Positions 1-64,000 of a DNA stretch of 64,000 nt are shown in pieces. Below the pieces are notes generated by a model that saw only the letters and a program-made list of their open reading frames with translations, was not told the origin of the DNA and made no database searches. The DNA lies in the NCBI GenBank assembly GCA_034190875.2, contig CM067356.1, positions 48,036,163-48,100,162 on the forward strand. The letters run 5' to 3'. How positions within the stretch are numbered: position 1 is the stretch's first letter; the number at the start of each line of letters is the position of its first letter. The DNA comes from Urechis unicinctus. Lineage: Eukaryota > Annelida > Polychaeta > Xenopneusta > Urechidae. The position numbers and the translations under genes are program-made.

Positions 1-556
<556 letters not shown>

Positions 557-3209
557 CGGTATTCCCATGTACGAATTGAAGGGGGCCTTCAAGGGGGGAG
601 CAGACATTGCGGGGAAGGCTGTTGATATGGTCGGTCAATATCGCAATGTGAGCACAGGGGTCCGGATCTTCCAAGGAATCATACACGCATTGATTTTAGG
701 GATATTTGTGGGGTAAGTCGATTGCTTAGTCAAGCTAACCTTTCCTAGTGTACAAGAATATTAATGATGCTATTTGTTGCCTGTGCATTGCTGGATATGC
801 AAGGCTTGCGTTGAGTTCATGAGAATATAGTCGCTATCAATGCGACTCCTGACCGTTAGAATTCGATCGTTACCATTACAATTCAAGTGCTCTAAAAGCT
901 AGCGTAATGTCCCTAATACCGCTTTATGAATACCTGAAACAATTATTACCCCCCCCCCCCATATATGACTACACGAGAAAACAGACAGGTATCCGATTCA
1001 GGAAGGATAGCGAGTGTTAATGCACGATTATCAAGTTCTAGTAGGTACGAAAATGCAACGGCAGCTTATTGTTTGTCTCGCGATAATAAAGCTTTATTGA
1101 GAAGTTGGTGCATTTAGAAATGCTGCAACATCAGTTTGTGTACTCATTTTAAAACATTTCTTCTAATATTTCAGTGTTGTAATTATTTGGCAAAAGGGCT
1201 ATCAATCCAGTGATACGGCTATTGGTTCGGTAGTAACCACAGAAGTACAAGGCGTGACTTATATCAATTCATCTGATTTTGGAATAGACCCAATCCTGGG
1301 CCTCACTGACCGACTCTGGGACGTCACTGATTTTGTTGTACCACCAATCGTGAGTCGCGGTGCATTCGTTAGAAACAATGATACTCAATTTGTACCCTAT
1401 AGGTTACATACTGACTGCTTATATCCCTAAATTGTAAATTGTGTGTGGTACTAGGAAGAGGAAGCCATCTTCGTTACGACGAATGCAATAATGACCTATG
1501 GTCAGATGCAGGGTGAATGTCCAGAGGTTAGTGAAATAATGATCCATAAATCGAATTAATTACTTATGAAATCCCCATCTGCACATAGCAGGCTGATTAC
1601 GCACGCAATATAGTTAATACGTTAGGGGTTTATACGTGCATGGTATAAATGTATACTGAGTGTGTCTACAGGACGGCAATATACGCAACTCAAGCTGCAC
1701 AATAGATGGCGACTGCATTTCCGGCAAGTCGATGAGAAACGGAAATGGTTAGCATGTAATGTGAATGTGAATAATTCACATACAGAAGTTCATTTAAAAG
1801 TGTTTAACAATATTGTTCATATTTGCATCAGGTGTTCAAACAGGCAAGTGTAATACTACAACCAACACTTGCATGATACGTGCTTGGTGTCCCGTGCAAA
1901 CGAACGAACTCCATGTGTAAGTTAAGAAAGCATTTGAATGTAGCCATCACCAATATAATTACATTCTTCGTAGAAAAATTCAAATTATGGAGGTGAGTAT
2001 CATTTGCCCTTTATTTATATTTTTAATTGAAAATTATTAAAATGCAGTATCCTTTGAGATGGTCTTGATGTTGTAGTGAGAACGCCACTTTGTTTCAAGA
2101 TGCCAAGAATTTCAAGATTTTGATCAAATCTACGATCTTGTTTCCTAAGTTCAACAAGACATTGTAAGTGACATACAAAGTTAAATACCTCAATTTACAT
2201 AGTTGTCGTGGTTGGCTCTCTCTTTCTTGAGTTTATTATGAGGTACGAATTTTCAGACGGAATATCATAGACACACAAGACCCGAAGTACCTCGAAATGT
2301 GTCTTTTTGACAAGGAAGACAAAGTACATTGCCCCGTGTTTACGCTGGATACAATTGTAAGGGAAGCAAACGAAGACTTCAATAGCGTCGCAATCCACGT
2401 ACGTGTATCATTACAACCCTCTACACAATCCCTTTTTTGTGCATAACAGCCGCAACTGAACACAATTACAATTATGCAGGTCGAATTGTTAAGGTTTTCT
2501 ATGTTTTCTTATAATTATATTTGCACTGTCTGTTCTTGGAAAGGGAGCTGCGTTTGCAATAGATATCGACTGGAAGTGTAATTTCGACAGCTCAGATCCT
2601 TGTTTACCTAAATATGACTTCAGACGATTGGATTTGAAGAAAGCTAAAATCGCCAAGGGTATGAACTTTAGGTAAAGCAAAGGTTATGTGTGAGGTCATA
2701 TCTGCGAATGTTCTCTTATTTATCCATGTTACGCACAAGATCGGGTGGTATTTATAATGTTATTATTTAAATGCTAATTTGATTCCAGATATGGCCATTA
2801 CTACCATGATAGCGAATTCACAAAGCGTGACCTTATCAAGGCATTTGGTGTCCGGTTTTTCATTCACGTGACTGGAGAAGCCTCCAAATTTGATGTAATT
2901 AAAACGATCGAAATCATTGGCAGCGGGCTGGGACTGGCCATAGCGGTAATCGCTTTATTCGTGTAAATCCTTCCTTTTTCGATGTAAAGCGCAAATGTGA
3001 CATATATTAACTGCTGCAGTATTGATGATGTGAATTTGTGCAGGTTGCTGCTGCTTTTAAGTTCACACATCAGGTTTATCGACTGCTGTGCTGACAAGTG
3101 TGGTCTGCAAATACCTGATTCCTGTTGTAAGAGCAATTTTCTATGTATCTATGGTATGATTGTTACATGTGAAGCAGGCTATTATCTTTATTTTACTTCA
3201 ATATTTTAG
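557..3209 (+). CDS. P2X-type ATP-gated cation channel (purinoceptor), 11 exons
   Basis: P2X subunits assemble as trimers into plasma-membrane cation channels opened by extracellular ATP. Exons in phase: 557(ATG 567)-712, 1175-1349, 1455-1526, 1672-1747, 1832-1916, 1974-1992, 2081-2163, 2257-2398, 2544-2671, 2789-2962, 3044-3209, joining to 421 codons with a stop at 3207-3209. TM1 is at residues 33-54, followed by WQKGYQ (54-59) and RLWDVTDFV. The ectodomain has exactly ten cysteines (129, 140, 146, 163, 170, 176, 234, 244, 278, 286), as in the family, plus GKC, WCPV, LIKST, FPKF, NFR (307-309), LIKAFGVRF (324-332) and SKFDVI before TM2 (about 349-372). N-glycosylation sequons occur at N80, N137, N164, N192 and N216. 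Odd points: the usual lysine pair after TM1 reads EVQ (72-74), the expected threonine aligns to K203, and the N-terminal Y-x-T-x-K motif is not obvious. Least certain are the start (ATG 567 versus an upstream exon), the 19-bp exon 6 and the last exon. Confidence 0.92.
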
Positions 3210-3987
3210 AATTTGTGTTAAAACGTTATGATACCAAGTATTTTAAAGCAGGTAATATAATTGTGGTGCTTAAATATTGAGATTGGGTAGGTGGTGGTGA
3301 TTTGTAGGGTGTGAGTGCATATATGTTAAATGTTTAAGTGTAAGCGAAAAAGTGTGCGTGTTGTACAAGTTGTATATTATAGAAATAGCAAGAAACATTG
3401 TTGTTATGTTTGTTTTTGGCAGCTTTCTACGAATCGGATAAAACCACTGAGACATGAATCAGAAATTGGAACAGATTACTACCTGTATTGAGGCAATTAA
3501 TTGCTTCTGTAATTTGTCCAATAATGAATTTGTTTATCCAATAATTATTTCATTGAAAGTACGTCGAAAATATTTGCCACTAAGACACCAATCTGATTAT
3601 CATGGTGGTTCTGCTTAAACAATTACTGGCGGATTGCGAAACAACATTATTTGCAAAATGCTATACTGTTTTATATATAAGATAGAACATCGAAGTCGAA
3701 TAGCAGCAATTAATCTGGTTACCTGTTAATAACACATGAAAACGATCTACTATCCTTGCTGTTGTAGTGGACAAGTTTCATAAGTATATGTGAATATCGA
3801 CTAAGACGTTGGGAACTTAACCGGAATTCAGATATACTGGCCTCTTATGCCTGGCAGGCCGACCTAGTCCTATTTAGACAGAAATCTATTTGTATTCCCA
3901 CTTCTCGTATACTCAGATATATACGAGCAAGTATATTATGAAACTTTGATGATTGTGCTTGTACTCAATGAAGCATTGATATGTTTA

Positions 3988-3993
3988 AATAAA
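3988..3993 (+). promoter_or_regulatory. Polyadenylation signal AATAAA of the P2X gene
   Basis: AATAAA lies 780 bp after the predicted stop codon, with TG-rich sequence shortly downstream. No other gene intervenes, so this is the likeliest 3' end of the P2X transcript. Confidence 0.6.
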
Positions 3994-4189
3994 GTCTATA
4001 ATCTCAGCTGATCTTCATGGTCGTATTCAAAGCGCCTTTAGTTTGTTTGCACATTGCGGCCGTAAATTAAATTGGCGGATGTATCTGAAAGCTTTGACTG
4101 ATAGGTAATGGTAATAATGGTGTTAAACGTTACTTTCAACAACGAGGTGATATCGCGACGGTGATGGATGAAGATGATTGTGATGCTTG

Positions 4190-5855
4190 GACAGCTGTTA
4201 GGGATGGGGTGAGTGATGTCGGCAGTAGAGCAGGGCTGGGAGCTGTTAGGGATGGGGTGAGTGATGTCGGCAGTAGAGCAGGGGTGGGAGTTGTAAGGGA
4301 TGGGAAGAGTGATGTCAGCAGTAGAGCTGTTAGGGAGCATGGGCTAGGGAGCTGGGAGCTGTTAGGGATGGGACGAGTGATGTCGGCAGTAGAGCAGGGC
4401 TGGGAGCTGTTAGGGATGGGACGAGTGATGTCGACATGTAGAGCAGGGCTTGGAGCTGTTATGGGGTGAGTGATGGGGTGAGGGTGATAAGGGTCGATGT
4501 CGGCAGTAGAGCAGGGCTGGGAGCTGTTAGGGATGGGGTGAGTGATGTCGGCAGTAGAGCAGGGCTGGGAGTTGTAAGGGATGGGAAGAGTGATGTCGGC
4601 AGTAGAGCAGGGCTGGGAGCTGTTAGGGATGGGACGAGTGATGTCGTCAGTAGAGCAAGGCTGGGAACTGTTAGGGATGGGACGAGTGATGTCGACAGTG
4701 GATTAGGACTGGGAGCTGTTAGAACTGGGAGCTGTTAGGGATGTGGTGAGTGATGTCGGCAGTGGATTAGGGCTGGGAGCTGTTAGGGATGGGGTGAGTG
4801 ATGTCGGCAGTAGAGCAGGGCTGGGAGCTGTTAGGGCTGGGAGCTGTTAGGGATGGGGTGAGTGATGTCGGCAGTAGAGCAGGGCTGGGAGGTTAGGGAT
4901 GGGAGCAGTGTTAGGGATGGGGTGAGTGATGTCGGCAGTAGAGCAGGGCTTGGAGCTAGGGATGGGGAGCTGTTAGGGAGGGATGAGTGATGTCAGCAGT
5001 AGAGCAGGGCTGGGAGCTGTTAGGGATGGGGACGAGTGATGTCGGCAGTAGAGCAGGGCTGGGAGCTGTTAGGGAGGGATGTGGGGTGAGTGTAAGGGAT
5101 GGGAAGAGTGATGTCGGCAGTAGTGAGCGCAGGGCTGGGAGCTGTTAGGGATGGGGTGAGTGATGATGTCGGCAGTAGAGCAGGGGGCTGGGAGCTGTTA
5201 GGGATGTTAAGGGGGTGAGAGTATGTCGGCAGTAGAGCAGGGGTGGGAGCTGTTAGGGGGATGTTAGGGATGGTGAGTGATGTCGGCAGTAGAGCAGGGG
5301 TGGGAGCTGTTAGGGATGGGAAGAGTGATGTCGGCAGTGGATTAGGGCTGGGAGCTGTTAGGGGATGGGGTGAGTGATGTCGGCAGTAGAGCAGGGCTGG
5401 GAGCTGTTAGGGATGGGGTGAGTGATGTCGGCAGTAGAGCAGGGCTGGGAGCTGTTAGGGATGGGGTGAGTGATGTCGGCAGTAGAGCAGGGCTGGGAGC
5501 TGTTAGGGATGGGGTGAGTGATGTCGGCAGTAGTGAGCAGTAGGCTGGGAGGAGCTGTTGGGGATGGGGGTGAGTGATGTCGGCAGTAGAGCAGGGGTGG
5601 GAGTTGTAAGGGATGTGAAGAGTGATGTCGGCAGTAGAGCAGGGCTGGGAGCTGTTATGGATGGGACGAATGATGTCGGCAGTAGAGCAGGGCTGGGAGC
5701 TGTTAGGGATGGGGTGAGTGATGTCGGCAGTAGAGCAAGGCTGGGAGCTGTTAGGGATGGGGTGAGTGATGTCGGCAGTAGAGCAAGGCTGGGAGCTGTT
5801 AGGGATGGGGTGAGTGATGTCGGCAGTAGAGCAGGGCTGGGAGCTGGTAGGGACG
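4190..5855. repeat. 48-bp minisatellite, about 34 units
   Basis: Tandem units read approximately GGGGTGAGTGATGTCGGCAG then TAGAGCAGGGCTGGGAGCTG and TTAGGGAT. The period is 48 bp, with variants carrying TGGATTAGG in place of TAGAGCAGG and local indels, most of them at 4900-5300. Because 48 is a multiple of three, long stretches stay open on both strands (16-residue units such as DGVSDVGSRAGLGAVR). The + strand is G-rich; each unit carries the hexamer TTAGGG and a splice-donor-like GGTGAGT. The array starts about 200 bp after the P2X polyadenylation signal and ends where the LINE 5' region begins. A coding role is unlikely because units go out of frame repeatedly. Confidence 0.95.
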
Positions 5856-6173
5856 ATATAGTGCAAGCTTATCATAATCGGAAGCGGAAACGGACATAAC
5901 CTTGACGCAAGGCACACATTTTCTGTGTGCTACAATTTTGGACTTTTTAGCGTATTTCTGGTTACAACGTCTAAATGTAACCCGCCACATGGATATATAA
6001 TGGTGGCGAGAAGACCATAGTGAAGTGTTATAGGCTTACAGTGTTTCCAAAAAGCGAAAATTGCAACTTTTGTGTACACCTGAAGTCAACGTTATCTACA
6101 ATTTTCTGTCAAGCAGCGCACCATTTCCCCTCTACAGCCGGACCAGGCGAGACTACCAGTTATATAATCTCTA

Positions 6174-6863
6174 ATGACCACAAGGTGGCCGAGAAGTCTA
6201 TCGCGAAGCATGGGCCTGGAAATGGATGAATTTATTAAAGGACTTAAAGCCGCTCTCAGTGACACTGCGGTCATTGAGACTTTAAGGTCCACAATTTGTG
6301 ATCCATTGCACAAAGAAATCACTGCGCTGAAAGAAATAATAAAGAGAAAAGACGACTCCATTGAACGACTAGAAAAACGGGTGCTCGGTCTTGAAACTCA
6401 AGCCGACACTCTTGAACAGTATACTCGCAGGAACAGTCTTAGGATTTACGGCATTCCTGAACATAAACATGAGGACTGTTGTGAAGAGATAATAAAACTT
6501 GTGAATAAGGATCTCAATATGTCTCCACCAATCACAACATCGGACATCGACAGGGTGCACCGAGTCGGCATACCGCCGACAGAAAGCAGACCTGGATCCC
6601 GTCCTGTCATACTGAAACTGGCGACATACAGAATACGTGAGAAAATCTACAAAAAGCGGACCAGTCTAAGACATTGTTCCACGCCGATCTTTATTAACGA
6701 GGATTTGACCAAAACACGCTCCGAATTACTTTGGAAAGCAAGACAGCTGAAAAAGAACGGAAAAGTAGCCGACACTTGGACACATGATGGAAAAGTACTC
6801 GTGAAAGATTTGAAGGCGAAAATCCTCCATATACGCGAGATGACAGATCTCGAGAAACTGTGA
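6174..6863 (+). CDS. LINE ORF1: coiled-coil and RRM-like nucleic-acid-binding protein
   Basis: This 229-residue frame starts at ATG 6174 and is intact. Residues about 45-80 are rich in Lys/Glu/Leu heptads (EITALKEIIKRKDD, LEKRVLGLETQADTLEQ), indicating a coiled coil for multimerisation. The part from NSLRIYGIPE onward (about 85-180) resembles the RNA-recognition fold of LINE-1-type ORF1 proteins, and a basic C-terminal region follows (KTRSELLWKARQLKKNGK). In related elements this protein binds the element RNA and acts as a chaperone. A nearby in-frame Met (residue 13 or 17) could be the real start. ORF2 begins 100 bp downstream in a different frame. Confidence 0.8.
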   Translation: MTTRWPRSLSRSMGLEMDEFIKGLKAALSDTAVIETLRSTICDPLHKEITALKEIIKRKDDSIERLEKRVLGLETQADTLEQYTRRNSLRIYGIPEHKHEDCCEEIIKLVNKDLNMSPPITTSDIDRVHRVGIPPTESRPGSRPVILKLATYRIREKIYKKRTSLRHCSTPIFINEDLTKTRSELLWKARQLKKNGKVADTWTHDGKVLVKDLKAKILHIREMTDLEKL

Positions 6864-6963
6864 AATAACGTTGTACGAAACCGCCTTTATGTAAGTCTCA
6901 TCACCATTCTTTATATCCATATATTGTGTACTATTTACACCAGCACTACCATTTTGTACACTT

Positions 6964-9900
6964 ATGGAATCAACTATAAGATCACATTTGTGTATCATAT
7001 GTAACAAACGTGCGCACATTCATTCCTTTTATCTAAAATGTTCCATATGTTGTCGGCTTACTCATTTAAATTGTCTGTCACAAGTATGTAGAAATGATTC
7101 ACTATACACCTCCAGAAAATGCAACAATTGGTTTTGCGTTAACTGTGTGCAATGTATATTCCCATTTAATCATTTTAATGATGATAGAGACTTTATGGAT
7201 GCTATTAATGATATTGTGGAATGTGGGCCACATAACATGGCAAATGTAGAGGGCATGATTTTGAATGTACATGAACTTAATGATACTGAACAAGACAATC
7301 CGCTGTCCGCTTTTGATCCAGATATGAATTACTACAATGGAAATCAAAAAGACTATGCCATAGCAAACTGTAATTATTATGTAGAAGATCAATTCAACGC
7401 ACTTTGTAAAGCTTCTCAGGTTAACTCTGATATGTTATCTCTTATGCACGTGAATATTCGCAGTGCTCAAAAAAACTATGCCAATCTTGATGCCTATATT
7501 AATTCTTTGAAATATTCATTTGACATTATTGCTCTCACTGAAACATGGCTGACAGATATAACAGTTGGCAATTTTAGTCCAGCCGGCTACAATACAGTCA
7601 ATTATTACAGAACAAATAAACCAGGTGGAGGGGTGTCTCTCCTGATTAATGATCAATTACATTATCGTAATAGAGATGACCTCTCGATCTGCAACTGTAA
7701 TATTGAATGTGTTTTCGTTGAAATTCCTAAATGTACGTCTCTCCAATCTCACAATAATCGTAAGAATATAATAATTGGTGCAGTCTATCGACCACCGAAC
7801 ACTTCAATCAGTGACTTCATAGATTATGTATCTGATATAATGTCTACTATAAAGCATGAAAACAAAATCTGCTATTTAATGGGCGATGTAAACATTAACT
7901 TGTTAAATGTAGATACCCATGTCGCTACAGCAGAATTCCTTGAAATGATGTATTCTTTCGCTTTTACCCCACTCATTACCAAACCCACGAGAGTAACAAA
8001 TCGTTCCGCCACACTTATAGACAATATTTTTACCAATTTTCAACCACAGCACAATTATATATCCGGTATTTTGTGTACAGATGTAAGTGACCATTTTCCA
8101 GTGTTCTGTATCGACCACGGCATTAAAACTAATACTGAATGTGACCAATTCTACTACAGACAAATCTCGCCCCGAAAAGTAGATAAATTCGCTGCGAAAC
8201 TTGGAAAAATTGAATGGAGGGATGTTTTAGACACCAATGACGCACAGGAGTCATACACAAGGTTCTATTGTACTCTTAAAGATCCATACAATGCATGCTT
8301 CCCAATTCAACTATCAAAATCGAAATATAAACATCGATATAAATGGCTAACATCGGGACTTAAACAATCTATCAAAGTAAAAAATAAATTGTATATAAAA
8401 AGCATCAAATACCCCACGCTGACCAACCAAACACAATACAAACGCTACAAATGTAAATTGCGTTCACTAATGAAGACCTGTGAACAAAACTACTATGAAA
8501 ATGCCTTTTCTAAAAACAAAAGTAACATGAGGAAGTCGTGGGAGTTGATTAAAAATGTCCTAGATAAGAAAAAGCAGACCAAACTATCAGAAGAATTCAT
8601 CATTGATGGTAAAACTACCACTGATAAAAAATTAATTGCTAACAAGTTCAACCAATTCTATCTAAATATAGGACCTACGCTTGAAAAACAGATCCCTGCT
8701 TGTAATGCAGATGTTCTTAAATATTTAAAGTATACGAATGCTGACTCTATATTTATTAGAAACACAGATGAAATAGAGGTAACTAATATAGTAAAATCCC
8801 TGAAACCATAATAAACAGCACTTTAACACACATTATAAAACCCTTAGTTCACACGCTTAACATGTCACTTATAAGTGGAATTATTCCAAAAGAACTAAAA
8901 ATCGCTCGAGTTATACCAATATTTAAAAATGGCGACTCCTCTCAGATTAGTAATTATAGACCAATATCAGTTCTTCCGTGTATTTCTAAAATACTAGAAC
9001 GACTCATGCATACACGACTTACTGAATATATATGTAAGCATGATATATTATATAACTATCAATTTGGTTTTCGTAAAAAACACAGTACCACTCAAGCTAT
9101 AAGCTACTTGGTTGATAAAATTATTAATGCTCACGAAGAACATAAAAATGTTTTAGGGATTTTCATTGATCTAAGTAAAGCGTTCGACACCATCAATCAC
9201 CGTATTCTTATAAGAAAATTGGAACACTACGGCATTAGAGGCATCGCATTAGAGTGGATAAAAAATTATTTGCTCGAAAGATACCAATATGTTACTTACA
9301 ACGGTGTCCACTCTGAACGAGGGCGTATTACTTGTGGCGTTCCACAAGGCTCAATCTTAGGGCCACTCTTGTTTTTAATCTAGTCAATGACATTGTTAAT
9401 GTTTCGAAATGTATGCATCCTATACTGTATGCAGATGACACTAATATGTTTGTAACTGGTAATAACATTGATGATATGATAAACTGTGCAAATGTGGAGC
9501 TTAAAAATTTAGTACTATGGCTGAATGCCAATAAGCTTTCGTTGAATGTCAACAAAACACATTACCTGATATTCGCACCTGGGCGCTATAGCCCAACACC
9601 AACTCAACCACTTTATATCAATAATCAGGTTATAAGGAGAGAGAACTCGACAACCTTTTTGGGAGTCAAGTTAGATAGCAAATTGACATGGCAGTCTCAC
9701 ATTCAACATATAAAATTGAAAATTGCTAAAAATATCGGCTTACTTTGTAAGGCGAAAAATATTTTTAGAACAAGTACCTTAAATACTCTGTATTATTCGT
9801 TTATATACCCATACATAATATATTGTCTCGAAGTTTGGGGTACAGCTGCAAAGAAATATACAAACTCTATTGTCAAATTACAGAAACTATGCTGTAGAGT

Positions 9901-10261
9901 AATTACCGGTTCGCCAAAGCGCACATGTTCATTGACATTATTTAAATCCTTAAATATGTTACGTTTTACTGAGTTGTATGAATATTGTATCATGTTGTTT
10001 ATGTTTAAGTTATATAGAGGTGATTTGCCTAATGTTTTCAAATTAATGTTTCGACGAAAATCCTCTAATCAAACAATTACTACAAGACAATCTAGACATT
10101 TTATTGTACCGTTATTTAAATCGAAGGTTGCCTATAATAGCGTGCGCTCGAAAGGCGTGAATATCTGGAACGCAAATTGCACTAAGTTTAATGTATATTG
10201 CTCATTGCATTCTTTTAAAATAGCTCTTCGAATTCATTTTCTTGCTAAATACGTTGTATGA
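6964..10261 (+). pseudogene. LINE ORF2: Cys/His finger, AP endonuclease and reverse transcriptase, broken twice
   Basis: The frame from ATG 6964 starts with a Cys/His finger (CIIC, CSICC, HLNC, CNNWFCVNC; residues about 9-60). An AP-endonuclease-like domain follows at about 155-395 (HVNIRSAQ, ALTETWL, GAVYRPP, GDVNI, SDHFP). This segment stops at 8809-8811, just after the start of the RT region. Comparison with the family suggests a deletion of roughly 15 codons plus a frame change there. The RT continues in another frame (8820-9383: IPIFKNGD, NYRPISVL, QFGFRKKHST, FIDLSKAFDT, GVPQGSILGPLLFL), and a 1-bp deletion near 9381 shifts it again. The last segment (to 10261) carries the catalytic YADD box and the LINE C-terminal region. 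The functional product would copy element RNA at a nicked target. Confidence 0.92.
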
Positions 10262-10332
10262 AGTATGCTCTCCTGGCACATGGTTTTGTTTATTTTATAG
10301 TACTATACTCATAAGTGTGTGATAAATTATTA

Positions 10333-10400
10333 TTTATTCTGTTGAATGTCCTTCACTTAAAAGCAATTTATTCTGTTGAATGTCCTTCTCTTAAAAGCAA
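10333..10400. repeat. 34-bp direct tandem duplication in the LINE 3' UTR
   Basis: Two adjacent units of TTTATTCTGTTGAATGTCCT followed by TC(A/T)CTTAAAAGCAA differ by one base, and the start of a third follows. Short 3'-UTR repeats of this kind occur in CR1/Jockey elements; whether this is a family feature or private to this copy cannot be seen here. Confidence 0.9.
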
Positions 10401-10551
10401 TTTATTTTTTTGAACATGTTACGAGGACATATACATCTAATGATGTCTCGTCCTCATTGTCACAACAAACTTTGTACATCTTACTCGAATTATTATTTAT
10501 AATGTATGATTTGTTGTTGTTGACAAATAAAATAAAATAAAAAAAAAAAAA

Positions 10552-12000
10552 ATCAAATAAATCATTATCGTCATCATATTTATCATCGTCATCGGTTTTT
10601 GCCTTGAACTTGACGACCTTGCAACCGATGATTCACATAAGTATTACTGTTCGGGTGAGTTCAATGGAGTGGACGTAATATGAATTGTGTCCTAATGCAC
10701 GCCTCTTTAAGCGGTCATATATTTCACTTCTGTTATGGCGCCTCATGATCTTAGTAATAATCGTTGGGATTCTTCTACCCCTAACAACTTGATCTCATTG
10801 ATCTTTTCCTTATGTATTTATATCGCTGTATTTTTTACCGTAACTAATATGACTCGATGTTGACCCTACATAATCAATAATAATTGACCGATATTGGTGC
10901 ATTCTAAACTGATTTAATACTTTTGTTGTAAAGTAATATTCGAAAATTTAGGCGGTTGTACTGCAGCCATAATAAAGCGGTCTCTGCGCCCTCATTGGCC
11001 AACCAATCACGCAGGTGAAATTAATTTATTTCAATTATCAAATGTCAACTATCTAAGGCATTGGTGCATTAAATCATAGGCAAAAGAATGCATTTTGAAT
11101 ATGGCCAGATACTGTCCAATAAAGCTGATGTTCATTTTCAATAAAAGCATGCTCATCTATAAAGAACAAGCGGAAGATATAATGTCAAGATATCGCCTGA
11201 TTTGCCACTACTTTACCACGCAAGTACGATATTGGTTTATTTCAAATGTCATACGAACCGCCTTATCACTATAAGCGGATGCAATTAAGGGAAATAGTCG
11301 TACCGTTCACATTGATCGCATAGTTATGTATTAACATTAAACATCATGAGTTTATGATTACTTACTCAAATCAGCGATAGCCCATGTAATATTATTTGGA
11401 TTGCTGCTCTGTTTAACATATGGCGCACTCAATGGCCAATGTACGTGACATTGTGTTTTATTGCTAGATCGCTTTGATTTTATTTTAATCCTGCGAGTAA
11501 TCATATCTCTGTTACTAACTTAGAACCCATTTAAAAGGGACCCAACTGTTTGAAGCTGGATCTTACGCGTAGCAAACCTTATACTTCGCCAAATGAAAGG
11601 GAACTACTGTTATCAATGCACAAGTTCCAATCTCTCTTTATCACTTTTCTATCCATTGATAAGTGCAATAGACTAAATTAGGCCCCCTTTATTATTGACG
11701 TACCTAAGAACGGAATAGCTAAAGTTGGATGGGTGCTCAGCTGAAACGTCCTGTTTTCAGCATGGTCAATTCGCCTAGTTATAAACCCTGTGCAATAACT
11801 TTGACTACGTTAGGAACCGTTGTTCATATTACTATTGTACGTGAAAGCGACAAGTCTTACCTCGCATTCCTCTTTTTTTTCTGGCTTGAAATACAATTCG
11901 GCTTGGTGGGTTGGGAGTGGAGTAACAACAATTAAAGGGCACAGCACAACGGATGGCATGTAACCGAGCAGTGGGTAAACGCACTTTTCAAAGCTTCCAA
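10552..12000. other. Intergenic, nothing recognised
   Basis: AT-rich sequence with short open frames only. I saw no conserved domain, splice-consistent exon, long repeat or RNA gene in either strand. Confidence 0.5.
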
Positions 12001-12006
12001 CTGCCT

Positions 12007-12160
12007 AAAACAAACACTGTTTGCCCGAATGATTGCACAGAAACCACTTTACGGCAGGGTCATATGCTAGCAGGTGGACGCAAAACAAACACTGTTTGCC
12101 CAAATGCTTGCACTAGAAATACTTAACGGCAGGGGTCATATGCTAACAGTTGGACGCAAA
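12007..12160. repeat. Imperfect tandem duplication, unit about 75 bp
   Basis: Two adjacent units start with AAACAAACACTGTTTGCCC and end with GGTCATATGCTA then a GTGGACGC/GTTGGACGC tail. They differ at roughly 10 positions. The start contains the short palindrome AAACAAACACTGTTTG. No coding meaning is apparent. Confidence 0.85.
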
Positions 12161-12398
12161 ACTGCACATAATTTTTTGACCTACATACCCACCTGAAATG
12201 TTAAATGGAAAATATACCACAGAATTGAAGGGGGAGCATAACATTGCATCCGCATAGTATATCTCATATGAACCAATCTTTCCGATTGCAAGAGTATTAG
12301 CTTTCGAGCATTGAATCTATGCACAATATACCCAGTAGTAATATTGTGTATTAATGGTAATCAGAACTTGATATCCCGAGTGCTCCGAATGCCTAGAC

Positions 12399-13062
12399 TG
12401 ATCATTCGATGAACAAAACGATATTTGGTACGAGCTACACAATAAGACGCCTGGAGCTTAATGGGTTTATTGAAGTGGGGTTGTAGTTTACAAAGACACC
12501 TCTGATTTACCCGTTAATTATGATTAAACAAATGGTTATTCCGTTATAAAATATGCGTTAACAGGACGCCATAATGGCAACTGACGGAATATTCCGTTAC
12601 AATTTATATGTTTATGTCAGCATAATGATTATAGCAGGCAAATTTGCGTGTGGTTCTTTCATGTGGATGTAGAATTGGATTTCATGTTTTAAATTAATTC
12701 CAAAGGTCAATGAATCCTAAAATATTATCATCATGATGTTTAGCTAAGCAACTGGAATGAATGCTGACAATGCCCAACATCCACAAGCTATAATGAAGCT
12801 AATTAAGCATATTTAGCGGAAATGAACGGATGCTACCTACATTTCGTTTGCCTTGTTGCGTGCCTCTCTTGGAAGGCTTGGTTTATGTTGCTCTCGCCTT
12901 TAAGCAATGGCGGTGTCCTTAAAATGATTGGTTTCATATTGCGTGGTATGAAAGTGTGCGTCAGCCATAATAGGACACGGGACAGAGTGATGAGTTATCA
13001 ATAACAAATCAAAGTCAAGTTAATAATCACATTCCACATTATAATCACCGTACAGAGAGGCA
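12399..13062 (-). repeat. Composite dispersed repeat, inverted relative to copies in 27-56 kb
   Basis: Three adjoining blocks match, in reverse complement, sequences far to the right. 12399-12679 matches 56068-56360, including the shared core AGCTACACAATAAGACGCCT. 12713-12843 matches 51603-51740 and, with a 40-bp gap, 27674-27770. 12985-13062 matches 49833-49909. An intermediate stretch (about 12850-12980) resembles 27600-27660 more weakly. The blocks are contiguous here but kilobases apart in the segmental duplication, so this is either an older more compact copy or a cluster of separate repeats. Confidence 0.75.
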
Positions 13063-13069
13063 TTATGAT

Positions 13070-13859
13070 AAACTTTGTCAGAGTCTCGGTCATTTCGATA
13101 TTTGTCAATTTTTGGCTTCTTCCATCCCCACCCCACACCGCTCTATAACTAATAACGCACCATAACCCATTTAAACCACATAACACCCCCCACCCCTAGA
13201 GAAACGGATTTTTGGACGGTCCCTACCGACTCAATAGACCATTTAAAAACTGATCCGTTTCCACCTTATTACAGTAACGCAATCTGGTCCTATGGAAACG
13301 CTTTGCATTATTTCTAACTCCGAGGACGAGTGCAATGCAAAGATATGTATGACAAGCAATGGTATATAGGTCAATTCATATAATACTGTCAAGGTTAGGC
13401 GACGGGGCTTTTTCATCGGTCGTACATCAGATCACCCTCGTGGTTAGCTTATATGGTCAACGCAGACCAGTATTGCTGCAAATCTTCTAACCGTGGACGG
13501 AAGTATATAGCACACCATCCCATGTGCAAAACATATAGGGTGGCAATCACATAATTGAAAGGTATAATAACTTCATATGGTAAATCAGAGACGAACACCG
13601 ATCCAGAACTTTCAAGCGCTGACTAATAACTGAGTGAAATCTAGTCCAGGATGGCCGTCAGTAAACCGGCAGACAGAGCGTGGTCGCTACAACAGAATGG
13701 CGATTTTCGACTCTTCAAAACATTCAGTTTTCATAATGTCATCAAATTTTCCTGTAAATCTTGCATTTTTGGATAATTTCATTAGTCGAAACAATATTAT
13801 TATGATTCGAATTGCACAATATGCTGATGTATTTATGCCGTTTGCGATATGAAACGCCG
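13070..13859. other. Intergenic, nothing recognised
   Basis: No domain-like frame, splice-consistent exon or repeat was seen between the dispersed repeat and the terminal-inverted-repeat element. Confidence 0.5.
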
Positions 13860-15231
13860 TTAAAGAGATACTCGCGCAATTCATGCGACGCCTCGCGGAC
13901 CTGATAATTTGCCACCAAGAACGACTACTCCGCAAGGTGCAGCAGCGGTTTTTAACGTATGGAGTGATTTCCCTTTATAACTTCCGTTTGTAAACAAAAT
14001 TTGAAAGAAAGAAAATATAACGACAAAGAGGTGAAACGACGGTGGAAAGGACGGTTTGTAAAAAGAAGGCAAACGTGCTAGACTCCAAACTTTATCAAAT
14101 ATAGCCAGCAATTCAGCGGGGAATTTGACGGAGAGCGAACATGAGCCACAGATCGAATCAAACGTATCGGCGGAAAGTGGGTGGGGTATTGGCAGGAGAA
14201 TTGTTGAATTTGGTCATCTTGCTAATCAGTTGAAATCGTGCAAGAACTGTTATAATCCGCTATATCTGCACAACACTACAAAAGAACAGCGTGTTGGATA
14301 CGCTAGTATTCTGTACATTGAATGTGACTGTGGAATAATGAATTCAATAACCACGGGAAAGAGTCACATACCTCCAGACAAGTTGAAAAAAAGGATGCCA
14401 GTGTATGACATAAACACCAAAGCAGTGCTAGGTAATTTTAATAAAAAACAATCACAACAAGTGACACATAATAAGAGTGGGACAGGAAGACTAGCCCGGT
14501 TGCTGAGTGACAATACCTGTGGTGCTCCGAGGGTCACAGCCAACAAGAAAATTATTGAAACAATTCGGAACTATTTTCTTTTAAATTAGTTGCTGACTAA
14601 CACAAATTCAAGGAACTCAAACAAAGCAAAGTATACTCTGTATTTGTAATTTTGACCTAGTGTTAACTTTTCTTATCAAATTGCCAAACAAAGCTGCGTT
14701 TATTTGCTACAAATGCATGATGACCCCCTATTTTTATTTTTTTTCTGGATGTATATTGAATGAAGTTGATACAGGTGAATTTTCAATAAATTCTTATAGC
14801 AAGTTTTCATTTTATGATGATTTTTTTCATAAATATGTGTCCGAAAATACAAAATCCCGATATTCATATTGACGATCCAGAAAAGAATGAACACTAACTT
14901 TCTATATTTTTTGCAATATATGTGATTATCTTTTATTTATTAAGAATTTATTAGTATAATGATTCAAAATGTTAAGGATTTTATAAAGTGGCAATGACAG
15001 TCTTCATGAAAAATAAATGTTATAGTAATCTGACCTTGTGTTGTCTAACACTGTACCAAAACTGGCCGATTTGACCGATACACATACTTTTTGAAAACAA
15101 TTTAAAAAAAAAATAAACATGGTGACCCCAGGTTTTCTTTTCACTATTGAGATGATATGGGGTTAAAGGTAATATCTGCAATTTTTTATCCAATTTCTAT
15201 TATGCTATCATTTGAGTGAGTATCTCTTTAA
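13860..15231 (+). mobile_element. DNA transposon remnant with terminal inverted repeats (Mutator-like)
   Basis: The left end TTAAAGAGATACTCGCGCAA at 13860 is matched by the reverse complement of the right end at 15211-15231, with 14 consecutive identical bases and 18 of 21 overall. The 1.37-kb interior contains a Mutator-like transposase N-terminal fragment on the + strand. That is too little for a full transposase, so the element is internally deleted or non-autonomous. I found no convincing target-site duplication. The inverted repeats are short for classical MULEs, so the superfamily call rests on the protein fragment. Confidence 0.65.
14062..14589 (+). pseudogene. Mutator-like transposase N-terminal fragment
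   Basis: The open frame runs from about 14062 to the TAG/TAA-bounded end at 14589 without a clear ATG; an adjacent frame upstream reads a basic stretch (KRRWKGRFVKRR), suggesting a frameshift near 14060. The recognisable core reads GRRIVEFGHLANQLKSCKNC, then NPLYLHN, GYASILYIECDCG, TTGKSH and DINTKAVLGNF. This is the zinc-ribbon-like start shared by Mutator-like transposase proteins of invertebrates (two C-x2-C/C-x-C pairs, then the D-INT-A-G motif). The DDE catalytic part is missing, and the tail after residue 105 does not match the family. Confidence 0.65.
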
Positions 15232-15388
15232 AAGCTCTGCGTTGCAAGCATCGTTTTGGAATGTTAATTGGAATTACCGGTGGTATTAGGGGGTCTGTGT
15301 AGTGGTATAGGGCTCGCCACTGTCATGAGGAATAATGGGTCGTTACTTGTTATCACACAATACAGCCAACCTACCATACTGCAATATA

Positions 15389-15545
15389 TAAACCACGATG
15401 TCAACAAACCACGGTGTCAAAGAAAATCAAGTAAACAAACCTCATCGTACCATCTTTTGATAAAACTCAAAGTTAGGAAACCCGAAGTCAATAAACCACG
15501 GAGTCAACAGACCCATTAGTCGACAGGCCATGGAGTCAACAAATG
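15389..15545. repeat. Degenerate short repeat (AAACCACGNNGTCAACA-like)
   Basis: The phrase AAACCACG(A/G)(T/A)GTCAAC and variants (GGCCATGGAGTCAACAAA) recur about five times, separated by 10-60 bp. Spacing is irregular, so this is a cryptic repeat and not a clean tandem array. Confidence 0.5.
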
Positions 15546-16040
15546 CAAAATCAACCCGATATTATTCAACTGGAAAGCAAACGACATCGTATATCTTTAC
15601 CAACGGTGAAACTCAGGGGGATAAACATGTCCCAACATCATTTTTTACTCCATCATGATATAATGGGTTCTATCAAATTTAAGTCAGTGTAACTTTACAT
15701 CCCTCAAGTACTACAACGGGTCACAGAATGGTCGTCACGGGTATAAATGACGAGGTTTGTAAGGAATCAGACTGAGGATTTACTTTATTGCAGATTTTAG
15801 GTGAGTATTTTTTTACGAAGTATCTTTGGGATGGGGAAAGTAGCAATCTGTCAACGGGGTTAAATGTAGCATCAGTGATAAAACTGCCTTCTTCACAAAA
15901 ATGTTCAACAGGTTAATTAATGTAAATGTATTGTCTACAGTAAACACTCATTGTTCATCTATCTCGATATTCGAGGGGCAACTGACGACGTTATGATATT
16001 TTGCATTATGATGAATACAAAGACAATCAACGTGTCGGAC

Positions 16041-16165
16041 GCTAGGCGTTGCCTCACGGTTTCAGGCGTCACGTTGCGTGGTCGGGAAACATGTGTATTC
16101 GAATCCGTTATGATGTGCCTGCAAAGTGTGATTTTGCAAGACACCTCTTTGAGAACCATTTAAGT
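16041..16165 (+). repeat. tRNA-derived SINE fragment
   Basis: A box-like TTGCCTCACGGTTTCAGGCG (16049-16068) is followed about 35 bp later by a B-box-like ATTCGAATCC (16097-16106). Between them, GCGTGGTCGGGAAACATG fits the anticodon-arm and variable-region layout of a tRNA. The sequence after the B box (AAGTGTGATTTTGCAAGACAC) resembles the core of tRNA-SINEs widespread in marine invertebrates. The acceptor stem does not pair cleanly and there is no discriminator end, so this is not a functional tRNA gene. Confidence 0.5.
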
Positions 16166-16199
16166 CATTAAACAGGATTGGTATGAATCGTAAATAACG

Positions 16200-17400
16200 A
16201 ATGTTTTCCCCTTCAGTTTGTCCCCACTTCAAGAAGACCAATCCGCCACAATTTACGTGTCATGAACTGGTTCAAATTGAATAACAAAGCATTATCAAAA
16301 ATCGCTTCTAATTGTCATATTTACAAGATTTTATATCTGATAGATGAGGAAAGGTTTTAGTAGAATATATCGACTTCTTGCGTACTCGTTTACGACCACA
16401 ATTAGGATATTCTGTTTAATTGGTCTTTTTGATGAATCGAAACTTTTTGTGACTGAACCACTTTTTCAAGTTCATGAAAATTAGTTCAGCTTTATATTAT
16501 CCTTTAGATTATTGTACCTGCAAATAATCACCGTTTTTACAAAGATAATATTCAAAAATCGATGGTTTTAGTAACGTCACGAAAACTGCCTTAGTGGCGT
16601 CGGTGGTTAAATATTCATTTTAAAAATTGCGTAAACAAGAGCATTAATGGCAAACAAAATATATAGGTATTCATTTGTAACACTGAAAGTAAATTGCTGT
16701 AGTTGTCTTTTTTAACAAATAACGAGTTATCACTTGGCGACACTGTCGTCACATCCATTGGTGGAAGTTTCTAAATTAAAAAAAGCGATCATTTGTTTCC
16801 GACACGGGGCAATAGCGACAAATTTAATGACGAGTATATATAGAATGAGACGCAACAAACAAATGTCCCATCAGATAAAAGAACGTTAATTTGTCGTTGC
16901 GCTGAATACATTGGGCCATTTTACTCTGGTCATTTCAACCCGTGGAAGGTGAAAAATGTCAACACTGTCGTCCTTAGATAGCCGATATCCCATTACTATC
17001 GAAAACACTAGTTTAATGAAAAACTGTATTCGCGTCGATTTTCAATCATTATGTTGTAGGGGCGGTGGGAAAAGAAATTTTTAAAGACTACACAGTCACT
17101 TTTCTCTCAACACAGAATAACATATGGTAACACATGCTTTTGTCAGTTTGTTCATGTTAAGAGAAAGAATAAAGTCTTCTTCGTCTTCTTCTTATTAAAT
17201 ACCCCTAAGCATCTATTATAAATCAACTAGTTATCAATAGCATGGTATAGTACATTGATGACTAAATAAAACCTATATTCACGACCCGTTATCGGCACAG
17301 TATACAGCTATTTGACGTTTTGTGCCCCTGAATTAACAGCTAATCACCAGGGTTTGTTCCGCTTTCGTAATTGGAATCCTCTACTGGTGTTGACATCTTC
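16200..17400. other. Intergenic, nothing recognised
   Basis: AT-rich, with only short open frames and no repeat recognised on either strand. Confidence 0.5.
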
Positions 17401-17409
17401 CTCTTTCAG

Positions 17410-17492
17410 ACGACCCATCCGCCCTCATCGACATCCGAATTTCCCCCAATTACAAGTTCCTTTATATGCGTTGGCCGCAAAATCCCACTTAA
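17410..17492 (+). other. Candidate orphan terminal exon
   Basis: A good acceptor (TCTTCCTCTTTCAG, ending 17409) precedes 26 codons ending in TAA at 17490. The frame reads DPSALIDIRISPNYKFLYMR then WPQNPT. Third positions are about 62% G/C in an AT-rich background, which favours coding. No upstream exon, polyadenylation signal or family match could be found, so it may be a stray exon or chance. Confidence 0.25.
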
Positions 17493-19186
17493 ACTAATTT
17501 GTACCTTTGTTATTTCATAATTCATGCGCTAAGATAATTGTCCAGTAAAAAATTGCCGATGCTAATTGTCCGCGTGTACATCACTAATTACACAAGTATC
17601 AACCACCTTCATGTTACAGCTTTATGACGCAAAGCTGAACCACCATTATTGTCGAATTATGCCACGACGGCTAGTTCATGAATTGACGATTATGCCTGAT
17701 TTGGTTATGCAACACCTATTGATGTAAGGCGTGGTGGTGGTTTCCATTGGCTCCATTTGCTGTGAACATTAAGTGTTATTGTGATGAAAAGGCTAATAGC
17801 TCGAGAGTATGAAAGATATCTGTCAGGCCCATGTAAGGAATGACCCTTTCGCCCCTGCCTTGCACAGTCACACAATCACAATCACTTGAAGAATGATGGT
17901 AATTACTTGCTATATGAATAGAGATGCTACAATTGATTATTATCTTTCTAGTGTCCATTAGTCTGGTAACTAATTGGTGTCCATTAGTCTGGTAACAAGT
18001 TGGCGGACCGCTTATACATAAAATAAGAAAAATTGGCACAACCATAATAAATCAAAGATACGCACTCGCTCGTCAAAGATTCATAAAGATAAATGTTTCG
18101 TTTCTTTCCACAAAATCCGCCCCTAGACTCAGAGACAGCTGATGTGTGGCAAACTGTTATAAACGATAAAGTCAGGGTAGGAATACGCATTCAAGGTCGT
18201 ACGTATATCGCCTCGCACAGATTCTCTCAAATAATCGGGATAATTGCATGTGGTGCACGAGCACTCCACACGTCGCTCGTCGGCTTCAAAATTTGTCCCG
18301 TCTCAGGGGCTTTCGCCGACACTACCTCTTTCATTGGCCTTATTTTTGTTCGTTTTTCCGAACCAAGCGTCTTCCTCTTTAGCTCTAAATGGTAAGGCAG
18401 AAGTAATTTCAAACCGCAACATTATGCATACAAATAGTCTGTACCAAGCCAAATTCGTGCCGCTCGCACAACGAGTTACTGATCGACAACGCACTGCCAG
18501 TAAAAAGCACGGCCGCTGTTGGCGCTGTATGCGCCTGTGACGTCAGACCACAAAAAAGGCGGCTTCTATGAAATCAGCCCAGTACCAAGCTATCTCAGTT
18601 GAATATTATTTATTGTCAGTGAATAAATTTCATCACAGCTATTTTTACATATGCTGTCCCTTGCCAACTTTTCCAACCCTATTTTTAGAAAATAATTCGA
18701 CACTCACCCAACATATACTCCCAAACCCCCCTGCAACCCCCAAGCCACATCCAGTGTTTCCCTAGTATGCTATCACCGCAAAAACAGCCCATGGGTGCTG
18801 CTCTGCGCAAGCAAGTAGCACCGTTGTTTTCGATACCCGGTTAAAAACGTTTCATTTATAAAAGTCAAGATAAGTCAACATAGACTGATAAACATCAGTG
18901 ACGACACGAGATGATCTCCCTGTATCGAGGTTTGAGATTTGATTCACGCGAACCGATAGCCAACGTGGGATATCTACTGACCAGGATTAGAATTATTACC
19001 CAGGATCAGATTTTTGTGCGAGATTTTATCATAACACCTCTATGCACGGTGCCGATCAAGAGAGTCGGTGCCTACAGGGAAAGGCACCCCGCCCCCATGG
19101 ATTGTAGTCTAGGTCCCCATTCCCTTGAGCCCCACACTCCGGCTGGCACAACTCTCCCTGTCTTGCGACAGATTACCCAGAAAACT
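17493..19186. other. Intergenic, nothing firmly recognised
   Basis: A less AT-rich, CpG-containing patch lies at about 18060-18560. It has a 100-codon frame (18093-18395) and a palindromic TGACGTCA at 18538, but no domain, splice or TSS evidence that would make it a gene or promoter. Confidence 0.4.
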
Positions 19187-19839
19187 GCTTACATACTTCT
19201 AGTCATATTTCGTGTATCATGACAGATTACGTGATTGTGTAACAACGGTTTCAACTGAATCAAGCATTACGCTTTGAGACCGACTTCTTGATCTGAATCT
19301 AGGGGAGTGAAAATGATGATCACCTCTGAGTCTACGCGTTGGTTAATTAGACCGTTTGTTATGATGAACACAAGGCAAGCAACATATTGTCTCAGTGCAT
19401 AAACGACTTTATGCAAGGACCAGAAACACGTTCTTATATACACAGAGAGATTAATTATAGCTGTAAACGTGTGCTCGAGGTTCGAAGATGCATCATATAA
19501 TTGCCGTATTGAAGAAACCCATCTCTGTTTAAAACGCTCCAGCAGCAAATTGAAGCCGCATGATGTTGATATTTCATCACCAGTCTCTATACAGAAGGAC
19601 AGTTATAAAGTAAGAATCGAAACAAAATATTGAACTCGTAGTCTGCGCTACGCCAGTAGCTTTACAGCAGCTGTAAGCTACGACATTGAGCACTTTTGAA
19701 CTTTTGCATCTTTGGGCCAAATGTCTATACAAATACCACCCCCATTTGTCAGGGAAATTGATTCGACTGATGCAGCATGATAGTGGTCCGTACAAAGGAA
19801 TTGACAATGGACCTGGGTATCATTACTTCGGGTGATACA

Positions 19840-20190
19840 ATCTCTTCTTCCCTTTGCAAGCATGGCCGTATTCATTTCACGTCTGCTCTCTATTTCCCAG
19901 ACGACCATCAATAAAATTGGATTGCATCATGATGGATGTGGGCCCAATACTTTATTCCCAGGGACATTTGGTGGCTAGATAGAAGCTATATTTCCGCATA
20001 ACATTCATGCTTGACACTATATAACAATACCAATAACCCCTAAACAGCAACACTAAACTATGCCATATATATCGCCAATATCAGGCATTATACTGCGGCG
20101 TTTGGCATAGTAGAAAAGGGGGTTCTATCAACGATTTTAGTGACACATTTAAGTGGCAGAATAAATCCAATGTCATGTATCGGAAATGCT
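19840..20190. repeat. High-identity island of the duplication, copy A
   Basis: Over about 320 bp this differs from 41745-42084 at only about seven positions (about 98% identity), although other parts of the duplication differ by about 16%. It contains a 9-bp inverted repeat, ACTATGCCA at 20056 and TGGCATAGT at about 20100. Confidence 0.85.
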
Positions 20191-20305
20191 ATTTATTATG
20201 CCTCGTGATAAGGTGTACTGTGTATACAGTGTTGTTGGACCCTATGAGATACATTTGCTGCCGCGTTTTATGATCGTGAATATCATATGACGGAGGGGCA
20301 TATTA

Positions 20306-20411
20306 GACCTAATTAAGAGTTCCTGGGTGCACAAACCTAATCATGAGTTCCTGGGTGCACATACCTAATCAAGAGTTCCTGGACGCACAGATCTAATTAA
20401 GAGTACTTCAG
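20306..20411. repeat. 28-bp minisatellite, about 3.8 units (copy A)
   Basis: Units read ACCTAATTAAGAGTTCCTGG then GTGCACAA with small variations. The homologous array in copy B is at about 42229-42331, so the array predates the duplication. Confidence 0.9.
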
Positions 20412-20622
20412 GAGTAATGAATAGCACAATATTTCACTTCCAACGGCTATTCCGTCTTTTTCAGTCTTATCGCAATAGAACGTCAATCATCGAAATTACA
20501 TTGATATGATCTTATCGCATCGGATGATTTAAAGCAACTTACGACACCTGAATAACTTTAGGAAATGGTAGAACAGCACGGTTTTGCTGGCATTGCAAAT
20601 AAATCTTTTATTGTATGGGGGC

Positions 20623-20626
<4 letters not shown>

Positions 20627-20706
<80 letters not shown>
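20627..20706. repeat. (GA)n microsatellite (copy A)
   Basis: About 40 GA repeats, with further GA-rich sequence to about 20782. Confidence 0.97.
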
Positions 20707-20709
<3 letters not shown>

Positions 20710-23339
20710 TAAAATATGTCAGTCTTTTTGCACATTGTGAGAGAGAGAAAAAGAGAGTGTGGGGGAGTGAGACTGAGAGAGTAAAATATGTCAATCTTTT
20801 TGCACATTTCTGTGTTCAAATGGTAGACTTATCCTTGGTTAGAGGCTTCTGAGAGTTAACTGACAATCAAAGATTTAACACACACGCGGTTTGCTAGAGC
20901 ATGTCTGGTTGGGTCATTCGTAATTACTCCAATGTCGGACTAAGGCCGTACTTATAGAGCTATAGGTAACGAATGTAAGGAAGCATAACACAAGACCGCT
21001 GATCACATATGTTCCTCATTTGGGTAAAGGGCATGTATGATAGTGATTATTTTCATCGTGCTTTGTGCATATTCTGCTCAATTTAATTAACTAGTTAGTT
21101 AAGTACTTGGTTGATATTCGAAGAATTTTCATTCATAATTAACTGAGACATAGCAACTACAAGGTCACTCAGATTCACGTCTCGTTATATGATCGGATTC
21201 TGTTTCCAAGATCCGAATGACTGTATGAATAAGCCAAATGACACGATCAATTACATAATTGAATGTCAGTTATCTATTACGGTATGCACTTTGCATTAAG
21301 TTAATTCAGTTAATGTTGACTGGGTTTTGACAGCTGATTGAGGAGAGTTGGACGTGAGGTTATCTGGCAAAATCAGTACTCGACCGTAATAAACAAACCG
21401 AATCAATACAGCCGCTTTATCTTCACAGTAAGAATCAAGGATTCATATGCGTGTCGATAACAAAATTGTCGATAACATCAAACAATGAACTTTCTGCATT
21501 CTTGGTAATGCCAGGTGTAATTCCATAGAAAGCAAAGCCACTTAATAGCATAGTTATCCTGAGACATGCAGCTGACCACATTCAACTATAAATAGTGAGG
21601 AATGTGAAAGTCTTCTTACATCCCACCATAAGAATATAGTTTATAGTATGGTCCCAGTAACCACTCTCTAATTTAATAGCGAGTAGCCACAGACACATGT
21701 CATATGATCATTTCTAGAAACATTATCAGAAAATCGTTTATAAAATATTTGAGTGTCTGACTTGCTCCTTATTATTAATTATAAATTGTTCAACAGAGAA
21801 ACTCTACAATTGCGCTATTCTTTAAAGCGCTTGAGAAAAGATTATTGGAAGAGGTTTACTCAATGGGTAAATGGTAGATTAAGCTGAATTGATGCGGTTT
21901 GGGCCATTAGCTTAAATGGTGTCAAAGTGTATTGATGCTGGTGGCTACATATTACCCTAATTCAACACTGCATCACTCGCATTTCGCAATTCCATTTATT
22001 TCCACACGACGCCACCAGTTAACCACTCTATCCCAGGCAATGTAGATCGTTGCATATTCGCTGCATTTATAGTTCACGGATATAAAAACAGGTCAAACTG
22101 GTATTTAACAAGCAACTAAAACGAATAACTTGCCGAAGGGAAGATAACTTTGAGCAATTTGGCTTCATATGAAATGGCACATTATGATTATACTTACTTT
22201 CATCTACATTGATATGCGTGATTTGTTGATATGATCTAATGCTACAAAAAAACCTTCTTAATTCCAATAATAATATATATATAGGACTAACTGGATATTT
22301 ATTGTGCTATTAATGAAATGGTCGCTCATATATGGCAATAATCTGGCTCAAACGGGTCGTGGTTTTACAGACAATAAGCTAAAAAAATAACTTCTTAATA
22401 CATATAATCATGTTGCTATAACTGTGACGTGTCGATGTAATAACATATGCAATGTATTTACTTGAAAGAATTCAACTGTAGTTAAATGCCGACAGCAACA
22501 GAAACTCGCTTACAAGAATTGCATGAGCTTTCAATGTCGCACCGGCTCTTATAAGAAACACTAACTGAGCTAATGATATGCAGGCAGCATATGATGCATT
22601 TCGGTAAATTTGTTTTATTAGCTTCGTTTTCCCTCTTGACATTTCATATCGTTGGCAGTTATTTTGTTATATTTCAGAAATCCTCGAACAACAATATCGC
22701 ACAGGCTAGGTATTGCTGACATGCATTTGGAAGTAACCATATAGCCGTATGCCGACGAAAAAAGACCAACTTAATAATTATTCATATCTTGAGTGGCATT
22801 ACATTAAGCTGAATCATGATGTGTTTATTGTTGTCTTTTACCAAGAGTCTACATTACATCAAAATTTTTATTGTCGATGTTTTATTGACAGATAATCGAG
22901 GAGCAATACCGCAGAATACGGGAAAACTTCTGTCAATGTTCTGTGACATGATTGACAATTTATTGATGCAAGCTAATTAAGTGAATAATTACATAATATG
23001 TTACAAAAAATCATCATAACAATGATGTTGGCAAATTATTAGTCATAAAAAAGGACGTGAAACTCAGCCAATGTGAAAGTAGGGAAGGGGAAAACTGGGC
23101 AAAATGGGCTGGAATAATATAATGACGGAAGCAAATAACCCAACCAAAAGTATCATTGCTTACCTGTTAACATGAGCTCGACATTAAAGGGTGAGGATGC
23201 AGTGAATGACAAGACGAGGGTTGTAAAGCACAGTACAGCCTGTCACCAGGCTACAACAGCCAAGGTCACTGGAATGTATTATTATATGTCACGACTTACT
23301 ACCTGTTACGTTGGTGAGATGTAGACTGGCTGAAATCAA

Positions 23340-23950
23340 ACGTTGGGTGCTATGTCACCAGCAACTCCAAAACCATGTACCGGTACACTATTTTACAGTC
23401 AGACCAGCATTATGTACACCCTACTTCATAGTCATCAGCAGCAACAATAGCAACCCAGCCATACCCGGATAGGAAGACATCACATGTGGAAGGATATGCA
23501 TAAAACTCTGATATTGATACTGGATCCCCATTTGATTGTAAAACCAAGAACCTCTTTATGTGTTCACTCAATCCAATGCCTGTCTGCAACAAGGGATCAA
23601 ATCTCCAGGAATTATCACAGATAAGGACATTGATGTCCTTGCATCAACTGAGACCTGGTTATGTGACAGGTAACGAAACAGATACAGTTAATACCGCTAA
23701 TCTGTTGCCAAATGGCTATGATATATTACACCTCCTTCGGCTATCAGGCTGTGGTGGTACAGACAGAGTATTGAGATCTCACCTCTAGCACCAGCACTGA
23801 TTTATACCTCATCTGAAGTGCTCGAATATAAGTAATACATAGTCCTCCCTCTGCAATAAGTGTACTACAAAAATCCTTGGTGAAAAATTACAAGAAATAA
23901 ATTGACAGCAAATCACAAGGATATTGAGAGGATAAGCGTTAAAAAAGCTA
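23340..23950 (+). pseudogene. LINE relic, endonuclease part (copy A)
   Basis: This is the counterpart of the longer relic in copy B. Only the leader and the start of the AP-endonuclease region remain, recognisable as MCSLNPMPVCNK and then GNETDTVN, LLPNGYDILH. Everything downstream up to about 24250 has no match to the copy-B relic, implying a deletion of roughly 1.4 kb or more in copy A after the duplication. Confidence 0.7.
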
Positions 23951-24753
23951 TTATAATATTAGGCACAAATGTTTTTTGCGTTTCTTCCCGAACGAATCTT
24001 GTACCGTGGTGTAGCATAGCAATACTATGCGTTGCTTGTTGGCTTAGAAATACTGGCTAATGTGTTTACCTTGAGAAAGAGGGAGCAGATCAGCGCTTGG
24101 AAAGTCAAGAGCGAGACTTTCATTTGACATGTCCCCCCTACTGTGAAATTGGGTGCTGCTATAGGAAGCGGAGAAGATATATGATCCGCAAATTAAGGAT
24201 TTTAGCTAGAGTAGAGGCTCGCAATTGGTAACATAATGTAAGCCATAATATTGCAATAAACATTGAATATATGTATATACAATGTTAAGATGCAATCTCT
24301 TTCGTCACATGTATTGCCGACTAGATATCATGACAACTCGTACTTAAGAAACTGTCAATTTGAGCATAGTCTGATGTAATGGTCAATAAAGGAACAGTAT
24401 CCTATCTCACATTCCAACCGGACGATCCCAGTAAATTTGTATTCAATATCTGATGCTGTGACGCACTGCTACATTGATGTCCCGCTTGCATTTTTGAGGC
24501 GATACGTTACTTGGATTTGATTGGTGTTTTAATGATCGCTGACTTGCGTATGAGTGTGATGTTGTTAGCAAAAGGACCTCGGTGAAATCATACATTTAAA
24601 CGCTTTTCATTTATGTATCTAATTGTAGCATCCAATTGTTGGACAGTCCCATTTAATGTAGAATATTTAATGTGTGTTTGTAACGTAGCGATAGACTCAT
24701 TGACACAAGTTGTCAGTAAGCCTCTACTGAATGGAGGGAACATGATCTTGTAC

Positions 24754-24872
24754 CGTGGTGTAGCATATTGCAATACTATGCGTATCGCAAATATGGCTTG
24801 TTGGTAGAACCGATATTAGAACGGTCTAATGATTGCTTGAACACGCGTTACCCGCTGACACAGCATCTCTCT
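24754..24872. repeat. 119-bp block identical between duplication copies (A)
   Basis: Identical base for base to 48401-48519, inside a wider 24296-24900 stretch at about 95%. It contains short inverted repeats (GCATA...TATGC; ATTAGA-ACGG-TCTAAT). A partial copy of its start also lies at 24000-24045. Confidence 0.9.
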
Positions 24873-24978
24873 ACTGGTCTAATAAGTGTTTTTAGTATCA
24901 TCATGGATGAAATGAGCTATGACACTGAGGAGCCGATTACATAGTGGCTGACGTGATATGCAGTGACATGCGCATGTT

Positions 24979-25095
24979 TATATGGAAATATATATATATA
25001 TATATATATATATCAAAAAGATGGGTCATGATGTCAATATGGAAATATATATATACATATATATTATACAAATGGGTCATGATGTTAAAATGTTG
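24979..25095. repeat. Tandem duplication of about 60 bp with internal (AT)n
   Basis: Two units share TATGGAAATATATATATA and the phrase GGGTCATGATGT. Copy B at about 48630-48665 holds a shorter single version, so the duplication or AT expansion is specific to copy A. Confidence 0.75.
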
Positions 25096-25824
25096 CATAA
25101 AATTGTCGACTTAATGATGCTTAGTTAAACGTTTGGATTAAAACAGGAAGAAATTGCTTAATAACGGGCAAATGTTAGCGAATGTTATTTTGGTTGGTAA
25201 TTCTGAAAAGTTTGGCAGCAATTTTGTCTGAAAACAATTATATCATGAATCAAATATTACAAATGCCCGTCGATATTACACTTTGTTAAGTACGTGTGAT
25301 AGCGTGATTGCTTAATCTGTTGAGTAATAATATAAATAAGCCTATTTATGTTTAATACATAGGTCATGCAGCTCCATTATATACGACCATTAACGTTGGC
25401 AATAGTATTAATAACAGCATTAACAGCATAGTAGTCGCGTTCTATTTGCATATCGAATGACACCAAATATTGACCGTACAGAAGATGTTCCTCATGGGGC
25501 GAAACTGATCAGAAAAGGCAGAGTGTGCGATTAACCAAATGAACCCACCGATGGGCATTTGTCAATGTTAATATTATGGCTGACGCCGATGAGCAATTTT
25601 AAGGCAGTAATGCTGTTGAGGATATTTGGCACAAATCGATCACTCAAAGATCCAGAGTATTCATGCACAATTAGCCAGTATAAAGTTTGAACTTACCAAG
25701 CATATCCACAGGGTCACTGATCCACTTATCTTTAAGAGATGTAATATTTATCTGGCTCTAGCGGATGAATATAAAGCCGAGACTAAGAACTGCCTCCGGA
25801 TGAGAATGCTAGCTGATAGAGGAA

Positions 25825-25894
25825 GTAAGTCGTGACTGATCTTTTCAGAAATAGGTTAAGCACATAGATCTAAATGTTTACAGGGTACTATAAT
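25825..25894. repeat. Target-site duplication, left copy
   Basis: It matches 27076-27159 with few substitutions except for a 14-base gap. The empty site is preserved once in copy B at about 51020-51120, which makes this a target duplication made at insertion. Confidence 0.85.
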
Positions 25895-27075
25895 ATACTT
25901 GAAGGGAGAACAGGGCGGATGGGGGTTCAAGAGCCTCAGGGTTGAATACCAAGTGGCTTTAGCATCCTTGTCCAGATACGTTCTAGGGAGCCTAGACCCA
26001 TTGATACTTGAAGTGCGAGACGTACTCGAGAGCATGTGTAAGCGACTACCCGACCGTACAACTCTGTTGCAACGAGCGAAGAAGGTGTGGAAGGCGCAGG
26101 GACCAGTACCAGTACTGGAAGAGATCCCAACAACCAAAACGCTCAGGGAGGGACAAAAGACAGAATGGCTGGAGTTCCGAAGGAACAAACACCATGGTGA
26201 GTTTAGGAAAACATGCCTCTCGGACGACACGTACAGATGGTTGACGGAGGGGAGAGTTGACGCTAGGTCAGCCGCTTATGTACTGGCGGCACAGGACCAC
26301 GTGACTCGAACAAGGGTACACTGCAAGAAAATAGGGGTGTACCAAGGCTCAACAACGTGCAGGGTGTGCAAAGAGGGACAGGAAACTCTCGACCACATCC
26401 GGGAAAAATGCCCCTCCCATAACTTCTCGACCTACAAGAGAAGCACGACTCAGTATGTAGACAGGTTCAGTACCAGCTAGCAGACAGGGTTAGTAGGAGC
26501 CCCCGCCAAAGGAAGTTGGACGGAAGTACCAGACGTAGTAGAAAACGAAGAGTACAAACTAGTCTGGGATATATGTCTGACAACCACAAAGCGAATGGAG
26601 CACCGAAGACCGGACATATTGCTTTGGGACAAGAAGGAGCGACGGATCTTTATTGTCAAAATCGCCATGGCACTCGACCACCTGGTGCATGACCGAACTG
26701 CAGAGAAGCGGGCACGGTACTTCGAGCTCGCAGCAGATATGGCTAGGACGTCTGGCTATACCACGCAAGTCGTGCCCATAGTGGTTGGGAACCTAGGCAA
26801 CGTAGACAGTTTGGAGAAGGAGCTGGAAAGGTTTCCTCTGATAAGAGATAAGCAACGGTTGGTCGGAAACATCCAGCGCACAGCGGTTCTCGCTAGCGCA
26901 GGTATAATCCGGCAGCATCTTGCAAGCAAGTAAGAGAGAGTGGCCAACGATAGCGCCGAGCGGGTGGAAGACACGGACGTTTGCCCGGGTATTGCCTTGT
27001 ATACCCGGGACCCTCGGGGCATTAGATGAGGACTGTTGCCTCGAGGAGACATATGACATGCAATATGCAACCCCT
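25895..27075 (+). mobile_element. 5'-truncated non-LTR retrotransposon with restriction-like endonuclease
   Basis: A 1,181-bp insertion that is present in duplication copy A and absent at the equivalent position of copy B. It encodes the C-terminal part of a single-ORF LINE of the R2/R4/NeSL/HERO group and has a GC-rich 3' UTR of about 140 bp without a long poly(A) tail. It is flanked by a target duplication of about 84 bp. Because copy B has the uninterrupted site, the insertion happened after the segmental duplication. Confidence 0.85.
25899..26933 (+). pseudogene. C-terminus of an R2-type LINE polyprotein: zinc knuckle and restriction-like endonuclease
   Basis: One frame of about 345 codons is interrupted only by a TAG at 26478. 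It starts in the segment just after the reverse transcriptase (GGWGFKSLRVEYQVAL). It then has a CCHC knuckle (CRVCKEGQETLDHIREKCPS, about residues 150-170) and the PD-(D/E)xK-like nuclease region (WDICLTTT, HRRPDILLWD, RIFIVKIAMALD, KRARYFELAADM, VVPIVVGNLG). In the family the residue two before the final hydrophobic strand is usually acidic (IIE-like); here it is Lys (IVK), which would inactivate the nuclease. The reverse transcriptase itself is missing through 5' truncation. Confidence 0.85.
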
Positions 27076-27159
27076 GTAAGACGTGGCTGATCTTTTCAGA
27101 TATAGGTTAAGCACAACAACTAAGTGACATAGATCTAAATGTTTACAGGGTACTATAAT
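27076..27159. repeat. Target-site duplication, right copy
   Basis: Full 84-bp version of the duplicated target, GTAAGACGTGGCTGATCTTT through TACTATAAT, directly after the element's 3' end. Confidence 0.85.
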
Positions 27160-28139
27160 CATTATCACGAGCACCTGCTCCAAATCCGTCACATCAAACT
27201 CTATCAACAATGTGAATAATCAGAAGGATGAAGTTATATAATAATTAATTATTATGTCATATGGCGTTAAGTTAAAATATGAATAAAGAGTACATCAAAT
27301 CGATGAGAGGACAATGATCGGGCACAAAACCGTGTATTTGATCGGAGTATGTCTAATAATAACTGCTCGTCTGGAAAGACAAGTTGATTGTATGGCTACA
27401 CCTTGTTTTGTATTGGTCATTGATAACCTATAACATAGTCACTTGGAATTTGTTGATGATAAACCATGATATCCAAGAGCTACACAGTATAACCATAATT
27501 GCACGCTTTATACGTGGCTCATGGATACACATAACTAGTCAGGCTTAAACGTCATGAATATCCAACAGCAAGGAGTACAACTCTATATTGTATAAGTTAT
27601 CTATTCATTTAAAGGACGAAGCCATAGCTTAATGGCGACAATAACATTAACCTAACATAATTGATTTACGAAATGTAGACAGCATCCGTTCATTTCCGGT
27701 GAATATGATTAATTAGCTTCATTTTTTTGATTGGCTTAAAATCATGATGATAATATTTTAGGAATCAGTGAAAATATAATTACACACACTACGAATTGTA
27801 AGCGTTAAATGTGAATCGAATGTCATTACCTCTCTCTATGACATCATTATAAATAACCTCTAAACTATATAGTCCATGTATATTTATTATTACTTTGATA
27901 AAATGCAATACCAAATGTTTATTGCTATTGAAAGCATATCATATGCACATTTACGTCAATAAGTGTTGACGTGACGAATGATATTTTTGAAGTATCGCAT
28001 ACGACCCATTATATAAACAACGTAACACGATGTTAATGATATTGACATATCACAAGCAATCGCAGAAATGCTAATACAGCCCATGCAGTCTGAATATAAC
28101 CCGTTGATCACTGACTACAGATTCATACAGGTTTGCACA

Positions 28140-29000
28140 AGTAATAATTTCTCATATTTTCATACCTGGACTGGCATTTCCATTACCTTGGATCATCTGG
28201 TGGTGATGTTTGTCTGTGCCTGCAGTCTGTGACTTCCCAACACATGGAAGTCGTAGCGTTAATGTATCAATGACAGACAACCGCATCAATTCTGAAACAA
28301 GACTCTGATCTTTCCCGACAGCAATAGCGATATGTCATATCGCTGCTGTTACGGGATATTTAGCACGTTCCTTCAAGCATTCCGTCGAAGCTGTATGTGT
28401 TTCTTTAAATTATGGTGTTTCTAGGGCACTTGTTCCGAGTCCAAAATGTCTAGAGTGGTGTGGCGACTGGCAGAAGTATGGCAGATACAAGGTTAATGAC
28501 ATCGGGTTACTAGGAGCTTATAGTTGCGTGTGAATGTACACGTGGATGCTTTTGGGAGCATATTATACTACTTGCTATTAAACACTTAAAGTTGCCGAGA
28601 CATCGCGTGTTACGTGACTAAGGGTTATTGTTTAACGGCTGCAAATTAGTGATGTCATTAGGTACTTAGTATTAATAAGATCGTACGTCATCGGTAGTTT
28701 GATGTTTTTACCATAACCATAGACGCCAATCTATTCAACGAGCGCGCTTTGTATGAGACAAGATGGGAAAAAGATGCGCTGATCAATACAACAATTCATC
28801 GCGATTCAATCAAACTTGTAGACCTTAACTTTTGCTTTCTAGCATTAGGTCCATATAATAATACCATAAGGACCAAGCTTGACCGTGGTGAATGCGATAT
28901 GGAACGACACATTATTGCCCTGGTAAGCTCGACCTGTAAGCGACCTTCCCCAAACTCTTACTTATAGTAACAGAGAATTCGCTGGATGCTGCACGTATCA
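28140..29000. other. Copy-A-only block, nothing recognised
   Basis: About 860 bp present in copy A between sequences that are adjacent in copy B (about 52130). No ends, domains or terminal repeats were found. It may be an insertion in A or a deletion in B. Confidence 0.6.
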
Positions 29001-29941
29001 ATTTATTATTATACATCTTATTATATTTCATTTTGATTTTACCGCGGAAAATGTTGATATGTAGACTAACATAGATATTTAAATGTTTGATCACTTAATT
29101 TGTGTTTCGAATAGGGAGAGAGTTCGTGACATACATTTACGCAGAGCAATGCTTAACAACATCTGAATAGATATTATGAATACGTATTTGTCGGATATTA
29201 CCCAATGCATGCTCACAATTTCTTGTATGAGCTAAACGCTTTGTTTTTGGGTGCTAAAAGTCATCCTGGATAAGTGCTACATATTTGGGCGATTCCTTGC
29301 AATGCAAATACTCCTACAATACTAACATCGCGATAAAACACATGTGTAAGTTGTTCACCAGCTTAACCTTTCTCTTGGGTTTAAATAAGATATTATAATG
29401 ATATATATCGTCAGCTGCTGCCTCAAAAACCGTAATTGGAGTACAAATCACACAGAAGTGCGTGTGTAATGGTACAAACAAAGCAGGTCTGACACGCTTT
29501 AATCATGTCTGGTCGAGTGGAATTAGCAAACATCAATGGCCTTAGTTCAGCTCGGTAACTTTGAAATAATAGCCTCTTGTATTGTATTATGATGTTTTAT
29601 CCGAAGATAAAACTGTAGAAATCCGATACGGATTCCGCAATACTGACTGTACATCATAGCCCGTGCCATAAAACGCAGCTGAATATTGACATCCTATAAG
29701 AACTAAATTAGCACATATGCTGTTTGTTTCATGCATGCACAGCATGAAGATAGTTACACAAACCTACGTTTGGATTATCGGAGTTCGATACGAAGCAGCT
29801 AGTCGTCCAGACCATAGGTAGACAAGAGGAAATGAGGCTAATAATGGACGTTAACAAGAAATGGCCGGATGCTGCTTACCCATCATCAGCACGTTTATGT
29901 ATTTTGGAATCGATGTAGATGTACTATATCTGTCAAGACTA

Positions 29942-29980
29942 CATATATATATATATATATATAGATATATATATATATAT

Positions 29981-30077
<97 letters not shown>

Positions 30078-30235
30078 AATATATATGTACATATATATAT
30101 ATACATATATATATATGTATATATATATATGTATATATATGTATTTATAGAATTAGATACTTATGCATGAATATATATAAATGCATATATATATATATAT
30201 TCAACATAAAACCATATGTACAAATATATAAAAAA

Positions 30236-30297
<62 letters not shown>
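29942..30297. repeat. (AT)n microsatellite, compound
   Basis: Two long AT tracts (29942-30090 and 30235-30297) are joined by AT-rich sequence with GTATAT variants. The tract sits exactly where copy A loses its match to copy B (about 6 kb of extra sequence in B). Confidence 0.95.
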
Positions 30298-30304
<7 letters not shown>

Positions 30305-31776
30305 CATAATTATATTTGAAACAAAACAAAAACATGAAAATAACTGTGATAATCAAGCGTTTGCCTTCTCATCATCACAGGCTGCAATGGATACAAAGAT
30401 AATGGTTGACGAATGTTGGCCAACGCAACTTTCTAGTGCACCATTTAAACGAACACAATGTGGCACCCAACAGCAAACTCCTTCTTGCCTAAGTAAACTC
30501 AGATCTTGACAGATTGTTATTGTGTCTATTTACGTGTATATTTCATGTTTACTTGAGATACTTTCAACCGTACAATGACTGTTATATAATCATTTAAGGG
30601 ATTCAAGGCATGTGTGCTTGCCCCATTACGCCTCTGGGTTCATATTGTCACACATGGACCCTTTGAGCTCCCGGTGTTACGTTGTACTCCCATAATGATG
30701 CCTCGTGGCATAAACAAGTACCTATGGCATCCAACAAGCTTTGTCGCCGTTACATTTAGACTAAAGTTTATCCCTAAAAATACCATCGCCTGTCGAATTC
30801 GCGCAAAATGACTCATTTCTGTTCCAGTATGAGGATCCCTTTTGAATTCACAGTATTGAGATGTAGCTTCCTGTGATTATAGTTGTCGATCCTGCTGACA
30901 TGTCCTGTAAGATAAATAGTGCATTAATCAATCATTAAAATTTAAAAAAAAAACACTATCAGAAGGAAACTGTATAGATTGATGTGTATGCCTAGAGCAG
31001 GTGCCATCAAATAAAAACATAGAATTGGAGGTCATTCACCATCGTTTGCTGAGACCAATAGGGTGACAATACCGTGCGGAAACGATATACATATAGAACA
31101 CATTCAACCGGGTTGGCTGTGAAGTAGTTTGCTTGATTGAAGCAAATGAATCATGATATATGAACCAGCAACGAGTAATTGATTCAGCACCACTACTTAG
31201 AACTGAATTGAGCCCTAAACTGCGTGGCTCCCGGTTACGTTACTCTGCTCAGACAACACTCAACAAATTCTGTTATCTATCAGTTTAGGTGGCAACTGTA
31301 CCAAGGTCTCCATGAATATATACATGGTTGTTGCCCAGGGGAGCGAATGCGAAGGTTACTTGTCACTTAATGTTCTAAGGGGTAAAGTACTCTTTTGTGA
31401 GTATAGGTCAAGCACATAGCGTTCATTGATTTACCACTAGCGCACAGTCTAGGTTGTTTAACCATTTTCTCAAATAGCGTGGTGGTTTAACCTTGCACGA
31501 ATTAGCAAAATCTAATCAACGTTAATTCAGTAAAGCAGGTTGTCAATGTATAGCAGTATACTTTTGCACCTAGTGCACAGGTACAATTAACATGAAATGT
31601 TTGATATTTCGGTGCATATTGTTACAATCTGAACGTCTAGCTTGATTACAGATGTTTTACTGTTATTGCTTTGCTTAACTGATCCATTTTGTGAGGCATG
31701 TTTCACGATTCAAAGTGTAAAAAGATAGTATTGCAACAATCGCAAATTAAGTATTCGCTTGTGTTTCTTTAAAACT

Positions 31777-31960
31777 TACTCCTTATTACGGGAAGGGGTG
31801 CGAGCTAGATGGCTCTGTCTCGTTATTGCAGGAAGGCGAAGACGAGATAGCACTGACCCCTTATTACAGGAAGGTGCGGGCTAGATAGTAATGACTGCTT
31901 ATTACAGAAAGGTGCGAGGTAGATAGCCCTTACGCGTAATCACGGGAAGATGCGATCTAA
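31777..31960. repeat. Degenerate 38-39-bp tandem repeat, five units
   Basis: Units read CTTATTACAGGAAGGTGCGA then GCTAGATAGCA-like ends. Identity between units is roughly 70-80%. Confidence 0.8.
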
Positions 31961-32768
31961 ACAGCACCGATACAAGCAAGCGTTATGGGCATAACATCTT
32001 CGATGTCAGTTTGTGCTACATTGTGGAGAACGGACGCCAATTCAATGATACATTTCTTAAATCAAACCATACCACATCCTAAATTCACGTTGATAAACAT
32101 AAACAATATGTAGATTAGTGGTACATAAACCACGCAAGTTCGATGTTGCTGTAAGAAGAGGGCTGGGTGATTGTGCATAATTGGTAGCACTGTGTTGGGC
32201 AATTTCGCCGTGGCACAAATATCTTTAAGTGTTAGATTGGCCAAATTCAAGCCTATTATGAAGGTCGCGGCACTTGTTTTCAGGGCAAATAGGCCGGGGA
32301 CAAACGAACTGATTAATCTGTATTCTGGGAAACAGAAGTAATTGAATGAATTGCCGAGTTCTGAGATACCGCTCTAATAGGTGAATATGAATTATGTCGA
32401 GGCTTTCTGATTTGGGTAATGTATTGAAATAGTGATCGATACAAATATAATGAGACCGACCTTGGACTTGAAAGATGCGATATCGTGAGCAATGTATTGG
32501 TTCAGCGGCACTGAGCTCTGTACATGTGTAACTGTCGATAATGGAATAATCTCATGCATGGATCAACCTGGAATAATTCATATCATTCCACTGGACGAAT
32601 CACGATTAGATTAGCGCATTGGACATATTTGTTCAAATAACGCTGCCGCATTTACGTGGCAAGTTCACTATTGAAGCAAAGCGTGGATCGTTGATCGAGC
32701 ATTGCATTCAATAAGAAAACGCTATCGTCGTATTCGCCTAGGGAGAAGGTCAAGATGCGGTGATTATA

Positions 32769-33065
<297 letters not shown>

Positions 33066-33239
33066 ATATCTATGTATATATATATATGGCTTGGGTTCAT
33101 GTAATTTTAAGCAAGATATTTTACATCTTGACTTTCGATGACACGTAAAGGAATTCAACGCTGCGCTTGTCGCCCTTCGTTGGATCGATTAGTTCCGTTG
33201 CAAAAATACTGAATGCGCCGTGAATAGTGCACCATCGAA

Positions 33240-33745
33240 AGCAGCGATTTAGTGTGCAATGAATGAATGGCCTCTAATATCTGAGTTGGAGGTAACATGT
33301 GACACATTCTAAGTAAGCAATTGGTTATTTTGTAATTTCGTACGTGCAGACTTTAAGGTTCACAGAATAGATGAATGACTGATGGGATGTTTTTGTATCT
33401 TATGTAAAGTAACTCAAATAATAGATTATGTTTGTTGAACGATGAACGACTTGTGGAATGTTTTATGTTGGAACATAATCTGTCATAATGTAGGCCAATA
33501 ATGGTGTGACTATTAGCGTGTATTTTATACTTACCTTACTAGATGCATCACAAGATAAAATAATGAAGCAGCGATCTAGAGTGTAATTAATGAATGGCCC
33601 CTAATTTTTCAGCTGGTGGTATCATGTAACACATTCTAAGTAAGCAATTGGTTATTTTGTATGTGCAGACTTACGGTTTACAGAATAGATAAATGACTAA
33701 TGGTATGTTGTTGCATCTTAGGTAAAGTAACTCAATTAATAGATA
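33240..33745. repeat. Tandem duplication, unit about 330 bp
   Basis: 33240-33427 is repeated at 33567-33745 (AGCAGCGAT(T/C)TAG, AATGAATGGCC, CTAAGTAAGCAATTGGTTAT, AAAGTAACTCAA); a third shorter match runs to about 33860. The copy-B homologue lies at 62220-62700. Confidence 0.85.
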
Positions 33746-36700
33746 GTAATTTTGTTATTTCGCACGTCCAGACTTTAGGGTTCAGAAAACTCATAATTAT
33801 GGTTGTGAAAAGATGAACGACAAATACCGTAGAGTAACACAATTAATAGATGCAACTAACAGAAGCAATGCAACGTAATATATTAGAGTGAACGTAACAA
33901 ATTGAAGAAATGGGCATTGCTGTTTATAAGAATGTGTAGTTGCTATATACTATATTTGTAGATTTAGAAGTTGAACCATTAGCATGTGCTCGTGATTCCA
34001 TGGTGTATATAATCATCTCTGTGTGGAGTCAATACTTGGGATGTTTATAATGGCTCTAGTATGATAAAGATATTGCCATTTGTGACATATTTTGAGCATA
34101 ATCTGATTTGGAAACATTGAATAATATGCAGAATTTTAAAATGGAGCAGTTTCATTGCTATACCGGCGTCAAATGGGCAAGCAATGCTTTCAGGATTGTC
34201 ATGTGATCTGATAACACCCGTTTTGATCATTATTTATGTACCCCATTTCAGTGATGCCATATTAAACCTCGTTAAGGGTATAGCAAAACGACCTAGTTAT
34301 ATACATTGACTGACCAAAGCTATAATGGTGTTGCTGCAACTAAGTTTATGCCGCCAATTCTAGTATCGCGATAAATGAGGCAATATCGCGAGAATACATG
34401 GGTGAACGAAGCATGGAGGGAAATGGGACCATTCGGCCGTTAGGATCAGTATATGAGCTAATAGACAGATTGATTGTGACGTAATCATTTCCGTTGTTTA
34501 ATGGACTGGTCTATTTTTGTAAATAGCTGGTATGGTTAAAAGGAGCTCTTGCTTCGATGCCGACACATAAATAACTCAGTGAAGGTGCTTTATGGCTATT
34601 GAATAGGTTGCTTTTTTTCAAGGTTTTAACGAACAAACATTGATGAAATACCAAAATATAATTAAAGCCGAATTTTTCATTTTCCATTACTTGCTCTTTA
34701 TGCATGTATAGTGATACAAACACGGTCGTTGATTTAGATTCTTGAAAAAAAATATTTTTTTCTATAATTATTCGGAAATAAGGCTCTAAGGCACTCTGCA
34801 TCCATCAGTTGTGAGAAATGGGGTATCTTTTGACAATTGCATCAGTTCAATTATTGATAGATGAAGCATTAATATGAGTCGTAGTCATGTACGCTGGCTT
34901 AGCATCAATAGATGATATTATCTATTGGCAAATTTATATAATAATGTTTGTCTAATTTGTATTGTTTTTGTTAGAGCCGATTGATATCTGATCTAGACTG
35001 GATAATCGCTTTTAGATATTTTGGTTTCATAGTTCCACGCCTTGTGAAGTCTTATTTTTTGGACAGATTAAGATTTATAGCGCGTAAAATACTCTCGTGA
35101 ACATGCTGCAACGCATAAGCTCCGAGAATGTGAGATGACCGGCACGGCAGCAAACATCCATATCTAGTTGATACCTCTCTTGGTCAAGGATGGTTGTGAT
35201 AAGCTCTGGCGCATAGCACTTGATAGCATATTGCGTGGCACTACAGAGAGTGACGGAATGCCTAGATCACGAGACATGCAATGCTACTCTGCAATCGGAC
35301 AAGTCACAATTTGACGCTGCCAATGCGCTGAGGAATACGCAAAGGCCATTTTCGACGTCACATTCATGACTTTGCAATATTACAAAACGGTGCACTGTGA
35401 ATCATTGCGTTTTTTCCATGGTTGTGATTATGCGTTGTACTTAAATACAATCTTTAAGATACCTAGAGAATATCGTCTTAATTGCTGTTTCCCACATTAG
35501 CTTACCTGTCTTGTATATAATTGTCATTTTCTATTCCGACACCTGAGATGACGAATTCAGGGCAATATTGCATCATTCACCTATTTGTGCATTTGAATGC
35601 CAGTTAATCAGTCCAGGAGGTCAATATCGAATCCTTCGTGATTATTTACCCAATCTACCGGTTGAACTGCAATAAACACCAACATATCATGTATAATTGT
35701 AATCAATGACGTTGCTTATTCAGTTGAATATATCTGGTGCAACTACCACACGTGTCGGCTGTACGCACTGGCTCTTTGTTCCCTACGAGCACCGATCCAC
35801 TAGATCGATACACAATGGCCAACCGCTTTTGTGAAATTCTTCCACCAGTCACACCGAATATATATATGCTCCTTTTATTGGCAGGATATCATACATCATT
35901 ATATGTATTTAAGTAAACATTTTAGTCAATGAATCATTTGCCATTCGATGATGGACGTCTCTATTATGCTTACGTGTTTCGGGATAATTAATGATCGGAT
36001 ATGCATGATTTCTATTGTTCTGTACACTGACAGAATAATACATTTATAATGACTAATTCATCGGAGCAATAACAAAGATATCGTTTTCTTTCTCATAGCG
36101 TGTCATTCATTGAAGAAGGTTCAGTCTAGTTTGGCAGGCACGAAAATGCAGCTGTCATCTGCATGAAACTTATTGAGCATAAATAGTGCTTTTAGGTGTG
36201 CCATCACAAATTGACAGCAATACAAGTTGTACAGGGGAATCAACGCATGCGTGAACTTTGGCCACATTCTGTCTTGCCTTTACCAAGACATTGTGAACGA
36301 AACCTAAGCCGCGCAATTACAGAATAATTTTGAGATACACTAAATATTCTAGGTCTTTCTAAATATCAATGCGAACGACGTGAGCCCCTGTAGTAAATCA
36401 AACGAGTCGGCATTTCGTGGTGTCCTATCGGCCATTTAAGACTAACATTACTTTGCGAGCAGTATCTACCCTCATATTGGTCAGCACAAGAAATGTCGAC
36501 CCTTTTTCCTGGCCGTTCGCTTTGTTTTGTTTTTATATGTTACACATTCTTATCGTCAGTCACAAGAACTTACGTCTTTAAGCTGTCTATTATACTGTGT
36601 TTGAGTTGGGTTGAAGCGCCGAACGACTTAGAATTTAATCATGTATCAGTCGTAGACTACGCATTGCAGCACAGCCCTATTGATAAATTATCGACTAATC

Positions 36701-39379
36701 AACAAGTTTAATGATATATTCCGAAAAAGTTCACATATCTTCCTCATCACAGTCAGCGGCACTGAGGCCAATTAAAAGTGTAATGTTACTATCAACCAAT
36801 ATGCAACATAAGATAAAAAGTGACGTCTATGTGACAAGATATTGCCTGCTGTGAATAACATATATACGATCGAATGTAGATATCGTAAAATCCCTGTGCT
36901 ATTTGGTGGGATTCAACTGGATGGTCTGGCTATCTGCTCATAGAACTGCTACCCCACAGTAAGGTCGCCAAATAACCATGCGGAGTCATTCATATATACG
37001 CTCCAGTGATGCTTGTTTTGCACGGCAATATATATATTTTACTTTGTGCAACAACGATGCTAGAACCAGTGTGGTAAATAACATGCTTGGTGATTGAAAG
37101 AACTGCAATTCCCTGCACACTCTTCAGCTGGTCGAGCCTTGGTGCTTTGGGGGTCTTGTAATATGATGTTGCTCTGTCAATAACCGGTCATACATTTATT
37201 CATTAGGGATATTTGCCTATGTCTTACAAAATGTACGACCCATCATGCGAGCGCTAAGGTAAAGCAAGTATAACCACCTTGAGGTTAAAATCAGTTTGTT
37301 AAAAGTACTGAACTCATACATCTGCAATCGTTCGGCTATTCTGCCCTTACTATATTTCTCATATGTTTTAATGTGCCAGACTCTCCCACGTTGGTGTCAA
37401 AATAATTGTACAGGTCTATTGTCTGGTTCAGGCTTGTAAGACTATCCACTCCTGCTCCGTGTAGATGAAGTCAGTAACAACTGATATCAAGCAACGGGCA
37501 ACAAGAGGAGTGTTAAGCTTTATATATCGTTTGTATTCATTCCTTAATGAAGTTTCTCCAGTGGATTAAAAGATGTTTGTTTTTTGCAGGACAAATTTTG
37601 TTTTACATCCACTTGGATGAATTCTGCACATCTCTGTGTCCCTTGGCAAATGAAGAAATGTAACAGTAACCATCAAATGAAATGCTAGAAAGTCTATTAT
37701 TAACGTGAAAGTCTATTAATTCCTGTAGCTTTCAAGTCTATTCACGATCTTAAATTATTTGACATGGGAAGTGTGTCCATTCCTGCGGAATTTTACACCA
37801 GTACTCGTGACATTTTGTGGCCGCTTGTGTATTGATGGGGCTATAATAAAATGTTTTCAAGTTCACGAATCTGTTTCTAAAAATAGGGAAATCACTCCAT
37901 TGGAACCAACAAATTGGGAGCGGCATAGAACAAGACAAGGACGTTAATAAACGACATTCCTCTGTTTTATATCTACAGTCGGATTGCCCACTCCCAATTT
38001 GCTAGCCCTATTAATTGAGACTGACGACCGATGCGATAGCATTAGGACAAAATACACAGTGACAAATCTACGCCATTGCTATTGGCTGTGCACACCCTTT
38101 GATATGACTACGAAAAGGAAAATTACATTCCGTAATATAGAAAGTCACGTACCATGTGTATCACCATCTGGTCCAATAAGTCTTCCGTCCGTATTTTAGA
38201 CGGTAAAGAAACCAACAAATATTTCAACTGGAAGTCGTAAGGTAACAAATAACCTTTAGATGTTAAATTAGCACCATTAGAGGTTCACTTATCATGCCGC
38301 TTTATCTATTTAATGCACAAGATGCGCCATGTGGGATCCGTCACATTGCATCATCAAGAAAGAGAAAAATAAGAGCAGAACAATCGACACCAAGTAATCA
38401 GCAAAAGCACCATTATCATCATATTTTGGCATGATAATAACACAGGTACAGCAACCGGGCACAAATGCAACTAAATTATTTAAATTATCATTACCGCACA
38501 AACGCTGCATTTTCCGAAGGCCACTGCTATTGCTCCTCGTAAGGTATAAATAATCAATCGAGATTGTCTCGATTTAAATTTTTTTTGCGCTACAATACAG
38601 TCTTGTTGTTCAAACCGGATGCGTTGAGTTGGTTCCGGTCTAACTCATTGTAATGAGAGCATCCAACAGGCGCTATCACAACATTACGAAAGGCGTTTGC
38701 GAAAATGTCTTAAGAAGAGACCAACTTAACACACACGCGCGCGTTTTGGCCTGATTCTCAGGCAGCCAAATGTGCTATTGTTTGACATGAGGCAAATTAT
38801 ATTTACACCTTATGTATGTACTTAAATACGGAATATTGACCAAGATCAACGCCATTGCTATTCAGTTAGCTGACTCGGTTGTGCTCTGACGGCAGCTGGT
38901 GGATGGTAAGACTTTGTAGGATTTTTCACATATTGCATTGTTGATGGTGCACTCAACCAGATGTACTACCAATTTGTGACGGGAGTTACATAAGAACGAA
39001 AAACCTGATAATTGCATGGGTATGCATCATCGTAACTACAATAATCAATAAACCAGTAACGCCGTACTGATGAATGGACGATATGACGTGATTTCAACAG
39101 ACAATATTACAACTATATAAATAGCAATTAGTAGAATTATGTAAATTATTCCTTTGTCTGTTTGGTTTATAGATATACTTATATACTAGCTTTAAAGTCG
39201 CAGTGCTACCGGGAAAAGCCCAGCTGGTTTGAGGGTAGACGTAATAAAATATGAAGAGAGAACGTAAAATTAAACTGGCATGTAGAGAGCTGTTGATCTG
39301 GTAATTTCCTGCTGCAAGAGCCACAAAGCTTTCATGCATTGCATAATGTTTTCAAACATTCTTCTCAAAAGGCGTGATG

Positions 39380-39380
39380 C

Positions 39381-39411
<31 letters not shown>

Positions 39412-39476
39412 TATATATATAAAATATATATATATATATTCATATATATATATACATACATATAGTTGTGTGTGTG

Positions 39477-39536
<60 letters not shown>

Positions 39537-39623
39537 AATATATACATATGTATATATATGTACACACACATATATAAATATATATAATATATATTTATAT
39601 ACATACATAAATTTTTGTGTGTG

Positions 39624-39675
<52 letters not shown>

Positions 39676-39715
39676 AATATATAAATATATATATATATAT
39701 GTGTGTGTGAATATA
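39380..39715. repeat. (AT)n microsatellite with GTGTGTGAATAT interruptions
   Basis: Several AT tracts are separated by the recurring phrase TGTGTGTGAATATATA, giving a higher-order repeat. Confidence 0.95.
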
Positions 39716-39726
39716 TATATAAGCCA

Positions 39727-39882
<156 letters not shown>

Positions 39883-41744
39883 GGCATTAGACGTAAAGCA
39901 AGTCATGGAAAAAGAGCCAGTGGAAATCAACTGACTGTACAGTGATATCTTGAATCTATACTTGTCTTGAATCTATCAAATGGATTTGGTACGAAGATAT
40001 TCGCCCGTCATATGTATGTGAATAGTCACCGCCATAACTTGAGACAGTTTGCTTCTTTATGGCGTGTCGTGATTGTTAAGTTCAAATACACGGCAATGGA
40101 TACCCGAACTAAACTATACGTGCCATCCAGGGAGACTACCATTGGCATAAGCGTTTGCAAAAGGACAAATGAATATGCGTGGTAATTTCCTTATAAAAGG
40201 AGAAAACAGGTCTTCAGAATGGCTGTCACACCTCCGGTGACAATCCCATCATTCATGCTTTTGACATTTCCTGTAAATTGTTCCTTTGGGCCTTCTTAGC
40301 CCCATCGGTTAACTGCTGCAAAGAGCAAACTTCCTCAACAATGGCTATTATACAGGAGATGTCTTAGTAACCTGCTACATGGTGAGCGTTGAACTGTCTA
40401 CATAAGTACTGTATACCCACTACAATAAAGTTCAGCTTGGAGTTTGGCCCATTCTATGTATGGTGTTGGCGATGACCACAATAAATACCCGTGCAATCGA
40501 TAGGTTGTTGGCAATTGGAAATTTTTTATTCAATAAACAGAAATATATCAATTCTCAGATTGAGAATGCTAATCATTTACCCTTCGTTATATGCATTCCC
40601 CGCGGGGACTAGATCACTCCTTAGAACTGGAATATAGTGGGTATGCCCTTATGAATGTAGCACATTCGCGAAGACTTGAGTGCTAGCAAAAAATGAGCGT
40701 CACTTAAATAATCTTGGGATAACCTGAGGGTTGTTGCTGTTTGTGCCTGATGTTTTGTAGCCAAAACCACAGGCTTTCACGGTTTTATAGATGTACTGCG
40801 TTCGAAAATATACAGTGCTCTACTTTGACTTGGGTAATTGCATGAAATGATGTTTCTAACCACCTCTTATATTGGTCAATATCAGAAGTAAAATACAAGG
40901 TCAATCAACTCCACTTTTCCGAGACCAATAGGTTGACATAATCTTCCGGTAAATAAACGATGATTTAATACTTCAAATAGGTGGGATCTGAAACATTATG
41001 ATAGACTGAAGCTTACATACTTCTAGACATATTACGTGTAAAATGACAGATTACGTGATTACGTAATATTGGTTTCAACTGAATCAAGCATTACGCTTTG
41101 AGACCACCATTAATGTTACGCTGCTCCCCAACAAACTCTTCACATCGTGTTATACGGATGGTTACATTATCATTGGTGGCGACGAACGTTAATGAAGTCT
41201 AGGTGGTCGACTTCTTGATCTCAATCTACGCGTTGGTTAATTAGGCCGATTGTTATGATGAACACCAGCCAAGCAACTTATTGTCTCAGTGAAAAATCGA
41301 CTGTATGCAAGGACCAGAAACACGTTCTTATATTCCCGGACAGATTAATTATAGCTGTAAACGTTTATGTGGCTGCCCAAGCTCGAGGTTCGAAGATGCA
41401 GCATATAATTTCCGTATTGAAGAAACCCATCTCTGTTTAAAACACTCCAGCGACAAATTAAAGCCGCATGATGTAGATATTATTCACCAGTCTCTATACA
41501 GAAGGACAGTTATAAAGTACGAATCGAAACAAATATATTGAACTCGTAGTCTGCGATACGCCAGTAGCTTAACAGCAGCTGTAAGCTACGAAATTGAGCA
41601 CTTTTGAACTTTTGCATCTTTTGGCAAAATGTCACCCCCATTTGTCAGGGAAATTGATTCGATCGATGCAGCATGAGAGTGGGCCGAACAAAGGAATAGA
41701 CGCTGGCCCGAGGTCTCATTACTTCGTGTGATACAATCTTTTCT

Positions 41745-42084
41745 TCCCTTTGCAAGCATGGCCGTATTCATTTCACGTCTGCTCTCTATTTCCCAGACGA
41801 CCATCAATAAAATTGGATTGCATCATGATAGATGTGGGCCCTATACTTTATTCCCAGGGACATTTGGTGGCTAGATAGAAGCTATATTACCGCATAACAT
41901 TCATGCTTGACACTACATAACAATACCAATAACCTCTAAACAGCAACACAAAACTATGCCATATATATCGCCAATATCAGGCATTATACTGCGGCGTTTG
42001 GCATAATAGAAAAGGGGGTTCTATCAACGATTTTAGTGACACATTTAAGTGGCAGAATAAATCCAATGTCATGTATCGGAAATT
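41745..42084. repeat. High-identity island of the duplication, copy B
   Basis: Partner of 19840-20190, with about seven substitutions over 320 bp. The inverted repeat is shortened to 8 bp by one change in its right arm (TGGCATAAT). Confidence 0.85.
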
Positions 42085-42228
42085 CGATTTTTTATGAGAT
42101 AAGGTGCACTGTGTATACAGTGTTTGCTGGACTCCATGTAATCCATTTACTTCCGCGTTTCATGATTGTGAATATAACATGACGGAGGAGCATATTATTG
42201 ATACTATTTTGAGTTTTTGTATGCTTAG

Positions 42229-42331
42229 ACCTAATTAAGAGTTCCAGGGTACACAAACCTAATCATGAGTTCCTTGGTGCAAATACCTAATTAAGAGTTA
42301 CTGGGTGCACATATCTAATTAAGAGCACTAA
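42229..42331. repeat. 28-bp minisatellite (copy B)
   Basis: Counterpart of the array at 20306, with the same number of units and independent point changes. Confidence 0.9.
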
Positions 42332-42600
42332 AGGAGTAATGAATAGCGCAAGAGGAAACAAATATTGAGTAGGGTATATTTTTAACTTCACAAAAATATT
42401 TCACTTCGAACGGCTATTCCGTTTTAGTCAGTCTTATCGCAATAGAACATCAATCACCGCAATTACATTGATAAGGGCGGACAATTATCTTATCGCATCT
42501 GATGATTTAAAGCAACTTAAGACACCTGAATTACTTTGGGACATGGTAAAACAGCACGGCTTTGCTGGCATTGCAAATAAATCTTTCATTGTATGGGGGC

Positions 42601-42604
<4 letters not shown>

Positions 42605-42671
<67 letters not shown>

Positions 42672-42697
42672 TGAGAGACGGAAAGAGAGAGTGTGAG

Positions 42698-42728
<31 letters not shown>

Positions 42729-42730
42729 TA
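42605..42730. repeat. (GA)n microsatellite, interrupted (copy B)
   Basis: Homologous to the tract at 20627 but broken by GAGCGAGAGT and GGAAAG interruptions. Confidence 0.97.
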
Positions 42731-43971
42731 CAATATGTCAATCTTTTTGCACATTTCTGTGTTCAAATGGTAGACTTATCCTTGGTTAGAGGCTTTTGAG
42801 AATTAACTTACAATCAAAGATTTAACACACACGCGGTTTGCTAGAGCATGTCTGGTTGGGTCATTCGTAATTACTCCAATGTCGGACTAAGGCCGTATTT
42901 ATAGAGCTAGAGTTAACAAATGTAAGAAAGCATTACACAAAACTGCTGATTACATGTATTACTCATTCAGGTTAAGGACGATTATTAACAGTGATTATTT
43001 TCATCGTGCTTTGTGCATATTCTGCTCAATGTACTTATCTAAATATTCAAGTACTCCGTTGATATTCAGACCACCAATTTTTATTCATAATTAGCTGAGT
43101 CACAGACAATCACGTCTCGTTTTATGATCAGATCATGTAGATACCAAGTTCTGAATGACTATATAAATAAGCCAGATGACACCATCAATAACATAATTGT
43201 ATGTCAGATATCAATTACGGCATGCACTTTGTCTTCAGTTAATTCAGTTAATGTTGACTGGGCTTTGACAGCTGATTGAGGAGAGTTGGTTTGTGGTTGG
43301 TTGCTGGTCGTGATGTTATCTGCAATAATCAATATTATTGACATATCAGGCCAAAACAGTACTCGACGGCAATAAACAAAGCGAATCAATACAGCCGCTC
43401 TAGCTTTACAGTAAGGATCAAGGCTTCATATGCGTGTCGATAGCAAGATTGTCGACTACATCAAACATTGAAAATAATTCTTATATATATTACTAACTGG
43501 ATATTTATCGTGCAATACTAGCCGAGCGCTATTAATGAAATGTTCGCTAATATATGGCAATAATGTGTCTCACACGGGTGGGTGGTTTTTGCTGGCAATA
43601 AGCTGAACAAATAACTTTTAAATGAATATTATCATGTTGCTGTAACTGTGCCGTGTTGATATAAAACATATGCAATGATTTACTTTAAAGGATTCAACAA
43701 TAATTAAATAACGACAGCAACAGAAACTCGGTTACAAGAATTTCATGAGCTTTCAATGTCGCACAGGTTCTTATAAGAAACACTAACTTAGCTAATGATA
43801 TGCAGGAAGCATATGATGCATTTCGGTAAATTTGCTTTATTAGCTTCATTTACCCTCGTGACATTTGTTATTGCAGGCAGTTATTTTGTAATTTTTTAGA
43901 AATCCTTGAACAACAATATCGCACTGACTAGGTATTGTTTTCATGCATTTATTGGTAACCATGTGGTCGTA

Positions 43972-44820
43972 TTATCTCTAAAACGCACATTTGGTAGAAT
44001 ATATTCGAGCGAAAAATCGTCAGCGTCCTTCTAATGTAACACTGTACCGTTGCAATTTCAAATTAACACAATATTCGTCGCATACGTGTGTATCTTTATG
44101 TATGTATCTTACACTCATCGATAGTTTATGGGATGTGAATCCAATCGTATCAGCGTTTTCACATCATTCCATGTTGTTTATTAATTGCCAAAGACACTTA
44201 CAATAGGATTGCAGTTGCAGAATTATTTCTTGGCTGGTGACAAAGCTTTTGCATAAAAAAATGTAAATATATCTTAATATTATTCCTTGTCGTTATTTTT
44301 CTACTGAACAAGCTATGTGTCATTTGTTGATATGTAATGACGCATAGATAGAACGGAAATTGCTATATACGACGTGATTGTACTCTTGAATTGTCTTCTA
44401 CAACTAAAATCCTGATAATTGTAACTAATAAAACTATTTATTCCAATAATTAATAACACACTTTGCCTCTATCAACTCTGTGTAGTCTTACATTGTATGC
44501 TACATTTCTCTTATTATCTTATGGCATTCAATGCATTATGTTCACATCAGAGCGGATTAAGTGCTTTGAATTACAAAAACGTACGAGAAGAAATGGGATG
44601 TTGCTTCACTTTAATTATAATTTATTATATGCACTAAGGTTAAAAATCAACTCATATGTAAAACAAATATCAAATGAAATTAGCACTTCCTATATCGTTA
44701 CCGACTTGCACGGTAATTTATCCATGCTGATACGCTTAGTGCAAATATTGATAAAGCTTGTCAAACGAACAAATGCATTAATGGCCGCTTCACATAATAT
44801 ATCTCATACAAGTATGCGGC
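43972..44820. other. Copy-B-only block of about 850 bp
   Basis: Absent from copy A at about 22742. Only a TAT trinucleotide is shared at the two junctions. It holds most of a 131-codon frame (44463-44858) with a Leu-rich start and basic tail that matches no family I recognise. Confidence 0.6.
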
Positions 44821-45080
44821 AAATATGCCGACGTAAAAAGACCAACTTAATTTATTGATCTATAGGTAAGCAACTCTTGAATAATCCTCGCACAATGTGG
44901 ATAGAAGCATAAGAATAGTCATTCTTATCGTGAGTGGCATAGCATTAAACTAAATCATGATGTGGTTAATGTTGCCTACAGTCTGCATTACATCAAAATT
45001 TCATTGTCAATGTTTTATCGACAGATAATCGCGGAGCAATACCGCAGAATACGGGAAATTTCTGCTAATGTTCTGTGACA

Positions 45081-45459
45081 AAGACAAGTGTTTCGTACAA
45101 GTGTGGTGTTTTCTCAGACACTTGTGTGAAGGCCGGGTTGAGAAATAGTAGAGACAGGGTTATTGGCGCATAATTGCAGATGCATCACCATGTACATAAA
45201 CGGTTGTACGGAATACTTTGTTGTAATTAAGCTCGAGGCTACCAGCTAATGTTACATAATATGAGTTAGGTAAATACTGGTCACCTGGAGATGAAAGAGA
45301 CACGATTAGCAACTAAAATTGAGTACACAGCAGCTCTGTTGGGTGTTAATTGAATCTATGCAAATTCACTCTATATGAGTGATGTTACTTATTAAAAGTT
45401 AACCTGTATTGCTTTGTGAAATAATCAGCAAAATAAATGAGGCCAGAGGGACTTATGAA
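45081..45459. mobile_element. 379-bp insertion in copy B flanked by TGACA
   Basis: The empty site in copy A (about 22945) reads once through TGACATGATTGAC, whereas copy B has TGACA at 45076-45080 and again at 45460-45464 with 379 bp between. The insert has no terminal inverted repeats or coding frame. Its class is unknown. Confidence 0.6.
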
Positions 45460-45837
45460 TGACATGATTGACAATTTATTGATGCAAACTAATCCAGTGA
45501 ATGATTACATAATATGCTACAAAAACATCATTACAATGATGTTGGCAAATCATTAGCCATAAAAATGGATATGAAACTATTGAAAGCAGGGTAGGTAAAC
45601 TGGGCAAAATGGACTGGAATAATACTATGATGGAAGCAAATAAACCAACCGAAAATATCATTGCTTACCTGTCAACATGAGCTCGAGGATACAGTGAACG
45701 ACAAGATGAGGGTTATAAAGCACAAAACAGCTTGCCATCAGGCTACACTAGCAAGGTCACTGGAATATATTATTATGTGACACGACTTACTACCTGTCAC
45801 GCTGATGAGATGTAGGCTGAAATCAAACATTGGGTGC

Positions 45838-47850
45838 TGAGTCACCAGCAACTCCAAAACCATGTACCGGTACACTATTTTACAGTCAGATCAGCATTAT
45901 GTATACCCTACTTCATAGTCATCAGCAGCAACAACAGCAATCCAGCCATGTCCGGATAGGAAGACATCACATGTGGAAGGATATGAATAAAACTCTGATA
46001 TTGATACTGGATCCCCATTTGATTGTAAAACCAAGAACCTCTTTATGTGTTCACTCAATCCAATGCCTGTCTGCAACAAGGAATTGGTTATACGGGAGTT
46101 TATCACAGACCAGGAAATTGATGTCCTTGCATTTATTGTGACCTGGTTATGCGGTGACGAAACAGATACAGTTAAAACCGCTGCTCTGTTGCCAAATAGC
46201 TATGATATATTACACCACCCTCGGAAATCAAGCGGCGGAGGTACAGGTCTGGTATACAGACAGAGTATTAATATTCTACCTCATTTGAATTGCTTCAATG
46301 TCTTGTAAAACCGGACCAAGTTATCAGAATATCAGTAATATATAAACCTCCCCCTTAGTCTAGAAATAAGTAATTTATGATTGATTTTAGTGACTGACTC
46401 GAAAGCTTGTCCCAGGATAACTTTTACAGGAACAGAGATGCATCAGCCTGTCTTGAACTTGTGACCTCAAGGTGTCTAAAACAGCATGTGACCGAAACAA
46501 CACAACGAAGTGGCCTCAGTAAAGATTTACTTCCAACAAGATCTCCCTTCTACATATTCTTTTGAAAAACCTGCAACATCACACTCAGACCGGAAGTGGT
46601 ATACTGCTGAGAATCGCAAAGCAAAACAAAACCGAAGACAGAATCTGGAGAATAACACACATTCGTATTCACAGAGATGCAAATATCAAACAACGTGATC
46701 TACTAACCAAAATGAAAAGCAAGCCAAAGTCAATCATTACAACGAGCTAATCATTAACAGCAAAGTAACATTGAAATCTGCACTCGTTATACCATCTTCG
46801 CCAGACAAAAACACATTTGAGAACTATAGGCCAAATCACGAATCAAGCCTTCGTATTAAAACTACTGGTAATGGTGGTGTCTGCACAAATCGGCATATAT
46901 CTGAAAGAGCACAATTTATTGGAACCGTAACAGTCAGCATATAGGCATGATAACTGCACTGAAGCATATAGGTATGATTACATCACTGAAGCAACACTGG
47001 GGAAAGTCCAGAACGACATTATACATGCACATGGCCACAAGAGCTGATTTACGGCAGCATGGTTGCATTTCATATCTATACACTCTTTGATCTCCCCGCT
47101 GCCTTTGAAACAGTGTGAATCAAAGGTGTCTTATATAAGTACTTCAATGCATTGATGTGATGAATACCGTACAAAATTGAAGGCCGCACACAATTGTATA
47201 TATACAAAAAAGTCTTGCCCTAAAGGTGCCAGTTGTGGTGTGCCTCAGATATCCATCTTAGGACCACCACTCTTTACTCTATACATATCGTCGCACCTGT
47301 ATGCAGATGCTATATTCATGCTGTGATCCTCAATACCTCGATAACGCAAGTGAGAACATGCAATTGTGCATTGCAAATATTCAGACATAGATGAGTCAAT
47401 ATCATCTGAAAATGAATCAAGGAGAAACAATATATTTTGTCATTTCGTCGAGACAGATGCCCAACATGTTCACATCCAAAAGCTTATGTATCAATAACCA
47501 TAAGATAAATCTATCAACAGAAACATCGATGTAATGGTTGACTCTTTTGCATCGATGAAATTACAGGTCACCACAATATAAATAAGCTCATAAATACAGA
47601 TCCCCAATATCTGTAAAATAAGGCATTGACTTGACCGATCGCCACCGGAGCAAGTAATACATCCATTTATAACATCAAAAATAGATCACTGCAATGATCA
47701 TCTCTATGGCGCTCCTGCATCCCTTGTACATCGACTGTACATCGACTGCAAAAAAATACAAATATCTCAGCAAGGCAAATTACAGGACACCCAACTGGTT
47801 CGGTACTCACTTTAATGGATGCCTGTGGTACAGTGAATAGCATTAAAGAT
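45838..47850 (+). pseudogene. Degraded LINE relic, endonuclease and RT remnants (copy B)
   Basis: Frame fragments show an AP-endonuclease start (LVIREFITDQEIDVLA, DETDTVK, YDILHHPRKSSGGGTGLVYR at 46075-46265). RT pieces follow near 46775-46830 (SALVIPSS, ENYRPN) and 47220-47285 (GASCGVPQISILGPPLFTLY). Many stops and shifts show it is old. The order and wording fit a CR1/L2-type element distinct from the one at 5.9-10.5 kb. Its 5' part is shared with copy A, so it inserted before the duplication. Confidence 0.75.
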
Positions 47851-48400
47851 TCTGATATAAGCCATTAAATGCAATGAACATTGAATATATGTACATGCAT
47901 TGTTTAGACACTGAACTTTGCTAGTTTGTGCGATACAATATCTTTCGTCACATGTATGGCCGGCTAGATATCATGACTACTCGTACTTAAGAAACTGTCA
48001 ATTTGAGCATAGTCTGATGTAATGGTCAATAAAGGAACAGTATCCTATCTCACATTCCAGCCGGACGATCCCAGTAAATTTGTATTCAATATCAGATGCT
48101 GTGACGCACTGCAAGATTGATGTCCCGCTTGTATTATTGGGGCGATACGTTAACTCGGATATGTTTGGTGCTTGAGTTATCGTTGACTTTCGTATGAGTG
48201 TGATGTAATTAGTAAAGGAACTTGGTGTAATCATATCTTTAAACGCTTTTCACTCACTTATGTATCTAATTGTAGCATCCAACTGTTGGACAGTCACATT
48301 TAATGTAGAATATTCAATGCGTGTTTGTAACGTAGCGATAGAGGCATTGGCACAAGTTGTCAGTAAGCCTCTACTGAATAGAGGGAACATGATCTTGTAA

Positions 48401-48519
48401 CGTGGTGTAGCATATTGCAATACTATGCGTATCGCAAATATGGCTTGTTGGTAGAACCGATATTAGAACGGTCTAATGATTGCTTGAACACGCGTTACCC
48501 GCTGACACAGCATCTCTCT
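48401..48519. repeat. 119-bp block identical between duplication copies (B)
   Basis: Partner of 24754-24872, with no substitutions. Confidence 0.9.
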
Positions 48520-51500
48520 CCTGGTCTAATACGTGTTTTTGTATCATCATGGATGAAATGAGCTATGGCACCGATGAGCCGTTTACTTAGTGGCTGCCTC
48601 GAAGTGCAGTGACATGCTCATATCTATACGGAAATATATATTAAAAAACTGAGTCATGATGTTAATATGTCGCATAAAATTGTCGACTTAGCGACGCTTA
48701 GTTGTGTTTGTGACGAGTTTGTGACTGCTCTCGTCTACATGCCGCTGTCTGTGATACACTACATATTTAAGTTGAGCATAGTGATGTAATGGGCAAACAA
48801 ATTGTACGATGTGCATTGATCGCGAGCTCAGCTTATGGTATTGTTTGACTAAATTCGCAGATGCAAATGTGCCCGACCTTGGATCCCCTATGTTAGTGGT
48901 ATGTCGCTTGATAAGGTTAGCAGATGGCTGATATGATATAATTTTGCAAGAAACCTTCATGCACTCCCAAGGTTGAATTATTCAGCTGTAGCGCATAACG
49001 CATTAGGCTGCACCAACAACTCAAATTCAAGTGGTCGAATCGTGGCAGGTCCCAGTAGAGTGTATCTGTAAAATTCGTTGGAATCGGAAGGCTGCTGGGT
49101 GCTTATAGCAAGTAACATCGCCACCGAAAGTTAGTAACTCGTGTGAGAACTGATAAAATCAGAATCGTGTCACTATTTACAATATGGTGCACGGGTTGTG
49201 CAGTGAGAAGACGTCCAACGATCCAAGTCAATGCATTCTACGCGCACTCTGGCTGGGAAGACGAGTTCTGTACATACCTAACATGGTTGGCAGCCGATCT
49301 GCTGAGCATCACTAGAAGATATCGCAATTCATTTATACCCCACGTGGTACTGTGAATATGGCAACGAAAGTTGATTTCAGCAAATCTTACATTGGCTACG
49401 CAGGATCAGGCACCCTTAAAGCATGGAAGCTTTATCACTTTTATCATATATAGTTTTATACTCAATCAACCATTTACCCATAGAACGTAAGCACTTAAAG
49501 CATATAATAATATGCTGTGACAAGACTTCATATAATCAGAGCGTTGCCGACATGTTTTTTTTTTGCCATAGCCTCTCACCAAATTTCATCAACATTGATG
49601 CTTTCTAACTTAACAGAAATATCCGATAGACTATTTGACAAATCATTGATAAAAATACTTGCTATGGATGCAAAGAATACATTCACAGATATTTCAGCAG
49701 CAGGTGTTTGCACTCAGGTCAATAGACTTAGTTAGCAGATTTGATAAATATACACCTTTTCCGGATTCTAATGAGTTGCCATAGAAATATATTGTTTTTT
49801 TTCACAATGGAAATTATTTACGGTATTTAAAAATACCCAAACTGTACGTGATTATAATGTGAAACGTGATTATTAACTTGACTTTGATTTGTTATTGATA
49901 ACTCGTGTTACACAATCTACCAATCAATCGCTTCATAGATGAAGAGAATGACATAATAAAAAATAACTTGTCATCATGTTTGCCATGGGCTTCAAATCTG
50001 GCAGCAATGACATGTGCTCAATAGTGTATCAGAAAAATGCAGACATGGTTGGTTACACTTAATACAGTATTCCCAACCCACACACACATTCTCATAACCA
50101 TACATTTTAGTGTGTATATGATTATCATATTATCAAACCAGCAAGCGTCGTATGTTCGTATTTCTTTAGACTTACGGTGGGACAAGAAATTGTTGGAGCA
50201 AGCCATAGAAACGCTTGCCCTTTACAATTTTTTAAAAACACCCCCCAGCTCACCTCTCGTATCTATAATGACGATTATAATTATATGTTAAAGTAAGCTT
50301 TAAATGTGTATGTCCACCAAATGAGGGTGTCCAGCTTAAGGAAGTCATAGTATGTCTAAATATATACGTATAAAGTCATCTGTTGGCGACATACAACGGA
50401 CGTCAATGTCTTGATTGAACGTGACGTAAGTTTCATTCTTAATAAGGCTCTCAAGTTTATTTTACGTATACAGCGTCGCGCATTCTCAGAGATAGCACAT
50501 GCTGAAATGCAAATACTTAGTCCGGGTAAGATTGTCAACTTATATATTTAGCTTTTACTTTGATCAAAGAAGCTGGTGGTGTCGCGCAGCTGCTGCAGTT
50601 AGGATTCTATAATAGCTAAGCAAGTCATCCCTTGCACCTTCGATACACCCTAGTGGCTTGAAAAAGTTGACATGTTATAAACATTTATATATATCTTCAT
50701 CATTTCCCCTCAGTTTATTCCCTAATACAAATCAATATGCAACTTCGGTAAGCTCTGTGTTAGACATAAGCATACTTGAATACACGTCGGTGCTGTTGAG
50801 GATATTAACCACAAATCGATCACTCTACGATGTAGAGTATTCATGAACAATGAGCCAGGATAAAGTTTGAACTTACCAAGTATATCCGCAGGGTCACTGG
50901 TCCCTTATCGTTTAGAGGTGTAATATTGATCTGGCTCTAGCAAGTAACCTATCTTAGCGGATTAGTATAAAACCGTAACTACGAGCAGCCCCCTGATGAG
51001 AATGCTAGATGATTGAGTAAGTAAGACGTGACTGATTGTGACAAAACCATCTTTTCCGATATAGGTTAAGCATAACTAAGTGACATAGCTCTAAACCTAT
51101 GCTTACAGGGTACTGTAATCATTATCACGAGCACCTGCTCCAAATCCGTCGCATTAACCTCTATCAACAATGTGAATACTCAGAAGGATGAAATTACATT
51201 ATAATGAATAATTATATCATATAAAATATGATTAAAGAGTACATCAAATCGCTGAGAGGTCAATGATCGGGCACGAAGCCGTAGTATTGATAGGACTGCT
51301 CGTCTGGTAAGACAAGTTCATTGTATGGCTACATCTTGATTTGTATGGGTCATTAATAACCTATAACATAGTCACTTTGAATTTGTTTCTGATAAACCGT
51401 GATATCCTAGAGCTACACATATAAAACCCCAATTGTTTGCTTTATACATGGCTCATGGATACACATAAGAAGTAAAACTCAAATGTCATGAATATTCAGC

Positions 51501-52984
51501 AGCAAGGAGTACAACTCTATATTGTATAAGTAATCTATTCATTTAAAGGACGAAGCCATAGCTAAATGGCGACAGTAACATAAACCAACGAAATTGATTT
51601 ACAAAATGTAGGCAGCATCCGTTCATTTCCGGTGAATATACTTAATTTGCTTCATTTTCGCTGGTGAACGTTGGTCCTTGTCAGCAGTCATTCGAGCTGC
51701 TTAGCTTAAAATCATGATGATAATATTTTAGGAATCAGTAAATATATTATAACCCACATTACGAATTGTAAGCGTTTAATGTGAGATCGAATTAACTCTA
51801 AATGCTTCGCATTCCATTAGAACGAAATTCCTGTCATCACCTATCTCTATGACATCATCATAAATAACTTCTAAACTATATAGTCCATGCATGTTTATTA
51901 TTGCTTCGATAAAATGCAATACCAAATGTTAATTGCTATTGAAAGCAAATCATATGCAAATTTATGTCAATAAGTGTTGACGTGACGAATAATATATTGG
52001 AAGTATCGCATAAGACCCATTATATACGCAACGTAACACGATGTTAATGGTATTGACATATCACAAGCAATCGTAGAAATGCTAGTACAGCCCATGCGGT
52101 CTGAATATATCACTGGCTACAGATTCATACAGATAAATGTAGCAGCAACAAGCTCTTCTGACGGAAGTTGCGGGACCAGCTCTTACTGTGGTATATGCAT
52201 TCATTAAAATAGTAATGTTACGTGTGTTCAATGAGCGGGATAATGTTGAAATGTAGATCAACATAGAAATTAGAACCTTTGGTTAGTGTCTCGAATAAGG
52301 AGACATAACATACATTTACTGCTTAAAATAAATCTGAATATATATTATGAATACGTATTTGCCGGAAAAAACCCAGTGCGTGCTCACAATTTCTTGTAAG
52401 AGCTAAAAGGTTTGTTTTTGGGTGCTTTAAGTCAACCAGGATAAGTACTATATATCTTGGCGAATCCTAGCAATGTAATTACTCCTAAAATACTAACATC
52501 GTGATAAAATACATGTGTACGTTGTTCATCAGCTAAACCTTTCTCTTGGGTTTAAATAGGTTATCATAATGATATATCTCGTCAGTCGCTACTGCCTCAA
52601 AAACCAGAAATATAGAAGAAAACACTTCCAAGTGCGTGTGAAATGGGAAAAACAAAATGAGACCCTTTTTATGGTCATTTTATTGATTGACACACTTAAT
52701 CATGTCGTGTCCAGTGTGCAACGGAATTAGCATACATCAATGGCCTCAGTTCAGCTCGGTAATTTTGAAATTATGGCCCTTGTATTGTATTATAATTTTT
52801 TATCTGAAGATAAAACTGTAGAAATCCGATAGTGATTTCGAATTACTGACTGTGCATCATCGCCCGTGCCATAAAACGCAGCTGAATATTGACATCTTAC
52901 TAGAACTAAATAAGTATCTATGCTGTTTGTTCCATGCATGCACAGCATGAAGATGGCCAAACAATCCTAAGTTTGTATTATCGG

Positions 52985-53535
52985 AGTTCGATTCCAAGCA
53001 GCTAGTTGTCTAGACCATAGGTGGACAAGAGGAAATGAGGCTAATAAAGGACATTGACAAGAAATGGCCGGATGCTGCTTACCCATCATCAGCACGTTTA
53101 TGTTCATGGGAATCGATGCAGATGTATTAAATTTGTCAATACTGTTAACCTACACATGTTGTGTTTTTCCTGAACATGAACGCTATTACCTGTCGCCTAT
53201 ATATGATTGATCTGTTAATACATCCTCGATTTTCACTATTTGTTCACGTTACAACACTTGCATGACGCCTTACTGCACAAGGAATACAAAATGGAGGTTC
53301 GTAGATAGGCAGACAACAACCACCAATTACTTTTAATGAGGCTACTTATGCTCGTTTCCCATGGTGGACCCTCGACCTTGGAGATAACATTTCCTATTGT
53401 TATCGAGCTAAACGACCAAGTGTTCCAAATAATTTTATAGCTCTGTTAACTAGGCAGGTAACGGATTTGATGTTGAGACATTCAGTAGTGGATCTAGCAG
53501 GTTACAAATATGGGTCATACATTTCATTGAAATGC
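52985..53535 (+). repeat. Left arm of a large inverted repeat
   Basis: It matches the reverse complement of 55228-55750 over more than 500 bp (for example GGCTACTTATGCTCGTTTCC at 53340). The first 150 bp also occur in copy A at 29790-29935. Confidence 0.88.
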
Positions 53536-54929
53536 CATCGCAAAAGCAAGTACACATGCCGTATATCAAGATACAGATGCTGACGGCAACAACGTAATCT
53601 TCACGCTCGTATTCAAATTTGGAAATAAAACAAATGATGATGTCTAGCGAACAAAGTAGATGCATACATTAATATGGTCTAATTTATTACCAATCATTTC
53701 GTTTCCGAAATTATATAGGGGCCGGTCATTCTCGTTGTTGCTTCCATCATTCAATAATCATGCGTTCATATTTGCATTATTTTACTACACCTTAATGAAA
53801 TGAATTGTCAGATGCAGCTGGTGGATAAACAGACGTCGGAATTGATTCATGACAAATGAAAGTGCCTCACCCAGTCAGCGAATATGGCTAGATGACTCGC
53901 TTGTCATCGACCAACGCAGTTCTCACATACATAGATGCTTCTATACAGAGCACAAGCATTTAAAAGCAGATCCACAACTTGACAACGTATTATCTTAACA
54001 GTCATCGTTTGTGCTGTGATAAGTAGAACTAATAGCCTGGGATTGCCATTCAGAGATGTATATAATACATCCCTGCGCGGAGCTTTCAGTTCGATAAAGT
54101 TAATGACATCCATATTCATTTGATACAATAGCCATAAACAAACATTGCCGGGAAGTATATTGAATATTGGACGGTTTTTCTACGGCTGTGCTTCGCATCA
54201 TATGCAACAAAAATTCCGTATTTGTTACATTTGTTACTGACAATCATCACTTCGAAAAATAGACCCAACGCTAAGCATTGTTGATGTCCCCACGCAATCA
54301 TTATTGTTATTCCGGCATCAAATGTAGGCAATGTTTGCAGGATTTTTATGTGTTTTGATCTCGCCATCATAATTCTTCGACAAAAATATGAAATACCCTA
54401 TTTACTTGAAGCCGGATTTGACCTCCTTCGGCAGTACACCCTGTGGTATTATGCTGTTTGGTACAGCCGCATAACAAATCTAGAAGATTCGATTTTTAAG
54501 GACATTAAACTTATGGTTGTTGAGACAAGCATAATGTTATCTTTTACGAAAATATATTATAGGTTACTTTGAAATTGTTTGGTAGCAAATATGTCCAAAA
54601 ACAATAAATATACTACAAAATTATATCAGCACAAATATCAAATCAAGTTGAATGGTTTGACAACTGCAAAAAATATCAAAAATCTGATATGGAGCCTCGA
54701 CAGTTGCCTCTTGGTATTTTCGTTTATAATGTGAATGGTATAGGCAACACTCCAACAAGGTATTACGCTTTATAAACGATAGCTAGAATAAGACATGTTT
54801 GAATTCGCAGCATGGATCAAGGCGATGCACTGAACGCCATCTGGTGACATGAATTATGCTGTTAAGAAAAAGGTATTTATTTCTGATGGATCTTGTTAAT
54901 TTTAGATACTTGTAATCGTAATACGTACA

Positions 54930-54932
<3 letters not shown>

Positions 54933-55009
<77 letters not shown>

Positions 55010-55018
55010 TACATATAT

Positions 55019-55099
<81 letters not shown>
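54933..55099. repeat. (AT)n microsatellite with ACACAC centre
   Basis: Two AT tracts on either side of a short CA-rich segment at about 54999-55035. Confidence 0.95.
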
Positions 55100-55102
<3 letters not shown>

Positions 55103-55227
55103 TCATTCATATATACGCTATGGTTTTGTGGAATAACCTTATGACGATTCTGTACATCAAGTTTTGGGTGTCTAAATATACGCGGAAGTTATATGTGGGT
55201 TGGTATTCATATCGTTTTGATCATAAT

Positions 55228-55750
55228 CAGTTTCACTGAAATGTATGACCCAAATTTGTGATCTGCTGGATGCACTTCTAAATGTCTCAACATTAAATAT
55301 GTTGCCTACCAAGTTAATAGAGCTATGAAATTATTTGGAACCGTTGGTAGTTTAGCTCGATAAAAGCAGATTTTATTTCCAAGGTCGAGGGTCCACCATG
55401 GGAAACGAGCATAAGTAGCCTCATTTAAAGAAAATGGCGTTTGTTTTCTGTCCATCTTTGAACCCCCATTTGTATTTCTGGTGCAGTATGGTGCTTAACA
55501 AGGGTTGTCAACGTGAACAAATATTGAAACTGGATGATGTATCTAGAGATAAAAAATATATAGGCGACAGGTAATAGCGTTCATGTTCAAGGAAAAAACA
55601 ACATGAGTAGTTTAATAGTCTTGACAAAAGTAATACGTCTACATCGATTCCCAAGGGCATAACCGTGTTAATGATGGGTAAGCTGCATGCGGGCTTTTCT
55701 TGTAATTGTCCTAGACTAGCCTCATTTCCTCTTGTCATCATATGGTCTTA
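55228..55750 (-). repeat. Right arm of a large inverted repeat
   Basis: Reverse complement of 52985-53535 with scattered substitutions and indels; the spacer is about 1.7 kb and includes the (AT)n tract at 54933-55099. Confidence 0.88.
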
Positions 55751-55853
55751 ACAACTGGCTTTTTGGAAACTCTTGGAATTTTTTGGGTTGTTTGGCTATC
55801 TTCATTCTGTGCGTACATGGAACAAACGGAATATACACTAATTTAGTACTTCA

Positions 55854-56050
<197 letters not shown>

Positions 56051-56067
56051 ATACATACATTTATTAA

Positions 56068-56360
56068 TTATCCAATTCTACATCCACATCCACGAACCAC
56101 GCGCAAATCAATATTTGCCAGCAATAATCAGCATGGCTGACATAAATTGTAACGGAACATTTCGTCATTTTTGCAATTATGGTGTCCTGTTTGCGTATAT
56201 TTTATAATGATATAACCATTTGTTTGATCAACATTAACGGTAAAACCGAAGTATCATATGTCTTTATAAGCTCTTCTTTCCCACTTCAATGAACACATTA
56301 AGCTCCAGGCGTCTTATTGTGTAGCTCGTATCGTACGTCGTGTTGATCATCGAATGATCA
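56068..56360 (+). repeat. Dispersed repeat, partner of 12399-12679 in opposite orientation
   Basis: About 290 bp with clear reverse-complement similarity to 12399-12679, containing AGGCGTCTTATTGTGTAGCT. The left end abuts an (AT)n tract and the right end is flanked by unmatched sequence. Confidence 0.85.
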
Positions 56361-56981
56361 ATCCATTCATTCGTAATTTATAAGTTTCGGCCACCATTAT
56401 GCATTCGTAATTTGTTCGTTCAAATAACATCCAATAAGTTGTATGGATAGCGAAAGCGATAGCTGCTGAAAAGACGAAAACGGTCACACGATGTCTGGCC
56501 TTGGTGTGTCGAGCTCCAGCTTTTATTATAGATATTTCTTTTATAATATTCTTTCAAGTTTTTACACTTCAAATGCTATCACTAATGAGGCGTAGTTCTT
56601 GTAAGCACGCACAAGTGACAAAGTTGACCGGCAAACATAAAAAAATCCATTTGGTCAAAATATAACACATGTCTTTGCACCTACTCCAAATTTATAACAC
56701 CATATTTGCATTAGGTGCTCAAGTCTAATGGTGCACGTAATAATGGTGCTCCTCAGAAGACTTTTTCTTTCCTCTATTCTCTTTCGTTTTACGGAATAGA
56801 GCTGCGTATTCTCTCCCTTCAGCCATTTGACCACCAACATGTCAGTATATTCATCAATTTGAATTCTCTATGGAAAATACCGAGCTCTAAATGTAAATTT
56901 ATAGTTGAGACGCACAATGTTAACAAGAAATTATTATTTTCTAATGAATACAATCTCCAATATCGATCACACTTTGGTGTA

Positions 56982-57678
<697 letters not shown>

Positions 57679-57699
57679 ATATATAAACGGGAACTATGG

Positions 57700-59280
57700 A
57701 TGTATAGATAAGCCTTATCAATATCCCACTGGGGGGAACCGTCAATGTAAGGAGACAAAGTTTCTGGGTTCCAATCAATTGATTTGGTATGTGCGTTACA
57801 TAGCAGGATGTGCTTTAATTGTGTCGCGCCTGATTAGGTAGAATGCATCGCATTTTAGTGCTCGTGCAGTGTAGGCATAGCTCCTAAAGTATAGGCTTTT
57901 TCAGTAAGACAAGGGTGTCTATGTGGTAATCTCATGATTACGGAAGTAAAAGGGTCTTCAAAATGGCAATCACATCCTCGGTGACAAACCAATTTTGCAT
58001 GCTATTGATATATCCTGTTAATTGCTTTTTGGGGCATTCCTGCCACAGTTAGATAGCTAATGCAATGTGCAAACTTCTTCGTTAATGAAGTTTCATCAAG
58101 CCCGAATAGAAATGGAAATAATATTGATTATTTGACCGGGACAACTAAACCCGCCTCCATGACTTACAAGTACAAAGACTGTGGTGCGTTTTGTTGGGAC
58201 TGGTTAGTGCAATGATAAATGCAACAGTATCGCGCTCGGGTGCTACTTATGTTAAAGAAGCCTCATTTAAATTATTTCTTAACAGAATCATTATTTTGGT
58301 AGCATATCAAGCCCCGCAATGACACGCGACATTATATGCCAAAGTTCATATTTTATAATATTGCTACGCATCACAATGGCTATCAGCAGGTGTCTCAGTA
58401 ACACGTCTATAATTAAACGTCAAGCTTTCTTCTTAGGAAACGACTACTTAAATATACACATGTGACAATAAATGTTCGAATTGCAGTCATTTGAACAAAC
58501 GTTCAATATGATGTGTACACACGCGGAACATAATATTGCATAATCCAGCAATGTATTTAGACAGAACGGATTCCCTAGTTCATATCTAAACTTATGTTAA
58601 TTTACAAACTATAAATAGATCATGCATTCTTATATTTAATGCCGTGTTAATATTCTATATAGTGCAATATTCTACTTAACTGAAAGCTTTGACATTTCAA
58701 GCAGTGGGACAGAGTAACGCAGTAGAAAGGTTACAAATGCGGACCATTTGTCTACTACGCTTAGAGCCGGTGCTTATAAATCATATTAAGTAATGTTCAC
58801 TGCTTGAATGCAGTTTTAAAACCCGCGATTTGCATTGCAAAGCAGAAGATAAGCGAGAAACAGCTGTATATGTCAACCATTTTACAGCTGGGAACGTTCC
58901 GCTGTTTTTGATGAGAGCTTTAAACTCTCGGCCTATTATTCAGTGCTTTTTTTCATCTGCAACATTATCACCTCCTCGCAGAACGATGGGCTGTTTACAC
59001 ACGAGTTCTATAATGAAAATTTGATGGGCCATATGTGGCCGGTCAAGTTTGTCCTCGGTCAATATTGTCAACTACGTGAATTATCGTCCAATTGGGTTAT
59101 CTTACGTGGTTTGAGCGAAGTAGGCGTAACTTGAATTCGGCAGTCAGACTATTTTTAAAACAAGCATAGGTTGCTTTTTATTAGGTAATGATCCATTAGT
59201 TCTCTATAATTTACAAATGTACATATGGTTTGATGTTGACGGTTTACACGCACTGCAGTGCTTATTATGACATGCATTTG
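57700..59280. other. Copy-B-only block, no gene recognised
   Basis: Apart from a stretch at 57925-58120 resembling 40190-40400, I see nothing recognisable here. Confidence 0.5.
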
Positions 59281-62200
59281 TAAGGATCGACCATAGAAAA
59301 CAATTGAAACAAAACCAAAACTGAGATAATCAGGCCGTTGCCTTCTCATCATCAACGGCTGCAATGAATGAAGGTCATAGTTGACGAATGTGGACCGACG
59401 CAACTTTCTAGTGAACCATTTTAACAATCAAAAGCAGCGAACTCCTTGTTGCTTAAGTTAACTCTGATTTTGACAGATTGTTATTGTGTCTATTTACATG
59501 TATATTTTTATATATACTCTGGGATACTTTTAACCGAAAGACATACCAAAAAAACCCCCCCCAAAAAACCCACATTGATGCCACCAAATGTTGAATCGTA
59601 CAATGACTGTTGTACAATCTTATCAGGGATTCCAGGCATGTGTGCTTGCCCCATTACGCATCTGGTTTCATCCTGTCACACATGGTAGTTGACGCGAATT
59701 TGATCCAGATTTATGACCCTCGAAGCTCCCGGTGTTACGTTGTACTCCCATAATGGTGCCTCATGGCTTAAACAGTTATCTATGGCATCCACCAAGCTTT
59801 GTCGCCGTTACATTTAGACTAAAGTTTATCCCTAAAAATACCACCGCCTGTCGAATTCGCGCAAAATGACTCATTTCTGTTCCAGTATGAGGATCCCTTT
59901 TCGAATTATCAGTATTGAGATGTAGCTTCCTGTGATTATAGTTATCAATCCTGAAAACATGTCTTGTAAGATAAATAGTGCATTAATCACACATCAAAAT
60001 AAAAAAAAAACACTATCATAAGGAAACTGCATAGATTTTTGTCGATGCCTAGAGCAAGTCAACAGGAGGCGAATGATTAGTAACCATGTATCAATGAAAC
60101 GTCATTGAAATCAATGGTGGTTCTTGACTAGCGGGAATAAGATGCGTTAGTCATTAGCCGTTCAGTTTGCAATCTGTCACACGGCTAATTTGTGCAGTTT
60201 TTCTAAATATTGATCATTAATATTGATCTGTTTGTATGAACAATACTTGGACAAATGATGGCGTCATGTGGTACAGAAGTGGGTAATGTTGCTATCTATC
60301 TGGCTTACATTGGATTAAATTATCAGTGTTGTGGTGTTGAAGACAATCAAATAAAACCCATAGAATTGGATGTCATTCAGATTGGATGCCGTGCAGAAAC
60401 GAAATATATAGAACACATTCAACTGGGTTTGCTGTGAAGTGATTTGGGTGATTGAAGCAAATGAATCATGATATATGTAACGAGTAATTGATTCGGTAAC
60501 ACCGCTAAGAACTGAATCGAGCCCTGACCTGCGTGGCTCCCGGTTACGTTACGCTGCTCAGACAACACTCAACAAATTCTGTTATCAGGGTGATTATATT
60601 AGCTTCGGTGGTGATGTGGGCTTGTGTAGTCAGGGTGTTCGACTACTTGACCTAGATCTATCAGTTCAGGTGGCAATTGTACCAAGGTCTCCATAAATAT
60701 ATACATGGTTATTACCCAGGGAAGCGAATGCGAAGGTTACTTGTCACTTAACGTTCTACCCTTTTGTGAGTATAGGTCAAGCACATTGCCTCCTTCGATT
60801 CCGGTCACCCACCTTTCACCTTATGGCGTTATCATATTCACACAACGAATCCTAGCTATTGGTTAACTATGGTAATAGTAGGCAGAAAGAGAGTGATGAG
60901 GTAATAATGATAACAAAGATTGAATCAACTTTCCGGGATAACGAATATTTCACCGCCAGTCTATAGATATTGTTCCACATGATATGCAAGCGTGGTGCAA
61001 CTAATAACATCAATAACCACCGAACGAATGCACAAATACATTTTATGTATATCACCTATGCCAGGTATACAACTGTGAAAGGTAGTCACAATAAGTTCAT
61101 TGGGAACATACTTTGTTGCAAACACACAAGGCTTGCTACTCTTGCCTCATATTGGAGTGCGCTCTGCCAAGAACAGCTACATACTATGACTTGGGTATTT
61201 ATGCCACAAGAGTCTTGCAAGAATATGTAAACCTGCTAAACGAATGTGTGATTTTCATTTATTTACCATCTGGTGCACGGTCTAGGTTGTTTCACCAGTT
61301 CCTTAAATAGCGCTGTGGTTAAACCTTGCACGGAAATTACAAGTTATTACTTGCAAGTGTACACAAGTACAAGCGTCCTAGCTAATGCCTAAATTGTAAA
61401 AAGTAGCAAAATCAAATCAATGTAATTGCAACTTTTTTTCTAAATATATATCAGGACATCAATCAAACAGTTTTCCCAAGCTTCCCAGGTATAAAAGATA
61501 AATAAATTTACATGCTGATGTTTGCAAATGAGGCACAATTCTGGCTTCTATCCGCAATAGTATACTATAAGGGAACGTGTAACCAGTGGTAGATGGATAC
61601 CATGGGATAATGAATGCAGAGGAAACGCTGTCTTTGAACTGATATCAGAATCAACATTATAAGTGAAAAATATTAGATGGGCATATGAATTCGGCTGCAA
61701 TCGCAAAGCGCGAGGTTGGAAAGGAGCGACATCTTCACGACGTACATTAAAACAAATATAACATACGATGAAGGCACAAGAACAATCTGCTAGTATACAT
61801 TTGTGATTGGACCGGCGGAACAATGTTATCGAAGCAGATGATATATAGAAGTATTTATGGAAATATGATGATACGACATGTCTCCCTTGAAGAAACAATC
61901 GGCGTTACATATTCCCGTATAATTTATATACACTATTTACTAGTGAGAAAGTTGAAGGCAATGAAGCTTGGATCTCTTTCTTAAATAAGCTGCAGTTTTG
62001 CCAAATATAAGAATTAGTACTTATATGTTGATTTTGCGTCGTGATGAATTCCCTACATTGAAATACACAAGTCTAGTGGAAATACACTCAAGAGAACTGT
62101 GAAGTTTTTTCATCTATGATTCAACGCCTTCTATTATAATTGCTTCTATGTGAAAGATGATTGGCGATTCATTTATGCATGTGTATTCAATGGTAGAGTC

Positions 62201-64000
62201 GTTTTATTTCATAAGAACTCGTACAAAACATAATCTGCCATAATGTAGGCCAATCATGTTGTGACTTAGCGTTTTTTTTTATACTTACCTTACCAGATGC
62301 ATCACATGATAAGATAATGGATACGGCATCTGGCAAGAAGCTCTATCACTCAGTTTTCAGGGATACGACATTTGGCTTGGGTTCAAGTAATTGTTGGCAA
62401 GATATTTGACATCATGACTTTCGATATCACGCAAACGAATTCAATGGTGCACTTGTTGCCCTTCGATGGATCTATTAGTTTCGTTGCAAAAATACTTAAT
62501 GCACCGTGAATAGTGCACCAGCGGAAGCAACGATTTAGTGTGTAATTAATGAATAGCCTCTTATGTCTCTGCTGGCGGTATATTGGGATAAGTAATTGGT
62601 TATTTTGTAATTTCGTAAGTGCAGATTTTAGGGTTCACAGAATAGATGAATGACTGATGGAATGTTTTTGCATCTGCTGTAAAGTAACACATTAAATAGA
62701 TGCAACGGTTCACCTGTTTCTGTAGTGGGGTATTATCTTATACCAACCGAGAAGCGTTCAACATACTCTGATTTCAAGTAAATCAAGTAACATTGACAAT
62801 ACATGTCTTAAAATGGACGTAAATAGTACACCATTTGAATAAAAATGCTGTGTAGTTCACGAATCTGTCTCTAAAAATACGGAAATCACTCCATTGCGAC
62901 CAACAAATTGGGAACGGCGTAGAACAAGATAAGGACGTTTATAAACAACATTCCTCTGTTTTATATGTCCTGTCGGATTGCCCATTTCTAATTTGCTAGC
63001 CCTATTCATTGAGACTGACGTCCAGTGCGTTGGCGTTAGGACAAAATACACAGTGACAAATATACGCCATTACCATTGGCTGTGCACACCCATTTACTAC
63101 ACTACGACAAGGAGAATTACATTCCGTAATGTGGAAAATCACGTACCATGTGTATCACCATCTGGTCGGAAGGGCACACCAAGTTTACGAGCAGAACAAT
63201 CGGCACCAAGTAATCAGCAAAAGCATCATTATCATCACTTTTTGGTATGTTGATAACACTGGTACAGTTACCAGGCACAAATGTAACTAAATTTTCCTAA
63301 ATTATTATTACCGCATAAACGCTGCATTTTCTGAAGGCCGCTGTTATTGCTCCTCGTCAGGTATAAATTATCAATCGAGGTTGTCTAGGTTTAAATCGGA
63401 TTTGCGCTACAATACAGTGTTGTTGTTCAAACCGGATGCGTTGGGTTGGTTCCGGTGGATCTTAGTTCGCTGTAGGACTATGTGCTGTATTCACAGTCTA
63501 ACTCACTGTTATCAGAGCATTTTAATGAGAGGTCGGCTACGTCACATCCAGCAGGCGCTATCACAACATTACGAGATGCGTTAGCGAAAATGAAGTTTCT
63601 TACGAAGAGACCAACTTAACACACACGCGCGCGTTTTGGCATGATTCTCAGGCAGCCAAAGGTGATATTTCTTGCCATGAGGTACGTCATGTATGTACTA
63701 ATAATACGGAATATTGAACGAGAGCAACGCCATTGTTATTCATTTAGTGGACTCGGTTGTGATTTGACGGCAGCTAGTGGATGGTAAGACATTTTTGATG
63801 GTGCACTCAACCGGATTTACTAACTATTTCATTAGAACGAAAAACCTAATAATTGCATGAGCGTGCATCATCGTTACTAGAATAATCAATAATCCAATAA
63901 CGCCGTACGGGTAAATTGACGATATGACGTGATTTAAACAGACAGTCCTTCAATTATACATATAGCAATTAGAAGAATTAAGTAAATTATTCCCTTGTCT

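Follow-up and report, generated by a model that had tools for sequence, protein, structure and literature searches.

How is a P2X channel gated when K70, K72 and T189 of its ATP site have been replaced? The gene raising this question lies at 557-3457 of the window, by which we mean the whole stretch of 64,000 nucleotides of Urechis unicinctus DNA analysed here. It was modelled as 11 coding exons with GT-AG introns throughout, encoding 400 amino acids from an ATG at 567. An initial annotation had placed the receptor at 1207-2163, an interval that does lie in the gene but, starting inside exon 2 and stopping at exon 6, takes in just a portion of this model. Exon boundaries were set from GT-AG introns and reading phase, and splicing is thus a prediction from genomic DNA. 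A spliced-alignment script reproduced the boundaries, which is a consistency check only, since the query was the gene's own protein. The predicted exons are as follows.

557..712 (+): exon 1, encoding the N-terminus (from ATG 567) and the beginning of TM1, translation ending GIFVG, no YxTxK/R motif
1175..1349 (+): exon 2, end of TM1, TTEVQGV (K70E, K72Q) and a conserved stretch to FVVPP
1455..1526 (+): exon 3
1672..1747 (+): exon 4, with cysteines of the head domain
1832..1916 (+): exon 5, head domain cysteines, canonical donor gtaagt
2077..2163 (+): exon 6, NFKILIK, T189K, K193 retained
2257..2398 (+): exon 7
2544..2671 (+): exon 8, ending within the arginine codon of NFR; N296, F297 and R298 equivalents retained
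2789..2962 (+): exon 9, encoding K321 (equivalent to K316) and the first half of TM2; a second possible donor, after 2945, is the homologue of the one in the paralogues
3044..3126 (+): exon 10, remaining half of TM2 and a Cys-containing juxtamembrane tail, conserved TM2 Asp absent
3423..3457 (+): exon 11, C-terminal end ...SFYESDKTTET with the stop codon, placed by splice phase alone

A candidate 19-nt exon at 1974-1992 was rejected: it required a non-GT donor to keep the frame, and splicing directly from exon 5 (end 1916) to exon 6 (2077) is canonical. An additional exon upstream of 557 is possible, as an acceptor-like cag precedes this position and the frame is open upstream to a stop at 402. 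The cysteines directly after TM2 (CC...C, within 3044-3126) are loosely reminiscent of the Cys anchor described for P2X7 (PMC7016195), and the last exon holds a YxxxK string (YESDK), possibly by chance. Directly after the gene, a minisatellite occupies 4193-5853 (48-bp unit with GTTAGGGATGGG, 26.8 copies in the main array). It is followed by a LINE-type retrotransposon at 6168-10261, with an ORF1-like protein, an endonuclease and a reverse transcriptase, the second ORF being broken across frames, and by a Mutator-like transposase fragment at 14062-14589 (Pfam PF20700, E=4.6e-11).

Judged by its predicted protein, the gene is clearly a P2X receptor. The protein matched Pfam PF00864 (P2X_receptor) with E=1.9e-103 and 346.7 bits (cut-off 27), covering profile positions 16-345 of 361, and its best solved relative was human P2X4 (E=1.7e-79). 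Among the 35 distinct solved sequences found at E<=0.001, 34 are named P2X purinoceptor and one (5f1c) is named uncharacterised protein. We take 5f1c to be the tick P2X receptor. The ten structural cysteines initially reported as intact are all present in the ectodomain of the 400-residue model, in P2X order (C129, 140, 146, 163, 170, 176, 229, 239, 273 and 281), and TM1 has a hydropathy of 2.46.

Contact residues are numbered here as in zebrafish P2X4. Alignments with human and zebrafish P2X4 bore out the reading V-T-T-E-V-Q-G-V at residues 69-76 of the model: E and Q face K70 and K72, no lysines were found at shifted positions, and E-V-Q-G stands where the K-x-K-G motif is expected. T189, which contacts adenine, is replaced by K. 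In the five HMMER alignments displayed, out of 35, the lysines of K-x-K stand opposite E and Q, and K stands opposite the threonine of N-F-T (a motif that reads R-F-T in one engineered human entry). A six-sequence MAFFT alignment again yielded K70E, K72Q and T189K, with K193, N296, F297, R298 and K316 retained. The initial annotation had named the right residues for the replaced threonine and the retained contacts, but its numbers (K203, K207, N307-F308-R309 and K326) are five too high; in the window protein they are K198, K202, 302-304 and K321. This offset likely stems from extra sequence between exons 5 and 6. The N-terminal YxTxK/R motif is also absent from the model, insofar as exon 1 is the true start. 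Both this motif and an aspartate in TM2 are described as features of ATP-gated P2X receptors (PMC3853471).

When the genome from which the window comes (1,190,315,542 bases in 926 contigs) was searched for the family, with 25 of 25 candidates scored, 15 exon matches were obtained in at least four P2X loci, all on contig C15, and these locus counts may be lower bounds. The combination of E-V-Q and T189K is present in three of the four loci found. At contacts 70/72/189/193/296/297/298/316 the window gene reads E Q K K N F R K; the other three loci are listed with their residues at the same positions.

C15, about 48,032,035-48,034,193 (L009:4035-6193): tandem copy, shortly before the window begins; E Q K K S F K R
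C15, near 15.86 Mb (L012, about 5169-8130), minus strand: distant copy, 32 Mb from the window gene; E Q K K N F K K
C15, near 66.66 Mb (L011): canonical copy; K K T K N F R K

Relatives with the E-x-Q change, a possibility raised in the initial annotation, thus exist as paralogues. TTEVQGV and FKLLIK occur in both the tandem and the distant copy, and the E-V-Q codons lie in the same exon at all three loci (GAA-GTA-CAA in the window gene, GAA-GTG-CAA in the other two). The stop codon of the tandem copy ends at C15:48,034,193, 2.5 kb before the ATG of the window gene at 48,036,729; this copy has a weak exon 1 (donor gtttga) and a short Cys-containing C-tail ending in CGCADA. The distant copy is probably a pseudogene, given an in-frame TAA in exon 9 and an exon 1 so degraded that none is recognisable. 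The canonical copy reads TTKLKGV and NFTVLIK, with FFEYDTPK at its N-terminus, ATVLCDIVVLY in TM2, and YQEKK. A 2021 study of Aplysia reports that molluscs and annelids have single P2X genes and that duplicated ones occur in groups including hemichordates and echinoderms (PMC7943599). Relatives were also sought in prokaryotic genome contigs and viral contigs and none were found, which carries little weight because these collections hold no animals.

In a tree of six sequences (306 columns), the three E-x-Q copies formed one clade (aLRT 100), within which the tandem and distant copies grouped together (94.1). A single origin on the stem accounts for the E-x-Q change. This stem measures 0.47 substitutions per site, compared with 0.20 for the canonical copy. 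Nei-Gojobori estimates were dS 0.77 and dN 0.23 for window and tandem copy, dS 0.97 and dN 0.24 for window and distant copy, and dS 0.48 and dN 0.18 for tandem and distant copy. The resulting pairwise dN/dS of 0.25-0.38, at dS 0.48-0.97, indicates purifying selection, as an average over time that is also compatible with recent decay. Between the window gene and the tandem copy, exons 2-9 do not differ in length (175, 72, 76, 85, 87, 142, 128 and 157 nt, the last to the homologous donor), that is, 922 nt without an indel despite strongly diverged silent sites. The distant copy shares the lengths of exons 3-9, and its exon 2 has 172 instead of 175 nt.

The replaced residues 70 and 72 lie within a segment of 37 amino acids, TTEVQGV...FVVPP, that is unusually conserved among the three copies. 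The three pairs are identical at 34, 35 and 35 of its 37 positions, as against 175, 167 and 177 of 270 elsewhere (62-66%), with Fisher P-values of 5.5e-4, 2.6e-5 and 1.1e-4 that are flattering, since the borders were picked after viewing the alignment. In the two pairs that involve the distant copy, one codon of the 307 compared is non-homologous; it lies outside the segment. Recent gene conversion was considered as a source of the shared E-x-Q and rejected, because silent divergence is alike inside the segment (pS 0.46, 0.54 and 0.32) and in the rest (0.46, 0.54 and 0.37). As a background for the ATP site, we used the 116 ectodomain columns in which human P2X4, zebrafish P2X4 and the canonical copy agree, eight of which are ATP-site positions. 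The window gene has changed in 26 of these columns, the tandem copy in 27 and the distant copy in 34. ATP-site positions were altered above background only in the tandem copy (6/8 vs 21/108, P = 0.002), and neither in the window gene (3/8 vs 23/108, P = 0.38) nor in the distant copy (4/8, P = 0.23). Thirteen of the 116 columns had changed to one and the same residue in all three copies; this shared replacement was enriched at the ATP site (3/8 vs 10/108, P = 0.045), a result that is suggestive, not strong. The change in the window gene appears to mark a conserved clade, which makes the observation stronger than first stated.

The TM2 end of the gene is less clear. The frame is open, as the initial annotation had it, but the TM2 junction is ambiguous between donors after 2945 and after 2962, and both splice forms are predictions. 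The donor after 2945, homologous to that of the paralogues, would give a short, truncated TM2 (hydropathy of the best stretch 1.86) with a stop codon not far beyond it. The non-homologous donor downstream, after 2962, would give a fully hydrophobic TM2 (2.86) and the Cys-containing tail, in which DCCADKCG is in frame with DRPAKKCG of the tandem copy. Up to a shared GAC codon, exon 10 measures 37 nt in the window gene, as against 36 nt in the tandem copy; one of the two has therefore shifted, and the extra nucleotide puts the homologous splice of the window gene out of frame. TM2 hydropathy is 1.78 in the tandem copy, 1.71 in the distant copy and 2.47 in the canonical copy. The conserved TM2 aspartate is missing in all three E-x-Q copies.

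Published mutants indicate what the replaced residues may mean for ATP gating. A review describes K-x-K-G as a highly conserved P2X motif and K70 as the position with the largest alanine effect on ATP potency (PMC3874471). At the K70 equivalent, human P2X1 K68A shows a more than 1800-fold loss and K68R is non-functional, as is rat P2X2 K69A (PMC3874471); oocytes with rat P2X2 K69C gave no response to 100 μM ATP and in some cases very small currents at 1,000 μM (PMC3480388). At the K72 equivalent, the effect in human P2X1 is 5-fold for K70A and 18-fold for K70R; in rat P2X2, K71A brings a major decrease, and K71C a 1000-fold effect or a non-functional receptor (PMC3874471). T189-equivalent mutants of human P2X1 lose 6- to 8-fold, the alanine mutant 6-fold (PMC3874471), and rat P2X4 T186A and T186V gave no ATP current, the serine mutant giving current (PMC5362899). 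An ATP-competent homomer of the window subunit is unlikely in light of these mutants, chiefly those of K70. The initial suggestion that the channel responds poorly to ATP, uses another ligand or acts only in heteromers is compatible with this conclusion, but the sequence does not choose among the three.

T189 and the K70 backbone are placed on subunit B of the intersubunit site (PMC3866589), and thus it is the part of the B face with K70, K72 and T189 that has been replaced in the window gene. The face offered to the neighbouring site (N296, F297, R298 and K316) is intact there, which is the asymmetry that an auxiliary subunit would need. We put forward, tentatively and at somewhat under an even chance, that the three copies represent a duplicated P2X clade without this part of the ATP site, the homomers of which are probably ATP-insensitive and which may serve as auxiliary subunits. 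The clade arose by lineage-specific duplication from a canonical P2X gene, as the tree of six sequences shows; on its stem K70, K72 and T189 became E, Q and K, and this state has since persisted across two or more later duplications. Judging from the published mutants, such subunits should form a homotrimer that has no competent ATP site. The most likely mechanism would be co-assembly with the canonical P2X subunit, the gene of which lies elsewhere on the contig. In such a trimer the window subunit would lend its intact N296/F297/R298/K316 face, its own K70-face site being dead. Two of the three sites would then work, and gating and permeation would be altered, in the manner of a non-binding auxiliary subunit. 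Activation is reported to be possible in receptors with one non-functional site, and one study cited in the same source holds that three ligands are required (PMC3866589). E70 and K189 share the lower-body wall of the pocket and might conceivably form a salt bridge. Several points tell against the auxiliary subunit. Two of the three changes, those of K72 and T189, are milder in human P2X1, and the ATP site of the window gene is not altered above background. The TM2 aspartate and, in the model, the YxTxK/R motif are lost, and a full TM2 would need the non-homologous donor. The distant copy has a stop and no recognisable exon 1, the tandem exon 1 is weak, and the face asymmetry is complete only in the window gene: R298 has changed in the distant copy, and the changes of N296, R298 and K316 in the tandem copy do not fit a donor of that face.

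Other explanations have to be weighed against this one. That the gene model or assembly is at fault, and that another exon 2 encodes K-x-K, is scarcely credible: genomic DNA is the sole material and splicing is predicted, but GAA-GTR-CAA stands in the same exon at three separate loci, which contradicts an artefact as far as DNA allows. An alternative K-x-K exon 2, raised as a possibility at the outset, was looked for in the window and about 18 kb upstream; a six-frame motif scan gave four matches there, none in P2X context, and tblastn over the same region recovered exon 2 of the window gene and of the tandem copy and no other. Outright loss of function, in which duplicates freed from ATP gating kept a constrained ectodomain for a time and are now decaying, the pore helix first, is somewhat unlikely. 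It would account for the missing TM2 aspartate, the low TM2 hydropathy of the tandem and distant copies, the out-of-frame homologous splice, the stop and eroded exon 1 of the distant copy and the excess of ATP-site changes in the tandem copy. It is opposed by the exons conserved without an indel against the tandem copy and with a single 3-nt difference against the distant one, by the low dN/dS at dS 0.5-1.0, by the ten ectodomain cysteines of the window gene and by the full hydrophobic TM2 within reach of the downstream donor. The original verdict of not simple decay is compatible with these findings, but decay stays alive because the TM2 aspartate and the YxTxK/R motif are lost and the splicing of TM2 is ambiguous, points that the initial annotation had overlooked, along with the tandem copy just beyond the window.

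Alternatively, the pocket may have been repurposed, E70 and K189 together with the retained K193, R298 and K316 binding some other ligand, perhaps zwitterionic or not a nucleotide, by which the homomer is gated. We regard this as quite unlikely. The fixation of E, Q and K in three copies, with E and Q inside the unusually conserved segment, speaks for it, as does the opposite charge at 70 being accompanied by a new lysine at 189. The sequence suggests no ligand, however, and the other face varies (N296S, R298K and K316R in the tandem copy), contrary to a common new ligand site. The most far-reaching possibility, which we consider decidedly improbable, is that of a natural P2X subfamily with a rebuilt pocket (K70E/K72Q/T189K) held by selection and a P2X-type pore gated by a non-ATP signal; its members would be non-purinergic representatives of the P2X fold.

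In the parts of the open-licence P2X literature that were searched, we found no description of a natural P2X without K-x-K. On the sequence evidence, the family is known, the variant with K70, K72 and T189 replaced would be new, and the mechanism is not settled. Such a paralogue clade, having dropped K-x-K and conserved what took its place, would represent a P2X that is ATP-blind by nature. With it one could test P2X subunits as silent partners or with another ligand, and also which parts of the ectodomain are constrained apart from ATP binding.

Compared with vertebrate P2X4 (human 9bqh, zebrafish 3i5d/4dw1), the window protein shows the family match over residues 33-364, the ten ectodomain cysteines and the WDV, CPV/CPI, NFR and LIK motifs. 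It differs in K70E, K72Q and T189K, in the absence of the TM2 Asp and, in the model, of a YxTxK/R N-terminus, and in eight extra residues before RLWDV that are also present in the canonical paralogue. With this paralogue it shares 190 of 377 aligned residues, equal lengths of exons 3-6 and the GI.PI.G.TDR stretch; unlike the window gene, the paralogue retains K-x-K, NFT, the N-terminal YDTPK, CDIVVLY in TM2 and YQEKK, and NFR and K316 are kept as well. Mammalian P2X6 and P2X5 resemble the window gene, by description only, in a plausible role mainly in heteromers. P2X6 probably retains K-x-K. Homomers of P2X6 and P2X5 are described as poorly functional, and wild-type P2X6 rescues ATP-site-defective P2X2, so that P2X6 itself seems to contribute ATP sites (PMC3866589). 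Another parallel, loss of the same lysine, is found in the engineered mutants P2X1 K68A/R and P2X2 K69A/C; these are laboratory-made, whereas the E-x-Q state is natural, common to paralogues and conserved.
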